Below are positions 1 through 64,000 of a DNA stretch of 64,000 nucleotides, piece after piece. The stretch's first letter is position 1. Every line of letters starts with the position of its first letter. Location: NCBI RefSeq assembly GCF_001945665.1, contig NZ_CP015780.1, forward strand, positions 62,001 through 126,000, in the 5' to 3' direction. The translations under genes and the position numbers were made by a program. Source of the DNA: Borreliella mayonii (GTDB lineage Bacteria > Spirochaetota > Spirochaetia > Borreliales > Borreliaceae). A model generated the notes under the pieces. That model did not search any database. It was not told the DNA's origin and saw nothing but the letters and a program-made list of their open reading frames with translations.

Positions 1-342
1 AGCTGCCTTTATTTGCTCATTCTTAGAATCAACAAAAAAAATAGTTGGACTTTTTTGTAGATTAATTTTATTAAAAATTTCATTATTCTTATCAATAACT
101 AAAAAAACACTTTTTTTAGATACTTTGTGAATAACTTCATCATTTCTAAAAGAATTTAAAAAATCTTTTATTAAATTTTCTTTAATATCTCTGCCAACTA
201 AAATTAAAACATTTTTATCCAATTTTTGAGCTTTTTTAATTGCAATCTCATAAGAACTCTCAAAAATAATATCTTCCGACAAAGAAAACAAATCTGAAAA
301 TCCTTGATTTAAAATCATTAAAAATGAAATTATAAATCTCAT
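1..342 (-). CDS. Exported thioredoxin-fold protein, 3' end cut by window
   Basis: Only the first 114 codons are present; the reading frame runs off position 1. The ATG (342-340) overlaps the TGA of the upstream aminopeptidase gene in an ATGA arrangement, so the two are translationally coupled. The N-terminus is a short hydrophobic stretch (MRFIISFLMILNQGFS) that looks like a signal peptide. After it come a region resembling the first helix and strand of a thioredoxin fold (AIKKAQKLDKNVLILVG) and the motif KSPTIFFVDSKNEQI, which matches the cis-proline strand-turn of thioredoxins. No CXXC is seen where the redox motif would be, so a disulfide reductase role is doubtful. The fold call is inference from pattern, not alignment. 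Confidence 0.5.
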   Translation of the reverse strand, partial: MRFIISFLMILNQGFSDLFSLSEDIIFESSYEIAIKKAQKLDKNVLILVGRDIKENLIKDFLNSFRNDEVIHKVSKKSVFLVIDKNNEIFNKINLQKSPTIFFVDSKNEQIKAA

Positions 343-2117
343 ATTTTACTTGTTAGCTTTGCTAAAAATTCCAACTCTCCTTCATTATCAAAATGCTCTT
401 TTAAGGTTAAAAACACACATTCATGATAATCGTTGATATAATTTAACTCATCTTCTGAAAGCATTTCTTTTACTATCAATTCTTTTTCAAAAGGAACAAG
501 AGTTAAATTTTCAAACTCTAAAAAAGCTCCAAAATCATTTGTAAAAGCTTGCCTTACAAAAACTAAATTCTCAATTCTTATTCCGTGACTAAATGTTCGA
601 TAAAGACCAGGCTCAATTGAAACCACCTCAGATCCTTTAAAAGAATAATTAGAATTAGGACTAATCGAAACTGGAAGTTCATGAACATTGAGGAAAAACC
701 CAACACCATGCCCAGTTCCATGAATAAAATTCAATTCATTTTTTAAAAGCGGTAATCTACAAATTCCATCAAGAAAAGCTCCAGAAGATCCATATGGAAA
801 CTTTAAAGAAGAAAGGCTAATGAAAGCTTTAAGAACTAAGGTATAATCATGCTTTTCTTCATCAGAAGCATTCCCTATTAAAAAAACTCTTGTAACGTCT
901 GTCGTACCAAGTCCAAAATATGAACCCCCAGAATCAATCAAAAGAAGACCCTTAGTATTTATTTTTTTACCTCTTTTGGGCTTATAATGCGGAAGAGCTC
1001 CATTTTCTTTAAAACCAACTATTGAGTCAAAGCTGGAACTAAAAAAATCTTTATTTAATTTTCTAAAATGCAAAAGCATATCAGAAATGTCTATTTCATC
1101 TAATTGAGCCAATTCAGCCTTATTAAGACTTTTAAATTTACGCAAAAATTTAATCAAGGCAATAGCATCAATAATATGAGCTTCTTTCATTTTAAGAAGC
1201 TCATATTCAGTTTTTACTGCCTTAAGATTACTTACAATACTTTCTCCCAAAATAATATTAGTCTCACCAAGAACTTTCAAAACCCTAACATTAACATAAA
1301 ATGAAACAAAAAATTTACCTTTATGCTTTATTTGATCTAAAAAACAGTAAAAATTACTGTAAGGCTCTATTTCAAAATTTTCCATTTCAAGCGCTTCTTT
1401 AACATTTGAGTCAAGTTTTTTTATATCAATAAAAAGAACGTTTTTTAGATCTTTATTTCTAGATATCAAAAGAAACGAATAAAACAATGCTGATTTTTTA
1501 ACATCTGCCCCTCTTAAATTCAAAATCCAAGCAATCTCATCAAGAGCAGTAATAACATAAAAATCTGCCAAATTCTTTTCTAAGATCAAACAAATGGATT
1601 TGATTTTTTCAGCTCTTCTATTATTCTTCTCAACATCAGCCAATTCAAATATACGACTAGCCTCAAGCTGGGGCCTAGATTTCCAAATTAAATCAATTAG
1701 ATCTTGATTTATAGCTTTGATATGTGTATTTTTACATTTTTCAGACAACTCTTTATAAAACTTTATACTAATATCATCAGAATAAATTCCAAGCTTTGAT
1801 TCTTGAAGATTCAAATTTATATACGTAAAAATATCAGGGAACCCTTTTACTCCAAGCTTTATCAATACAACCTTAGTTCCCTTAAGTTCTTGCTCGGCCT
1901 GTAAAAAATACCTACCATCTGTGAAAAGAACAGCTTTAGATAATGTTACAATTACTATACCAAAGCTACCAGAAAAACCTGTAATAAACTTACGAGTGCT
2001 ATACCTTTCATGAGAATATTCACTAAAATGAGGATCATAGCCTGCTACCAAATAAGCATCAATTCCATTATCCCTCATATGATCTCTAAGTAAAGCTAAT
2101 CTTTTATTAATATCCAA
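339..2117 (-). CDS. pepP: Xaa-Pro aminopeptidase (M24 family, aminopeptidase P)
   Basis: Predicted cytosolic metallopeptidase that removes N-terminal residues preceding proline, 592 aa. Two creatinase-like N-terminal domains (about 1-300) precede a pita-bread catalytic domain (about 305-560). The five metal ligands are visible: Asp395 (LLLIDSGG), Asp407 (GTTDVTR), His470 (HGTGHGVG), Glu502 (SIEPGLY) and Glu516 (IRIENLV). The length fits the eukaryote-like, three-domain aminopeptidase P rather than the 440-aa E. coli form. The start is a TTG with AAGGGG seven bases upstream. Borrelia depends on host peptides for amino acids, so a scavenging role is likely (inference). It is first in a minus-strand unit with the thioredoxin-fold gene and diverges from the HAD phosphatase gene. 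Confidence 0.92.
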   Translation of the reverse strand: MDINKRLALLRDHMRDNGIDAYLVAGYDPHFSEYSHERYSTRKFITGFSGSFGIVIVTLSKAVLFTDGRYFLQAEQELKGTKVVLIKLGVKGFPDIFTYINLNLQESKLGIYSDDISIKFYKELSEKCKNTHIKAINQDLIDLIWKSRPQLEASRIFELADVEKNNRRAEKIKSICLILEKNLADFYVITALDEIAWILNLRGADVKKSALFYSFLLISRNKDLKNVLFIDIKKLDSNVKEALEMENFEIEPYSNFYCFLDQIKHKGKFFVSFYVNVRVLKVLGETNIILGESIVSNLKAVKTEYELLKMKEAHIIDAIALIKFLRKFKSLNKAELAQLDEIDISDMLLHFRKLNKDFFSSSFDSIVGFKENGALPHYKPKRGKKINTKGLLLIDSGGSYFGLGTTDVTRVFLIGNASDEEKHDYTLVLKAFISLSSLKFPYGSSGAFLDGICRLPLLKNELNFIHGTGHGVGFFLNVHELPVSISPNSNYSFKGSEVVSIEPGLYRTFSHGIRIENLVFVRQAFTNDFGAFLEFENLTLVPFEKELIVKEMLSEDELNYINDYHECVFLTLKEHFDNEGELEFLAKLTSKI

Positions 2118-2149
2118 AAAAATCCCCTTTATACAACTCTACTAATACT

Positions 2150-2158
2150 AGTATACCA
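2150..2158 (-). promoter_or_regulatory. Extended -10 for the aminopeptidase P gene
   Basis: The minus strand reads TGGTATACT, an extended -10 element, about 33 bases before the TTG start at 2117. The -35 region is only T-rich. It shares the short divergent gap 2118-2231 with the plus-strand HAD promoter. Sequence reading only. Confidence 0.45.
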
Positions 2159-2170
2159 AATAATTATCAA

Positions 2171-2199
2171 TTTAAAAAAAATTTTTTATTTGATATAAT
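2171..2199 (+). promoter_or_regulatory. Promoter of the HAD/aminopeptidase gene cluster
   Basis: TTTAAA (2171-2176), a 17-base spacer, then TATAAT (2194-2199) preceded by TGA, giving an extended -10. The ATG at 2232 follows 32 bases later, with AAGGA as ribosome binding site. Confidence 0.65.
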
Positions 2200-2231
2200 T
2201 TAGCTTAAAATTAACTTCTAAAGGATAAAAT

Positions 2232-3122
2232 ATGAAAAATATTAAAGCAGTTGCCTCTGATCTTGATGGTACTCTTTTGCTATCAAAAAGCTATATTGGA
2301 GCCTTTACAGAACTTGTAATTAAAAAATTAACAAAAGAAAAAAAGAAATTCATAATAGCAACAGGAAGAAGCAAGAATGAAATCATTCAAATTACAAAAA
2401 AAATAGATCAACTGCAAGTTTCCTTTTTCATTACATTAAACGGAGCAAAAGTTTACAACCAAGAATGGAAATTAATAAAAAGTCATAATTTATCTGCTGA
2501 AGTGGTAAAGAAAATTTTAAATTTAAGAGACGAGAAGTTTGGTCATATACCTCATTTTTTACATAAAGCAGATCAACACGACGACCAATTAAATATTGAC
2601 ATCAAGACTAAAATTGCAATTGATCAATGCCAAAAATTGCAAAAAGAATCCAATATTTTCAGACATGAAATAGTCAGTCCAATCAATAAAATTCAGGAAA
2701 TTAAAGACTTTAGCGAACTTGAAAATTTTGAAAATGTTGCAAAAATAATACTAGCTGGCAGAGAAGAAAACCTAATAGAATATGAAGCAATGATTTTGGA
2801 GAAATACAAAGGAGAAATAAATGCATACCTTTCTACTCCAAATTCACTAGAAATTGTAGATCATAAAGTCTCCAAAGGAAATGCTTTAAAAGAAGTTCTT
2901 AAAACTATCAATATTGATTTAAGCGAAACCATAGCTTTTGGCGATGGATTTAATGATACTGATATGCTAGAAAATGTAAAAAAGGGCTTACTAATGGGAA
3001 ATGCAAATTATAGATTAAAAGCAATGCTTCCTTACTTAGAAGTAATAGGAACAAATGATGAAGAAGCTGTTGCACACTACATTAATGAAAATGTTTTAGA
3101 AGAACCTATTAAGGAGGAATAA
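2232..3122 (+). CDS. HAD-superfamily phosphatase, Cof type
   Basis: Probable phosphatase of phosphorylated sugars or nucleotides such as FMN or pyridoxal phosphate; the substrate cannot be read from sequence. 296 aa. Motif I is SDLDGTLL with the nucleophile pair Asp10/Asp12. An ATGRS segment gives motif II, a conserved Lys lies in VSKGNAL, and motif IV is FGDGFNDTDM near the C-terminus. The middle is a C2-type cap, placing it in the Cof/YidA branch (TIGR00099-like). The stop TAA directly abuts the ATG of the next aminopeptidase gene, whose SD (AAGGAGG) lies inside this gene's last codons, so the two are co-translated. Confidence 0.88.
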   Translation: MKNIKAVASDLDGTLLLSKSYIGAFTELVIKKLTKEKKKFIIATGRSKNEIIQITKKIDQLQVSFFITLNGAKVYNQEWKLIKSHNLSAEVVKKILNLRDEKFGHIPHFLHKADQHDDQLNIDIKTKIAIDQCQKLQKESNIFRHEIVSPINKIQEIKDFSELENFENVAKIILAGREENLIEYEAMILEKYKGEINAYLSTPNSLEIVDHKVSKGNALKEVLKTINIDLSETIAFGDGFNDTDMLENVKKGLLMGNANYRLKAMLPYLEVIGTNDEEAVAHYINENVLEEPIKEE

Positions 3123-4361
3123 ATGGAGAAAGATTTAATAAAATATGCAGAGCTTATAATTTTAAAGGGAATTAATTTACAAAAAAATCAATGCGTTTTA
3201 ATTCAAGGTTCAATCGAGAATTATAATTTTTTGAAAATAGTGGCAAAAAAAGCTTATGAACATGGAGCTAAATATGTCAAGCTAAATATTAAAGACATCG
3301 ATATTTTAAAATCAAGATTAAAATTCTCACAAGAAGACAGCTTGGAATTTATTCCAAATGCTGAGAAGAGCTTTTTAGAAGAAATGGTTAAAGATAAATG
3401 GGCAAGAATAAACGTCGATGATACAGAAAACTTTGAAGACCTAAAAGAAAGCATTGGTCAAAAAATGTCAATTTATCAAAAAGCATTAAATCTGGCAAAT
3501 AAAACCTTATCACAAGCAATAATGAGCAACAAAATAGCTTGGTGCGTTGTTTGTGCACCAGGTCCAAAATGGGCTTCCAAAGTTTTAAATAAAAAAGAAG
3601 GAAGTCAGACTTTAGAAGAATTTTTCAAAATACAAAAGAAAATATTACTACTTGATAGAGAAGATCCAATAAAAAATTGGGAATCCCATGGAGAAAGGCT
3701 TCATAAAAGATGTAAAACATTAAATGAACTTAATCTAGAAAAGGTAATTTTTAAAAACGAAAAAACAAACTTGGAAGTATATCTACTTGAAACTTCCCTA
3801 TGGACAGGTGGAAGCGAAAAAGTCAAAGGAACAGAAATAGAATTTAATGCCAATATGCCAACAGAAGAAGTTTTTACAACTCCAAACTATAAAAAAACAA
3901 AAGGCATTGTGTACGCCACCCGCCCTGTCATGGTTCTTGAAACACTAATATCTGGAATATGGCTAAAATTCGAAAATGGAAAAGTCGTTGACTTTGGCTG
4001 TAATGGCGAGAAACAAAAAGAAATATTAAAATCCCACATTGAAACCGACATTCAAGCAAAATATATAGGAGAAGTAGCATTAGTTGATAGCAGTTCCCCC
4101 ATTTACCAAAGCAATCTTATTTTTTACAGCACATTATACGATGAGAATGCAAGTTGCCACATAGCACTGGGAGCCGCATATCCATCTTGTTTAAGCAACG
4201 AAGAAGATTTAAAGACTGACGCTGATAAACTAACTTACGGATGTAACGTTTCATTAATACATACAGATTTAATGATTGGAAGCGATGACTTAAATGTCAT
4301 TGGTGTAGACAAAAATGGCAAAGAATACACAATCATAAAAGCTGGTAAATTCGCAATATAA
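3123..4361 (+). CDS. Aminopeptidase, M29 (AmpS/PepS/aminopeptidase II) family
   Basis: Metallo-aminopeptidase of 412 aa, the usual M29 length, acting on short peptides in the cytosol. Family features visible: an N-terminal Rossmann-like part, then the metal-binding C-terminal domain with GEVALVDSSSP (Glu ligand), NASCHIALGAAY (His ligand) and HTDLMIGSDDLNVIG (His and Asp ligands). The family binds two divalent metals, often Co or Zn. The gene abuts the HAD gene upstream and is followed after 11 bases by the PAP2-like gene with its own AAGGAGG, so the three form one operon. With the M24 enzyme nearby it makes a local peptide-scavenging group (inference). Confidence 0.9.
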   Translation: MEKDLIKYAELIILKGINLQKNQCVLIQGSIENYNFLKIVAKKAYEHGAKYVKLNIKDIDILKSRLKFSQEDSLEFIPNAEKSFLEEMVKDKWARINVDDTENFEDLKESIGQKMSIYQKALNLANKTLSQAIMSNKIAWCVVCAPGPKWASKVLNKKEGSQTLEEFFKIQKKILLLDREDPIKNWESHGERLHKRCKTLNELNLEKVIFKNEKTNLEVYLLETSLWTGGSEKVKGTEIEFNANMPTEEVFTTPNYKKTKGIVYATRPVMVLETLISGIWLKFENGKVVDFGCNGEKQKEILKSHIETDIQAKYIGEVALVDSSSPIYQSNLIFYSTLYDENASCHIALGAAYPSCLSNEEDLKTDADKLTYGCNVSLIHTDLMIGSDDLNVIGVDKNGKEYTIIKAGKFAI

Positions 4362-4372
4362 AAGGAGGCTTA

Positions 4373-4837
4373 ATGATGATAGGGGCATTGCTTACCAATG
4401 ATCTTTTTTTATCTTGTCTTGTATCAGGAATTTCTGCTCAAGTAATTAAATATGGTATCCAAACCGTAAAAACAAGAAAGTTAAGACTAACTCCAACACA
4501 TCTTTTAAAAAAAATTTTTCTAGAAACAGGAGGCATGCCAAGCAGTCATTCATCAACAGTAACTGCTCTTTCAACCTCAATTGCACTAACTGAAGGAATA
4601 GATACAAATTTTATAATAGCTCTTGCATTTGCCCTTATTACAATAAGAGATTCTTTCGGAGTAAGATATATGTCTGGAGTTCAAGCAGAATATTTAAATG
4701 CATTATCAGAGAAATTAAAAAAAGAAATAAAAATTGACACAACAAGAATAAAAGTAGTCAAAGGACACAAAAAAAAAGAGGTTCTAACGGGCATAATAAT
4801 AGGAATAGTCTCTGCATATATTGTGTGCTATTTCTAG
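4373..4837 (+). CDS. DUF212 / PAP2-like membrane phosphatase-related protein
   Basis: 154 aa membrane protein of the DUF212 family, distantly related to acid phosphatase/vanadium haloperoxidases. The signature GGMPSSHSSTVTALS (about 55-70) gives the conserved PSSH phosphatase-type motif, followed by an Arg-containing segment (IRDSFGVRY). Hydrophobic helices lie at about 1-20, 65-95 and 135-154. Function is not established; a lipid phosphate or polyprenyl phosphate substrate is only a guess. Two consecutive ATGs follow a strong AAGGAGG; either could be used. Last gene of the first plus-strand group, 15 bases before the next membrane protein. Confidence 0.75.
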   Translation: MMIGALLTNDLFLSCLVSGISAQVIKYGIQTVKTRKLRLTPTHLLKKIFLETGGMPSSHSSTVTALSTSIALTEGIDTNFIIALAFALITIRDSFGVRYMSGVQAEYLNALSEKLKKEIKIDTTRIKVVKGHKKKEVLTGIIIGIVSAYIVCYF

Positions 4838-4852
4838 CATAGGAAAAAATAA

Positions 4853-6325
4853 ATGGTGCGTTTTTTAGGTTTTTTATATTTAATCACAACAATGCCACTT
4901 ATTAATTCCTGCGATGTAGCTCAATTTGGAGATTACAAACCTTTATACTTTGAAAATGAAAATGATCTAAAAACTGCCAATGAATATATAAATTCACTAG
5001 GATACAAAACAATCTCAGAATACACAACAAAAATTGACATTTTAGACTTTCCCGAAAATAAAAAAATCACAATAAATGAGACAAATAAGCTTAACAATCT
5101 TGACCTGAGGAAAAGTATATTTTTAAAAAAACTCCCCAATCTTTTCAACATAGAGGATAAAAAACTTCTTTATGTTGAAAACAGGTTCAAAACTATAGAT
5201 TTTAAAAAACTAAAAAAAGAACTCAATGTTAATGTAGACATGCATTCTATTGACTACAAGACAAAAATTAATTTTATTTCAAGCATAATATTTCTAATCA
5301 TAATAATTTTATTAATTTTTTTAGACCCAGCAAACTCTATATTTACTTTAATTTTTCTATTAATTTCATCCCTTACTTTTATAATAAGCAAAGAAATAAT
5401 GTATTTTTATCCATTTACAGTTCTCTCTTATTTGTTATTTTCAATAATCAGCAATTTTAACAAAAATTACAATAAAATATATTTAAAAGAAATAAATTTT
5501 TTAACACTAATAACAAAAATAAAACATTTATTATTTTTATTTATATTCACAACTCTATATTTCATTACAATCACAACCTTTTTTACAATAAATGTTGATC
5601 CTACTTTTATTGCATTTGTTGCAATAACAACCCTTTGCATTTTCTTAATTTTCAGCTGGATCAAAACAGAAAGCAATTTTAAAGATACATTCTTATTCCC
5701 AATAGAAATTAAAGAAAAAAAAACGGAAGGAAAAAAAGTTTTAAAATCAAAAATAGCAATACATCTACTGTTATTTACACTCTCATTAATTCCATTCGTT
5801 TATTCAAGCTATATTCTAAATTCTTATGAAAAGATTAACTACCTTTATAGTAAAAAATTAAATTATTTTGATTATTTAAATCCCAATAATATTTATATAA
5901 TGCTAGGATATAACAAAGACATACCCAATATTATAGGGTACATATCCCACATTCTTTATCAAAACGAACTAAGATACAATATTACCGCCAAATATGGAAA
6001 AATTCCTAAAGATATAAAAGAAAATTATTTTGAAATCAAAAACGACAAGATAGAAATTAATCCTAAAACTGTTTACGAAGTAGACAAATCATTTATTGAT
6101 GAAATTCTTAAAAAAGATCTTCCAAGCCTATTTTTTAAAAATAAAAATCCAATCTTAATATATAAAGAAAACAAAAATAATATCAACACAGATAAAAAAA
6201 ATTACAAAATACTTTTCTTTTTCTCTTTGCCCTTCTTTGTATTGATATTCCTATTTAAAGCAATAAGATTTACAATTCTTTTAAACATAAATGAAAAAAC
6301 CTATAAAAAATATATTCAAGGATAA
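4853..6325 (+). CDS. Polytopic membrane protein with possible lipobox, Rnf-like cluster member
   Basis: 490 aa, family not recognised. The N-terminus (MVRFLGFLYLITTMPLINSC) looks like a signal peptide ending in a spirochaete-style lipobox with Cys20, though it could be a plain signal anchor. Residues 21-135 are hydrophilic and predicted outside the cytoplasm. About six membrane helices follow (near 140-157, 160-178, 183-200, 222-242, 250-269, 302-320), then a loop and a final helix near 447-465. It sits 8 bases upstream of the RnfC-RnfD-like gene and 15 bases after the PAP2-like gene. No FMN-attachment or Fe-S motif is visible. Its position suggests a partner of the Rnf-like proteins, but I see no sequence match to RnfG or RnfB. 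Confidence 0.6.
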   Translation: MVRFLGFLYLITTMPLINSCDVAQFGDYKPLYFENENDLKTANEYINSLGYKTISEYTTKIDILDFPENKKITINETNKLNNLDLRKSIFLKKLPNLFNIEDKKLLYVENRFKTIDFKKLKKELNVNVDMHSIDYKTKINFISSIIFLIIIILLIFLDPANSIFTLIFLLISSLTFIISKEIMYFYPFTVLSYLLFSIISNFNKNYNKIYLKEINFLTLITKIKHLLFLFIFTTLYFITITTFFTINVDPTFIAFVAITTLCIFLIFSWIKTESNFKDTFLFPIEIKEKKTEGKKVLKSKIAIHLLLFTLSLIPFVYSSYILNSYEKINYLYSKKLNYFDYLNPNNIYIMLGYNKDIPNIIGYISHILYQNELRYNITAKYGKIPKDIKENYFEIKNDKIEINPKTVYEVDKSFIDEILKKDLPSLFFKNKNPILIYKENKNNINTDKKNYKILFFFSLPFFVLIFLFKAIRFTILLNINEKTYKKYIQG

Positions 6326-6332
6326 ATAGCTA

Positions 6333-8651
6333 ATGCTAGAGTTAGAAAAAGTAAAAACAATTTTTAAAAAATACAATAAATACGAGTTAAACATTGACGA
6401 GATTCAAATACCTGAATATGCCCTAATACCCCTTGAAACAGAAAATTCAAAATCCATAATATACATAATTGAAAAACAAAAAATAGAAGAAAATCAAATT
6501 TTATCTAAAAATTCAAACATAGAGCTATACACATACTCTCCAATATCTGGAATAGTAGAAAAAATATACACAGCCAACTTTCCAGATGAAAAAAAATTAA
6601 AATCAGCATTAATCAAATTTCAAGGAAAAATAAAAACCGAAAAAACACCGATTGAAGAAGGGGTTTCAAGAGAAAAAACCCTAGAAAAATTAATTCAACT
6701 GGGAATTCCTTGGTTTAACGAAAATTCTTTATTTCAATTCATAAACAAATGTAAAAAAATAGACAAAATGATTTTATTAACAAACGGAAAAGATATATTT
6801 ACAAATACTTCAGAAGCACTGATGGCAGAAAAATTAGAAGAGATTTTTTCAGGATTCCAAATAATCGACAAAATATTTAAATTCAAAGAAATAATAATAA
6901 TATCAAATAAAGATAAACTAAAAAAAGAATTCGAAAAATTGAGTATTTTTAAAAACAGAAAAATAAAAATTAAATCTTTAGAAAATGCATATCCTTATAC
7001 AAATCATGAAATGATAATGTACTTTTTATACAACAATAAAAATACAAAAGATGATATAAACCCCCACAATAATATTTTATTAGCAAATATTGAAGATCTG
7101 TACAATGCAAATCTTGTTATAAAAAATAACAACCCTTATAAAGAAAAATTTATAGCTATAAATGGAAATAAAAAAATAAAAAGCAGAATACTTAAAGTAA
7201 AAATTGGAACTTCTTTTAGCCAAATAATTAATGAGAAAATTGATACAAAAAAATATGAAATTTTTTTAAACAACCCAGCCAATAGAATAAAAATCAAAAC
7301 ATTAAACATACCGATAACAAGAGATATTTATAGTCTTACCATATTAAAGAAAAAGTCAATATACGACAAAATTAAAGCATTGTTTATATCCAGTTTTTCA
7401 CCATTGCAAATGGAAAATATTATTTTTTCATTCTTAAAGAATGAAAAAATAAATAATAACAGCAAATTAAAAATATTTAATTATACAGATAAAGAAGTAG
7501 AAGAAGAAATACACAAAGTTCAAAAAGAAATTAAAGGCAAAATTCTAAATGAAAGTCTAATAAATGAGGTAATATACACTGAAAACAATTTAAAAGACAT
7601 ATACTTTGCCATCATACTATCACTATCGCCTAGCCTGATATTTTCTTTCCTAAATAACACAAAATTCATGACAGACACCTTGCTGTTAATATTTATTAGC
7701 ATAGTAGTCTATATGCCTATAATGCTAAAAATTAATTACAAATGTTTGTCTTTTTTTGTTTACGCCGCCTTAATGGTGAGCATTATATTGCCTTTGGATT
7801 TAGAAATTACATTAAAAATAGCCTCCTTATTATTTACTTTTTTAGTATTTTTTTACTTTTTCAGATTATCAGCATTTTTAGCAAATCCCATATTAATTTC
7901 TTTTATGTTTTTTGTATTAAATTTTCCAGTAAGTTTTAAGCAAACCTATCAAGAGGAACTTAAAAACTCAAGTTCAATAATTCCAACCTGGAATAAAATA
8001 ATTGAAGCAAATCCAAATATAAAAAATTTAAAAAGTTTAAATACCTTAACAAGATATGAAAACAAAAAAATAGATGCAATTGAAAACTTCATAAATAAAA
8101 ACATTTTTTCTGTTTTCAATATAATTGTCACAAGATTTCATATTGAAAGTCTTTTGGGAGTTAATAATGAAAAAAAATTATCTCCAATCTTGCTTTATTT
8201 TGGACTCTTATTAATAGTTGGCAAATATATAATTAACAAATTAATACCATTGTCATTTTATATAAGCTTGATGGCAATCTCATACATAGCGCATAATATA
8301 GAAATACTAAACCACATCAGCTCAGATATGTTAACATTACTTATCTCTCCAATACCAATGATATTAATATTCACAATGGCAACAGAATTGCAAATAACGC
8401 CGCACTTTAAATTTGAGCAAATACTCTACGGATCACTATTGGCATTTACATACTTTTTAACATTAAGCTATATTCCTTTTGAAACTTTATCGGTCATAAT
8501 ATCTATTTTTATCCTACAATCAAGCTCAAACTTAATAAAAAAATATAGCTTAACCTTTAAAATTAAAAAAATAATGCACGTTTTAAAAACAAATAAAGAA
8601 AAAGCACTCAAAACCTCTCTAGAAAATGAAAAGGATATAATAAAATTATGA
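6333..8651 (+). CDS. Degenerate RnfC-RnfD fusion protein
   Basis: 772 aa. The N-terminal part (about 25-315) follows RnfC segment by segment: a barrel-sandwich region (IPLETEN...ILSKN...YSPISGIVEKI), GIPWFNENSL where RnfC has its Gly-rich FMN/NADH loop, then AYPYTNHEMIMYFLYN, NILLANIEDLYNANLVIKNN and LKVKIGTSFSQII. Only two cysteines exist (Cys140, Cys471), so the RnfC 4Fe-4S motifs are absent. The C-terminal part (about 420-740) follows RnfD: LKDIYFAIILSLSPSLIFSF, FLANPILISF, then MATELQITPHFKFEQILYGS (RnfD: MATDPVTSP...). The SGAT motif for covalent FMN is not found. A membrane complex that has lost its redox cofactors is the reading; the match is from memory of the families. Confidence 0.6.
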   Translation: MLELEKVKTIFKKYNKYELNIDEIQIPEYALIPLETENSKSIIYIIEKQKIEENQILSKNSNIELYTYSPISGIVEKIYTANFPDEKKLKSALIKFQGKIKTEKTPIEEGVSREKTLEKLIQLGIPWFNENSLFQFINKCKKIDKMILLTNGKDIFTNTSEALMAEKLEEIFSGFQIIDKIFKFKEIIIISNKDKLKKEFEKLSIFKNRKIKIKSLENAYPYTNHEMIMYFLYNNKNTKDDINPHNNILLANIEDLYNANLVIKNNNPYKEKFIAINGNKKIKSRILKVKIGTSFSQIINEKIDTKKYEIFLNNPANRIKIKTLNIPITRDIYSLTILKKKSIYDKIKALFISSFSPLQMENIIFSFLKNEKINNNSKLKIFNYTDKEVEEEIHKVQKEIKGKILNESLINEVIYTENNLKDIYFAIILSLSPSLIFSFLNNTKFMTDTLLLIFISIVVYMPIMLKINYKCLSFFVYAALMVSIILPLDLEITLKIASLLFTFLVFFYFFRLSAFLANPILISFMFFVLNFPVSFKQTYQEELKNSSSIIPTWNKIIEANPNIKNLKSLNTLTRYENKKIDAIENFINKNIFSVFNIIVTRFHIESLLGVNNEKKLSPILLYFGLLLIVGKYIINKLIPLSFYISLMAISYIAHNIEILNHISSDMLTLLISPIPMILIFTMATELQITPHFKFEQILYGSLLAFTYFLTLSYIPFETLSVIISIFILQSSSNLIKKYSLTFKIKKIMHVLKTNKEKALKTSLENEKDIIKL

Positions 8652-9208
8652 CTAGCAATTTAATTACATGCTTGATTATTAACAACTTAACTTTAATACA
8701 CTTTATTGGATTTGAAGACATAAAAATAAAAAGCAATCTAACCCTAATAAAAAGATACATCATAATAACAATTACCTCTTTATTAATATATTCAATATTG
8801 TTTTATCTCTATAAACTGTTTGCAGAAAACAATTTACTGTTCTTAATGCCAATTTTTTATGTAATTTTAATTTACGTGTTGGTATTATTATTTAAAGTAT
8901 TAAATGATATATTTATTGTTTACAACAAAAAATCAAATTATTCAAACGATTTCATGCTTTCAAATAGCAGCTTGATTGCAATAACATTTTTTGCACTTGA
9001 TAATAATAATGGATTTTTTAAAGGATTAGAAATACTTATTTTATCTGCATTTGGCATACTAATAGCTTTAATATTAATAACATCAATAAAAAAAAACTTT
9101 GATAAAAATCCTAAAATCAATATATTGGAAAACGAACCAATATATTTTTTTATAATGTTTATTTTATCTTTAATTCCAAATATAATTATATTAATATACA
9201 ATCAATAA
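8648..9208 (+). CDS. RnfA/RnfE (NqrD/E)-like membrane protein
   Basis: 186 aa with six predicted membrane helices. It parallels RnfA/E along its length: LITCLIINNLTLIHFIGF at the N-terminus (RnfA: NAVLVNNFVLVQFLG), SSLIAITFFALDNNNGF at the centre (RnfA: NCAVLGVALLN...), and a tail ENEPIYFFIMFILSLI (RnfA: KGPAIALITAGLMSL). The central cysteines that hold a shared 2Fe-2S cluster in RnfA/E and NqrD/E are not present; the only Cys is near residue 9. Start ATG overlaps the TGA of the RnfC-D-like gene (ATGA), so the products are made together. With the preceding gene it supports an Rnf-derived complex. Confidence 0.6.
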   Translation: MTSNLITCLIINNLTLIHFIGFEDIKIKSNLTLIKRYIIITITSLLIYSILFYLYKLFAENNLLFLMPIFYVILIYVLVLLFKVLNDIFIVYNKKSNYSNDFMLSNSSLIAITFFALDNNNGFFKGLEILILSAFGILIALILITSIKKNFDKNPKINILENEPIYFFIMFILSLIPNIIILIYNQ

Positions 9209-9223
9209 TAGCGAGAAATAAAA

Positions 9224-10301
9224 ATGAAAGAAAAAATAAATGCATTATTTAAACAAGCCGAAGACATTTGGAGGAAGCTTTGACAAAAAAGAAATTCAAG
9301 CTAAAATCGAAAAAAATGAGAAAGAAATAAACCAGAAAAATTTTTGGAATAATCCCAAAAGAGCTCAAGAAGTCATCAAAGCTCAAAGCATCTTAAAAAA
9401 CAAAATTGATCCGTGGGAAAAGCTAATCAACAAAATAAAAGAATTGGGCGATTTATGCGAAATTGTTGAAAATGAAAAAGATACTAGCAGCTTAGAGATC
9501 GAATTTAATGCACTTGAAAAACAATACAAAGATTTACTTACAATTTCCTACTTTAAAGAAGAGCTTGACACAAACAACGCTTTTTTAACTATTCATTCTG
9601 GAGCCGGAGGCACTGAAGCATGTGACTGGGTTACAATGCTTTACAGAATGTATTCAAGATATGCTGAGAGAAAAAAATACAAAACAGAGCTTATTGATTT
9701 ACTTGAAGCAGAAGGTGGAATTAAATCTGTTACAATAGAAGTCAAGGGTGAATATGCCTATGGGCTATTAAAAAGTGAAGTCGGAATACATCGTCTTATA
9801 AGAATTTCTCCGTTTGATGCTGCTAAAAAAAGACATACCTCTTTTGCATCAGTATTTGTTGACCCTGTTATTGATGAAAAAATAGAAATAATAATAAAAC
9901 CAGAAGATATAAGAATTGATACATACAGGGCATCGGGAGCCGGAGGACAACACGTTAACAAAACATCCTCTGCTGTAAGAATAACTCACATTGAAACAGG
10001 AATAGTAACTCAATCTCAAAGCGACCGAAGTCAGCACAAAAACAAAGACATGGCAATGAAAGTTTTAAAATCAAGACTTTACGAATACTATAAGAGTAAA
10101 GAAGATGAAAAAAACAAATCCAAGAAAGACACAAAAAAAGAAATTTCTTGGGGCAACCAAATAAGATCTTATGTATTTCAACCTTACAATCTAGTAAAAG
10201 ATCACAGAACAAAATTTGAAAATCCAAACATCACTTCGGTTATGGACGGCAACATAGACAATTTCATAGAAGAGTATTTAAAATGGAAAAGCTTAAACTA
10301 G
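9224..10301 (+). CDS. prfB: Peptide chain release factor 2, programmed +1 frameshift
   Basis: RF2 terminates translation at UGA and UAA. Translation begins at ATG 9224, reads 19 codons (MKEKINALFKQAEDIWRKL) to an in-frame TGA at 9281-9283, and must shift +1 to GAC (9282-9284) to continue; the full product is 358 aa. The recoding signal is CTT TGA C with a GGAGG (9270-9274) just upstream, as in classical prfB. Diagnostic residues: tripeptide SPF at about 195-197 (stop recognition) and GGQ at about 240-242 (peptide release) in RASGAGGQHVNKTSSAVR. An ATG at 9240 in the downstream frame is not a sensible start. The 3' end overlaps the next gene by 19 bases. Confidence 0.95.
9270..9284 (+). promoter_or_regulatory. 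prfB: prfB programmed frameshift site
   Basis: GGAGG (9270-9274), AAG, then CTT TGA C. The internal SD pairs with 16S rRNA and the slow UGA decoding lets the P-site tRNA-Leu slip from CUU to UUU. When RF2 is plentiful, it terminates at this UGA, so the site is an autoregulatory switch. Spacing between SD and slip codon is 3 nt, as in E. coli. Confidence 0.93.
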
Positions 10302-11692
10302 AGCTAGTAATACCATTGCTAATACTTATAATATGTAAAATACATTCTCAAAGTAATATCGAGTACAACTTTTCCTATATCATTAATACAAAAAAAGAAA
10401 ATATTGATCTTAAAAAAGGAATTGAAAAACAATTGGACAAAATCTATGATAAAATCACAGAACATATAGTAAACAATGATGACAAGAATATCATTAAAGA
10501 TATTTATATAAATCAAGATATAATAAAAACAGAACTTGAAATTAGCAAATTAAAAAAAGAAATGGATAAAAAAAAACTTCAAAACATAATAACCGCAAAA
10601 GAAAAGCATAACACCAAAACTAAAATTGAAGAGCTTAAAAAAAATATTCAAAATATTAACAGTAAACAAAAAAAATTTGCAGAATATTTTAACAATTTAA
10701 AAAAACTAAAAGTAAAATATAAAAAAATCGAAGAACAAACAAACATATCAAATTTAAATAAAGAATTTTTCATAAGAGAAGAATTATTTTTTATTAGCTA
10801 TATTGACCTGAAAAAAATAGAAAATTATTATTTGCTAGAAATTAGCAACATCACTCCTGAGAAAATTGAAACTAAAAAAGCGGTATTTAAAACATCATCT
10901 TCTGTTAATGAAATTGCAAATCAAATAACAAAACACAGCTTCAAAGAAATATTAGGTAGAGAATTTTTAAAAATTAACATTAACGTCAAAAACAACCCAG
11001 ATGCAAAAATCTATATAAATGAAAAATTTGTTTCAAAAGGAATCTATTACGATAATATTTTTGACATTTCCAAACTCTCAAACAAAGAAATTGAAATACA
11101 AATCACAAGTACAAATTTCGAAAACTACTCTATTAAAAGAACGGTAAAAAATGCAGATTCAATAATATTAAATATTGACTTAAAAAGAACAATCTCTAAA
11201 AAAGTAGAGATTACAAGCAATGTAAAATCTAAAGTTTTTAAAAAAGGCATATTTATGGGAGAAACTCCAATTGAAATTGAAAAACCAGAAAATCAAGACA
11301 TTATTTTGCTTAAATCTCAAGGGTATAAAGATAAATTCAAGTTAATAAATAAAGAAGAAGATAAAGTAGAAATAGAAATGATAAAAACTAACAAAAATAG
11401 ACTTATCAATACAAGAGATAAATTTTATGTTAATCTGGCTGTTTTTACATTAAGCACAATAGGAACCATTTTTGCAGGAACATTACTTAACAATTCAGAG
11501 GCACTTTACAAAATAACGGGCAATCACTTTATTAACAAAAGATTAACAGCTGAAGATGTTTATATGGCAAAAGCAGAACAAATGACTGCTACATTTCTAT
11601 TTGGAGCAGGCATCACTTTAACTATTGGCAGCTTTATATCATTAATAACTCATTTAGTAGAATATATTAAAGAAGCAAATATAGGAGAATAG
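10283..11692 (+). CDS. Exported PEGA-domain-like protein
   Basis: 469 aa, exact role unknown. An N-terminal signal peptide or anchor (about 1-22, ending IHSQS) is followed by a charged, coiled-coil-like stretch (about 85-155). Two PEGA-type beta repeats come next: NPDAKIYINEKFVSKG (about 235-300) and KSKVFKKGIFMGETPIEIE (about 310-370), the pattern in which a surface turn projects X-G-x-TP. Two hydrophobic segments near 385-402 and 430-452 would anchor the C-terminus. The start overlaps the last 19 bases of prfB. PEGA domains are associated with envelope surfaces; a structural or binding role is inference. Confidence 0.65.
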   Translation: MEKLKLELVIPLLILIICKIHSQSNIEYNFSYIINTKKENIDLKKGIEKQLDKIYDKITEHIVNNDDKNIIKDIYINQDIIKTELEISKLKKEMDKKKLQNIITAKEKHNTKTKIEELKKNIQNINSKQKKFAEYFNNLKKLKVKYKKIEEQTNISNLNKEFFIREELFFISYIDLKKIENYYLLEISNITPEKIETKKAVFKTSSSVNEIANQITKHSFKEILGREFLKININVKNNPDAKIYINEKFVSKGIYYDNIFDISKLSNKEIEIQITSTNFENYSIKRTVKNADSIILNIDLKRTISKKVEITSNVKSKVFKKGIFMGETPIEIEKPENQDIILLKSQGYKDKFKLINKEEDKVEIEMIKTNKNRLINTRDKFYVNLAVFTLSTIGTIFAGTLLNNSEALYKITGNHFINKRLTAEDVYMAKAEQMTATFLFGAGITLTIGSFISLITHLVEYIKEANIGE

Positions 11693-11728
11693 ACTTAATA
11701 ATCAGCAATAAAATAGGAGAAAAAACTT

Positions 11729-12574
11729 TTGGGCATTTTAGAAAAAATAAAAAATTTATTTAAAAGCAAACAACAAGAAAATATTATTGAAAATTTAGAA
11801 GACATTTTATTAGAATCGGACATTAATAATGAAATTGTAATAGAAATAATAAATAAATTAACAAAAGAAAAAAATAAAAACGAAAAAACTATTATTGAAA
11901 AACTAAAAGAAATTTTAAGTAATTATATTAACACAAAAAAATTTACTCTAGAAAATAATAAATTAAACATTTTGTTAATAGTAGGCATAAATGGAATTGG
12001 AAAAACATCAAGCATAGCAAAAATTGCAAATAAATTAAAAAATGAAGGCAAAAATATATTAATATCGGCTGCTGATACATTCAGAGCAGCTGCAATTGAA
12101 CAAATGAAAATTTATGGCGAACAAATCGGAATCAGAATAATATCTCAAAACCAAGGAAGCGATCCATCAGCTGTGATATTCGACAGCATCTCAAGCGCTA
12201 AGCTTAAAAATTACGATGCATTAATTATTGACACAGCCGGAAGATTGCAAAATAAAGAAAATTTAATAAAAGAGCTTCAAAAAATAAACAATGTAATATT
12301 AAAGCAAACAAAAAACACCGACATCAATTACCAAAAAATACTTGTAATAGATTCTACTATTGGGAAAAATGCAAATAGCCAAGCAGAAATTTTTAACAAA
12401 GCAATAGAAATAGACGGAATAATAATTACTAAACTTGATTCATCTTCCAGAGCGGGCACAATAATAAATATTTCAAAAATTCTTGAAAAGCCTATATACT
12501 TTACTACATTTGGAGAAAAACTAGAAGATATTAAAGAATTTGATATCAATGAATATCTTAATAAATTGCTATGA
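11729..12574 (+). CDS. ftsY: Signal recognition particle receptor FtsY
   Basis: SRP receptor GTPase that docks ribosome-SRP complexes at the inner membrane. 281 aa, essentially only the NG domain: the long acidic A domain of E. coli FtsY is missing, leaving an N-terminal amphipathic helix (MGILEKIKNLFKSK) as likely membrane contact. G1 is GINGIGKTSS (86-95), then DTFRAAAIEQ (G2), DTAGRLQNKENLI (G3), and TKLDSSSRAGTI (G4/closing loop; most FtsY proteins have TKLDGTAKGG). TTG start with AGGAGA nine bases upstream. The last four bases overlap the ATG of the next gene. Confidence 0.93.
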   Translation: MGILEKIKNLFKSKQQENIIENLEDILLESDINNEIVIEIINKLTKEKNKNEKTIIEKLKEILSNYINTKKFTLENNKLNILLIVGINGIGKTSSIAKIANKLKNEGKNILISAADTFRAAAIEQMKIYGEQIGIRIISQNQGSDPSAVIFDSISSAKLKNYDALIIDTAGRLQNKENLIKELQKINNVILKQTKNTDINYQKILVIDSTIGKNANSQAEIFNKAIEIDGIIITKLDSSSRAGTIINISKILEKPIYFTTFGEKLEDIKEFDINEYLNKLL

Positions 12575-13599
12575 AAAAAAAACAATTAATACTTTTTCTA
12601 TTTATACCACAAATTATTTATGCAAAAAGTTATTTTGCATCTGATGCATTTTTCAATAAATACCAAAAATTAAACGAAAAACCAAAAACGGGGTTTTACA
12701 TTGAATATTATTTTATTGATAATACTGAAAAACTCTACTTATACAAAGAAAATAACTTAATAAAATACAAAACAATTCAAATCACAGAAAACACAAAAAA
12801 AATTACATATTACGATACAAAAGAAACAAAAAGAAAAGAAGAAGTTTACGACAATTTAAATAACAAAATACAAGAAATTGAATATGACAATAAAGAAAAA
12901 ATTCTTGAAACAGCAAATTACTTTTATGAAAACGGCAACTTAATATCTAAAAATTTAAAAACAATAAACCAAAAACCAAAATTAATATATTATTCTAAAG
13001 ACGAAAATGGTAAATTACTAAAAATAACAGGATCAAATTTCCAAATTTGGAACTATGGAATTAATGGTGACATAAAATCTACATATTTTGACATCAAAAA
13101 AGCAACAACAAAAGTGATAAAATATGATGACAAAAAAAGAAATTCAAATGGTACAATAATTGTTAATAATAAAATAAAATCCAAAGAAAAAACCCAGTAT
13201 CTAGATGAAGAAAAAATAGTAAATACCTTTGAAGAAGAGAATACAAAAATCATATCTACCTACAAGGCAAACAACCTAATTAAAGAAGAAACATATAAAA
13301 ATAATGAACTTATAAAAATAAATGATTTTCAATACAACGAATCTGATATGATAATTTTTCAAAGCACTAAAGAAAAGGATAAAGACCAATACACAAATAC
13401 TAAAATTGAATACGAATATAATCAAGACAATCAATTAAAAAGCAAAAAAATTTATGAGAACGATATAATTTATCTAAAAACCGAATACCACAATGATAAT
13501 GAATATGAAGAAGAAATATACTACAATAAAAACCCTACTCTTAGAGTAAAACACAAGAACGGAAAAGTTACCGAAGAAAAACCAATAGGAACAAATTAA
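12571..13599 (+). CDS. Exported protein with MORN/YwqK-like repeats
   Basis: 342 aa, function unknown. N-terminal signal peptide (MKKKQLILFLFIPQIIYA). The body is made of short antiparallel-strand repeats with the pattern Y-x-x-x-x-[NDG]-x-[LI]-x-x-x-x-x-Y, e.g. EYDNKEKILETANYFYENGN and EYEYNQDNQLKSKKIYEN, typical of the MORN-2/YwqK and YD-type families. Very rich in Lys, Asn, Glu and Tyr. It overlaps ftsY by four bases (ATGA) and abuts the LolC-like gene. The link with the lipoprotein exporter suggests a periplasmic or envelope location; no more can be said. Confidence 0.6.
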   Translation: MKKKQLILFLFIPQIIYAKSYFASDAFFNKYQKLNEKPKTGFYIEYYFIDNTEKLYLYKENNLIKYKTIQITENTKKITYYDTKETKRKEEVYDNLNNKIQEIEYDNKEKILETANYFYENGNLISKNLKTINQKPKLIYYSKDENGKLLKITGSNFQIWNYGINGDIKSTYFDIKKATTKVIKYDDKKRNSNGTIIVNNKIKSKEKTQYLDEEKIVNTFEEENTKIISTYKANNLIKEETYKNNELIKINDFQYNESDMIIFQSTKEKDKDQYTNTKIEYEYNQDNQLKSKKIYENDIIYLKTEYHNDNEYEEEIYYNKNPTLRVKHKNGKVTEEKPIGTN

Positions 13600-14856
13600 A
13601 TGGGTATAAGAAATTTTTTGCTTAAAAGATTGATTTTAGAAGAAAAAAATAGCCTAGCCCTCACAATTGTAATAATATTAAGTATTACTTTAGGTGAAAT
13701 AATAATTATCCTAACAATATCAATCATGAATGGTTTTCAAAACGATTTTTTTCTTAGCATTACAAATGTAGAAAGTGGAAACTTAAAGATAGAAAATGAA
13801 CTTACTCAAGAAGAAATCAAAGAAATTAAAAAGATTGAAGGGATAAAACATATAAATAAAATATACGAAACACAAGGCATTGGAATTCAAAATTATTATT
13901 ATCCAACTATTTTAAATATCATTGCTGTTGATATTAAAGATCTCAAAAAAGACCAAAATTTTATTTCATTTACAGGACTTGAAAAAGATGAACTGGATCT
14001 TAAAGAGAATGAGATCATTATTGGAAATGTACTCTCTCACAATTTCAACTTATTCGAAAATGATACCCTAGAATTAATAATAACCGATGAAATAAAAAAC
14101 CTTATATCATTAGAAAATGATATAAAAAGCTTTAAAATAAAATCGATTTTCAAAAGCAATTATGCAAAAATAAATGAAACTTTAATTTTTATGAATATAG
14201 ACTATTTCATTAAAAATAAAATTTTACATAATTCTAGCATCAATTACCAAGTAAAAACAAAAAATTTAAATCCAAGTAACAAATTAATAGAAAAGATCAA
14301 AGCTGTTAATCCAAAAATTAAAGCAAAAACTTGGAATGAATATAATAAAGAATTCTATAAAATATTGAAAATAGAACGAAATACAATGTTAACCATTTTA
14401 GCAAGCATTTTCATTGTTATTGCTGTTAATACATATTATCTTCAAAAAAGAATAATAATAAACAAAAATAAAGCTATTTTAATACTATTGGCCATAGGAC
14501 TTAGAATAAAAAAAATAAAGCAAATTTTTTTTATTCACTCAATAATAATCTGCACTACAGGAGGACTTATTGGGCTAATACTGGGAATTTATATTTCCTC
14601 AAATATAAATGAAATTTTAAAAATAATTGACAATCTGGTAAACACTTTAATAAATTTTTTAAATCAAATATTGGCTTTAAAAATAGATGGCATTAAAATA
14701 CAAATAGTTAAAAATATAATTACTCCTAAATTATTTTTAAGCGATTTAGCATTTACTTTCTGCTTTGCATGCTTTTCTACAATATATTCAAGCGTGAAGG
14801 CAACAAAAAAAATTGGAAGTAGTCAAAAAAACATTGAAACTATTAATGGGTTGTAA
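13600..14856 (+). CDS. lolC: Lipoprotein-releasing ABC permease (LolC/LolE family)
   Basis: 418 aa inner-membrane permease. Topology is the LolC/E type: one N-terminal helix (about 20-42, containing EIIIILTISIMNGFQ), a large periplasmic domain (about 45-265), then three helices near 265-285, 310-335 and 380-400 (FtsX-like core). The family extracts mature lipoproteins from the inner membrane and hands them to a periplasmic carrier; Borrelia is exceptionally lipoprotein-rich, so the system should be heavily used. The gene abuts the previous one and is followed after one base by the ATPase gene. Whether it corresponds to LolC or LolE is arbitrary. Confidence 0.82.
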   Translation: MGIRNFLLKRLILEEKNSLALTIVIILSITLGEIIIILTISIMNGFQNDFFLSITNVESGNLKIENELTQEEIKEIKKIEGIKHINKIYETQGIGIQNYYYPTILNIIAVDIKDLKKDQNFISFTGLEKDELDLKENEIIIGNVLSHNFNLFENDTLELIITDEIKNLISLENDIKSFKIKSIFKSNYAKINETLIFMNIDYFIKNKILHNSSINYQVKTKNLNPSNKLIEKIKAVNPKIKAKTWNEYNKEFYKILKIERNTMLTILASIFIVIAVNTYYLQKRIIINKNKAILILLAIGLRIKKIKQIFFIHSIIICTTGGLIGLILGIYISSNINEILKIIDNLVNTLINFLNQILALKIDGIKIQIVKNIITPKLFLSDLAFTFCFACFSTIYSSVKATKKIGSSQKNIETINGL

Positions 14857-14857
14857 A

Positions 14858-15538
14858 ATGGAAAATATATTAATTATAAAAAATCTTTGCAAAGCATATA
14901 AAAAAAATGAAACAAAAATTCAAGTAATAGAAAATTTAAACTTAACTGTAGAAAAAGGTGAATTTATTTCAATTCAAGGAAAAAGTGGTTGTGGAAAATC
15001 AACTCTTTTTAATATGATTTCAGGAATTGATAAAATAGATTCTGGAGAGATAATATCGTGTGGAATATTTTTGAAAAATGCAAATGAAAAAACATTAAGT
15101 TTATATAAAAACAGACAAATAGGTTTAGTATTTCAAAATTATAATTTAATAAATGAATTTAATGTAATTGAAAATATAAGTTTACCCAAAATCATCTCAG
15201 GCCAAGAAGCAAAAGAAACAATAAATAAAAAAGCTTTCGATTTAATGAAAATATTAAAAATAGAAAACAGAGCAAATCATTACCCTTCAGAACTCTCGGG
15301 AGGCGAATCACAAAGGGTTGCTATTGCTAGAGCGTTAATCAATGAGCCTAATATAATATTGTGTGATGAACCTACGGGAAATTTAGACTTAAGCACAGCT
15401 AAAACTGTAGAAAATCTACTTATCAATACAGCAAAAAGTTTTAAAAAAACCTTAATATTGGTTAGTCATAACCCCCAATTTGCAAACAAAGCGGATTCAA
15501 AATATGAATTCAAAGACAGGACATTAAAAAAACTATGA
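14858..15538 (+). CDS. lolD: Lipoprotein-releasing ABC ATPase LolD
   Basis: 226 aa ATPase that powers lipoprotein release. Motifs in order: Walker A GKSGCGKST, Q-loop LVFQNYNLI, signature LSGGESQRVAIARAL, Walker B IILCDEPTGNLD, H-loop LVSHNP, all as in the LolD/MacB branch. I chose ATG 14858 (MENILIIKNLCKAYKK) one base after the permease stop, because the frame's earlier ATG at 14813 lies inside the permease gene and adds 15 residues with no family counterpart. The 3' end overlaps the second permease by four bases (ATGA). Confidence 0.9.
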   Translation: MENILIIKNLCKAYKKNETKIQVIENLNLTVEKGEFISIQGKSGCGKSTLFNMISGIDKIDSGEIISCGIFLKNANEKTLSLYKNRQIGLVFQNYNLINEFNVIENISLPKIISGQEAKETINKKAFDLMKILKIENRANHYPSELSGGESQRVAIARALINEPNIILCDEPTGNLDLSTAKTVENLLINTAKSFKKTLILVSHNPQFANKADSKYEFKDRTLKKL

Positions 15539-16785
15539 TACTAAAGCTACCAGAAATTACAAAAATTGCGTATTTAATTTTTAAAAATTCAATAAATAAA
15601 ATAGCTTTAATAGGTTCTGGAATATCATTAAGTTTAGTAATGATTCCATTAATTATTGTCTACTACATGTCTAGTAACATCATGGCTTCTACTATCAATA
15701 AATACATTGAAAGTGAAGGATTTTCAATGCAAATAGAATACAACGATACAAATAAAACTCATTACTTAAAAGACAGATTAAGTTCATTTAAAAAAAAATA
15801 TAATTACAAGGATTTAAATTATTTTTTTGAGAAAAGAACTTATGGAATTATTGGAAACAATAAAAAACAAGGTGTATTAATAAGAGCAATAGAAAATAAA
15901 TTCATATTGGAAAACAAATCAATAAAATTAATAAAAGGTACTAACAATTTAAAAAAGGATTCTATACTCATTTCAAGTCAAATAAAAAATAAACTTAATT
16001 TAAATCTTAATGAAAAAATTGACATTTTGATTCCAAATATAAAAAACAATAAAATAATGCCCAGAATAAAAAAGTTTAATATCTCAGGAATAATTGAAAC
16101 CGGACTAAAAGATATTGATAACAATTTAGTATTGATTTCTTTTGAAAACGAAAATTTAATGTCAAAAAATTTTTCAAAAAGCATAGTTGGACTTAAAACA
16201 AATTCTAATTCCATAAAAAACAATGAAATCTTAAAACAGAATTTAGAAAATAAATTTCAAGAATTCCAAATAAAAACATTCTATGAACTTTACTCAAATA
16301 AATATAATAATCTAGATATAAGTAAAAAACTTTTAATATTCATTATGGCTTTGATTATAATATTTGCAAGCATCAATATATCTTCGTCCCTTTCAATGCT
16401 TATTTTTGAAAATAAAAAGAAAATTGCAATACTAAAATCAATTGGAATGAATAATTTAAACATAAAAATAATATTTCTTTTGATATCGCTCACATTAAGC
16501 ACTACCTTTTGCGGAATTGGAATAATAATTGGGAATTATTTAACACTTAAAATATCTTATTTAATAAACTTTATTGATAATGTTTTAAACTTTTTTTTAA
16601 AAATATTTGGAGAAGAAAATTCTGAAATATTAAACTCAGAATATTACGTATCTGAATTTCAAATACATTTAAGCATAAGCTTTAGCTTAACACTTCTTGG
16701 ATTGTATATGTTAATAAACATTTTAACTACACTGATTCCGCTTAACATTGTTTCAAATCTAAAAGAAAAAGAAATCTTAAGATAG
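15535..16785 (+). CDS. lolE: Second lipoprotein-releasing ABC permease (LolC/LolE family)
   Basis: 416 aa partner permease. First helix about 18-42 (ALIGSGISLSLVMIPLIIVYYMSS), a periplasmic domain about 45-265, then three C-terminal helices near 265-285, 305-335 and 370-400, with the FtsX-core segment AILKSIGMNNLNIKIIF. Together with the flanking ATPase and first permease it makes an asymmetric C-D-E exporter. It ends 10 bases before the convergent minus-strand gene, with no clear hairpin between them. Confidence 0.82.
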   Translation: MILKLPEITKIAYLIFKNSINKIALIGSGISLSLVMIPLIIVYYMSSNIMASTINKYIESEGFSMQIEYNDTNKTHYLKDRLSSFKKKYNYKDLNYFFEKRTYGIIGNNKKQGVLIRAIENKFILENKSIKLIKGTNNLKKDSILISSQIKNKLNLNLNEKIDILIPNIKNNKIMPRIKKFNISGIIETGLKDIDNNLVLISFENENLMSKNFSKSIVGLKTNSNSIKNNEILKQNLENKFQEFQIKTFYELYSNKYNNLDISKKLLIFIMALIIIFASINISSSLSMLIFENKKKIAILKSIGMNNLNIKIIFLLISLTLSTTFCGIGIIIGNYLTLKISYLINFIDNVLNFFLKIFGEENSEILNSEYYVSEFQIHLSISFSLTLLGLYMLINILTTLIPLNIVSNLKEKEILR

Positions 16786-16795
16786 TTTCAAAACT

Positions 16796-18091
16796 CTATT
16801 TAATCATCACATTATAAATTTTAATAGATGAAAAATCCTTTTCAATTGTAGGATAAATCTCATTTGGGAAAACCGTACTAATTGTAAAACTCTGCTTGGA
16901 TTTAGATTTTAAAAAAGAATTAGCAGAAGAGATTAATTTGCGTCTCAAAGACCTAATAATTCTACCTTCCTTATCAATATAGCCAATTTCAATCTCCAAA
17001 TTTTTAATAACATCTTTTGAAGAATTGGAAACTTCTATCACAGTATTTGCCTTATAAATCCCAAAAGACTTTTGAAAATAATTTCCAATATATTTAAATT
17101 TTAATATAAAAGAATCTGAATCAAGATTTACACCAATTTTATCATCAACATTCTCAAAAAAATCAATGTCAATAATATCTAATATTATTTTTTTAGGATT
17201 AACATCAATAGCTCTTGGTATGCTTGATATAACATCAATTGGGATATAAACATCTTTGCCCCATTTAGCAAAAAAATCACTTTCTTTGCTAAAAACCTGA
17301 TTAAACACAGATTTACCAAGATCATCGTAAACTGTAACTCTGTAGGAAATCTTCTTAACAGGATGCGTTGTTGAGACAACCCCCGCTTTAAACTGATACA
17401 AATGTGCATCTTCAAACACCAAAACTTTAGCATCCTCTACTTCTATGTAATATAACTCTTTGGGGTTTGAAATAAGATTAACAGCTTCAACTACTAAATC
17501 CGTAGCCATAGTAATAGGAGGAAGGCCTTGCGATGTGAAAGAAGGAGCAAATTTTTCTTTTAAAGTCATTTTGCCATTCCCATTCACACCCATAAAACTC
17601 TGAAAAGATCTGTAAGTAATCAAAGAAATACAAAATATCAAGATAGAACTTAAAGTTAATATTAGCATTCTATTTTTGGATTTCTTAAATTCATAATAAT
17701 CGATTAAATCTAAATCATCTCTTATTCCAAATTCTTTTGCTTGTAAAGTTATATGAATCACTTTTTTTTTAGATTCTTTAGTATTTACCTTATCAGCAAT
17801 TTCCTTAAAAAGAAAAAAAAATAAACTAAACATTGATTTGTCATGAAGAGAATAAAAATAGATAGATTCAAGCTCTCTAAAAGCAACATCTATCTTACCC
17901 ATCTCAACAAACCTTTTGGCTCTCGCATAAGATCTTCTAAAATGAAGCCCTATATTTTCAATATCATTATCAGAAATATCTGATATTTCAATAATATTTT
18001 TAATACTCTTTTTGCTTAAAATTTTATTTTTATGCTTCCTAAGTTTTGACAAATAAATCTTAATTCTATCTTCAGATGTTTTACTATTCAT
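16796..18091 (-). CDS. Single-span membrane protein, unknown function
   Basis: 431 aa, not recognised. The N-terminal 130 residues are charged, helical and predicted cytoplasmic, with a helix-repeat look (HFRRSYARAKRFVEMGKIDVAFRELESI resembles one TPR). One membrane helix lies at about 133-155 (MLILTLSSILIFCISLITY). The C-terminal 270 residues are predicted outside the membrane and rich in beta pattern, with two similar halves (KISYRVTVYDDLGKSVFNQ and VIEVSNSSKDVIKNLEIEIG), suggesting Ig- or FxLYD-like sandwich domains. It overlaps the small upstream gene by 8 bases, so the two are coupled. Confidence 0.6.
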   Translation of the reverse strand: MNSKTSEDRIKIYLSKLRKHKNKILSKKSIKNIIEISDISDNDIENIGLHFRRSYARAKRFVEMGKIDVAFRELESIYFYSLHDKSMFSLFFFLFKEIADKVNTKESKKKVIHITLQAKEFGIRDDLDLIDYYEFKKSKNRMLILTLSSILIFCISLITYRSFQSFMGVNGNGKMTLKEKFAPSFTSQGLPPITMATDLVVEAVNLISNPKELYYIEVEDAKVLVFEDAHLYQFKAGVVSTTHPVKKISYRVTVYDDLGKSVFNQVFSKESDFFAKWGKDVYIPIDVISSIPRAIDVNPKKIILDIIDIDFFENVDDKIGVNLDSDSFILKFKYIGNYFQKSFGIYKANTVIEVSNSSKDVIKNLEIEIGYIDKEGRIIRSLRRKLISSANSFLKSKSKQSFTISTVFPNEIYPTIEKDFSSIKIYNVMIK

Positions 18092-18404
18092 TATCTTCTA
18101 ATTCATCAACTTTTTTTAAAAGCCAATAAGCAATATTTCTAGCAGTATTCTTCGTAATAGAAATTCCTATAAAAGAATTGATTAATACTATTTTTCCCTC
18201 TTCTCCACTTTTTAATTCTTTTGAAGCATCTTCTAAAACACCTTCTTTGGTTTTTGTGTAAGCAATCTCCTCGGAAATCTCTGTAGACTCGAAAACAAGA
18301 TCACAAAAAATCTCTCCTGTATTAGTTACATTCCCATAAATATTATTAACAGGAACCAATTTATAATCTTCAGCTTTTTCAAACCTATAAATTACTTCTT
18401 TCAT
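18084..18404 (-). CDS. Small protein, DUF3467-like
   Basis: 106 aa from ATG 18404 (MKEVIYRFEKAEDYK). An in-frame ATG at 18473 exists, but a strong promoter lies between the two starts (-10 at 18412-18417), so the shorter form is preferred and would be leaderless. The pattern NNIYGNVTNTGEIFCDLVFES, then ITKNTARNIAYWLLKKVDEL, resembles DUF3467 proteins (strand-rich start, alpha-helical end that aligns to 'A...L...L'). No catalytic motif is visible. Divergent from sufS, with a 28-bp perfect palindrome in between. Confidence 0.55.
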   Translation of the reverse strand: MKEVIYRFEKAEDYKLVPVNNIYGNVTNTGEIFCDLVFESTEISEEIAYTKTKEGVLEDASKELKSGEEGKIVLINSFIGISITKNTARNIAYWLLKKVDELEDNE

Positions 18405-18411
18405 ATAAACG

Positions 18412-18440
18412 AGTATATCATAATCAAAAAACATAACCAA
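18412..18440 (-). promoter_or_regulatory. Promoter of the small DUF3467-like gene
   Basis: On the minus strand: TTGGTT (18440-18435), 17-base spacer, TATACT (18417-18412) preceded by TGA (extended -10). The ATG at 18404 follows after only 7 bases and there is no SD, so the transcript would start at or next to the start codon. Confidence 0.65.
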
Positions 18441-18482
18441 TAAACAAAATTTATACAAAAAAATAAATTTCAATTTTAAAAA

Positions 18483-18510
18483 AAACTGATTATTAATTAA
18501 TAATCAGTTT
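18483..18510. repeat. 28-bp perfect palindrome between divergent promoters
   Basis: Two 14-base arms, AAACTGATTATTAA and its exact complement, with no loop. It lies between the divergent promoters of the DUF3467-like gene and sufS, immediately upstream of the sufS -35. A T-rich stretch follows on the plus side, so it could act as a terminator, but no transcript needs ending here; an operator is the better reading. Confidence 0.6.
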
Positions 18511-18518
18511 TAACTTTT

Positions 18519-18546
18519 TTTGTGTAATAAAAAATAATGATATAAT
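18519..18546 (+). promoter_or_regulatory. Promoter of sufS
   Basis: TTTGTG (18519-18524), 16-base spacer, perfect TATAAT (18541-18546). The ATG at 18589 follows with AAGGA at 18571-18575 and again AAGGA at 18582-18586. The 28-bp palindrome ends 8 bases before the -35. Confidence 0.65.
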
Positions 18547-18588
18547 ACTTAAAGGCTAAAAATTAAAACAAAGGAACTTATAAGGATT

Positions 18589-19857
18589 ATGGATTTCAAA
18601 CAAATAAAAAGCAATGTTGAAAAGGTTAAATTTTTAAGAAAAGACTTTCCTATTTTAAATAAAAAGTTTGACAATAAGCATATAATTTATTTTGACAATG
18701 CAGCAACCTCTCAAAAGCCCAAAAATGTAATTTATTCTAACGTTGAATATTATGAAAATTACAATGCAAATGTACATAGAAGCGGTCACAAATTTGCAAT
18801 TCAATCGAGCATAAAAATAGAAAAAACAAGAGAACTTGTAAAAAATTTCATTAATGCAGAATCTGCAAAGAATATAATATTCACCTCTGGAACTACTGAT
18901 GGAATTAATACTATTGCAAGCTCATTTTTTTGCTCAAAATACTTTGAAAAAAAAGATGAAATTATTCTAACAACTCTTGAGCATAATAGTAATTTGCTGC
19001 CTTGGGTAAATCTTGCAAATTTAGCTAATTTAACAATTAGATTAGCTAAATTCAATGAAATGGGAATTATTACCCCTGAAGAAATTGAAAAACTTATTAC
19101 AGAAAAAACAAAACTAATCAGTATTTCAGGAATAAATAATACCTTAGGAACCATTAATGATTTGGAATCTATTGGAAAAATCGCAAAAAAATACAATATA
19201 TGTCTTTTTGTAGATGCTGCACAAATGGCACCTCATATAAAAATAGATGTTAAAAAAATTGGCTGTGATTTTTTGGTATTTTCTGGACATAAAATGCTTG
19301 CTCCAACAGGAATAGGAATTTTATACATTTCAAATAATATGGCTGAAAAACTTCATAGCTCAAAATTAGGGGGAAATACTGTAGAAGAAATATTTATAGA
19401 AAATGAAAAAATTAAATTTAAATCATCTGATACTCCTAATAAATTTGAATCGGGAACCCCAAATATTGCAGGAATTATCGGGCTTGAAGAAGCAATAAAA
19501 TATATCAATAATATTTCTATGGATTTTATTTTAGAACATGATCAGCAGTTAATCGAATATGGGGTAAAAAAATTACAAGAGCTTGATGAAGTTGAATTTA
19601 TACTAAATACAAATCTTAAAAGAAATTCAATAATATCATTTACAGTAAAAAATATTCATTCACACGATATTGAAACCTATCTAGATACAATGGGAATAGC
19701 AACTAGAGCCGGGAAAACTTGCTCTTATGTAGCATTTTTCCCAGAAAATTTAAATAAAAACCATCTTTTAAGAATTAGCTTTTATTTTTATAATACACAA
19801 GAAGAAATTGATACTTTCATATTAGGATTAAAAAAAGTAATAAAAGAGCTTTCATAA
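18589..19857 (+). CDS. sufS: Cysteine desulfurase, SufS type
   Basis: PLP enzyme that takes sulfur from cysteine for Fe-S cluster or tRNA thiolation. 422 aa, the group II (SufS/CsdA) length. Visible: YFDNAATSQKP near the N-terminus, PLP-contacting His in TLEHNSNLLPW, Asp/Gln in VDAAQMAPH, Schiff-base Lys in FSGHKMLAPTG, and the catalytic-loop Cys in ATRAGKTCSYV (group II enzymes usually have RxGHHCA, so the surroundings differ). The downstream neighbour is SufU, its sulfur acceptor in Gram-positive bacteria; no sufBCD is in the window. A terminator-like hairpin follows. Confidence 0.92.
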   Translation: MDFKQIKSNVEKVKFLRKDFPILNKKFDNKHIIYFDNAATSQKPKNVIYSNVEYYENYNANVHRSGHKFAIQSSIKIEKTRELVKNFINAESAKNIIFTSGTTDGINTIASSFFCSKYFEKKDEIILTTLEHNSNLLPWVNLANLANLTIRLAKFNEMGIITPEEIEKLITEKTKLISISGINNTLGTINDLESIGKIAKKYNICLFVDAAQMAPHIKIDVKKIGCDFLVFSGHKMLAPTGIGILYISNNMAEKLHSSKLGGNTVEEIFIENEKIKFKSSDTPNKFESGTPNIAGIIGLEEAIKYINNISMDFILEHDQQLIEYGVKKLQELDEVEFILNTNLKRNSIISFTVKNIHSHDIETYLDTMGIATRAGKTCSYVAFFPENLNKNHLLRISFYFYNTQEEIDTFILGLKKVIKELS

Positions 19858-19882
19858 AAATTTATAAAATAAACATCTTAAC

Positions 19883-19921
19883 AAAGTTAATCAAAAATTT
19901 TTTCTTTTTTTGATTAACTTT
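19883..19921 (+). terminator. Hairpin after sufS
   Basis: A 15-bp perfect stem (19883-19897 with 19907-19921) closed by a 9-base T-rich loop. The downstream side of the stem is not followed by a long T run, so termination efficiency is uncertain; it is the only hairpin in the 212-base gap 19858-20069, which otherwise holds the sufU promoter. Confidence 0.5.
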
Positions 19922-20034
19922 CATTTTAGGATTAATAAACATTATTTTAATCTTTAAAAATCTCAAAACAATTTCAACTATATACTATATTTTTAAAATT
20001 ATTTATTTAAAAATCTTCACATTATCTTTTATTA

Positions 20035-20063
20035 TTGATTTAATAAATCAAAGAAAATAAAAT
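20035..20063 (+). promoter_or_regulatory. Promoter of sufU with overlapping palindrome
   Basis: TTGATT (20035-20040), 17-base spacer, TAAAAT (20058-20063), then only 6 bases to the ATG at 20070; no SD is present, so a leaderless mRNA is likely. The -35 is part of an inverted repeat, TTGATTTA-A-TAAATCAA (20035-20051), a possible operator. Confidence 0.6.
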
Positions 20064-20069
20064 TAAATC

Positions 20070-20491
20070 ATGCTCACTGAAAAAACTAAAAAAGAATTAA
20101 TAAGGCTTAGTAAAATAAATAATTACATAATAAAATCAAAAACAAGCCAGAATTTCAAACATCAATCTAAATGTGGAGATCAAATTTTATTCCAAATAAT
20201 AGAAACAAATAACGGAAAATTTAATTTAAAACATCATGCATCTGGATGCATGATTTTACTTGCAAGCGCAAACGTTTTAAACAAATTATGCAATAACAAA
20301 CCAAAACTCGAAATCCTAAATTTAGTACAAAAAGTGATAAACAATGATTTTGCAAATCTAGACGAAATTGACACAAGTTTAAAAATTTTTGACGTATTTA
20401 CAAATACAAATAGAAAAGACTGTTTTTTATTGCCATACAAATCATTAAAAGATAGTTTGGAAAACTACAAGCCTTTAAGGAGAGCTATTAA

Positions 20492-20495
<4 letters not shown>
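20070..20495 (+). CDS. sufU: SufU-type iron-sulfur assembly / zinc sulfurtransferase protein
   Basis: 141 aa. SufU binds Zn and accepts sulfur from SufS (known for Bacillus); older names are NifU-like or IscU-like. The three conserved cysteines are visible: Cys in SKCGDQI (CGD motif, with the Asp), Cys in ASGCMI, and Cys in NRKDCFLLPYKSLKDSL near the C-terminus. Its insertion relative to IscU and the KDCxxLPxxxL ending support SufU over IscU. No SD; the promoter sits directly before the ATG. The TGA overlaps the ATG of the broken comM gene. Confidence 0.9.
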
Positions 20496-23013
<2,518 letters not shown>

Positions 23014-23062
23014 TTACTCCATATAAATTTAAACTATGTACAGCTAATTTTAAATAAATAAT

Positions 23063-23078
23063 GATAAAATATTTTATC
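23063..23078. repeat. 16-bp palindrome upstream of ldh
   Basis: GATAAAAT followed by its exact complement, about 55 bases upstream of the ldh start in the gap 23011-23129. Could be an operator or part of a weak lepA terminator; I see no consensus that names a regulator. Confidence 0.35.
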
Positions 23079-23129
23079 GCATTTCTAAGAGCTTTGCCAA
23101 TCACATAGCACAAAAAATTAAAAACAAAT

Positions 23130-24929
23130 TTAATTATCATTGGATTTTAGAACCGCAAGAAAAGCACTTTGTGGAATCTCAACATTTCCTACCATCTTCA
23201 TTCGCTTTTTACCTTCTTTCTGCTTTTCTAAAAGTTTTCGCTTACGAGTAATATCACCACCATAACACTTGGCAGTAACATCTTTTCTAACAGGAGAGAT
23301 TGTCTCTCGAGCAATAACATTAGAACCAATAGCGCCTTGAATGGCTATTCTAAATTGTTGCCTTGCTATTTCATCTTTCAACTTTTTGCAAATCCCAATA
23401 GCCTTAGCTCTGGCACTATCTTTAAAAACCAACTGAGAGAGCGCATCAACTCTATCCCCATTGACCAATATATCCAATCTTACTAAATCTGTATATTCAT
23501 AATCTAAAAGTTCATAATCAAAAGAAGCATATCCACGACTCACAGATTTAATCTTATCATAAAAATCAAAAAGGATTTCAGAAAGAGGCATTTTATAAAT
23601 AAGTTCAACACGCTTAGTATCAAGATAAATTAAGTTTGTCTGCACTCCTCTTTTTAACAAACACACACTCATAATATTTCCCAAAAATTCTGTAGGAACA
23701 ATAATATTTGCCTTAATATAAGGCTCAAGAACACTTTCAATAGCTTCATTTCCAGGAAATTGTTCAGGAGTTTCAATAAAATAAGATTCTCCCTTTTTAG
23801 GAGTTATTTTGTATCTAACAGAAGGAGAAGTTAATATCACATTTAAATTAAATTCACGCTCAATACGTTCTTGAATAACCTCTAAATGTAAAAGACCAAG
23901 AAATCCGCACTTAAAACCATGTCCAAGGGCCGATGATGAATCTTTTTCAAATGTTAACGATGCATCATTAAGCTTTAATCTATCCATTGCCTTTAAAAGA
24001 TCATCATATTGATTAGCATCAACAGGATACACTGAAGAGAATACTACAGGCTTAACTTCTTTAAATCCCTCAAGAGGAGATAATGCAGGACAATCACAAA
24101 GGGTTACTGTATCTCCAATTTTCACATCTGATATATTTTTTATTCCTGCAATAAAATATCCAACATCTCCTGCATCTAACCTATCTTTTCTTTCAAGTGA
24201 TATTCTAAAAATTCCAATCTCTTCAATTAAATGCTCACTATTAGTATGCATTAACCTAATCTTATCGCCTGTCTTAATTTGTCCTTCGAAAATTCTAAAG
24301 TGAACAACAACTCCTCTATAAGAATCATAATGCGAATCAAAAATCAATGCTCTTAATGGATCCTTAATACTTCCTCTAGGAGATGGCACGTACTTACAAA
24401 TAGCTTCAAGCAAATCGTCAATTCCTATTCCATTCTTAGCAGAAATCGAAATAGCAATTTCTTCATTTAATCCCAAGTCATTTTTTATTTGCTTTTTTAC
24501 AAAATCAATATTTGCATTTGGAAGATCTATCTTATTAATAACAGGAATAATTTCTAAATCATGCTCAAAAGCCATATAAAAATTAGAAACTGTCTGCGCT
24601 TGTATTCCTTGGCTTGCATCAATTAATAAAAGAGCACCCTCACAAGATGAAATTGCTCTTGAGACTTCATAAGAAAAATCAACATGACCTGGAGTATCTA
24701 CAAAATTTAACTCATAAAAATCACCATCATTACTTTTATAAGTAATTGTTACTGCTTGACTTTTTATTGTAATTCCTCTTTCTCGCTCAATATCCATGCT
24801 GTCAAGCATTTGACTTTTAAAATCACGATCAGATATTATTTTAGCCTTTTGAATAAATCGATCAGCTAATGTAGATTTACCATGATCAATGTGTGCAATA
24901 ATACAAAAATTTTTCTTACGAATACTAAT
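23130..24929 (-). CDS. lepA: Elongation factor 4 (LepA), probable AUU start
   Basis: Ribosome-bound GTPase of the EF-G class. G1 AHIDHGKST, G2 RERGITI, G3 DTPGHVDF, G4 NKIDLP; the C-terminal CTD ends with RKDVTAKCYGGDITRKRKLL, diagnostic of LepA. The open frame has TTG at 24956 with no SD. A strong SD (AGGGGGA, G run 24941-24937) lies 7 bases before an in-frame ATT at 24929. Starting there gives 599 aa, the usual LepA length, with MSIRKKNFCIIAHIDHGKS aligning to E. coli MKNIRNFSIIAHIDHGKS. No ATG or GTG occurs between 24956 and the G1 motif. Preceded by the TPR-like gene (10-base gap from the TTG). Confidence 0.93.
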   Translation of the reverse strand: MSIRKKNFCIIAHIDHGKSTLADRFIQKAKIISDRDFKSQMLDSMDIERERGITIKSQAVTITYKSNDGDFYELNFVDTPGHVDFSYEVSRAISSCEGALLLIDASQGIQAQTVSNFYMAFEHDLEIIPVINKIDLPNANIDFVKKQIKNDLGLNEEIAISISAKNGIGIDDLLEAICKYVPSPRGSIKDPLRALIFDSHYDSYRGVVVHFRIFEGQIKTGDKIRLMHTNSEHLIEEIGIFRISLERKDRLDAGDVGYFIAGIKNISDVKIGDTVTLCDCPALSPLEGFKEVKPVVFSSVYPVDANQYDDLLKAMDRLKLNDASLTFEKDSSSALGHGFKCGFLGLLHLEVIQERIEREFNLNVILTSPSVRYKITPKKGESYFIETPEQFPGNEAIESVLEPYIKANIIVPTEFLGNIMSVCLLKRGVQTNLIYLDTKRVELIYKMPLSEILFDFYDKIKSVSRGYASFDYELLDYEYTDLVRLDILVNGDRVDALSQLVFKDSARAKAIGICKKLKDEIARQQFRIAIQGAIGSNVIARETISPVRKDVTAKCYGGDITRKRKLLEKQKEGKKRMKMVGNVEIPQSAFLAVLKSNDN

Positions 24930-24966
24930 ACTAATTCCCCCTGAACTACAAGTCAAGATTTAAAAA

Positions 24967-25938
24967 TTATTTTTTTAAATATACAGAATTTTTAATTTGA
25001 CTTCTTGATTTCGCAATATAAGGAGAAAATCTTGGTGCAAGATCCACTATTAATTTCCAAGTATCTATTGCTCTAAATCTATAATTACCATTAGAATATG
25101 CATAAGTAGCAACAGCAACATTATAAACTATTTCCCAAAAATCTGTAGATTCAAAAGCATTTTTTATTGCCTTATACTCATTAATTTTTTGAACAAAAGA
25201 TCTTAAATTTCTAAACTGATACACGGGTTCATAATAACAAACATAATCATACATTCTTGTTAAAATCCCTACTGCAGCTATAAGCCCATGAGTAATTGAA
25301 AGTTCATAAGCTTTTAAACGCAAATAAACTTTTGACAATAATTGATGAGTATCAATAACATTGTAGTTCTTAAATCTGTAAAGATTAAAAGTAAAATCAA
25401 TACCGAAAGCTCCTCTTACTTGCTTTAAATAAGAAGTTAAATAAAATGAAACATTAAATTCACTGTTTGGCATACTATTTTCGCCTTGAGAATAATCATG
25501 ATAACTATAATAATCTTTTTTAGTTGAAAACTTGTTTAATATATCATTCAAATAATCAATCGTATCAACATAATTATTCTCAAGTTCAGCCATTTTAGCT
25601 AAAGAAAAAAGTATTTTTTTTTCAAAAGATTCATCTAGCAAATAATCTTTGTCTTCAAAAGACTTGTAAAGGTTTAATTTTTCAAGAATAGCATTCCCAG
25701 ACATACCATAAGCTACTGACAAATAATAACTAGCTTCAGGATAAACGCCTTTTCTAAGCAAAGCTTCCTGCAAATAATTAATAGCATGTGTAAGATTAGA
25801 CTTACCAAATTCAGATTTAGAATAAAGAAATTGCCTACCTTTTTCAAGTAAAATCCAATACGGAAAATTTTTATTACTTGAAGAATTCAAAGAAATAGAA
25901 AAAGGCAAAACAAGAAAAAATAAAACCAAATTCCTCAT
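24967..25938 (-). CDS. Exported TPR-like protein, unknown function
   Basis: 323 aa from ATG 25938 (MRNLVLFFLVLPFSISLNSS); an upstream in-frame TTG at 25947 is less likely. The N-terminus is a good signal peptide. The rest is helical with TPR-like spacing (HAINYLQEALLRKGVYPEASYYLSVAYG; TIDYLNDILNKFS; YRFRAIDTWKLIVDLAPRF). A TATATT lies 7 bases before this ATG and there is no SD, so this may be another leaderless gene, though the -35 is weak. Lies between the V-ATPase operon and lepA. Confidence 0.6.
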   Translation of the reverse strand: MRNLVLFFLVLPFSISLNSSSNKNFPYWILLEKGRQFLYSKSEFGKSNLTHAINYLQEALLRKGVYPEASYYLSVAYGMSGNAILEKLNLYKSFEDKDYLLDESFEKKILFSLAKMAELENNYVDTIDYLNDILNKFSTKKDYYSYHDYSQGENSMPNSEFNVSFYLTSYLKQVRGAFGIDFTFNLYRFKNYNVIDTHQLLSKVYLRLKAYELSITHGLIAAVGILTRMYDYVCYYEPVYQFRNLRSFVQKINEYKAIKNAFESTDFWEIVYNVAVATYAYSNGNYRFRAIDTWKLIVDLAPRFSPYIAKSRSQIKNSVYLKK

Positions 25939-26008
25939 AATAATCAATATATTAAATTAACTCATAAATTGCGAGAAAATTTAATATTAAAGAAATAATA
26001 AATCAAAA

Positions 26009-26443
26009 TTAAACAAACTTAAATATCATTAAGAATACCATTACAAAAAGAGCAACAGACTCTATTAATCCCAAAACTAATAGATATGTAGCAAATCCTT
26101 TCCCGGTCTCAGAAAAAGCATCACAAGCGCCTGCTGCCGCTTTACCTTGAGCAAATCCAGAAACAGCAATAGCAAATCCACCGCCAAGACCAGCTCCAAG
26201 CAACAACCATGGATTTGTCTGCATCATTACCTCATATAATGTATTCATTAAAATATATCCATATATTATTTGAGTCAATGGCGCTGAGACAAAAACAATC
26301 AATAAAAATGGTGCTGGCTTTCCTTGCATATAGCACCTCTTCCATGCTCCAATAGCAGCACTACCGGCTGCTCCCATACCCAACGCAGACCCTATTGCTG
26401 AGATTGTCAAAGCTGAATTAACCCCTATTAAACCTATATCCAT
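26009..26443 (-). CDS. atpK: V-type ATPase proteolipid subunit K
   Basis: Rotor-ring subunit that carries the transported ion; 144 aa with four membrane helices, a duplicated hairpin. The ion-binding Glu128 is in helix 4 (LGLIESVALF). Residues that coordinate Na+ in Enterococcus hirae NtpK have counterparts: Thr57 and Gln58 (APLTQIIYG), Tyr61, and Gln99 (SGFAQGKAAAG). Helix 2 of the first hairpin has Gln instead of Glu, so there is one carboxylate per four helices. SD AAGGAG before the ATG. Last gene of the V-ATPase operon. Confidence 0.92.
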   Translation of the reverse strand: MDIGLIGVNSALTISAIGSALGMGAAGSAAIGAWKRCYMQGKPAPFLLIVFVSAPLTQIIYGYILMNTLYEVMMQTNPWLLLGAGLGGGFAIAVSGFAQGKAAAGACDAFSETGKGFATYLLVLGLIESVALFVMVFLMIFKFV

Positions 26444-26466
26444 AAGTACTCCTTTTTATTTATTCT

Positions 26467-28293
26467 TTATTTTTTTATTTTTCTAAAAGGCTTATAAGCA
26501 TATCCACTCCATTCTTGCCCTAAATGGTTTGAAAATTCAAGCATATTAAGCCTTACTCCATGAACAATTACTGAAAGCAAAGATAGCATTATATTTAAAA
26601 CATGTCCAAAAAGTATAACAACAATCCCAGCCACTACAAGACCAATATTAGAAGATTTTAATAAAGGTATTGACATAGCATTAAAACTTGCCGAGATTGA
26701 AAGTCCTGCAAGTCCAACTGCAAAAAGTCTAATATAAGATATTATATCTGCAAACCCCGACACAGTGGTTAAAAACTGCTCTATAATACCTCCAAAACTT
26801 TTCAATATACACTTGAAAAAATTTGAACCATCTTGCTTGCCAAAAACAAATACAAGCGCAACGCCAAAATATATTACATTATAAACAGCATTATACATGG
26901 GAAATCGAGATTGACTGAGTATCAAATTTAAAACAAGATAATAAAGCCCAACTATCCCCATAAGCCAACCAATCTGTGCAATTGAATGAATATGAGGTTT
27001 TTCTTTTACTTGTCTGAAAAAATTCCAAACATGAGCTAATGAAATTTGCAAAACTCCTATCGAAAAGCAGATAAAGATAATATTTTGCACACTATTTTTC
27101 TCTGTCAAATAACTAACTTTAAATGAATTTAAAATAGGAAACATTTCAAGAATTAAAGGACTACCAAACCAGGTCCCAGTCATAGCGCCATAAAGTATCG
27201 ATGATACACTTAAATAAAATATTAAACCATGAACTGGTGTTAAAGGCTTCCCTTTAAGAAGAAAGCTCAAACTAAGCAAAATTCCTATCAAAAAAAATAT
27301 CACTCCATAAGCCGCATCACCTATTATCATACCAAAAAACACAAAGAAAAATAACATAAAGATAAAACTTATATCCCTTTCTTTATATCCAGGAATTGTC
27401 TCTAAAATATTAAAAATAGGTGCAGCTAAATTGGCAATTCCTTTTCTTTTTATACAAGTTGGAATAATATCATTCTCTTCGGGATCTGCAAATTGAACTG
27501 CAAAGCCTGCTTTTAAAACTGAGCTTTTAAGAGATTCTTGACTTTCAGCTGGAATAAATCCTGTAATATACGAAAAATCCTCAAAATCAGTTTGCATATC
27601 AGCTAAAACTTGCTCAAACTCTACGATTTGATCGTAATTTTTTATCTCATCTCTTAAAATATCAATATATTTATTAAAAAGAGAAATTTGAGTCAATTTT
27701 TGATCTAAAATCTCATCAACAACCTTTAATTTATTATTAATATAATCAAGATCAAACTTAAACTTAAACTCATCAGCAATTTCAATTTTTTGCTCAAACT
27801 CTCCAACACTCACAAAATAAGAAGCGTTTTTTACGTTTTTAATCAAAAACACATTAACATTGGGATCTCTTAATAAATTTTTATATTCACTTTTTTGGAT
27901 TTTAAAAAATTGAATATAAATGCTAGACTCTTTCAATTTGTCAATATTCTCTAAAGAAAAATTTCCCCAAACAGAAATCAAATTCCTTTCATGCAATAAA
28001 GATCGTTTAATATCTTGAAATTCTTTAATTTCATTACCCAAATTGACTATGCTTTTTGCAATATCTAAAAAATTTCCATTAGAAGATTTTAAAGCTTTAA
28101 CACCTCCATCTTCTCTAAGCAGCGAAAAAGCTTGCATTAAAATTCGCCTATTATCAATGCTTTTTTTTAAAGAATCTGAATCTTTATTGCAAGAATTAAT
28201 ATGAACTGCTCCAAAATCTCTTAAAATCTCTAATGATTCTTTTTTATATTTTGATAAAGTTAAAAGTAAAACTTTTTTCATTTTTACAATCAT
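26467..28293 (-). CDS. atpI: V-type ATPase subunit I (a-subunit)
   Basis: 608 aa stator subunit of the membrane part. The N-terminal half (about 1-310) is a hydrophilic coiled-coil arm; the C-terminal half has seven to eight membrane helices, starting IFMLFFFVFFGMIIGDAAYG. The essential half-channel Arg lies in ADIISYIRLFAVGLAGLS. EWSGYAYKPF near the C-terminus is typical of prokaryotic I subunits. ATG start with AGGAAC upstream; a second in-frame ATG four codons later could also serve. Situated between subunits D and K. Confidence 0.92.
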   Translation of the reverse strand: MIVKMKKVLLLTLSKYKKESLEILRDFGAVHINSCNKDSDSLKKSIDNRRILMQAFSLLREDGGVKALKSSNGNFLDIAKSIVNLGNEIKEFQDIKRSLLHERNLISVWGNFSLENIDKLKESSIYIQFFKIQKSEYKNLLRDPNVNVFLIKNVKNASYFVSVGEFEQKIEIADEFKFKFDLDYINNKLKVVDEILDQKLTQISLFNKYIDILRDEIKNYDQIVEFEQVLADMQTDFEDFSYITGFIPAESQESLKSSVLKAGFAVQFADPEENDIIPTCIKRKGIANLAAPIFNILETIPGYKERDISFIFMLFFFVFFGMIIGDAAYGVIFFLIGILLSLSFLLKGKPLTPVHGLIFYLSVSSILYGAMTGTWFGSPLILEMFPILNSFKVSYLTEKNSVQNIIFICFSIGVLQISLAHVWNFFRQVKEKPHIHSIAQIGWLMGIVGLYYLVLNLILSQSRFPMYNAVYNVIYFGVALVFVFGKQDGSNFFKCILKSFGGIIEQFLTTVSGFADIISYIRLFAVGLAGLSISASFNAMSIPLLKSSNIGLVVAGIVVILFGHVLNIMLSLLSVIVHGVRLNMLEFSNHLGQEWSGYAYKPFRKIKK

Positions 28294-28303
28294 AAGCTTG
28301 TTC

Positions 28304-28900
28304 CTATTTTTTTTTTATCAAACTAGATTTAGCAATTTTACCTCTTACAACAGATGCCGTTTGCTGATCTCCAAGATATACATTAATTTTTTTTATATTA
28401 GCCTTAGCTGTTGGTATCATAACTTTCTCAAATAAATTAACTCTCTGAGATGTTACTCGAAACTCTTTTAAAAGCAAATCAATCTGTTTTTTTAAAATTT
28501 TAAGTTCTACGTCAATTTGAATCACAATCTTAAGAATTTCAATCCCCTTATCTACCCAATAAGGGGTAAAAAGTAAGTCATGCCTTATGTCTTCATATTC
28601 AATAGAATCGAATATAGGAATTGCAACCCCTGCAATATTTAAAGACTTTTTGACTACTGTTTTTACTTGAATCCAACTCTCAAAAGGAAATTTTTCGCTA
28701 AAAAGAGAAATCCAATTAGAAATACTCTCTTTAAGTTTTTGTTGCTCAAGATTTTTAATTCTGTAAGAATTCTCAATTTTAACAATTTCCATATAAAGTT
28801 GTTGCTTCTTAAGCTGCAAAGTAGGCAAATATCTCTTAAACATTTTAAGTACGTCTTTTTGCTTTTTAAGATCATTTTTGGTCAATTTAATTTTAGACAT
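28304..28900 (-). CDS. atpD: V-type ATPase subunit D (central stalk)
   Basis: 198 aa, helical hairpin rotor shaft. LTKNDLKKQKDVLKMFKRYLPTLQLKKQQL matches the N-terminal helix pattern of V/A-ATPase D; residues 140-180 (VTSQRVNLFEKVMIPTAKANIKKI) match its conserved C-terminal helix. The start is taken as ATG 28900 rather than the upstream TTG at 28906. The start region overlaps the stop of subunit B by a few bases, indicating coupling. Confidence 0.9.
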   Translation of the reverse strand: MSKIKLTKNDLKKQKDVLKMFKRYLPTLQLKKQQLYMEIVKIENSYRIKNLEQQKLKESISNWISLFSEKFPFESWIQVKTVVKKSLNIAGVAIPIFDSIEYEDIRHDLLFTPYWVDKGIEILKIVIQIDVELKILKKQIDLLLKEFRVTSQRVNLFEKVMIPTAKANIKKINVYLGDQQTASVVRGKIAKSSLIKKK

Positions 28901-28902
28901 AA

Positions 28903-30207
28903 TCAATAAGTCTCTTTTTTAGGCCAATATTTTTCAATAAGGTCTGTTTTTATTCCCGTTTCCTTTGGGCTAAAACAACTAGCAAGAATGTCCCAACCTA
29001 AATCTAAAGCTTCTTCTAAGGGAATATTAACAGACAAATCCATCATCTTACTTTCAAACATATTGCTATACTTGAGTAATTTTTCATCCCACTTGGTCAT
29101 ATTAAATCCCATAGCCTTTTTTTCTACAGACTCTTTTGAAGATGCATAAAGCTTGATCATTGAATCCATTATAGTCCTATGATCTTCTCTAGTCCTACTG
29201 TTTACCATTTGCTTGAGTCTTGAAAGCGACCCAAAAGGCTCTATTCTGCCGCCTTTTAAATAATACTGACCTTCTGTAATATATCCAGTGTTATCAGGAA
29301 CAGGATGAGTAACATCATCCCCCGGCATTGTTGTAACCGCAAGTATTGTAATCGATCCTGCACCTTCAAAATCAATAGCTTTCTCATAACGATATGCAAG
29401 CTGAGAATATAAATCTCCAGGATAACCTCTATTAGAAGGCACTTGTTCCATCGTAATAGATATTTCTTTCATCGCATCAGCAAAATTTGTCATATCTGTA
29501 AGAAGCACTAAAACCTTCTTGCCTTTGAGGGCAAACTTTTCAGCAACAGAAAGCGAAATATCAGGAACAGTTAAAGATTCAACAACAGAATCATTAGCGG
29601 TATGAACAAAAAAAATTGCTCTATTTAAAGCACCCCCTTTTTCTAAGGAATCTTTAAAAGTCAAATAATCATCATTTTTAAGTCCCATTCCACCAATAAT
29701 TATTAAATCAACTTCTGCTTGAAGTGCAATTCTCAAAAGCAGCTCGTTATAAGGCTCGCCAGAAACAGAAAAGATTGGTAATTTTTGAGATTCAACAAGA
29801 GTGTTAAAAACATCTATCATTGGAAGCCCTGTCCTTATCATATTTCTAGGAACAATACGTTTTGTAGGATTTGCAGAAGGCCCCCCAATTTCAATCAAAC
29901 TATCATCAAGAGAAGGCCCTCCATCTCTAGGATTTCCAGAACCATCAAAAATTCTGCCCAACAAATTGTCAGAAAATGAAACTTGCATTGAATGCCCTAA
30001 AAACTTTACTTCGTCTGACGTGGAAACACCTCTTGTACCACCATAAACTTGAAGAGAAACTTTTTCTCGATCAAGTTTAATTACTTCGGCTAGAGAGCTT
30101 GTATCTTTTGCTTTCACAATAGCAAGCTCGCCATACCTAATACCTTGAGCTGTAACAGTTATTACATTGCCTGCTATAGACTCTATTTTACTATAGACTC
30201 TTTTCAT
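28903..30207 (-). CDS. atpB: V-type ATPase subunit B (non-catalytic)
   Basis: 434 aa. [19 protein letters not shown] starts the N-terminal barrel; [22 protein letters not shown] and [16 protein letters not shown] segments replace Walker A (no GxxGxGKT), as in all B subunits, followed by [36 protein letters not shown] and [21 protein letters not shown] 30207 chosen: GGAG lies 9 bases upstream, whereas the in-frame TTG at 30222 overlaps that SD. 20 bases after the stop of subunit A. Confidence 0.95.
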
Positions 30208-30227
30208 ATATATATTCTCCAAAGCCC

Positions 30228-31955
30228 CTAAATTACCTTTTTAAAATTTATCAATTCATTCAAAGCATGCTCCAATTTATTAAACTTATAATCTTTAAAA
30301 GGAGAAAGATTCATGTCTAAAATATTTTGCCTTAATTCATTCATAAAATCTCTTGCTTGAAGCTTATCCGAAAACTCAAAACTGGTTTTAAGAATGTTGT
30401 AAACTATATCAAACATATAATTTTGACGCTCTGAATTTACAGCAGCATCAACAGGATCAAATGAATTTTGTTGTAAATAGCATGAATCAAGAAGTTCAGA
30501 CTTCAAATAAATTAAAAAATCCTCGTTACTTATACCCTCTTCACCAACAACTTTCATCATTTGATTAATTTCATTACCTTTTACCAAAAAAGATCTTGCA
30601 TATTCTGTCTTTTCAGAATCAATAACACCCCTATATTTACTCCAAGATTCAAGAGGGCTAATAGCTGGAAATTTCCTAGCATCAGACCTTTCTCTTGTAA
30701 GTCCATGGAATGCTCCTACAACCTTTAAAGTTGCTTGAGTAACTGGCTCTTCAAAATTACCACCGGCAGGGCTTACAGAACCACCAACTGTTACAGATCC
30801 AATATCACCATTATTAAGAACTACAATGCCTGCCCTTTCATAAAAGGAAGCAATAATAGATTCAAGATACGCCGGAAAAGCCTCTTCACCAGGAATTTCT
30901 TCAAGACGACCAGACATTTCTCTCATAGCTTGCGCCCATCTTGAAGTTGAATCTGCTAAAAGAAGAATATCAAGCCCCATTTGCCTATAATACTCACCAA
31001 TAGTAATAGCAGTATAAACAGAAGCTTCTCTGGCTGCAACTGGCATTGAAGATGTATTACAAATAATGCAAGTCCTATCCATTAAAGATTTACCGGTTTT
31101 GGGATCTATCAATTCGGGAAATTCCTTAAGAGTTTCTACCACCTCTCCTGCTCGTTCACCGCAAGCTGCAATAATAACTACATCAACATCAGCATTTCGA
31201 CTTGTAACCTGCTGAAGAACCGTTTTTCCAGCTCCAAAAGGACCTGGGATGCAAAAAGTACCTCCTTTGGCAACTGGGAAAAATGTATCTATAATTCTAG
31301 TTTTAGTCGACATAGGCTCACTAGGGATAAGTCGTTCCTTATAGCTAGTAATAGGAATTTTAACGGGCCAATGAAAAGACATTGTAATATTATGCCTCAT
31401 ACCAGAATCATCTTCAATTACAGCAATTTGCTCATCAATAGAATAGTCACCATCATTTACAATCTCCATAATTTTATAAGAATCTCTTTTATAAAATGGA
31501 ATCATTATTTGATGTTGAATAGTTCCCTCAATTACAAAACCCAAAAAATCTCCTGCAATAACGATATCTCCAATTTTTGCGGTTTTTTTAAAATTCCACT
31601 TTTTATCTTTATTTAAGGACCTTAAATACACTCCCCTTTCTAAAAAGAATCCACATTGAATAGCCAATTCAGGCAAAGGATTTTGAAGTCCATCATATAC
31701 TTGAGTTAAAAGGCCCGGTCCAAGTTCAACTGTTAAAAGTTTGTCTGTAAATTCAACTAGATCTCCAACAGATATCCCTTTTGTCAATTCAAAAACTTGT
31801 GCATCAACTTCATTGCCTCTAATACGAATTACTTCTGCTTTTAAATTTTTACCAGCGGTCTTTATAAATAAAACTTCATTCATAGAAACTGAACCTTCTA
31901 CCTCAATAGTAACTAAGTTTCCATTAACTCCAACAACTTTTCCTTTTGTATTCAT
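30228..31955 (-). CDS. atpA: V-type ATPase subunit A (catalytic)
   Basis: 575 aa catalytic subunit. Walker A is [12 protein letters not shown], Walker B region [19 protein letters not shown], with the long non-homologous insert of A subunits (about 110-180) and [16 protein letters not shown] 31955 ([12 protein letters not shown]) has AAGGAA six bases upstream and matches the family N-terminus; the longer frame to 31994 would run into the previous gene. Hydrolyses ATP at the A/B interface to turn the rotor; in this fermenting organism the enzyme likely works as a pump (inference). Confidence 0.95.
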
Positions 31956-31968
31956 TAAAATTCCTTTT

Positions 31969-32514
31969 CTAAACTTTTTCATTAGTTTTATCAATTAAAT
32001 TTTTACAAATATTGTCAAAATTTTGAATACCCAATTTTTCTTTAAATAAATTATGCCTTAAAAATAACCTTAACTTTAAAAAGTAAATTATCAATTTCTC
32101 AAAATCAAATTCATGTCCAACCTCAAGATCAGTCAAAAATTGCCACTTAAGAAGGTCAAAACTTAATTCTATTTCAAAAGAATTTTCTTTCAAACAGATG
32201 TTTTTCAAAATACTCAAATAGTAACTTGAAAAATAAGTAGATTCTAAATAAAAATCCTTAGATAACCCCAATTTTTCTGCTCTTAAAGCTGCAAGCGTAT
32301 ATCTTATTGTATCTTCAAAATCAAGAAAAAGATCAATAACCCTTGATTTACCCCTATCTACATTAAATTCTAAGACCCCTTTTAAAAAATCAAAGTCCTT
32401 TTTACTTAAAGAAATTTCGACATTATTCAAAAAATCTGAAACGCTATAATTTTTTAAAGATTTTAAATCAATATAAGGCAAAGAAGCTAAAACATAATAA
32501 TATGAATTCAACAC
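31969..32514 (-). CDS. DUF2764 protein in V-ATPase operon
   Basis: 181 aa. [19 protein letters not shown] is the DUF2764 opening (YYYLVASLPxL); the rest is helical. It occupies the position of the missing subunit C (NtpC/d) in the operon, so it is probably a divergent stalk or socket subunit that joins rotor shaft to K ring; this is inference from location and helical nature. GTG start with AGGAG six bases upstream. No subunit F or G/H gene is found in the operon. Confidence 0.75.
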
Positions 32515-32523
32515 AAAAGTCTC

Positions 32524-33123
32524 CTAGACCACTTTTATAACTTCCTTAAATCTTGGATTAAGATAATCAAAAAGAATGTCTGCAATAGTTTCAGCTGAAA
32601 AATCATAATGCAAACCAACATTCTTTTTCTGAATCTTAAAACCTTTGCTTATGCCTTTAAAAGGCCTAAGCTCCATCCCTTCCTTAAGCTTATTTCCAAG
32701 TTTTAGCCTTATTATCTGCTCTAAACTAGAAAAATCAGATTCATTTAATCGAATAACTAATTTTTCTCCCTTAGCCCAAGAATCCGTTATTTTAATTATA
32801 AGCTCTGCTAAGAAATTATTATCACTAAAAACTTCTGCTACATTATCTTTTAAAGCATTTTCAAAAAGAGATTTAAGATTCTTTTCAACGCCAATAATTA
32901 AATCTCTGATTGCCTGACGAGAAGCTTCAAGGGCATGACATTTATAATCATTAGCTTCTTTTTCTGATTTTGCCTTTAATGCTCTGGAGGCTTCTTCTGC
33001 TCTAGCAACTATTTCTTCTGCCTCTTTTTTAGCCTTCAAAATAATATCATTGGATAATCTCTCAGCTTCTTCAAGCCCATCTTTTTTAATTTTATTTATC
33101 AGATCTTTTACTTCAAATTGCAT
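32524..33123 (-). CDS. atpE: V-type ATPase subunit E (peripheral stalk)
   Basis: 199 aa. The N-terminal 95 residues form a long helix rich in Ala, Glu and Lys (IILKAKKEAEEIVARAEEAS), as in peripheral-stalk E subunits; the C-terminal part is an alpha/beta head (LVIRLNESDFSSLEQIIRLK ... GLHYDFSAETIADILFDYL). First gene of the operon E-DUF2764-A-B-D-I-K. ATG with AAGGAG. Confidence 0.88.
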   Translation of the reverse strand: MQFEVKDLINKIKKDGLEEAERLSNDIILKAKKEAEEIVARAEEASRALKAKSEKEANDYKCHALEASRQAIRDLIIGVEKNLKSLFENALKDNVAEVFSDNNFLAELIIKITDSWAKGEKLVIRLNESDFSSLEQIIRLKLGNKLKEGMELRPFKGISKGFKIQKKNVGLHYDFSAETIADILFDYLNPRFKEVIKVV

Positions 33124-33190
33124 TAAAACTCCTTATTATACAACATAAAAATAATAACTTAACACTTATTAGCAAACAAAACTTTAAAAA

Positions 33191-33219
33191 AGTATACAAT
33201 AAATTTTTAATATCAAAAA
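33191..33219 (-). promoter_or_regulatory. Likely promoter of the V-ATPase operon
   Basis: TATACT (33196-33191) with a weak TTTTTG -35 (33219-33214) at 17 bases. Lies in the 186-base gap 33124-33309, which is otherwise AT-rich and holds a small TTCTTTAAAGAA palindrome at 33262-33273. Confidence 0.45.
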
Positions 33220-33309
33220 TTTTACAATATTAAAAAACATATCAAATTAGCACAATAATACTTCTTTAAAGAATATATTTATTCTCAATTATTAGAAATA
33301 ATACAACCA

Positions 33310-33696
33310 TTAAAAAAATGGCCCAATAATTTTATAAACATTGCCATCAAGCACTATATCGAGATTTTTGCTTGGAAATTTACTTTTAAGCCCTTCTCTA
33401 AAGATTTCAATACCCCTTTTATTTATCTTATCCCAAAATTCATCATCAACAAAATTTAAAGTTAATATCTCAATAATAATCAAATAACCTCTTCCAAACT
33501 TAGATCCATAGCCTGATGTAAAAGTTGTTGCAACACTAAAAAGACCATCTAAAAGACCATTTGCAGCCTTACCCCTAAAGGGTCTGTTGGGATGAATATC
33601 ATAAGAATTGCCAAATTCATTCTCAAGCACAAAATCAACATCAAGACAAATGTGAAACAATATATTTTCAAATTCATTAAATTTTGATATATTCAC
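33310..33696 (-). CDS. Hypothetical protein, 128 aa
   Basis: I do not recognise the family. It has no signal peptide or membrane helix and reads as a compact alpha/beta cytosolic protein: an N-terminal helix (FNEFENILFHICLDVDFVLE), a Gly-rich centre (SVATTFTSGYGSKFGRGYLIIIEIL) and a basic C-terminal part ending DGNVYKIIGPFF. GTG start 5 bases after the mutS2 stop, so it is the last gene of the murI-rsgA-mutS2 transcript. Confidence 0.65.
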   Translation of the reverse strand: MNISKFNEFENILFHICLDVDFVLENEFGNSYDIHPNRPFRGKAANGLLDGLFSVATTFTSGYGSKFGRGYLIIIEILTLNFVDDEFWDKINKRGIEIFREGLKSKFPSKNLDIVLDGNVYKIIGPFF

Positions 33697-33701
33697 TTAA
33701 A

Positions 33702-36047
33702 TTAAATCTCAACTATAGTTTTTCCAGACCCTCCATCACTAGGGTGAGCAAAATAATATTTTTTAACAAACTTCAGCTCTTTTAGAAAATTGTGAACTTC
33801 TCTCATAAGATGACCCTCCCCTTTTCCATGAATGATCTCAAATTTATTAATGCCATTTAATATAATATTATCTATTTTCTTATTCAAAAAGTCTAGAGCA
33901 TCAAAAGACCTCATACCCCTAATATCAATGGTAAAACTTAACAAATTTTCCTTATTATAATCAATTGAAAAGTCAAAATTTTTACCGCCTTTTTTTTTCT
34001 GCTCTTTAAAGTTTTCCAAAGATATCTCTGAGCTAGAAACGCTGATATTAAAAGTCCCTACATTAACAGTGATTTTCTTTTTTGAGATCCCAACTATTTT
34101 TCCTTTTGCATTAGAATTGATTATCCTAACCCTATCTCCTATTTTAAAATCCACAGCCATACTTCTCTTATTGTTAAGAGAATCTACTTTATTTAACTTG
34201 AGGTCTACATTTTTTTCCAAATCCGATATAAAAGCTTTATTCTTTGCAATATTAATATTGCCCTCTTTTATCTCTCTAACTAAATTTTCTAAAACTTTTC
34301 TTGAATTTTTTAAAAATTCATTCTGCTCATTTAAAAGCTCTATCTCAATATTTTTTTCCTTTAATAAAAGATCTTGATAAAGGTTTTCTACTTCTTTTTC
34401 TTGCAATTCTATTTGTATTAATTTCTTATCAATACTCTCTTTAATTAAAAGCAAATCTTTTTCTTTCTCTATTAATCTTTCTAAAATTTCATTAACTTCT
34501 GTTTTTTGAGAGGCATAAATTTCATTAGCACGAATTATTATGCTGCTGTCAATTAAAGCCCTACTAGCAACATTAAACGCATAACTTTCGCCAGGAATGG
34601 AAAAAATTAAATTATAATTGGGTTGCATCGTCTCTAAATCCATCTGCATAGAGGCATTAACAACGCCTTCATGGGTATATGCAAAATATTTAAGAGCATT
34701 ATAATGAGTTGATATTAAAACATAAGAATTAATATTGATTAAATATTCAAGAATTGAAATAGCAAGCGCCTGACCTTGGTCAATATCCGTGCCTGAACAA
34801 AATTCATCAAATATTACAAGACTATTTTTTGTAGCATGTTTTAAAATATAAGAAATATTGCTCATATGACTTGAAAAAGTTGAAAGAGAATTAGAAATTG
34901 ACTGCTCATCGCCGATGTCAATAAAAATGTTGTCAAAAATTTTAAAAGTACTAGACTCACTAACAGCAATAGGAATCCCAAATTGAAACATTGCGCTAAG
35001 TAGTCCAATTGTCTTTAAAGTTACTGTTTTTCCACCAGCATTAGGACCAGTAATAATTACAACACAATTCTCAACAGGAGTAAAAGTTATTGCCTTTGAA
35101 TCCTTTAACAAAGGATGATGCGCATCAAAAATATTCAATACATTTGAAATCTCAGGAAATACCCCTTTAGTTTTAATTCCATAAATCGCCCGTGCTTTTA
35201 AAGAGTCATAATACAAAAAATTATTATAAAGATTGTCTAAAAGAACAATGTTGTCATGAACTTTAGCAGAAAGATTTTGTAAAATTTTTAAAATTATTCT
35301 TTCTTTTTCTAAACTCAAATAATTTAACCTATTGTTATCATTTACAATATCATTTGGTTCAATATAGAATGTTTCACCTGATGACGAAATAGAAATAATA
35401 TTACCCTTAATTTTGCCTTTAAAATTAGACTTAAGAGCGATAGTATATTTATTCGATTTATAATAAACAAAATTAGAAGTCAAATATTCTGCGTTCAAAT
35501 TAATTATTCTTTTTATTTGATTTTCAACTCGTCTATTTAAATTTTTAATTTCAAATTCAATCGAATCATATTCTTTTACAACACCACTTTTTAATTCAAG
35601 AGCATCAACATCTATATATTCTTTCAATTCATTAAGCAAATTTTTTAGCTCTGGGTTTAAAAATAATAAATCAGATAAAATCTGAATATTAAGATATTTG
35701 ATATCACTATTTTTATGCAAAAATAAATTTATTCTTAAAACCTCATCTAAAAACACTAAAATATCTCTCAAATTGTCAATAGAAACTCTTGAATTTTCTT
35801 TTGACAATAATGAAATAGGGTATTTTAAACTATTTATAAAAGAGTTTGGATACCCTTTACAACTCTCAAAAAGCATTCTAATGAGACTAACAAAGGAGAG
35901 CATTTTCTCTAAACTTTCTCTTGTTTTTAATATTTTTTGATTAATTAGTAAATTAACAGTGTCTGGATTAGAAGTGTATTTAGACACTAAAGATAAAATT
36001 TCATAAAAGTCAATATTTTTTAAATATTTATCTTGTTTATCTTGCAT
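33702..36047 (-). CDS. mutS2: MutS2, with Smr endonuclease domain
   Basis: 781 aa, full length. N-terminal core and clamp helices (about 1-290), ATPase domain with Walker [16 protein letters not shown] and Walker [18 protein letters not shown], a long coiled coil (about 505-640), a KOW-like segment ([18 protein letters not shown]) and a C-terminal Smr domain ([15 protein letters not shown] ... [13 protein letters not shown]). MutS2 acts on branched DNA or stalled ribosomes rather than mismatches. The start overlaps the 3' end of rsgA, directly after a 9-bp triple repeat, and has no SD. Confidence 0.94.
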
Positions 36048-36969
36048 AATTTTTATAATTTTTATAATTTTTAAGCTCTGACAAAATCTTTAAATAGCTT
36101 TCGTATCTAAGCTTAGCAATACCATTGCCTAAAGAACTCGTAACAGAACAACAAGGTTCGTTAGCATGCAAACAGGATTTATATTTACAAAAATTAGCAA
36201 AATTTTCAAACTCTTTAAAATAATATTTAAGATTTTCAAAAGGCAATGTTTCAATTCCAAACTCCTTTATTCCTGGAGTATCAACTATTATTCCAATCTC
36301 AGAATGAAATGATATTGAATAAACAGTAGTATGTTTTCCTCTAGAATACTTATGTGAAATTTCATTTACCGATTGAGAGGCCCTTGAATCAATTAAATTT
36401 ATCAAAGAAGATTTACCAACACCAGACTGCCCAATAAAAGAAGTTCTTGAATTTTTCAAAACCTCTTTTACTTCTTTAATCCCCTCAGAAGTTTTAACAG
36501 AAGTTTTTAAAACCTTATATCCTAGATTTTCATAAATTTTAGAAAATTCTTGCGCACTTTGGCTTATTCCTTTGTCAATTTTATTAATCACAATAACAGG
36601 AACAATATTTTGCTCTTCTGCAACAACAAGAACTCTGTCAATAAAAAAATTTTTCATCTCAGGAAAGTTAGCAGAACTTACAATCAAAACATTATCAATA
36701 TTAGAAACAATTGTCTGTCTAAGATCTGCTTTCTTGTTATAACGCCAAAGAATATTTTTCCTATTTAATCGCTTATCAATATACACCTTACGAGAACCAT
36801 AAATATACCCTAAGACTATATCTCCTGGAACTAGCGGGCTGTACTCCTTACAGCCCGTTTCTAATACCTTGCCCTTAAAAATTCCTTCATAAATTAATTT
36901 GCTGTTAAGCTCTAAAATAGAATATATATTATTAACTCCCCAAATAACTTCAAATTCAAGATAATTCAA
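36037..36969 (-). CDS. rsgA: Ribosome small subunit GTPase RsgA
   Basis: 310 aa circularly permuted GTPase that matures the 30S subunit. OB fold at the N-terminus; then G4 (VINKID), G5, G1 [14 protein letters not shown]2 region RGKHTT, G3 DTPGIKEF. Zinc site at the C-terminus with Cys/His in [15 protein letters not shown]. The last residues are a Lys-Asn-Tyr triplet repeated three times, encoded by a 9-bp tandem repeat. ATG overlaps the murI stop (ATGA). Confidence 0.93.
36046..36072. repeat. 9-bp tandem repeat, three copies, at rsgA/mutS2 junction
   Basis: ATAATTTTT three times on the plus strand, encoding the KNY-KNY-KNY tail of RsgA on the minus strand and occupying the place where a mutS2 SD would be. 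Copy number changes would keep the rsgA frame but alter the mutS2 upstream region. Confidence 0.8.
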
Positions 36970-37748
36970 ACTATCATTCCTTTAAATCGGAGATTATATT
37001 TTTTGCAAAATTTTTGATAAAAAGTCAAATTTTTATTTCTAGTTAAATAAAACTCATCTACAAAATCAACATCATTTTTATAATAATTACCTTTATGTTC
37101 AGTAAAATTCATCGATCTGATAAGATTTTGTACCACTAATTCACGATTCTCATAAACAGGAATTTTTAAAAAATCTTCTATCATTGTCTTAAGATGCAAA
37201 TAATGTGTGCATCCAAGAAAAACAATTTCTCTATCAGTATTTACAACTTCAAATTTTAAAGCTTCCAAACATTTAAGAGCATCTTTTTTGTACTTCTCTC
37301 CATATTCAACAAAATTAACAAGCTCTCCAGCAGATTTTACAATCAAATCATTATGTATATTTACTTGATTCTTAACAAATTTGCTTTCAAGAGTAGTATT
37401 TGTTGCAATCAAAAGAACTCTTTTTAAAGCAAGATCTGAAACTGAACTTATCTCTGGCAAAGTATAGACCACAGGAAAAACAAAATTTAATTTATTATAT
37501 ACACTAACAGAAATTGTATTGCAAGCCAAAATTAATGCGCCAATATTATAGATTTTTTTAAGTTTCTCAATTAAAAACAAAACTGCTTCTAAAAGATATT
37601 CAGGTCTTTTTTCTCCATAGGGAAAATTTTTATTATCGGCAACATAAACATATTGGTATCCCCCTATTTTATTTTTAATATATTTTAAATAAGAAAGTCC
37701 CCCTATTCCTGAATCAAAAACAATTATTACTTCTTTGAAATTTTTCAT
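36966..37748 (-). CDS. murI: Glutamate racemase
   Basis: Makes D-glutamate for peptidoglycan. 260 aa. First catalytic half: [22 protein letters not shown], Cys in [11 protein letters not shown]; second half: Cys/His in [10 protein letters not shown]. All expected acid-base residues (two Cys, Asp near the N-terminus, His) are present. ATG start with GGGGTGAT upstream. First gene of the murI-rsgA-mutS2 transcript, divergent from asnS. Confidence 0.93.
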
Positions 37749-37778
37749 TACAAAATAATAATCACCCCTAAAAAATAA

Positions 37779-37807
37779 AGTATAAATATTAACAAAGTTA
37801 ATATCAA
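37779..37807 (-). promoter_or_regulatory. Promoter of murI operon, with inverted repeat in spacer
   Basis: TTGATA (37807-37802), exactly 17 bases, TATACT (37784-37779). An inverted repeat, ATATTAAC-AAA-GTTAATAT (37786-37804), fills the spacer, where a MerR-type or other regulator could bind. About 30 bases to the ATG. Confidence 0.65.
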
Positions 37808-37911
37808 GAATTAAAATAATAAAAATTGTAAAATGTTTTTTTTAAAAAAGGTTTTAAGCTATAATAAAATTGATTTAGCAATATTAATAAGTATTTAGGA
37901 TGATAAATAAA

Positions 37912-39300
37912 ATGTTTATAAGCATTAAAGATATTTTAAAAAAGCCAATTTTAAACAGCAATGTTACAATAAACGGCTGGATTAGAACCAAGAGAAGTAA
38001 TGGTAAGATTGGATTTATAGAAATTAATGATGGCTCAACACTTAAAGGAATTCAAGCTGTAATAAACGAAGAAGAAAATCAATTTAGTGAAAAAGATCTA
38101 AAAAAACTAACAACAGGCGCAAGTATATCGCTAACGGGACTATTAGTGGAAAGTCCCGCAAAAGGGCAAAATTATGAAATAAAAACACACAGCTTTAATG
38201 TAATCGGAGAAACAGACCCAGAAACTTACCCATTGCAAAAGAAAAAACATTCTTTTGAATTTTTAAGAGAAATACCTCATTTAAGAATAAGAACCAACAC
38301 ATTTGGAGCTATTGCTAGAGTAAGAAATAAAATTTCATACAAAATTCATGAATATTTCCAAAAAAATGGTTTTTTTTATATTAATACACCAATAATTACA
38401 TCAAATGATGGGGAAGGTGCCGGAGAAATGTTTAGAGTCTCCACACTAAAATTTAATAAACCAAACAATGCACTTGGCAATCTTGATTTTAAAGACGATT
38501 TTTTTGGAAAAGAAGCTTTTCTCTCTGTCACCGGCCAATTGCACGGGGAAGCATATGCGATGGCTTTATCTAAAATATATACATTCGGCCCAACATTTCG
38601 AGCAGAAAATTCTAACACCACACGCCACGCTTCAGAATTTTGGATGATAGAACCAGAAATGGCTTTTTATAGGCTTAAAGACAATATTGCCCTAGCAGAA
38701 GATCTCTTGAAATATCTTTTAAGTTCAATTTTAAACGAATGTTCACAAGATATGGATTTTTTAGAAAATTATATTGAAAAAGGTTTAATTAAAAAATTGG
38801 AAAATGTAATAAATTCAAATTTTGAGGTTATTACCTATACTAAAGCAATTGAAATTCTTGAAAACTCAAAAAAAAATTTTGAAATAAAACCTTACTGGGG
38901 AATAGATTTGCAAACAGATCACGAAAGATACTTAACAGAAGAGACTTTTAAAAAACCAGTAGTGGTCATTGATTATCCAAAAAATTTCAAAGCATTTTAC
39001 ATGAAAGCAAATAAAGACAACAAAACCGTTAAAGGAATGGACATACTTGTTCCAAGAATTGGAGAGATTATAGGAGGAAGCGAAAGAGAAGATGACCTAC
39101 AAAAACTAGAAAATAGAATAAAAGAATTAAACCTAAACATTGAACATCTAAACTGGTATCTTGATCTAAGGAGATTTGGATCCACTCCTCATTCTGGTTT
39201 TGGGCTTGGACTTGAAAGATTGGTGCAATACTCAACAGGAATATCTAATATAAGAGATTCAATACCATTTCCAAGAACTCCTAAAAATCTTTATTTTTAA
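37912..39300 (+). CDS. asnS: Asparaginyl-tRNA synthetase
   Basis: Class IIb synthetase, 462 aa. OB-fold anticodon domain (about 10-110, VTINGWIRTKRSNGKIGFIEI), then the catalytic core: motif 1 around IRNKI..FFYINTPII, motif 2 FGPTFRAENSNTTRHASEFWMIEPE, motif 3 GFGLGLERLVQY. The FRAENSNT...WMIEPE form distinguishes Asn from Asp enzymes. ATG 37912 is preferred over 37900 because the AGGA (37897-37900) then lies at a proper distance. A TATAAT at 37860-37865 likely belongs to its promoter. Confidence 0.95.
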   Translation: MFISIKDILKKPILNSNVTINGWIRTKRSNGKIGFIEINDGSTLKGIQAVINEEENQFSEKDLKKLTTGASISLTGLLVESPAKGQNYEIKTHSFNVIGETDPETYPLQKKKHSFEFLREIPHLRIRTNTFGAIARVRNKISYKIHEYFQKNGFFYINTPIITSNDGEGAGEMFRVSTLKFNKPNNALGNLDFKDDFFGKEAFLSVTGQLHGEAYAMALSKIYTFGPTFRAENSNTTRHASEFWMIEPEMAFYRLKDNIALAEDLLKYLLSSILNECSQDMDFLENYIEKGLIKKLENVINSNFEVITYTKAIEILENSKKNFEIKPYWGIDLQTDHERYLTEETFKKPVVVIDYPKNFKAFYMKANKDNKTVKGMDILVPRIGEIIGGSEREDDLQKLENRIKELNLNIEHLNWYLDLRRFGSTPHSGFGLGLERLVQYSTGISNIRDSIPFPRTPKNLYF

Positions 39301-39322
39301 TCAAACGAAAGGAAACAAAAAG

Positions 39323-39844
39323 ATGAAATTAACAAAACTTTACAAAGTAATGCTACTCTTTCTTTTTATAACAAAATTATTTTCAGTAAAAGATGAAAAA
39401 TTAAACAATAAATTGGAATTATTTTCAAACGTAGAAACAAAAATAAAAAAAAAATCTAAGACTTACGATTCAAACTCAAACAGCAAAAAGATCAAAAAAG
39501 AATCAATTTTAAAAAGAGATACAAACAGCGAAAAAAATATAAATTCCAATATATACATACAAAAATCAAAAAAAATTAATTACCCCAAAAGAAATTTAGG
39601 CAATAATATCAATCAAAAAACCGCAAATGATGTAAATTTTACAACAAATAGTTATGTTAAAGTTTATCCTAGCTATAAAGATGATACCTTTCAAGCAATT
39701 AAAAATACTGATAAATTTCCAGTTAAAACCGAAAAAACTCATATGCTAATCGGCCCAATATCAAAAGATAATCTAGGAATAATAATTAAAATGCTAAAAA
39801 CAAAGGGATACACTTTAATAGAATATATAGAGGACAATAATTAA
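39323..39844 (+). CDS. Exported Lys/Asn-rich protein with SPOR-like C-terminus
   Basis: 173 aa, not firmly recognised. Signal peptide or anchor at 1-21 (MKLTKLYKVMLLFLFITKLF), then a low-complexity Lys/Ser/Asn linker (about 25-110). The last 40 residues (KTHMLIGPISKDNLGIIIKMLKTKGYTLIEY) fit one strand-helix-strand half of a SPOR domain (xVGPfx...A..xLkxxGy), which would target it to denuded septal peptidoglycan. Starts 22 bases after asnS with AAAGGAAA as SD. Converges on the phosphoribosyltransferase gene with a 4-base overlap. Confidence 0.55.
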   Translation: MKLTKLYKVMLLFLFITKLFSVKDEKLNNKLELFSNVETKIKKKSKTYDSNSNSKKIKKESILKRDTNSEKNINSNIYIQKSKKINYPKRNLGNNINQKTANDVNFTTNSYVKVYPSYKDDTFQAIKNTDKFPVKTEKTHMLIGPISKDNLGIIIKMLKTKGYTLIEYIEDNN

Positions 39845-40434
39845 GATTTATTTTTTATCAAAAATTTTAAAACCTCATTAAGCTCATCATCTATGTATTT
39901 GAAACTATTTTTATATTCACTTTCATTTAATCCTGTCAACTCATGATTTCCATAATGAATCCAAGTATTTAATTCTTCTTGGTTAGAATATTTATTAACA
40001 TAATAATCAGGAATATAATCTACAAATCCATGATCCTTATAATCGTAAACTGCTATTTTAACATTTTTACTCTCTATTCCTTTTTTTAAAACTTCACCTC
40101 TCAAATAAACAATAGTACGGCCCGTATCAAAAATATCATCAACAAATAAAACTTTATCACCTGCCCTTAGATATTTTGGATCATAAGTCCAACCATCTAT
40201 CATTATCTTTTTTTGCTCATTAAAAATATCATAAGATCTAGCAACAACAGCAGCATATAAAAGAGGTTTATCTACTTTTATAAATTTAAAAAATTCGCTA
40301 ATAATATTGCCAAGATAGGCTCCCCCTCTCAAAGAGACATACATAATATCTGGAATAAATCCATCTTTATAAATTTTATAAGCAAGCTTAAATCCATTAA
40401 CTCTTATCTCTTCATAAGAAACATATTTCTTCAT
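39841..40434 (-). CDS. Phosphoribosyltransferase (purine PRT-like)
   Basis: 197 aa type I PRT. The PRPP-binding motif is KVLFVDDIFDTGRTIVYL (two acidic residues then D-TGRT), and YVSLRGGAYLGNIISEF gives the PPi loop. The overall pattern fits the xanthine/hypoxanthine-guanine PRT class (gpt-like) rather than orotate or adenine PRT. Borrelia must salvage purines, so this is a candidate base-salvage enzyme; the substrate is inferred. SD AGGAGG is 14 bases from the ATG, somewhat far. Confidence 0.75.
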   Translation of the reverse strand: MKKYVSYEEIRVNGFKLAYKIYKDGFIPDIMYVSLRGGAYLGNIISEFFKFIKVDKPLLYAAVVARSYDIFNEQKKIMIDGWTYDPKYLRAGDKVLFVDDIFDTGRTIVYLRGEVLKKGIESKNVKIAVYDYKDHGFVDYIPDYYVNKYSNQEELNTWIHYGNHELTGLNESEYKNSFKYIDDELNEVLKFLIKNKS

Positions 40435-40466
40435 AATTTAAACTTATTCCCTCCTAAGAACAATAA

Positions 40467-40495
40467 ATTTTATTTACAAAATATTTCACTTGCAA
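40467..40495 (-). promoter_or_regulatory. Promoter of the phosphoribosyltransferase gene
   Basis: TTGCAA (40495-40490), 17-base spacer, TAAAAT (40472-40467), about 33 bases before the ATG at 40434. Lies in the 177-base gap 40435-40611, whose other identifiable element is the htrA terminator. Confidence 0.6.
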
Positions 40496-40574
40496 ATTAA
40501 TGCATAAATATTTGCACAAAATAAAAACATTAAAATCTAAAACAACGCTTTGCAATTATACATAAAACAAAAAA

Positions 40575-40597
40575 GGGTTAAGATCAACTCTTAACCC
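40575..40597 (-). terminator. Rho-independent terminator of htrA
   Basis: GGGTTAAGA / TCTTAACCC stem of 9 bp with a 5-base loop, followed on the minus strand by TTTTTTGTTTT. Begins 15 bases after the htrA stop codon. Confidence 0.88.
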
Positions 40598-40611
40598 AAA
40601 AGTAAAATTTA

Positions 40612-42036
40612 CTAAAATGAAATTTTAAAAGAATCGTTTCCTCTTAAAATTTTATAAGTATTTTTTCCAATCTCAAGAGCATCATAAAATTCTCTTAAAT
40701 TAGAAACACTTTTTGAATTTACAGAAAGAATTACATCTCCTGACTTCATCTTAATGTTTGATCCTAAATTTTTATCAATATAATCAACAACAACGCCTTT
40801 AATCCAATTTCTTAAATTAAGCTGAGCTTTTATATCCTCAACCAATGGATACACAACAAAGCCTGGAAGCATCTTTGAAGAAGAAAGCTCTTTATCCTTA
40901 GGTCTAACGGCAAGAACAATCTCAATATTTTTTTTGACATTACCTCTTAAGATTTCTACATTTACTTTCTCACCAGCATAAAAATCACTAATATATGATG
41001 TAACATCTTGAAAAACGCTCATAGGAACCCCATTAACCTTCACAATAATATCTCCTGCTCTAAGCCCTGACTTAACAGCAGGTGAACCTGGATAAAGAGA
41101 GGCAATAATTGCAGCTGAAACATCATTACTTTCAACCCCCAAGCTTTTTAGCACCTCAGAATCTCTTGTCTTTAACGGATAAAAAGAAATTCCAAGCCAA
41201 GCCGATTCTATTTTTTTACCTTTAAGGAAAAAATCTACAGTACTTTTAATATTGTTAACAGGAATTGCAAAGCCTAGCCCAATATTTCCACCAGAATTTG
41301 AAGCTATCCAAGCATTAATTCCAATAACTTCACCTTTTATATTTACAAGAGGACCACCTGAATTACCCCTGTTGATTGCAGCATCAGTTTGAATAAATAA
41401 ATTTCTTGATTGCAAATTAGGATTTGCAGAACGTTGCAACCCACTTACAATACCTGCTGTAACTGTAAAACTAAATTGAAAAGGACTGCCTACTGCCATA
41501 ACCCAATCGCCTATTTCAAGCTTATCACTATCTCCAAGATCAGCTACTTTAATAGTTGCGTCATCACTTTCAAAGCTAATAAGAGCAATATCTTTTTTTT
41601 CATCTTTACCAATTAACTTAGCCTTATGCTTTTTCTTGTCGTAAGACACAACTTCAAGTTCAGTCGCCTTATCTACTACATGACTATTCGTAACCACATA
41701 AAATAATGATTTTTTTTGAGAATCTCTACCAATTATTACTCCAGACCCTGCCCAATTGCTTTTTCTCTCAGAATCAAATTCTGGCATATCAAAAAAGAAA
41801 AATGGAATAGGGAAGCTCTGCTTAATTACCCCTGTTGCATGAACTTCCACAGATGATGGTAAAATTTTCTTGGAAACTTCCCTAAAAGAATCTTGTAAAG
41901 CTTGTACTGTATTATCCTTTTCTTCTGCAAAAACAATGTTGCTTCTATTAGAATCTAAATAATGCATTCCAATAAAAAACCCAATACCCAAAGCCAAAAA
42001 ACTGAGAATAAATCCAGAAAAAAACTTTTTTTCCAC
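40612..42036 (-). CDS. htrA: HtrA/DegP serine protease
   Basis: 474 aa envelope protease/chaperone with two PDZ domains. Catalytic triad: His119 (TNSHVVD), Asp149 (KKDIALISF), Ser226 (NRGNSGGPL). PDZ1 about 275-365 ([15 protein letters not shown]), PDZ2 about 385-474 ([15 protein letters not shown]). Signal anchor at 5-25. GTG 42036 chosen: TGGAGG lies 8 bases upstream and this numbering puts the nucleophile at 226, as reported for B. burgdorferi HtrA (BB0104); the GTG at 42051 overlaps the SD. Followed by a strong terminator. Confidence 0.95.
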
Positions 42037-42102
42037 TTTTATAACCTCCACATAATTACTTGATTTTACAAATAATATTTAAATATTTGATTAATTGAAA
42101 AT

Positions 42103-42858
42103 TTAAACTTCACTTAAAATTAAAGGCAATCCATCAACAACAGCAACAGTATGCTCAAAATGAGCAGAATAACTAAGATCAGATGCAAAAACAGTCCAAC
42201 CATCACTTTTTATTGAAACCTCGTGCCCTTTTAAGTTTACCATAGGCTCAATAGCCAAAACCATACCCTCTTGAATTCTAATATTTTTAAAAAAAGGAGC
42301 ATAATAATTTGGAACACTTGGTTCTTCGTGAAGTTGAAATCCAACACCATGACCTGTATATTCTCTAACTATTCCAAACCCAAACGGTTTTATATAACTT
42401 TCTATTGCCTTTGATATATCTAAAATTCTATTTCCCACTTTCATTTCAGCAATACCTTTGTAAAGAGAGGTATTTGTAACTTCTAAAAGCTTATCAATAC
42501 TAGAATCCACATTTCCCACTTTAAAAGTTTTTGCCATATCGCTATAAAACCCATCAAGAATAACCCCACAATCAATACTAATAATATCCCCATCAGCTAA
42601 TTTTCTTTTTCCGGGAATGCCGTGAATAACCTCTTCGTTAACAGATGCACAAATAGTGCCTTTAAACCCACGATATCCCTTAAAAGCAGGCTTAGCTCCA
42701 TTTTTAATAATAAAATCATAAGCTATCAAATCAAGTTCCTTAGTACTAATACCAGGAATAATATTTCTCTCAACTTCTAACAAAGTAAGCGCCAACAAGC
42801 TCGCTGAAGCTTTTATTTTTTTAATCTCATTTTTAGATTTCAATCTCAGTTTAGTCAA
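42103..42858 (-). CDS. map: Methionine aminopeptidase, type I
   Basis: 251 aa; removes initiator methionine. Metal ligands visible: Asp in ISIDCGVILDGFYSDMAKTF (two Asp), His in YTGHGVGFQLHEEP, Glu in LAIEPMV, Glu in HFEHTVAV. Substrate His in EEVIHGIPG. TTG start 7 bases after GGAAG; the start overlaps the TPR gene by 8 bases. Confidence 0.95.
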   Translation of the reverse strand: MTKLRLKSKNEIKKIKASASLLALTLLEVERNIIPGISTKELDLIAYDFIIKNGAKPAFKGYRGFKGTICASVNEEVIHGIPGKRKLADGDIISIDCGVILDGFYSDMAKTFKVGNVDSSIDKLLEVTNTSLYKGIAEMKVGNRILDISKAIESYIKPFGFGIVREYTGHGVGFQLHEEPSVPNYYAPFFKNIRIQEGMVLAIEPMVNLKGHEVSIKSDGWTVFASDLSYSAHFEHTVAVVDGLPLILSEV

Positions 42859-44518
42859 AATTCAACTTCCTTTCTCTAAGTGTATCTATCATATTTTTAT
42901 AAAGCCTTCCTTCATCAGTTTCGTAAAAAGAATAAGAAGCTAAAATAGACTCTTTGCCTTTTTCCATTTTTCCCAAATAAAGATAATTAATTCCTTGTTT
43001 TAAGTAAATTTTTGATACAAGCTCATGTTCATAGTCAGTGCTAGCATCTTTATCATAAAAACTACTAGGCAATAAAGATATTCCTTTATTAAAATATCTT
43101 TCCGCTTCTTTATAATCTTTTTCAGAAAAGCTCAAAACTCCAAGATTATAATAAATTCCAAACATATATTTTTGAGATTTATTGTCAAAAATTATCTTTT
43201 TTGAACTAATAAAATCTCTTTTAAGGAAATAATAATAAAATTTATAAAAATTATACCAATCTTGTTTATTTTCAGAAAAATTATAAATTCTAAAAAATAA
43301 ATCCAAGTCCTTTAAATCTGAATAAAGCAGTAAATTCCAAGCTAAAAATTGAGCAATACTAGAATTGTACTCTGTCTTGTAAAATAGTCGCCACAAATAA
43401 GATTTTTTTGCCTCATACTTAGAATTTGCATAATTTAATGCAAAATAAAGTTTAAAAAATAACGGGTCTTCTTTGTAATTAGCTATAATTTCATTGGCTT
43501 TAAAATAATTTTTAATTCTAAAGTATATGTTTGCTAAATAATAACTTATTATCTTACTCTCTTTAAACATCTCATTAGCCTTATTTAAATAAGAAATTGC
43601 TCTTTTATAATCATTCTCACTATTAGCTATGAGTGCAAGATTTAAATAAACAAGAACATTATAATCAGGAAATCTTGTATAAAGCTTTAAATATTCATTC
43701 TTAGCATTCTTAATATCTCCTTTTTTAAAATAAGCATCGGCAAGCAAAAAAAGCAAGGTGGGGTCTTCTTCATTTTTAATGGACTTAAGATTGGAAATTG
43801 TAAAATCCAAATCATTAAGATTATATGAAATATACGCAAGCTCTTTTAAAAAATTTTTATCTTCTTTGATTTTTAAAAGTATGCGCTTAGCAGCATCTAT
43901 GTTTTTTTTCTCTATATATAAAAGCATTGCATTTATTAAAAATGCATTATTTTTAAGATTTAAACCTATCTCTTCAAAAATGCGAGCATCCCTTTCTTTA
44001 TAGATTTTATCAATAAATTTGTTAAAATTTAAAATCTCATTATCTGCGCTTAAATTTTTAATAAAAACTTCATCATAAAGACCTTGATACTCTTCACTAT
44101 TTAAAAGATATTGATTTGCAATTCTATAAGCATCTTTTAAAAGCCCAATTTTAAGCTTAGAATAAACTTCTAAAGCTCTTAGTTTCAAATTCCCCGGCAA
44201 AACCTTAACACCAAGATTTACTATATCCCCCATAAGATAATAGTCGCCTGTATTTAAAGCCCAAAGTTTAGCTCTTTTAATAAGAGATAGCCATTTAAAT
44301 TCAGTATTAGCATAATACGATGAAAATAGCATTGCTTTTTTAGCATCAGCAAATTTTTTTTTATCAATATAAAAATCAATTCCTATAATAAGCTTGCTAA
44401 AATCTTTCTCACCCTTTAAAAGGTATAAAATATTAGGATCAAAATAGAAATAAAAACCCCCTAAAAAAACCGATAATAAGAATAATAAAATGAACACTAA
44501 AGTTTTATTTTTTTTCAA
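42851..44518 (-). CDS. TPR-repeat membrane-anchored protein
   Basis: 555 aa. One N-terminal membrane helix (about 6-26) anchors a long periplasmic helical array. Clear TPR units: LLADAYFKKGDIKNAKNEYLKLY, LALIANSENDYKRAISYLNKA, LANIYFRIKNYFKANEII, YNLGVLSFSEKDYKEAERYF and INYLYLGKMEKGKESILASY. Likely scaffolds an envelope complex; partner unknown. TTG start with GGAG 7 bases upstream, overlapping the end of nusB by 14 bases. Confidence 0.75.
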   Translation of the reverse strand: MKKNKTLVFILLFLLSVFLGGFYFYFDPNILYLLKGEKDFSKLIIGIDFYIDKKKFADAKKAMLFSSYYANTEFKWLSLIKRAKLWALNTGDYYLMGDIVNLGVKVLPGNLKLRALEVYSKLKIGLLKDAYRIANQYLLNSEEYQGLYDEVFIKNLSADNEILNFNKFIDKIYKERDARIFEEIGLNLKNNAFLINAMLLYIEKKNIDAAKRILLKIKEDKNFLKELAYISYNLNDLDFTISNLKSIKNEEDPTLLFLLADAYFKKGDIKNAKNEYLKLYTRFPDYNVLVYLNLALIANSENDYKRAISYLNKANEMFKESKIISYYLANIYFRIKNYFKANEIIANYKEDPLFFKLYFALNYANSKYEAKKSYLWRLFYKTEYNSSIAQFLAWNLLLYSDLKDLDLFFRIYNFSENKQDWYNFYKFYYYFLKRDFISSKKIIFDNKSQKYMFGIYYNLGVLSFSEKDYKEAERYFNKGISLLPSSFYDKDASTDYEHELVSKIYLKQGINYLYLGKMEKGKESILASYSFYETDEGRLYKNMIDTLRERKLNFD

Positions 44519-44942
44519 TACAACTCTCCATATTTTTCAATAAAGCATCAAGTATACCATTTATAAACTTGTAAGAGTTTTTACTGCCATATTTCTTGGC
44601 AATCAAAATTGCCTCATCAATTACAGCACGTTTTGAACTTTCAAAATTTTGGAACTTCAAAGAATAGACACCCATTCTAAGTATTGCAAGATCAACCTTG
44701 TCCATACGATCTAAGGACCAATTCAAAGAAATATCCCTAATCAAACTATCAATATAATCTAAATTATCAAAAGTGCCATTTACTAAAGAAGAATAAAACG
44801 ACTTAATAGATTCATTTTCTATGTCTAATCCTTTATCCTCAATATTAAAAATATCAAAAATATCGTCCATTGCGCTTTGATTAATATCAATGCTATAAAT
44901 CTTTTGAAAAGCCAAAACTCTAACTTCATGCATTAAATCCAT
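44505..44942 (-). CDS. nusB: Transcription antitermination factor NusB
   Basis: 145 aa all-helical protein that with NusE binds boxA in rRNA leaders. HEVRVLAFQKIYSIDIN and the ending LAILRMGVYSLKF...SSKRAVIDEAILIAKKYGS...FINGILDALLKNM match NusB (R-x-A-x-x-x-L-Y; A-I-DEAVElAKxyg; FVNGVLd). No SD; TATAAT lies 6 bases before the ATG, suggesting leaderless expression independent of the parvulin gene 28 bases upstream. Confidence 0.9.
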   Translation of the reverse strand: MDLMHEVRVLAFQKIYSIDINQSAMDDIFDIFNIEDKGLDIENESIKSFYSSLVNGTFDNLDYIDSLIRDISLNWSLDRMDKVDLAILRMGVYSLKFQNFESSKRAVIDEAILIAKKYGSKNSYKFINGILDALLKNMESCIEKK

Positions 44943-44948
44943 ACTAAA

Positions 44949-44954
44949 ATTATA
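44949..44954 (-). promoter_or_regulatory. -10 box of a leaderless nusB promoter
   Basis: TATAAT on the minus strand at 44954-44949, six bases before ATG 44942. No good -35 at 17 bases, so the confidence is moderate. Confidence 0.5.
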
Positions 44955-44970
44955 TAAATAAAAATATGTT

Positions 44971-45981
44971 TTATTTTAGACTAGAGTCCAAGATTTGTAT
45001 ATTTGCAGACTTATTGAGCTTACCATACATATCTTGCTGCACCTGAACAACAATTTGCTGTTGCTGAACATTAATCATGTTATTTTTTATTGCATCTTTG
45101 ACAATCAAATCCGCAGTAGGAGATACTTTATCATTCAAGCCTAAAAATCTCTGAGCATATTTTTCTGTAACTTTAATAATATGAAACCCTTCCTTTGAAG
45201 CAATAGGCGAAGATATATCACCTTTATTAAAATTAAAAACCTCTTTCACAAAATCGGCTCCAAGAAGATTTTGAGCATTTTGATCGCCCCTTGACAAAAA
45301 GCCAAGATCGCCATTTTTAGCCTTAGAAGACTCATCATTTGAATATTTTCTTACAGCTTCTTCAAAAGTAATTTTTTTTGATCTTATTTGGCTTAATATA
45401 TTCTTTGCTTGATCTAAAACATCTGATCTTTTTTTATCTTTAGTAGAAAAAAATACATGACTAACTCTTGAAATATCAGGATTTACAAATTTAGTTTTAT
45501 TAGCCTCATAATATTCAATAATTTCTTTCTCGCTAGGAGTTTTAACTTCAGAAAACTTGGGTTGAGCTTGCTTTAAAACAAGTTTTTGGGAAGACAGAGA
45601 TCTTTTCATTGAAGACAAAAGCTCGCCCCAATTTGTACCTTGTTTTTCTATCATCTGCTTGATTTGTTCATCAGTAAAATTTACAAGCCCAAATTGAGTT
45701 CTAATTGTTTGCATAACCTCATCATCTGAAATTTTAATTCCCTGTTTTGAAGCCTCTTGGCTAAAAAGAACATCTGCTATTAAAACTTGCAAAACTTGCT
45801 TTTTCTCAGCAGCAGTCAAGTCTCTACCTTGGGTCTTTTTAAATATATCAACCTTAGAGTCAAAACCGGTTTTAGTAATAATTTCATTTTTATATAAATT
45901 AATAATAGCAACAGGAGTATTTTGAGCAAAAGAGTTAATCCCCACAGTTCCCAATATTACCAAAAATAAAAAACTCTTCAT
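44971..45981 (-). CDS. SurA/PrsA-type parvulin peptidyl-prolyl isomerase
   Basis: 336 aa exported chaperone. Signal peptide MKSFLFLVILGTVGINSFAQ. An N-terminal SurA_N-like helical domain (about 25-160, TAAEKKQVLQVLIADVLFSQ), then a parvulin domain (about 168-275: SRVSHVFFSTK, FEEAVRKYSNDESSKAKNGD, LGFLSRGDQ, FNKGDISSPIASKEGFHIIKV). It should fold outer-membrane or lipoproteins in the periplasm. SD GAGG precedes the ATG by two to three bases. Confidence 0.88.
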   Translation of the reverse strand: MKSFLFLVILGTVGINSFAQNTPVAIINLYKNEIITKTGFDSKVDIFKKTQGRDLTAAEKKQVLQVLIADVLFSQEASKQGIKISDDEVMQTIRTQFGLVNFTDEQIKQMIEKQGTNWGELLSSMKRSLSSQKLVLKQAQPKFSEVKTPSEKEIIEYYEANKTKFVNPDISRVSHVFFSTKDKKRSDVLDQAKNILSQIRSKKITFEEAVRKYSNDESSKAKNGDLGFLSRGDQNAQNLLGADFVKEVFNFNKGDISSPIASKEGFHIIKVTEKYAQRFLGLNDKVSPTADLIVKDAIKNNMINVQQQQIVVQVQQDMYGKLNKSANIQILDSSLK

Positions 45982-46060
45982 AACATAACCTCGTATTAAA
46001 GAATCACTTACCCACTAATTTAACAAAATTTTACATTTAAATCTAGTTAATAAAACATTT

Positions 46061-47257
46061 TCATCTATACAAAAAACTAGAAATTCCTTGTCCGCCGCCA
46101 ACACAAATAGCTGCTATCCCTTTTGTTTTATTATTCATTTTCATAGAGCGAGAAAGTGTTAATAAAATTCTTGAACCACTAACTGCAAATGGATGCCCCA
46201 AAGCAATAGCACCGCCATTTACATTAATAATATCGCTAGTTATATTGTATTTTTCAAACAAAGCCTTTTCAATGCTTAATGCTTGAGCTGCAAATGCTTC
46301 ATTCACCTCAATCAAATCTATTTCACTAGGGTTTAAACTTAATTTACTAATAATACCCTCAATAGCCATATAAGCTCCAAAGCCCATATAAAGCGGATCA
46401 AGACCCACACTTTTAAATCCCCCAATATAAGCCAATGGGCTTACCCCTAAGCTTTTTACCCTTTCCTCACTTGCTAAAATTAAAAAACAAGCCCCATCAT
46501 TTAAACTAGAAGAATTTCCAGCAGTTACTGTACCTAATTCTTTAAAAACAGGATTAAGAGATGCCAGCTTATTTAAAGTTAAATTATCTCTTATTTCCTC
46601 ATCACTTGAGACAACCCTGCTAGAGTTGGTCTTTTTATCAAAAACAGTCAGAGGATAAATTTCATCCTCAAAATATCCAAGCTCTTTTGCCTTTAATGCC
46701 TTTGCATGAGAATTATATGCAAATTCATCTTGCATTTCTCTTGTTATTCTATATTTTTCTGAGAGATTTTCTGCCGTAAGCCCCATGGAAACAAAATTTA
46801 GAGAATCTATTAAGGCATCTTTTTGGATTGAATCTTCAATTCCAAAACTACCAAATTTAAGGCCATCAAATCTAATCTTTCTAGGCAATAAATAAGGAGA
46901 ATTGGTTAGATCTTCTACCCCTCCAGCTAAAACAATATCATTGTCTCCAAGAGCAATAGAATTAAATGCAAGCTCCAAAGCCTTAAGGCCAGAACCACAA
47001 ACTTTATTAACGCTAAATGCAGGCACAGTATCGCCTAAACTAGACCTTAAAGCAATTTGTCTTGCAATATTTTGGCCAAGTCCCGCAGATATTACATTGC
47101 CAATAATAACCTCATCCACTTCGCATAACTTATTTCTTGCAAGTAAAGCTTTAACAACTTTTGAAGATTCATCAATAATATCCAAACCCCTAAAAGAACC
47201 TCCAAACTTGAAATTAGGGGTTCTAAATCCATCAATAATAGCTACCTTTTTTATCAC
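46061..47257 (-). CDS. Acetyl-CoA acetyltransferase (thiolase II)
   Basis: 398 aa from GTG 47257 (GGAG five bases upstream; the longer frame to 47323 has no family match). Condenses two acetyl-CoA to acetoacetyl-CoA. Catalytic Cys in NKVCGSGLKALEL, His in NGGAIALGHPFAVSG, second Cys in AICVGGGQGIS. No beta-oxidation genes are near; in Borrelia the enzyme fits the first step of the mevalonate route to isoprenoids, which also supplies the UppS in this window (inference from known pathway). Confidence 0.92.
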   Translation of the reverse strand: MIKKVAIIDGFRTPNFKFGGSFRGLDIIDESSKVVKALLARNKLCEVDEVIIGNVISAGLGQNIARQIALRSSLGDTVPAFSVNKVCGSGLKALELAFNSIALGDNDIVLAGGVEDLTNSPYLLPRKIRFDGLKFGSFGIEDSIQKDALIDSLNFVSMGLTAENLSEKYRITREMQDEFAYNSHAKALKAKELGYFEDEIYPLTVFDKKTNSSRVVSSDEEIRDNLTLNKLASLNPVFKELGTVTAGNSSSLNDGACFLILASEERVKSLGVSPLAYIGGFKSVGLDPLYMGFGAYMAIEGIISKLSLNPSEIDLIEVNEAFAAQALSIEKALFEKYNITSDIINVNGGAIALGHPFAVSGSRILLTLSRSMKMNNKTKGIAAICVGGGQGISSFLYR

Positions 47258-47379
47258 AACTACTCCTAAAGTCTTAGTAAACTTTATTGAATTATACAAT
47301 ACAATAATCGCTATAAAAACCAAGTTTATCTAATAAAAATAAACCATTTAACCTGAATTATTTAATAAACAAACTAAAA

Positions 47380-47388
47380 TGCTATAAT
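47380..47388 (+). promoter_or_regulatory. Extended -10 directly before the barrel-protein gene
   Basis: TGCTATAAT (47380-47388), a perfect extended -10, then TTTAAA and the ATG at 47395. Six bases between -10 and ATG and no SD imply a leaderless transcript. Confidence 0.65.
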
Positions 47389-47394
47389 TTTAAA

Positions 47395-48759
47395 ATGTGC
47401 TTTAAAAAAACATTTTTAATAATATTTATAATTTCTGCTTTAAAAGCTTATTCTTATAATTATGAAATTCAATACAAAAATGAAGGTATTGACAAATATT
47501 ATTTTGAAATACTAAATGATGGATTCGGATTTTCATTAAGCGATTTTTTTGATGACTTGAGAAGTGGTTCTCTAATTTTCACCTATGTTTCAAAATACAA
47601 TTTTATAATAAATTTAGAAGCACACATGTTAACTTTTAGGGGCTACAAAGACTCACCAAAATCTTTAATTAGTAGAGCAGACTTAATTGAAATAGGCTTC
47701 ATGTATTATTTTCCAATCTTATTGCTAATTAATGGAAAAAATTTTGGAGAAATAAACTTGGGAATTGGAGTTAAAAACTTATTATTTGGAGACTGGGGAG
47801 GACATTTAATGCAAAGCATAATTCACCTCATTTTAAATCAACACCGTCCAATTCCAAATATAAAAAGCTACGATAGCTACAATTATAGAGGATTTTTAAG
47901 CTTTGCTCTAAATTATTCTTACATTAATTTTTTAAATTTAGAAAATTACGTGGACTTATCTTATTTTGCAGATTATTTTATCAAAAACAGTATTGGAATT
48001 ACCTTAAAAAATGAAAATATTGGATTTGATATAAAACTTTATTCCCAAATTCAAAATCAAATAAAAAGCCTTAAAACATATTCAAAAATACAAGAAGCAG
48101 AAACAGGAATTGGAATAAATTATCAATTTTACTCTAAAAATTTTTTCATAACAAATAATTTAAACATTAAAAATTTTTCAACCAAAGAAAATTTCTTAAG
48201 CGTTGGAGGATTTGGAATAATAATCACACCTGAAGAATACACAAAAATACCAAAATTAAATAATGAATTTAATATTGTAAGTAATAATTTTTACTTTGGA
48301 TTTGATATTATGGTCCCATTAAAAATAAGAAATTCATTATTTTATAAAATAAATGAAAACATCAACCATTACTTTTCAATATCAACAAATTATTACACTA
48401 ATTATAATGAAACTAATAGCTTTACAAATCAATTATCATCAGGCATCATGTATGAATTTTTGCCCCAAAAAACATTCAATCCCTATATAATTTCGGGATT
48501 ATTTTTTGCCTATAATCAAAATAACCAAGATATTAAAAGCATCTTCAGACCAATAAGAATAAAAAACATTCTCCAAGTTGGAATTGAAAATGAATTGGGA
48601 TTTTTATTCAAAATGCTAAAATACCGCAACACCGAATATATTTTTAAAATATATTCAAAAGTTAGTTATATTCCTCTGGCTTATAACCTAGATGAAAAAA
48701 AATTGGAAAAACATTCTATTAACTTTAATTATTTAGGAATTGGAATAGTAGTCAAATAA
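47395..48759 (+). CDS. Predicted outer-membrane beta-barrel, DUF2219/LpxR-like
   Basis: 454 aa. Signal peptide at 1-19 (MCFKKTFLIIFIISALKAYS), no lipobox. The body alternates aromatic and polar residues in many short strands and ends in a strand (HSINFNYLGIGIVVK), typical of outer-membrane barrels. The segment VKNLLFGDWGGHLMQSIIHL and the following YNYRGFLSFALNYSY resemble the signature of DUF2219/LpxR lipid A deacylases (G..G...VQ..IH.L...NE.G). Borrelia has no LPS, so a lipid A substrate is excluded and another role must exist. Convergent with dnaB (10-base gap). Confidence 0.55.
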   Translation: MCFKKTFLIIFIISALKAYSYNYEIQYKNEGIDKYYFEILNDGFGFSLSDFFDDLRSGSLIFTYVSKYNFIINLEAHMLTFRGYKDSPKSLISRADLIEIGFMYYFPILLLINGKNFGEINLGIGVKNLLFGDWGGHLMQSIIHLILNQHRPIPNIKSYDSYNYRGFLSFALNYSYINFLNLENYVDLSYFADYFIKNSIGITLKNENIGFDIKLYSQIQNQIKSLKTYSKIQEAETGIGINYQFYSKNFFITNNLNIKNFSTKENFLSVGGFGIIITPEEYTKIPKLNNEFNIVSNNFYFGFDIMVPLKIRNSLFYKINENINHYFSISTNYYTNYNETNSFTNQLSSGIMYEFLPQKTFNPYIISGLFFAYNQNNQDIKSIFRPIRIKNILQVGIENELGFLFKMLKYRNTEYIFKIYSKVSYIPLAYNLDEKKLEKHSINFNYLGIGIVVK

Positions 48760-48769
48760 CAACATTAAA

Positions 48770-50137
48770 TTAATACTGGTGGTCTTTGTTAACAAACTTA
48801 GTAATGTGTGGTAAAAATAATATATCTGCCCTACCCGTAGGACCATTTCTATGTTTTGCTACAATAACCTTAGTCTCTATTGGTTCTATCTCCGCAGAAG
48901 ACTCAAATTTAAAATCCTTATCTCTGTGAAGTAAAATTACAATATCAGCGTCTTGCTCTAATGCTCCTGACTCCCTTAAACTAGCAAGATTAGGCTCGCG
49001 CCCTTCCGTATCTCTTGTAAGCTGAGATAATGCAACAATAGGAATCTCAAGCTCTCTAGCAAGCTCTTTGAGAGATTTACTAATCGAGGCAACTTGTTCA
49101 TGTCTTGGAAGATTTTTTGTTTCAAAAGAAATCAGACTGATATAATCAACAAATATTATATCTATACCATAAAATCGCTTAAGCTTTCTAGCTTGAGTTG
49201 CTAAAGTTAGCAAACTAATATTGGGAGTATCTTCAATATAAAGCTCAGAATCGCTAATCTCATTTACAATATCATTTAGTAATTTTATCTCTTGTCCAGA
49301 TAAAATGCTATTTTGAACTTTAAAGCTATCAATACAAGATTGAGAAGATATTATTCTTTTTATCAAAGCATCCGCTGTCATTTCAAGAGAAAAAAATCCT
49401 ACTTTTTTCTTTCCCTCTTTTCTCAATGCTATAGCAGAGGCAATATTCAAGGCAAATGCCGTTTTACCGATACTAGGACGAGCACCAACTATAATAAAAT
49501 CGCTGTTTCTAAACCCTCCAATAAGAGAGTCGACCTTTCTAAAGCCGCTTGGAATGCCAAAGTTTGCTTCTTTTTTCTTCATACTACGTTCATATATCTC
49601 ATTATGAACACGTTCTGCAATAACTTTAGCATGATAGAGGTTTTTACTAGAATAATCCAACTCAATTGAAAGAATCTTCTGTTGAGATTCTTCAACAATC
49701 TCATTAACAGATTTTGTAGAATCATTTATATAATCATTAAGTTCTTTAGAAACATTTAAAATGCTTCTACGAACACTCTGTTCTTTTACAATTTTTGCAT
49801 AAACATTTATAGTTCTATCTGTTGGCAAATAAACTGAAAGTGAATCTAAATAATCTGGCAAATTGATTAAATCTTTTTTAATCAAAAGTTGGCTTTTTGA
49901 AACATTCTTAGATACTTCTTCAAAAACGGTAATAGGGTCAATATTTTCCCTTTTTTCATAAAGCGAAACCATTGCTTTGAAAATCAACTTGTGAGTTTCA
50001 TTGTAAAAATCATCAGCTCTTACATGAAAAGCAATTTGCTCTAACTTATCTGAATTATAAAATATACTAGAAATTACCGCTTTTTCTGCACCATCATTAA
50101 AAAGAAGTGCAGAATTTGAAAAAGCCGCTAAAGCCAC
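48770..50137 (-). CDS. dnaB: Replicative DNA helicase DnaB
   Basis: 455 aa hexameric helicase. N-terminal domain (about 1-130; LFNDGAEKAVISSIF), linker, RecA-like motor from about 175 with Walker A GARPSIGKTAFALN, H1a FFSLEMTADALIKR, Walker B DIIFVDYISLIS and H3 VALSQLTRDTEGREP; arginine-finger region RDKDFKF / VIVAKHRNGPTG. GTG start with AAAGGG 8 bases upstream, three bases after rplI. No intein. Confidence 0.96.
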   Translation of the reverse strand: MALAAFSNSALLFNDGAEKAVISSIFYNSDKLEQIAFHVRADDFYNETHKLIFKAMVSLYEKRENIDPITVFEEVSKNVSKSQLLIKKDLINLPDYLDSLSVYLPTDRTINVYAKIVKEQSVRRSILNVSKELNDYINDSTKSVNEIVEESQQKILSIELDYSSKNLYHAKVIAERVHNEIYERSMKKKEANFGIPSGFRKVDSLIGGFRNSDFIIVGARPSIGKTAFALNIASAIALRKEGKKKVGFFSLEMTADALIKRIISSQSCIDSFKVQNSILSGQEIKLLNDIVNEISDSELYIEDTPNISLLTLATQARKLKRFYGIDIIFVDYISLISFETKNLPRHEQVASISKSLKELARELEIPIVALSQLTRDTEGREPNLASLRESGALEQDADIVILLHRDKDFKFESSAEIEPIETKVIVAKHRNGPTGRADILFLPHITKFVNKDHQY

Positions 50138-50140
50138 AAA

Positions 50141-50662
50141 CTAAACCCTTTCTCTTTCAGCTTGCTCATCTGTTTTATTTAACTTTTTATTTAAAGACTT
50201 TTTATCCTCTTGCTTTTTTTCTTTTTTTATCTCTACTTTAATAATAGAACTAATGCCTTCATAAAGCTTAATTGTCACATCATAAGTTCCAAAAGCCTTT
50301 AAAGTTCCATGATGTATATCTATCTTTTTTCTCTCTATATCAAAGCCAAGTTTTAAAAGTTCATCAGCAATATTTAAACTGTTAACACTATGAAACAATT
50401 TGCCAGAATCATTAGATTTCATAAAAAATTCTAATTTAACAAGATCAAGCTTAGATTTCAGATCGTTGGCCATTTGTTTTTTTGTTTCTTGCTTTTTCAA
50501 TATTGATCTTCTTTTTTGATTAAAAATCTCAACATTATGTTTATTTGAAAAAACTGCAAAACCTTTGGGCAGTAAATAGTTTCTTGCAAATCCATCTTTT
50601 ACCTCTACGGTATCTCCTTCTTTTCCAAGGTTAATAAAATCTTCCTTTAAAATTACTTTCAT
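50141..50662 (-). CDS. rplI: Ribosomal protein L9
   Basis: 173 aa. N-terminal L9 motif [35 protein letters not shown], long central helix and C-terminal domain, plus a Lys-rich tail of about 25 residues not in E. coli L9. ATG 50662 preceded by GGGGGT; the GTG at 50674 overlaps that SD. Confidence 0.95.
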
Positions 50663-50680
50663 AATTACCCCCACAAATAA

Positions 50681-50971
50681 TTATTTTTTTACAAAAGGCA
50701 ACAAAGCCATATATCTTGCCCGTTTAATTTCTAATGCCAAGCGCCTTTGATGCTTAGCAGAAGTTCCAGTAATTCTTTTAGGTAAAATTTTACCTTGCTC
50801 GGTAATAAACTTTTTAAGAAAATCAAAATCCTTATAATCAGGATGTTTGCCAGAATCACAAAATTTACATGACTTTCTCTTAAAAAATCTGAAATTTGAA
50901 TTTTTTTTAAAGCCATCTTGCTGATTTTCAAATCTTGAATCTCTTTGATTTGCATCTCTATCTTTATACAT
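50681..50971 (-). CDS. rpsR: Ribosomal protein S18
   Basis: 96 aa from ATG 50971 ([17 protein letters not shown]), with GGAG nine bases upstream; ATG 50986 overlaps the ssb stop. An N-terminal Asn/Gln-rich extension of about 30 residues precedes the core (CKFC...[19 protein letters not shown] and the RNA-binding [20 protein letters not shown]). CxxC at 36-39 with another Cys/His nearby suggests a zinc-binding form. Confidence 0.94.
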
Positions 50972-50985
50972 AAACTTAAACTCCA

Positions 50986-51435
50986 TTAAAAAGGTATATC
51001 TTCGCTAAATTTATCATCAACAATATCAATATCCCTAACTACATCTTCTTTTTGATGGTTTGTCAAACTATTAATATCTGAATCTTGCATTTGAATAGTA
51101 TTAGAGCCTGAACTAAACATTTGTAAATTATCTACAAATATATTTACCTTACTCCTCTTATCACCCGTATTCCTATCTTGCCAGCTTTCATATTTAAGAG
51201 ATCCACTTACCACAACTTGTTTACCCTTTTTTAAATAATCGTTGAGACTTTCGGCTCTTTTTGAAAAAATAACACAATCAAAATATTGTGGGTAATCAAT
51301 CCATTCATCATTTTTCTTCATTCTTCTATTATTAGCTAAAGAAAACCTAAGAATGGCCATGCCACTTTCTGTATAAGAAAGCTCAGAATCTCTTGTAAGC
51401 CTACCAGATAATACTAATGAATTAATATCAGCCAT
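50986..51435 (-). CDS. ssb: Single-stranded DNA-binding protein
   Basis: 149 aa. OB fold 1-110 ([21 protein letters not shown] ... [18 protein letters not shown]) and the acidic tip [10 protein letters not shown] used to recruit partner proteins. Located between rpsF and rpsR as in most bacteria. Confidence 0.96.
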
Positions 51436-51446
51436 TCAAAAACCTC

Positions 51447-51866
51447 TTATTTTTCCTGAACATCTGTGCTTTCAGAACCTATTGGTGTTTCAACTTTAGA
51501 AGTACCTTTAAGACTGTCTTTGTCAATATTGTCTCTAAATTCTCTAAAATTTCTTCTTTTGATTTTTTTAGTATTGATCTTTCTAACTATTTTAACCAAA
51601 ATCATATACCTAAGCAAGTTTTTAATTAACTTAAGCCTTGATTCAAGCTCTTTTAAATTATTACCTTCCATACTAAACTCTATTATTTCATAACGACCTC
51701 TAGCTTGTTTTTTGATAGGATATTCTAAGGCTCTCTCTCCAATAAAATTGCTAACAATATCAGTTGCACTAAAAAATTCTAAAGATTTTTTAACCTCTTC
51801 TAAAGAACCTTTATATTCAATCTCTTCACTTTTAAACAAAAAACATGCCTCATATCTTTTAATCAT
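51447..51866 (-). CDS. rpsF: Ribosomal protein S6
   Basis: 139 aa. KRYEACFLFKSEE at the start and LEYPIKKQARGRYEIIEF in the centre are the S6 pattern. The C-terminus carries an extra 35-residue charged tail. First gene of rpsF-ssb-rpsR-rplI-dnaB; SD AAGGAG. Confidence 0.94.
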   Translation of the reverse strand: MIKRYEACFLFKSEEIEYKGSLEEVKKSLEFFSATDIVSNFIGERALEYPIKKQARGRYEIIEFSMEGNNLKELESRLKLIKNLLRYMILVKIVRKINTKKIKRRNFREFRDNIDKDSLKGTSKVETPIGSESTDVQEK

Positions 51867-51924
51867 TACTAAAACTCCTTATGGTCTATCGCATTGCAAA
51901 ATATGCAACAAAGGCTACTTAGTT

Positions 51925-51953
51925 AGTATATAAAAGAGACTAATTTTTTTCAA
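51925..51953 (-). promoter_or_regulatory. Promoter of the rpsF-ssb-rpsR-rplI-dnaB operon
   Basis: TTGAAA (51953-51948), 17-base spacer, TATACT (51930-51925), then a leader of about 50 bases with a small TTGCA/TGCAA hairpin. One of the closest matches to consensus in the window. Confidence 0.75.
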
Positions 51954-52006
51954 CAATAAAAACTTTTTATAACATACAAAAGGTAACTAAAAAATAATCT
52001 TAAACC

Positions 52007-53701
52007 TCAATCTTCTTCTAATTCGCTAAGCTTATATGTTTTTCCCGATTTACCTTGATTTTCAAGTTTTTTGTCTTCTTTTATTTCAATATAAGTTTTA
52101 AAACCCTTTTTTACATTATCAACTGCAACCATAACACTAGCTTCAAAAAGACTCTTTGGAGAATAGGTATCAATAGCTTTTTTAATATAATAAACATTAG
52201 ACCCATAAAAGAGCTGTACCTTGCCATTAACAAGCACTACCTTAAGAACTCCAGCCTCTTTAAGTAAATCATTATTAACAAGCTCATTATTAACAATATC
52301 TACATGCAATCTTGTAGAACAAACATCAAGTTTTGTAATATTATCAAATCCGCCAAGACCTTGAATTAAAAGATGAGCAATCCCCAGACTCTCTAACTTG
52401 CCTTCTTGACCTTCAAAAAATGGATCATCTGCAACAAATATTTGGAAATCAAAATATCTATAAAGCCAACTAAAAGTAAAATAATAAAGAGTAAAAAAGA
52501 TTGCCCCTAAAGGTACTACACTGATCCAATTTGTCTTAGAATTTCCTTGAAGTATTCCAAACATAAAAAAATCCAAAAATCCAGTAGAAAAGCTATCGCC
52601 AATCGTAACATTAAAAAAATTAGCAAGCAACAATGCAAATCCCGAATAAGTGGCATGAACAAAATAAAGCAAAGGTGCTGTAAAAATAAATAAAAATTCT
52701 AAAGGCTCAGTTATTCCTGTTAAAAAAGATGTCAAAGCTCCAGATAAAAGAAGCGCTGCAACCTTATTTTTATCTTCATGAACAATCCCCTTGTAAACCC
52801 CTAATGCTGCTCCGGGCAGTCCAAACATAATAGAAATATAAAATCCGCTGCTAATCTTGGCAAAGCCTGATGAAAATTTACCAAGTGATGGGTCTAATAA
52901 CTGAGCATAAAATATATTCTTAAGACCTCTGACAGTATTGCCATTAACAATCTCTACCCCCCCCAAAGAAGTAAACTCAAAAGGAAAAGATAAAATAGAA
53001 TGCAATCCCAAAGGCAATAACAACCTATTTAAAAATCCATAAAGAAAACTGCCAAAATATTCAAACCTAAAAACAAACAAACCTAAAGATGCAATTAAAT
53101 CGTCAAAACTTGACCAAATCAAACAAAAAAATATAGCCAAAAAAACACAAAAAGGCAAAATTATTACTATAGGAATAAAATGGCACTCTGAAAAAAAAAT
53201 AAAAGGTTTGGGTAGCTTCATATTATAAAATTTGTTATGCAAATAGCCAACTACAAGCCCTACTGCTAAAGAACCTGCAATTCCTGTATTTAAAGTTTGA
53301 ACACCCAAAAAATTTATACGCCCCACAGAAGACATTGTTTCTGCTTCAACAAGTCCTGAGAAAGTTTCAATAAAATAATTTCCAGTAATATTAAATGTTA
53401 AATAACCAATAAGGCCCCCTAAAGCAGCTGTTCCTTGCCCAATTCTTGCAACTCCAATAGAAATTCCAATAGAAAAAATTAAAGGCATATTGAGAAGAAT
53501 AGCATTACCTATAGCCTTCATTAAACCTAAAATATTTTGAATAAAAATTTTATCAACATAAACAACACTAGAAGAATTTGAAAATACAGATCCAATACCA
53601 ACTAACAAACACGAAACTGGTAAAATAGAAATAGGCACTCGTAGTGCTTTAGAAAATTTTTGCAAACTTGAAAAGTTAATTATTTTAATAAAATTAATCA
53701 T
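52007..53701 (-). CDS. malX: PTS glucose/maltose-type IICB component (MalX/PtsG family)
   Basis: 564 aa sugar transporter. EIIC domain (about 1-410) with about ten membrane helices and the sugar-site motif GITEPLEFLFIF; EIIB domain (about 435-525) with phospho-Cys in KLDVCSTRLHV. The C-terminal 40 residues are hydrophilic. EIIA is absent, so a separate IIA-Glc must supply phosphate. ATG 53701 has GGAGAGG 6 bases upstream; the frame extends 10 codons further without support. Whether glucose or maltose is preferred cannot be read. Confidence 0.9.
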   Translation of the reverse strand: MINFIKIINFSSLQKFSKALRVPISILPVSCLLVGIGSVFSNSSSVVYVDKIFIQNILGLMKAIGNAILLNMPLIFSIGISIGVARIGQGTAALGGLIGYLTFNITGNYFIETFSGLVEAETMSSVGRINFLGVQTLNTGIAGSLAVGLVVGYLHNKFYNMKLPKPFIFFSECHFIPIVIILPFCVFLAIFFCLIWSSFDDLIASLGLFVFRFEYFGSFLYGFLNRLLLPLGLHSILSFPFEFTSLGGVEIVNGNTVRGLKNIFYAQLLDPSLGKFSSGFAKISSGFYISIMFGLPGAALGVYKGIVHEDKNKVAALLLSGALTSFLTGITEPLEFLFIFTAPLLYFVHATYSGFALLLANFFNVTIGDSFSTGFLDFFMFGILQGNSKTNWISVVPLGAIFFTLYYFTFSWLYRYFDFQIFVADDPFFEGQEGKLESLGIAHLLIQGLGGFDNITKLDVCSTRLHVDIVNNELVNNDLLKEAGVLKVVLVNGKVQLFYGSNVYYIKKAIDTYSPKSLFEASVMVAVDNVKKGFKTYIEIKEDKKLENQGKSGKTYKLSELEED

Positions 53702-53842
53702 GCTAAGCCTCTCCAATGCTAATTTCAGCAAACACTATTTATTATAAAGCTTTTTTTGCAAAAAAAAAACTTTACCCATCAAACAAGCCAAATAATAAGA
53801 CTGGATAAATCAAGTAAGATTTAATTTGATCTTGAGAAAAAC

Positions 53843-53870
53843 TTACAATTAAAGTAATGTATTATATATT
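53843..53870 (+). promoter_or_regulatory. Promoter of the hemolysin III gene
   Basis: TTACAA (53843-53848), 16-base spacer, TATATT (53865-53870); GGAGG at 53895-53899 precedes ATG 53905. Occupies the 203-base divergent gap 53702-53904 with the PTS gene. Confidence 0.6.
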
Positions 53871-53904
53871 TTTATAAATAAATGATAAAACAACGGAGGT
53901 AAAG

Positions 53905-54609
53905 ATGTGCTTTAAAGAAAACAAACTTAAAAATCATTCGTTAAGCGATGTTAATACAAGCAAAATACCAAAAAATGAACTCTTTAGTTCAATATCGCAT
54001 CTTTTTGGAATTATTTTGTCTGTTATTGGAACAACAATTCTTGTTACAATATCTACTCTTAAGAAAAAAGATTTACATATACTTGTATTCTTTATTTACG
54101 GATTTTCAATGACCTTATTATATGTAATGAGCACTCTTTACCACATATTCCCAAAAGGAAGCAAAATAAAAAAAATATTTAGAAAATTTGATCATATTTC
54201 AATATTTATTCTAATAGCAGGAACATATACTCCTGCATGTGCAATTCTTGTACCAAACAAGTCGGGGCTAATAATCTTATGTATAGTGTGGAGTCTGGCT
54301 ATAATTGGAATCATTTTTAAAGCAATATTTACAAATAGCCCTGGGTGGCTTAATGGATCTATATTTATAATCATGGGGTGGATTATCCTTTTTAAAATTA
54401 ATCCCATCTACAAGGCCCTTAACGGAAAAGGATTTTTTTGGCTAGTTTTTGGTGGAATTGTATATACAATAGGCGGAATAGTATACATATTAAGTAAAAA
54501 ATTTAATCCAATAATTAACATGAAAATGCATGATGTATTTCATATATTAATAATAATCGCATCAGCATCTCACTTTTGGCTTATGCTAAAATACATTTCT
54601 AATTTTTAA
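53905..54609 (+). CDS. Hemolysin III / PAQR-family membrane protein
   Basis: 234 aa with seven membrane helices after a 30-residue polar N-terminus. Conserved PAQR features: [12 protein letters not shown] (first His), [35 protein letters not shown] and the C-terminal [18 protein letters not shown], whose Ser/His/Asp/His set forms the predicted zinc hydrolase site (ceramidase-like in animal PAQRs). 'Hemolysin' is a legacy name; the natural substrate is not known. Confidence 0.9.
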
Positions 54610-54616
54610 TATTTAA

Positions 54617-55915
54617 TTAAAATATATTTAAAAAACCTTTCAAATCGTTAAAAAGGCCCAAACCAAAAAGAAACATTCCTAAAAAAATACCAAAGCTATA
54701 AAAAGAATAAATGGTTTTGGCCTTAAATCTTTTTCCACGTAAAAGTTCAATAAAGCTGATAAAGATTTGTCCCCCATCAAAAACAGGTATTATAATAAAA
54801 AACAGATTCATACCAGCAAGAATTAAACTCAAGAAAGAAATGCTATTAATCCAATACAATAACCCCAAAGAATAAGATGAAGAAAGTATACTTACAATTC
54901 CAACAGGGCCTGATACACTCTTAGAAGTATTTAAAAAATTTGTTATTAATAAAAAAATAGAATACAAAATGTCTTGCAAAGTATTTACAACCTTAAAAAA
55001 AGAATTTTTAATGGCACTTGAAACATTTTCTACTTTAACTATCCTTTTTAAAGGTGGTGAAAAATATATGCCAATAATCTTATTTTTATCATGAAATACT
55101 AATTTTGAAGAAAAAATCTCTCCATTTCTAGAAAACTTAATCTCTACAACATCCGAATTTAAATTCTTAAGAAAATCATCTAAATCTCTTTTATTTTTCA
55201 AAAGAATATTATCAATGCTAATTATTTCGTCACCCGATTTCATTCCCGCAATCTTAGCAGGAGAATTTAAAACCACATCTGCTATTACAAGATCAACCCA
55301 GGGTCCAATTTCTTTTAAAAAATCTTGCAAACTAATAGTCTCTTCAAAAGTAATATTTTCATTTTCTCTTAAAACATCAAAAGTAACTGTAGATTTTCCA
55401 TCAGGAATAATTTTTCTCAAATCAGAGAAATATTCAATTTTTTTATTATTAACCTTTAATATAACATCACCATCTCTAAATTTATCTTTTAAAAAAGAAT
55501 CTTTATTAAAAATACTAACCCTTGAAGAATAATCAAAATACATAACACCCATCATACTTATAAAAATGAAAACAACAAATGAAAAAATCAAATTAAATAA
55601 AGGACCTGCAAAATATATTAAAATTTTTTTAAAATGTGAAATTCCAAACAAAGAATCTTTATCTGCTTCTAATTCTTTATTTGCTTTAAGTTCCTTTTCT
55701 AAGTGATCAAACCCCTTAAGCTTACAATATCCTCCTAGAAGGATTGGAGAAAGTCTATACTCAGTATTATTAATTTTAAACTTTAATATGCTAGGGCCTA
55801 TACCCACAGAAAAAACTTCAACCTTAACTTTAAAAAGTTTAGCAAATAAAAAGTGCCCTAGCTCATGAATAAATATTATAAAACTAAGAGCCAGCACGCT
55901 AAAAAGAATATACAT
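54617..55915 (-). CDS. rseP: Site-2 protease RseP (RIP metalloprotease)
   Basis: 432 aa intramembrane zinc protease. HELGH in helix 1 (FIHELGHFLFAKL), one PDZ domain (about 190-260, KIAGMKSGDEIISIDNILLK; E. coli has two) and the third ligand Asp in FIIIPVFDGGQI. Cleaves membrane-bound anti-sigma factors or signal peptide remnants in other bacteria; no RseA is known here. GGAGG precedes the ATG. Lies downstream of cdsA in the tsf-frr-uppS-cdsA-rseP order common in bacteria. Confidence 0.94.
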   Translation of the reverse strand: MYILFSVLALSFIIFIHELGHFLFAKLFKVKVEVFSVGIGPSILKFKINNTEYRLSPILLGGYCKLKGFDHLEKELKANKELEADKDSLFGISHFKKILIYFAGPLFNLIFSFVVFIFISMMGVMYFDYSSRVSIFNKDSFLKDKFRDGDVILKVNNKKIEYFSDLRKIIPDGKSTVTFDVLRENENITFEETISLQDFLKEIGPWVDLVIADVVLNSPAKIAGMKSGDEIISIDNILLKNKRDLDDFLKNLNSDVVEIKFSRNGEIFSSKLVFHDKNKIIGIYFSPPLKRIVKVENVSSAIKNSFFKVVNTLQDILYSIFLLITNFLNTSKSVSGPVGIVSILSSSYSLGLLYWINSISFLSLILAGMNLFFIIIPVFDGGQIFISFIELLRGKRFKAKTIYSFYSFGIFLGMFLFGLGLFNDLKGFLNIF

Positions 55916-55934
55916 AAATTCCCTCCAAAAATCA

Positions 55935-56786
55935 CTAAGATAAGTATAAATAAAATATTGGGCCTGTTAAAAGAAAAGAATCAATAGAATCAAGGGCCCC
56001 ACCTCTGCCAGGAATGATTTTCCCAGAATCTTTTACTCCAGCACTTCGTTTTAGCCCAGATTCAAACAAGTCGCCAATAATGGTAAAGACTCCAATCAAA
56101 ATGCCAAAAATAATAGATTCTCCATAGCTTAAATTTATTAATCTAAAAACTACAGCAAATATAGCAGTAAACACAGAAAACAAAATGCCCCCAAAAAAAC
56201 CCATTAATGTTTTATTTGGACTAATAATAGTGGGGCGATAACTGTTTTTCCCTAAAAAATAACCAAAAAGATATGCAAAAGTATCGTTTCCACTTACCAT
56301 AGCAAAAAGTATTAACATTAAAAATGGCGCCTTAGGCAAAGTTGTAATAGAAACTGTAAAAGACATTAATGTCCCAGGATATATAAGTATAAAAAGTATT
56401 GAAGTTGCTTGAGACAAAAAATTTCCAATCTCATGTTCTTTAATAAACACCAAATTAACAATCCAATTGCTAAAAACTAACGCTATAGCCAGGTAATATA
56501 TTACATTCATACCTAAATAAAAAACATTAAAATGAATATACGTTAAAATTGGGGGAACAAGCCCTAAAAAAAAAGATAATATACTAGAAAGTCCTGATGA
56601 TTTGAATTTTAATTTTATTAAATCATTAACTTCTTTTGCCGCAAAACCACTAAATATAAAAATTAAAATATTAAGGAATAAATAATTTTTAAAATCTAAA
56701 AATATTAAAAATAAAATCAAAGGAACAAAAAATAAAAATGTTCCCAACCTTGCAAAAAAAGCGAATCTCTTGGCATTACTCAACAA
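55935..56786 (-). CDS. cdsA: Phosphatidate cytidylyltransferase
   Basis: Makes CDP-diacylglycerol for phospholipids. About 283 aa, eight membrane helices. Signature near the C-terminus: KRSAGVKDSGKIIPGRGGALDSIDS (S-x-x-KR-x-x-x-KD-x-x-x-x-x-PGHGG type). The frame is open to 56873, but that would overlap uppS by 86 bases. GGGAG in the last uppS codons is followed by two adjacent TTG codons at 56786 and 56783, directly after the uppS TGA; one of these is the likely start. Confidence 0.9.
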   Translation of the reverse strand: MLSNAKRFAFFARLGTFLFFVPLILFLIFLDFKNYLFLNILIFIFSGFAAKEVNDLIKLKFKSSGLSSILSFFLGLVPPILTYIHFNVFYLGMNVIYYLAIALVFSNWIVNLVFIKEHEIGNFLSQATSILFILIYPGTLMSFTVSITTLPKAPFLMLILFAMVSGNDTFAYLFGYFLGKNSYRPTIISPNKTLMGFFGGILFSVFTAIFAVVFRLINLSYGESIIFGILIGVFTIIGDLFESGLKRSAGVKDSGKIIPGRGGALDSIDSFLLTGPIFYLYLS

Positions 56787-56787
56787 A

Positions 56788-57480
56788 TCATCTCCCAAAA
56801 TTTCTTCTTCTAAATTGGAAACATTCCAAATCCTTGCCATATCTATTGTCATAATATTCAGGCCACAAAACATTTGAAAAAATTAATTCAGAATAAGCAA
56901 TCCTCCATAAAAAAAAATTACTTATTCTAATATTTCCACCTGTACGTATTAAAAGATCAAGATCGGGCAATTCTGGATTGTCCAAAAAATTGGAAAAAGT
57001 ATTCTCATCTAAAGACTCTAAATCAAAATCGCTTAAAACAAATTTTTTAACAGCTCTAACTATTTCATTACGGCCCCCATAATTGATTGCCAAATTTAAA
57101 ATAAGGTTGTTGAAATTTTTAGAAAAGCTAATAGAATCTTTTATAGAACTTTTTACTTCTTCACTTAAAAATTCAACATCTCCTGAAACTATTATTTTTA
57201 TTCCATTTTTTTTGTAAAAATTAAATTCGGTTCTCAAATAGTTAGCAATTAAAAACATTAACTTTTCTATCTCACAGTCATCCCTTTTCCAATTCTCAGT
57301 AGAAAATACATAAAAGGATAAATATTTAATACCCATCTTTAAAGAATGCTTAACTATTTCTTTTGCTCTTTTAAGGCCCTCTTTATAACCCTCCAAAGAA
57401 GACAATCCTTTATTTAAAGCCCACCTTCTATTGCCATCCATAATGATTCCAACATGACCTGGAAGAGAACCTTTATTCAT
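56788..57480 (-). CDS. uppS: Undecaprenyl diphosphate synthase
   Basis: 230 aa cis-prenyltransferase making the lipid carrier for peptidoglycan. [16 protein letters not shown] carries catalytic Asp; [12 protein letters not shown] and [25 protein letters not shown] are family motifs. ATG is four bases after the frr stop. Its last codons contain the SD of cdsA. Confidence 0.94.
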
Positions 57481-57484
57481 GGGC

Positions 57485-58039
57485 TTAAGCTTCCATTATT
57501 TCTTGAATTTTAGATTCTAAAATAGAATCTATCTTTTTAATATAAATATCTGTAGATTTCTGAATATCATCTAAAATTCTTTTTAAACTATCCTCAGTGA
57601 TTTCAGATTCTTTTTCTTGCTTTTTAATCCTGTTGTTTAAATCCTGTCGTATATTTCTAGTTGAAATTTTATGTTCCTCTGCTATTTTTTTAGCATGCTT
57701 TACAATTTCTTGCCGCCTTTCACTGGTTAAAGTTGGAACCTTAATTCTAATAACTGAACCATCACTTGAAGGGTTCATAGAAAGATCAGAATTAAGTATG
57801 GCTTGCTCTATTTTATTCAAAATACTTTTATCCCAAGGCCGAATAACAACAAGCCTTGCCTCAGGAATTCTAATACTTGCTACCTGAGTTATGGGTGTTC
57901 TTCGATCGTGGTATTGAATACAAATTTTATCAAAAATATTACTACTAATTCTACCTGTTCTTAACGTTTTATATTCATTATCAAGTGATAAAAGAACTTT
58001 GCTCATCTTTTCATCTAGAAAAGCCTTATAATCCTCCAT
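57485..58039 (-). CDS. frr: Ribosome recycling factor
   Basis: 184 aa, standard length. [14 protein letters not shown] and [44 protein letters not shown] and [13 protein letters not shown] are the diagnostic segments. Splits terminated ribosomes with EF-G. SD AAGGAG. Confidence 0.96.
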
Positions 58040-58076
58040 ATAAACTACTCCTTGCTGATAAAAAGCAGCGCATTAT

Positions 58077-58916
58077 CTACCCTATTCTCAAATACTTAAA
58101 CTCAACTAATTCTATCTTGCTTGAAATTGCTTTTGAAATCTCTTCTAGCATTTCCTTTACAGTGATTTTATCATTTTTTACAAAACTTTGTTCAAGAAGA
58201 GAAATCTCAGCAAGATGTTTTTTAATTTTTCCCGCAACTATACCTTTGACTATATTTTCTGGCTTACCGCTAGATTCTAATTGTTTAGCAAATATCTCTT
58301 CTTGCTCTTTAATATAATTTGGACAAACATCATCATTTCTCAAATAAACAGGAGCAAAAGCAGCTACATGCAAAGCTAAATCCATAGCAAAATTTTGAAA
58401 CACTTTATCTTCAGTTTTAGAAAAATCATCTACTTTTAATTTAACTAAAACACCTATCTTAGATTGTTCACCATGCAAATAAATTTTTACAAATTCATTA
58501 GATTGAATTTCAGTAATAAAAATTTTTTTAACCTGAATATTTTCTTTTATTGTAGCTGCTAAATTTTTAAGCTCTGACTCTTGAAAAGTAGTTAAAGAAT
58601 TTTTTCCGCTTTCTACTAATTCCTTAATTAAAGAATTGCCCAAATTAACAAAATTATGATTTAAAGCAACAAAGTCTGTTTCACAAGAAACAAGCAAAAG
58701 CCCAGCATGAACATTGTTTGAATATGAGAATACTCTACCTTCTTTTGCATCTCGGTCAAGTCTTTTCTCAGCAGATGCGATTCCCATTTCTCTAAGTTTC
58801 TTTTTAGCTAATTCAAAATCTCCACAAGCAGCAGACAAAGCTTTTTTACAATCTCCAAAACCAGCATTGGTTTCTTCTCGAAGCTTTTTTACATCTTGAG
58901 GACTAATAATGCTCAT
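58077..58916 (-). CDS. tsf: Elongation factor Ts
   Basis: 279 aa nucleotide exchange factor for EF-Tu. N-terminal UBA ([19 protein letters not shown]; consensus has TGAGMMDCKKAL), then [21 protein letters not shown] and [22 protein letters not shown] lies in the last codons of rpsB. Confidence 0.96.
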
Positions 58917-58919
58917 AAA

Positions 58920-59702
58920 TTACTCCCCCCTTTCTTCAATAGAATCACTTTTATCATTTTTAATTTCAATTTCTTTCATCAAATCTTCTTCATTTAAATT
59001 TTCAATTATTTGAATACCAACCTCTTTATCACTTTCTAAAATAGCATCGGATATTATTTTGGTAAACAAAGCTACAGAACGAATCGCATCATCATTACCA
59101 GGAATTGGACAATCAATAACATCTGGATTACAATTCGTATCAACCACAGAAATAATAGGGATCTTTAATTTTCTAGCTTCATTAATAGCTATCTGCTCTC
59201 GATTAGGATCAATGATAAAAATAGCACCAGGAAGTGTTTCCATATCCTTGATACCTGTTAAATTCTTAGCTAATTTTAATTTTTCACGATTAAGCTGTGA
59301 AATCTCTTTTTTACTTATCATATCAAAAGTTCCATCAACTTCCATCTTTTCTAGCTTTTTTAATTTTTGAACAGATTTTCTAATCGTATTAAAATTAGAA
59401 AGCATGCCCCCAAGCCACCTATTGTTCACATATGGCATATCACTTCTTCTTGCTTCTTGTTCTATTATCTCGCTAGCTTGCTTTTTAGTTCCAACAAAAA
59501 GCACCTTTTTACCATCTTTTATTACCCTTTGAACAAGCTCATAAGAATCTTTAATGCCCTGTAAAGTCTTTTGAAGATCTAAAATATGTATTTCATTTCT
59601 CTCAGAAAAAATAAATCTTTTCATCCTAGGATCAAGCCTTTTTACTTGATGGCCAAAATGAACCCCGGCCTCCAACAAGCTTTTCATCGTAACAATTGCC
59701 AA
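58920..59702 (-). CDS. rpsB: Ribosomal protein S2
   Basis: 260 aa. [27 protein letters not shown] and [36 protein letters not shown] are S2 signatures. A TTG start at 59702 sits 5-6 bases after AGGAGG; the ATG five codons later is too far. C-terminal 30 residues form an acidic extension. First gene of rpsB-tsf. Confidence 0.95.
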
Positions 59703-59767
59703 ATCAACCTCCTATTATCCTTCTCTTTTACTCACCATGAAAACACACGGCGGAAATTATTCCCTCT

Positions 59768-59795
59768 TTTATAAGAATATAATAAAACAATCCAA
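59768..59795 (-). promoter_or_regulatory. Promoter and leader of rpsB-tsf
   Basis: TTGGAT (59795-59790), 16-base spacer, TATAAA (59773-59768). The leader (59703-59767) has an unusual GC-containing segment on the minus strand (TTTCCGCCGTGTG) and a GGAA/TTCC hairpin; S2 is known to regulate itself through its leader in some bacteria, but I see no clear motif. The rest of the gap, to 59915, is plain AT-rich DNA. Confidence 0.5.
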
Positions 59796-59915
59796 TTAAT
59801 AAGTCCACCTATTAAAAATAAACATCATTCTCTTTAATAAAATTATTAATAAATTTTTTTAATAAAAAATATTAAAAGCAGAAATTAATATCTAAATCTT
59901 TAAAAAATGATTATT

Positions 59916-60194
59916 TTACAAATCGTTCTTATTTCTTTCAGAGAATTTAATCAAACCTATTAAAATAACTGACCCCAAAATAGGAAACAAATAAAGAATA
60001 AGATCTATTTGTCTTTCATAATAATCTGAATAGAAAAAAGGGATAAAAAATAGAAATACAATTCCGCCTAAAAAACTTATTAAATAAACTACTAAAAACT
60101 TAAAATTCAATATGTTTAAAAACATAACAAAAAAGCTTACCAAAAAAGAAATAACAATGTTTGTTAAAATCAAATGAGAAAAAAATACTATCAT
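59916..60194 (-). CDS. Small membrane protein, 92 aa
   Basis: Three predicted membrane helices (about 1-28, 32-56, 65-85) and a charged tail (KFSERNKNDL). No family recognised. ATG 60194 lies directly after AAGGGGGAGC; an in-frame TTG at 60212 follows the upstream stop and is less likely. Probably co-transcribed with the lipoprotein gene, whose stop lies 19 bases upstream of this ATG. Confidence 0.6.
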   Translation of the reverse strand: MIVFFSHLILTNIVISFLVSFFVMFLNILNFKFLVVYLISFLGGIVFLFFIPFFYSDYYERQIDLILYLFPILGSVILIGLIKFSERNKNDL

Positions 60195-60212
60195 GCTCCC
60201 CCTTAAAAACAA

Positions 60213-60965
60213 CTAATTAGATAAACTAAATCCCGACAAATCCCCAAGATTAATAAGAACACTATAAGCATCATCAACAATGCTGCCCACACTCATAACA
60301 AAAATTGCCAAATTATACTTAGGGGCAATATCTTTTGTAAAAAAATCGTCATTTATATGTTTTAGATCAATTGGCCTTTTCTCTTTGTCTGAAAAATTAG
60401 ACTTTTTAATAGATTTTGAAAAACCTATATATTTCCCTTTGTCAATATAGGACCTATATATATTTTTCTTCTCAAGAATAACAGATGAAGAAGTGTTTCC
60501 ATTTCTCACAATAATGAAAGCCTCACCGGGAACATCTTTTCTTAATTCTCCAAAGTTTATTTCAAAATATAAAGGCAATTTATTATCGACCCATTCTTTA
60601 TTTAATTTAAAAACAGGTTTACCTGAATAAATAGTAGAACTCAAATTTATTTTATAAAACCCTCTATTATTAAATTCACTAACATTGTCAAAAACACCCT
60701 TTAGGGCTTCAAAATCTTTTTCCACGCTTTTTTGGAAACTGCTTACGTGATAATTAGCACCTTCTGGATAAAACTTGTAATATATATCAAAACCTCTTAA
60801 TTTACCAGCTGCTTGATTAGAAAAATAACCTGCTGGTAAAAAAAAAGCCACAGAATCTCTTGAAATTCTATTATCAACTTTTTCTGGTGAAGGAAGTATT
60901 AAAATATTGTCAAGACCACAGCCAAAAAACCCCATACAAAATACAAAATATAAGATAAAAAAAAT
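60213..60965 (-). CDS. Probable lipoprotein, likely AUU start
   Basis: Unknown family. From the first ATG (60935) the protein is 240 aa and opens MGFFGCGLDN, too short for a signal peptide. A strong SD (GGGGGAGG, 60980-60973) lies 37 bases before that ATG but 7 bases before an in-frame ATT at 60965. Starting there adds a hydrophobic leader (FFILYFVFCMGFFGC) ending in a plausible lipobox (FFG-C), though it lacks basic residues. The mature part is beta-rich (SVAFFLPAGYFSNQ; YFEINFGELRKDVPGEAFIIV). Between the previous stop and 60935 the frame has no ATG, GTG or TTG. Confidence 0.6.
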   Translation of the reverse strand: MFFILYFVFCMGFFGCGLDNILILPSPEKVDNRISRDSVAFFLPAGYFSNQAAGKLRGFDIYYKFYPEGANYHVSSFQKSVEKDFEALKGVFDNVSEFNNRGFYKINLSSTIYSGKPVFKLNKEWVDNKLPLYFEINFGELRKDVPGEAFIIVRNGNTSSSVILEKKNIYRSYIDKGKYIGFSKSIKKSNFSDKEKRPIDLKHINDDFFTKDIAPKYNLAIFVMSVGSIVDDAYSVLINLGDLSGFSLSN

Positions 60966-60992
60966 TATAAAACCTCCCCCAAAAAATATAAA

Positions 60993-61601
60993 TTAATTTT
61001 GCTTAAGTTCTAAAATTTTATTATTTGCTATATTTATATATAAATTATTTTCATACGGAAACTTAACAATCTCTTCATATACTTTTACAGCAAGATCCTT
61101 ATCTTTTTCTTCAATCAATATTGCCTTACTCAAAAGAGCTCTTACCTTTAAAAAATCCAAGCTAGTACTATTAATAAGATCCTCATAAACTAATAAAGCA
61201 TCTTCTTTTAATCCCATTTTTTCATAAACTGCAGCTTTATTAAGAAAAGCAATCTCACTTTCAATACCTTTTACCTTAATAACAATATCTAAATCTTTAA
61301 TAGCCTCATCATACTGTGCTTGACTTTGCAAATAAACAGCTCTGGCCAAATAAAACCTTGAAATAAAATAAGATGAAATTTCTTTTTCCTTTAAAATAAG
61401 TTCCTTTATCCTAAGAGATATTTTTTCCCTCTCTTTGATATCATTTTCTTTTAAATAATCATTTAAATCCTTTTCAAGATTTTCTACTATTTCTCCACCA
61501 CTCTTTATATAATCTTTACCCAAAGAATTATAAATAATAATAATAGATACAAACACAAAAATAATAGCAATAAAGAAAACTAAAAGTTTATTCTTAGCCA
61601 T
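60993..61601 (-). CDS. Membrane-anchored TPR protein (YfgM-like)
   Basis: 202 aa. One membrane helix (about 6-28, LLVFFIAIIFVFVSIIIIY), a helical linker, then three TPR units (ARAVYLQSQAQYDEAIKDLDIV; NKAAVYEKMGLKEDALLVYEDL; KAILIEEKDKDLAVKVYEEIV). Resembles the YfgM/TPR_21 class of periplasmic chaperone cofactors in shape; not certain. ATG overlaps the rpsA stop (TAATG). Confidence 0.65.
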   Translation of the reverse strand: MAKNKLLVFFIAIIFVFVSIIIIYNSLGKDYIKSGGEIVENLEKDLNDYLKENDIKEREKISLRIKELILKEKEISSYFISRFYLARAVYLQSQAQYDEAIKDLDIVIKVKGIESEIAFLNKAAVYEKMGLKEDALLVYEDLINSTSLDFLKVRALLSKAILIEEKDKDLAVKVYEEIVKFPYENNLYINIANNKILELKQN

Positions 61602-63256
61602 TACTCATCCCTCTTTAGTAAATTTTCAAATGGCTTATAAGATTCCTCATCATTGCCCTTAAATAAATAAGAAGAAATCTCTTCTCTTGATCTTTGATTT
61701 TCATACTCCCTATAAGAGAGCAACACTGACTTGTCTTTAGAATCAATGCTTGTTATTACCACTTTAAGCTTATCTCCAACGCTTAATTTCTCAAAAGTTT
61801 CTAAACTAGATTCTTTTGTATCTCCTAGTTGAATTTTACTAATAAATCCCATTATTTTATTATAAACTCTTACTTGAAAGCCTTTTGACTTTTTCTCTAC
61901 AATTTCAACTTCAATAGCATCGCCTTTTTTATAACTTTTAGAAAAATCTTCCCAAGGGCTCTCTTCTAGCTGCTTGATTCCTAATCTAACATTTCTCTTT
62001 TGCCTGTCAACCTCAAGCACTTTCCCATTTACTAAATCACCTATCTTGAAATATTCTTCAGGATCAACCTCTTCAAGCCAAGAAATATCAAACTTACTAA
62101 CATAAGCATCTATACCTTCTTCAATATTTACAAAAGCGCCTGTTTTTGTAACATTGATAACAACTCCTTGAATAACTCTCCCAATAGGATATTTCTCAGT
62201 TAATCTCTCCCAAGGATTTTCATTAATCTGTTTAATACCTAGCGATATTTTTTGATTCTCTTTATCTATCTCTAAAATCTTAACTTCTACAATCTGACCA
62301 AGCTTTACTAATTCTTGAGGACTTTTTATTACTCTTATCCAAGAAAAATTACTTATATGTAAAAATCCTGACAATTCGCTGTCAAGTTCAATAACAGCCC
62401 CAAAGGGTAAAATTTTTACAACTTTCCCTTTTACAATGCTATCAATTTTATATTTAATATCCACAGAATCCCAAGGATTTGCTTTTAAGGCCTTAAGGGA
62501 TAATTCCATTTTGCCTGTTTGTGGATTTATCTTAATAATTTTCAACTTTAATTTATCACCAACTCTAACGAAATCTTCAATATTTTCAACTTGATTAAAA
62601 GCAATATTTCTTTTATGTAAAATTCCTGTAACAAAATTTTTAATTTTTACAATCGCACCATATTCTGTAATACGCTCAACCACGCCATCAACCACATCGT
62701 CTTCATTATAAGAACTTACTAGCTCTATTCTCTTAGCAAGATCTTTTTCTTTTTCTAAAGTGCGCCTATCAAGAATAAGTCTCAAACCGTCTGCTTCACT
62801 TGCTTCAAGGATATAAAATTCAACAATAGACCCTCTTTTTAATTTCTCATCCTTAGATTTAGAGCTTAAATAAAAAGGCATAAAGCCAGAAACATTTTCA
62901 TTAATTTGAATCTTATAGCCATTTGGAAGCTCAACCAACACCTTGCCTTTAATTACTTTTTTATTTTGAATATATTCATATACTTTATCTTTAAAATTTA
63001 AAGAATCAAGCTTTTCAACACTCAAAATAAGACCCAATTCTCCACCTATTCTTGCAACGATTGCTTCAAGTTTATCACCAATTTTGGGAACATTTTCAAA
63101 TTCTTCAATCTTGATAAAGCCTTCCGATTTATAACCAATATCTACTAGAACATAATCCTTCATAATATTAACAACCGTCCCAGAAACACGACTTCCAAGC
63201 TCTACTCTTTCAAGCACTTTCAAATAATTTTCTTGTAAATCTTTTTGATTTTCCAT
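61601..63256 (-). CDS. rpsA: Ribosomal protein S1
   Basis: 551 aa with six S1 (OB) domains in tandem at about 17-80, 93-160, 180-255, 265-345, 350-430 and 435-510; units 3-5 are closest to consensus (GDVVDGVVERITEYGAIVKI; GKVVKILPFGAVIELDSELSGFLHIS; GVVINVTKTGAFVNIEEGID). Binds mRNA upstream of the start codon and helps initiate on weakly structured messages. ATG 63256 has GAGAGG five bases upstream; the GTG at 63262 is too close to it. Confidence 0.92.
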   Translation of the reverse strand: MENQKDLQENYLKVLERVELGSRVSGTVVNIMKDYVLVDIGYKSEGFIKIEEFENVPKIGDKLEAIVARIGGELGLILSVEKLDSLNFKDKVYEYIQNKKVIKGKVLVELPNGYKIQINENVSGFMPFYLSSKSKDEKLKRGSIVEFYILEASEADGLRLILDRRTLEKEKDLAKRIELVSSYNEDDVVDGVVERITEYGAIVKIKNFVTGILHKRNIAFNQVENIEDFVRVGDKLKLKIIKINPQTGKMELSLKALKANPWDSVDIKYKIDSIVKGKVVKILPFGAVIELDSELSGFLHISNFSWIRVIKSPQELVKLGQIVEVKILEIDKENQKISLGIKQINENPWERLTEKYPIGRVIQGVVINVTKTGAFVNIEEGIDAYVSKFDISWLEEVDPEEYFKIGDLVNGKVLEVDRQKRNVRLGIKQLEESPWEDFSKSYKKGDAIEVEIVEKKSKGFQVRVYNKIMGFISKIQLGDTKESSLETFEKLSVGDKLKVVITSIDSKDKSVLLSYREYENQRSREEISSYLFKGNDEESYKPFENLLKRDE

Positions 63257-63258
63257 TC

Positions 63259-63924
63259 TCACCTCTCTCTTACTTTTTTCAAATTAAACTTTTCTATTAT
63301 AATATTACATACATCGTCTAATCCTTTATAGCTTGTATCAAGGTAAAAAACCCCTTTTGATAATTTCAACTTACCATATTGTTTTCTCTTGTCAACATCA
63401 TCTCTTCTTTTAAGAGTACGCTCTAATTCTTCTAAAGTCTCATTCCCATTTCTTTGTTTATATCGCCTCAAAGCTCGAACTTTAACAGAAGCATCAAGAT
63501 ATATTTTAAATTCAGATTCTGGAAAAACTACAGTAGTAATATCTCTACCTTCTATTATATAATTATCATCGCTAAATTTAACAACCTCTCTTAATTTTTT
63601 ATTCACAATGTTTCTTATTCCAACATAAGAAGAATAAAAAGAAACTTGAAAATCAATCTTATCGTTTAAAATTTGACTTTCTACATTCTCTCCATTAAGC
63701 AAAAAGGTGGAATTATTAAAACTTATATCATTCTCAAGAATCAAATTTAAAAGACTACTCTCACTAATAAAATCGCAGCTACTCATAATAGATCTTTGAG
63801 CAATTAAAGTTATTATTCTATAAAGATGACCAGAACTGATAAATTTATAGTGCAGCTTCACACCAAGCTCTCTTGCAATTGAACTTTTTCCTGATGCCGA
63901 AGGCCCATCAATTGCTATTATCAT
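63259..63924 (-). CDS. cmk: Cytidylate kinase
   Basis: 221 aa. Walker A IDGPSASGKSSIARELG, CMP-binding segment FISSGHLYRIITLIA, GRDITTVVFPESEFKIYLDAS, and LID-region RRDDVDKRK. Phosphorylates CMP/dCMP. It precedes rpsA as in many bacteria, and overlaps the end of the upstream gene by 17 bases. Confidence 0.94.
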   Translation of the reverse strand: MIIAIDGPSASGKSSIARELGVKLHYKFISSGHLYRIITLIAQRSIMSSCDFISESSLLNLILENDISFNNSTFLLNGENVESQILNDKIDFQVSFYSSYVGIRNIVNKKLREVVKFSDDNYIIEGRDITTVVFPESEFKIYLDASVKVRALRRYKQRNGNETLEELERTLKRRDDVDKRKQYGKLKLSKGVFYLDTSYKGLDDVCNIIIEKFNLKKVRER

Positions 63925-64000
63925 TTAACTTCTCCAGCCTGGATTTCAACCTATTTATCTTAGCCAAAGGAACAATTTTTACTTGACCTTCCTTTAAACT
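63908..64000 (-). CDS. 3' end of an upstream gene, possibly RsuA/RluB-type pseudouridine synthase
   Basis: Only 30 codons remain (start lies beyond 64000). SLKEGQVKIVPLAKINRL fits the tail of RsuA/RluB pseudouridine synthases (L-x-x-G-x-x-R-x-L-x-x-x-E-x-x-x-L), and this family is often next to cmk. The frame is supported by the overlap with the cmk start (cmk ATG at 63924, stop TGA at 63910-63908). Evidence is thin. Confidence 0.4.
   Translation of the reverse strand, partial: SLKEGQVKIVPLAKINRLKSRLEKLNDNSN

Follow-up and report, generated by a model that had tools for sequence, protein, structure and literature searches.

A conserved Rnf-derived membrane protein set in Borreliaceae with nearly all Rnf cofactor sites apparently lost

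What becomes of an Rnf complex when the residues that hold its redox cofactors are replaced? Rnf is considered a redox machine, yet a locus of Borreliella mayonii encodes Rnf-like proteins whose sequences are not those of electron transport subunits in the usual way. Within the window (the whole 64,000-nucleotide stretch of DNA analysed here), the locus comprises co-directional genes on the plus strand between positions 4373 and 10301, which overlap or are separated by 7–31 bases: a DUF212 (divergent PAP2) gene (4373..4837), a gene for a 490-aa lipobox-bearing membrane protein (4853..6325), a gene for a 772-aa protein (6333..8651), a gene for a 186-aa membrane protein (8648..9208) and prfB (9240..10301; name assigned from sequence). 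The initial annotation of this locus, whose frame coordinates and ATGA overlap of the 772- and 186-aa frames (8648–8651) are correct, described a degenerate relic made of an RnfC–RnfD fusion and an RnfA/RnfE-like protein, both stripped of redox motifs.

An RnfC–RnfD protein with an RnfA-type neighbour

By sequence comparison, the 772-aa protein is an RnfC–RnfD fusion in a single chain. Its N-terminal half matches the NCBIfam rnfC model (TIGR01945) over residues 15–345 with an E-value of 2.1e-24, at 85.9 bits and thus far under the cut-off of 245.95, and this part (6375..7367, plus strand) combines barrel-sandwich and Nuo51-like domains. The Pfam families RnfC_N and Complex1_51K (the Nuo51 FMN domain) were found in all 16 fusion orthologues scanned, both falling slightly short of the cut-off in the 772-aa protein of the window itself, and the same half matches the RnfC chain 7zc6_C in the PDB (E 4.9e-13). 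The nqrA model also matches, at 6.7e-8, and rnfC scores higher. The membrane part homologous to RnfD (residues 415–739; 7575..8549, plus strand) is more divergent: NQR2_RnfD_RnfE from Pfam was detected in 15 of the 16 orthologues (best E 2.2e-14) and had no match in the window's own 772-aa protein, and PDB RnfD chains reached E-values of only 0.014–0.018.

Both halves were compared by hhalign with a canonical set drawn from 16 Rnf operons of other spirochaetes (15–16 sequences per subunit), whose genes were assigned by BLAST against a single reference operon, interpreted as B-C-D-G-E-A; the E, A and D genes of this operon match PDB RnfE, RnfA and RnfD, the last through a 90%-identical relative. 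Taken as single-pair values, as are all hhalign E-values here, the N-terminal half aligned with canonical spirochaete RnfC at 2.9e-16 and the C-terminal half with RnfD at 7.5e-9, while every pair other than these two and that of the 186-aa protein with RnfA gave 0.12 or worse. Against 101 decoys per pair (60 block-shuffled, 40 column-shuffled and one reversed), the RnfC pair scored 122.5 versus at most 26.2, and the RnfD pair 68.2 versus at most 25.0, so that 101/101 decoys were lower in each case. Both halves of the fusion as initially annotated are therefore confirmed, although the RnfC similarity, first placed over 315 residues, extends to about residue 345–370.

The 186-aa protein had been assigned to RnfA/RnfE without distinction. 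Our comparisons point to RnfA (E 1.8e-4, probability 48%) and not to RnfE (0.57), and the RnfA pair scored 33.3 against a decoy maximum of 21.1, again with 101/101 decoys lower. Pfam Rnf-Nqr matched none of the 17 members of this family that were scanned, nor the 186-aa locus in any of the 36 genomes described below. In an AlphaFold model built from 30 sequences, helices are present at low confidence (pLDDT 53), and a Foldseek search of the PDB with this model returned two matches, neither with an E-value of 0.001 or lower. The 186-aa protein is thus a putative RnfA-type subunit and the weakest of our four subunit assignments.

The upstream 490-aa protein, proposed earlier as a third subunit, does adjoin the fusion gene in 30/30 loci, and this gene adjacency is what makes it a candidate partner of the Rnf set. 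It has no Rnf similarity: hhalign gave a probability of 0.3% or less with all six canonical subunits, and we rejected it as a substitute for RnfG, RnfB or RnfE. Pfam produced two matches among 16 members of its family, each in a single member (E 0.059 and 0.092), and the AlphaFold model from 29 sequences has a mean pLDDT of 47. A protein search that reaches only relatives sharing short words yielded 30 proteins, of which the 23 named ones all belong to Borreliaceae and the other seven are 66–90% identical. From its description and the gene numbering, the 490-aa gene is probably bb0071. In a tick screen, the mutant of bb0071, listed as a 'putative lipoprotein', could not be recovered from larval ticks (PMC6516651, Table 2); the gene is outside the five confirmed by that screen, and the main text of the report mentions neither bb0072 nor bb0073 nor Rnf (PMC6516651).

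A conserved set with RnfE at a second locus

The subunit list given initially is right for RnfC, RnfD and RnfA, yet incomplete, since an RnfE survives at another locus. A search of 36 Borreliaceae genomes with Pfam Rnf-Nqr (PF02508) gave matches in eight. In six of these genomes the match fell at a second locus on the chromosome, with two matches exceeding the cut-off; those in the other two genomes (G006 and G021) lay elsewhere, contained stops and were set aside as chance. In the two loci that were read, the gene at the second locus is flanked on one side by an arginyl-tRNA synthetase gene and on the other by that of a methyl-accepting protein (both names assigned from sequence), and four further loci have frames of similar size and order. 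Its product, 190–226 aa long across 30 loci, aligned with canonical RnfE at E 1.9e-7 (94%) and with RnfA at 0.047, and the RnfE pair scored 52.7 against a decoy maximum of 37.4 (101/101 decoys lower). We take it to be BB0595 in B. burgdorferi. Judged by these profile comparisons, RnfE is retained at a locus unlinked to the fusion and RnfA genes, and the borrelial RnfA/RnfE pair is complete and split over two loci. The 490-aa protein is therefore needless as a pairing partner for RnfA.

The fusion and RnfE each have orthologues in all 36 genomes of the order, with a single copy of the fusion per genome. These genomes represent two genera of one family, Borreliella and Borrelia (by named proteins and contigs), and are 92–99% complete; the window's own assembly is not among them. 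All three window genes (490-aa, fusion and 186-aa) were present in 30/30 loci fetched, the synteny and column counts being given out of 30 because six of the 36 places were omitted for the fusion and six for RnfE. In comparisons with seven relatives, dN/dS was 0.11–0.17 for the fusion, 0.12–0.23 for the 490-aa gene and 0.16–0.39 for the 186-aa gene, where the two closest pairs account for the top of the range; the seven RnfE pairs gave 0.12–0.22. One read-through TAA each was seen in 3/36 fusion and 2/36 RnfE matches, at the very 3′ end, and the genes concerned are open frames of normal length. All four genes are under purifying selection. Wording such as 'degenerate relic' does not suit a set with the fusion and RnfE in 36/36 genomes, three genes maintained in 30/30 loci and selection of this kind.

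Outside the family, the full fusion was not encountered. When 148 genomes of the class were searched by profile, it was recovered only in 12 Borreliaceae genomes, and 11 other genomes matched over parts of the RnfC half only; this profile also misses most canonical RnfC, so distant fusions may escape it. A scan of genome contigs with two short patterns, which reach close relatives, returned 13 loci, all from Borreliaceae. Borreliaceae plasmids contained no match to the fusion.

Loss of cofactor sites in Borreliaceae and other spirochaetes

Alignment of the ligand positions agrees with the earlier observation that the RnfC 4Fe-4S cysteines, the RnfD flavin site and the RnfA/RnfE cluster cysteines are missing. 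The only cysteines are residues 140 and 471 of the 772-aa protein and residue 8 of the 186-aa protein, and all three lie away from the ligand positions; of the eight cysteines that hold the two C-terminal 4Fe-4S clusters of RnfC not one is left, and C140 is invariant but located elsewhere. The GxGGAxFP FMN motif of RnfC is replaced in 16/16 orthologues (W127, N129, L133 and F134 in the window protein), which suggests that the RnfC FMN/NADH site has been lost. In the RnfD half, the column of the covalent-FMN threonine holds K or Q in 15 of 16 orthologues (K564 in the window protein) and T in one. In Acetobacterium woodii, RnfD N123 and D249 hydrogen-bond riboflavin (PMC11889175); the former is kept as N518 and the latter is replaced by Glu (E685), both in 16/16 orthologues. 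Because RnfD keeps this asparagine and an acid at the riboflavin contacts, some residual flavin binding by the RnfD half is possible.

The membrane cluster appears to have fared no better. RnfA Cys25 and Cys113 and RnfE Cys25 and Cys108 are cysteines in 15/15 canonical sequences each, whereas none of the four [2Fe-2S] columns holds a cysteine in any of 30 borrelial RnfA or 30 RnfE sequences. The RnfA columns carry Glu in 30/30 and Ser in 28/30 (N and T once each), and the RnfE columns Phe in 30/30 and Ile in 29/30 (T once). At the old Cys25-Pro26 of RnfA stands Glu23-Asp24 (8714..8719, plus strand), invariant in 30/30, and at the position of T111-N112-C113, which includes the second cluster ligand, stands S105-N106-S107 (8960..8968, plus strand). 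Among aligned conserved columns, 14/71 are retained in RnfC, 15/53 in RnfD, 5/38 in RnfA and 9/49 in RnfE. Thus, nearly all sites for Fe-S and flavin cofactors seem to be gone from the borrelial set.

The remaining subunits were not detected, as annotated initially for the neighbourhood of the fusion: neither the RnfB-type FeS domain (PF04060) nor FMN_bind (RnfG, PF04205) was found in any of the 36 Borreliaceae genomes. Nor was ApbE (0/36), which fits the expectation that the flavinylase goes once the covalent flavin is gone. The same ApbE, FMN_bind and FeS searches were positive in 7, 4 and 5 of 14 control genomes, respectively, and among eight spirochaete comparators chosen for an rnfC match, ApbE occurred in 8/8 and RnfB-type FeS in 7/8. 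Since the genes are maintained by selection while the ligands are replaced, the borrelial set probably has a role different from ordinary Rnf electron transfer.

Compared with canonical Rnf (A. woodii, C. tetanomorphum and A. vinelandii), Borreliaceae share homologues of RnfC, RnfD, RnfA and RnfE, including the acid at RnfE E115 and RnfD N123, and differ in that C and D are fused, E is unlinked, B and G were not found, the Fe-S and covalent-flavin ligands are replaced and ApbE has no match in any of the 36 genomes. The likeness to Na+-NQR is more distant, NQR subunits D and E being the PDB relatives of RnfE and RnfA; Na+-NQR keeps its flavin and [2Fe-2S] cofactors.

Partial stripping also occurs outside Borreliaceae, as sequence comparison of three loci (L119–L121) of another spirochaete family, f38, indicates. 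Their RnfA-type protein (94% to RnfA) lacks Cys in both of the aligned cluster columns (3/3), with one Cys of L119 lying near, not at, the second column, whose placement is alignment-dependent, and the single Cys of L121 at the end of the protein. The RnfC FMN motif is degenerate in 2/3, and RnfD is fused to an RnfG-like domain in 2/3. Unlike Borreliaceae, however, f38 keeps all eight RnfC Fe-S cysteines (3/3) and has ApbE in 4/4 genomes searched. The f38 'RnfE', placed by gene order alone, scores 0.8% to RnfE and 47% to part of RnfD. A 1,139,633-base genome of the treponeme family (G092) contains DUF212, rnfC and rnfD in that order and, after them, three genes for small membrane proteins at the places of rnfG, rnfE and rnfA, whose candidacy as such is weak (hhalign probabilities of 1.6%, 2.9% and 20%, respectively). 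Unlike Borreliaceae, its RnfC keeps the Fe-S cysteines, the glycine-rich motif falling in an alignment gap, and the genome keeps ApbE; an RnfB-type FeS domain had no match there.

Complete stripping was seen only in Borreliaceae, among the few lineages whose operons were read. Borrelial RnfA and RnfE match f38 proteins at a probability of 0.6% or less and those of G092 at 0.4% or less, and the RnfC and RnfD halves match G092 proteins at 5.6% and 0.1%. Because the borrelial proteins do not resemble the stripped ones of f38 or those of G092, parallel loss is possible and need not go back to a single stripped ancestor. The adjacency of a DUF212 homologue and rnfC in G092, the only such case in 17 rnf loci searched over limited flanks, suggests common ancestry of the locus itself in G092 and Borreliaceae. 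The noncanonical RNF of Treponema pallidum has been proposed to act as a flavin-dependent redox pump (PMC7512555), and our observations raise the question of whether that pump has its membrane cluster.

Possible roles of the borrelial Rnf set

In A. woodii Rnf, the RnfA/E pair carries the membrane [2Fe-2S] cluster and forms a proposed Na+ path gated by it, the reduced cluster pulling Na+ into RnfA/E (PMC11889175), although the ion path of Rnf is disputed between RnfA/E and NqrB/RnfD (PMC11889175, PMC12174285). An ion-translocating core, part of the initial proposal, is compatible with the sequence evidence. Our leading reading, tentative and plausible but short of probable, is that the Rnf-derived membrane core forms a redox-free cation path with the RnfC–RnfD chain as a scaffold or gate. 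Assuming that RnfE, encoded at its unlinked locus, assembles with RnfA and the fusion, the RnfA/RnfE heterodimer would move a cation by alternating access, driven by ion gradients and not by electrons; the invariant RnfA Glu23-Asp24 would stand in electrostatically for the lost cluster, and the RnfC–RnfD chain could serve as scaffold or cytosolic gate.

The residues proposed to line the A. woodii path (RnfE E115 and R67; RnfA T110, T111 and E88, with E115 at the cytosolic entry; PMC11889175) bear on this cation path in both directions. E115 is the same residue in borrelial RnfE (E110) in 30/30 sequences, and RnfA T111 corresponds to an invariant Ser; R67 aligns with an invariant Ile, and RnfA E88 and T110 with hydrophobic residues. 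In A. woodii, RnfE R67A abolishes autotrophic growth, and E115Q and E115K impair it, whereas E115A grows like wild type (PMC11889175). For this last reason, the kept E115 is weak evidence for a cation path, and the E115A result slightly lowers the transport reading, leaving a non-transporting scaffold about equal to it. Such a scaffold would keep the architecture without transport, as an inner-membrane assembly or signalling platform, perhaps for the 490-aa lipoprotein, and we regard it as just as plausible, and just as far from established. It would account for the change of most A. woodii ion-path residues, R67 included, and for the 490-aa gene adjoining in 30/30 loci, and it accords with the failure to recover from larval ticks the mutant of bb0071, by inferred numbering the 490-aa gene (PMC6516651); a loose parallel, minus the redox chemistry, is Rsx serving SoxR in E. 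coli (PMC11729352). However, a scaffold has no obvious need for E23, D24 and S105 of RnfA, which are invariant in 30/30 sequences at the old metal-ligand positions.

Other explanations fare worse. Retention of N518 and the invariant Glu685 would suit a residual flavin-dependent electron path, for example through non-covalent riboflavin in RnfD with electrons from some donor, but with the Fe-S cysteines, the RnfC FMN motif and (in 15/16) the covalent-FMN threonine gone, and with RnfB-type FeS, FMN_bind and ApbE in 0/36 genomes, we see neither a donor nor an acceptor chain, and we consider such a path improbable. That the set is left over from an ancestral Rnf operon, decaying and without function, might be read from the lost catalytic motifs, the broken-up operon and the two subunits not found; it is very unlikely in view of the fusion and RnfE in 36/36 genomes, stops confined to the very 3′ end and dN/dS of 0.11–0.39. 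Chance resemblance of AT-rich hydrophobic proteins to Rnf subunits, for which low identity, strong hydrophobicity and the failure of Pfam Rnf-Nqr at the 186-aa gene could be cited, is the least credible of all and hardly worth entertaining, because the matches are near full-length and subunit-specific, exceed 101/101 decoys for each of four pairs and, for RnfC and RnfD, extend to curated families and PDB chains.

Returning to the redox-free cation path, one may imagine a more specific course, which we think unlikely as a whole: a primary, redox-driven pump would have turned into a redox-free secondary transporter, in which protonation of RnfA Glu23/Asp24 replaces cluster oxidation and an RnfA/E rocker swaps Na+ (or another cation) for H+, with partial stages surviving in other spirochaetes. 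If the membrane core still moves ions, it would constitute a natural experiment separating the Rnf ion path from the electron path. Whatever its role, Borrelia and Borreliella, the agents of relapsing fever and Lyme disease, gain a conserved, uncharacterised inner-membrane protein set.

The initial annotation held that this is not an established borrelial system, and a title-level literature search covering few subscription papers indeed found, among the titles listed, no paper describing a borrelial Rnf system; the word Borrelia is absent from the reviews PMC12174285 and PMC12052999. Database names do exist, however, and profile searches, proposed at the outset as a check for Rnf/Nqr relatives, gave matches for both fusion halves, RnfA and RnfE. 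The Rnf ancestry of the borrelial proteins is partly in databases already: among 40 protein matches, 19 are named 'RnfABCDGE type electron transport complex subunit D' by NCBI, and in UniRef the 186-aa protein appears in one entry as 'Electron transporter RnfA'.

An RnfE-like gene apart from the fusion locus

Although it lies beyond the window, an unlinked RnfE-like gene belongs to the Rnf finding. Its orthologues are present in 36 of 36 Borreliaceae genomes. In the Borreliaceae locus L071 it occupies positions 1858-2478 on the minus strand, with orthologues in loci L073-L102, and in the loci read there it is flanked by argS and a chemotaxis-receptor gene.

Rnf loci in other spirochaetes

The Rnf operons of spirochaete family f38 (L119, L120 and L121, in genomes G109, G114 and G134) encode an RnfA-type subunit lacking cysteines at the aligned [2Fe-2S] columns, together with an RnfC that retains eight cysteines; in two of the three loci, an RnfG-like domain is joined to RnfD. 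In a small treponeme-family genome (G092), locus L118 (C1:170500-178500) comprises DUF212-rnfC-rnfD and, in the rnfG/rnfE/rnfA position, three genes for small membrane proteins that are too divergent for cluster cysteines to be located. This gene set is relevant to the RNF redox pump proposed for T. pallidum.

Further features of the window

Within the RnfC half of the fusion (6333-8651), the lone cysteine, C140, is invariant in 16 of 16 orthologues and coincides with no Fe-S ligand position. Between prfB and ftsY, both named from sequence, lies the gene for a 469-aa protein (10283-11692) with a weak, sub-threshold PEGA-domain match.
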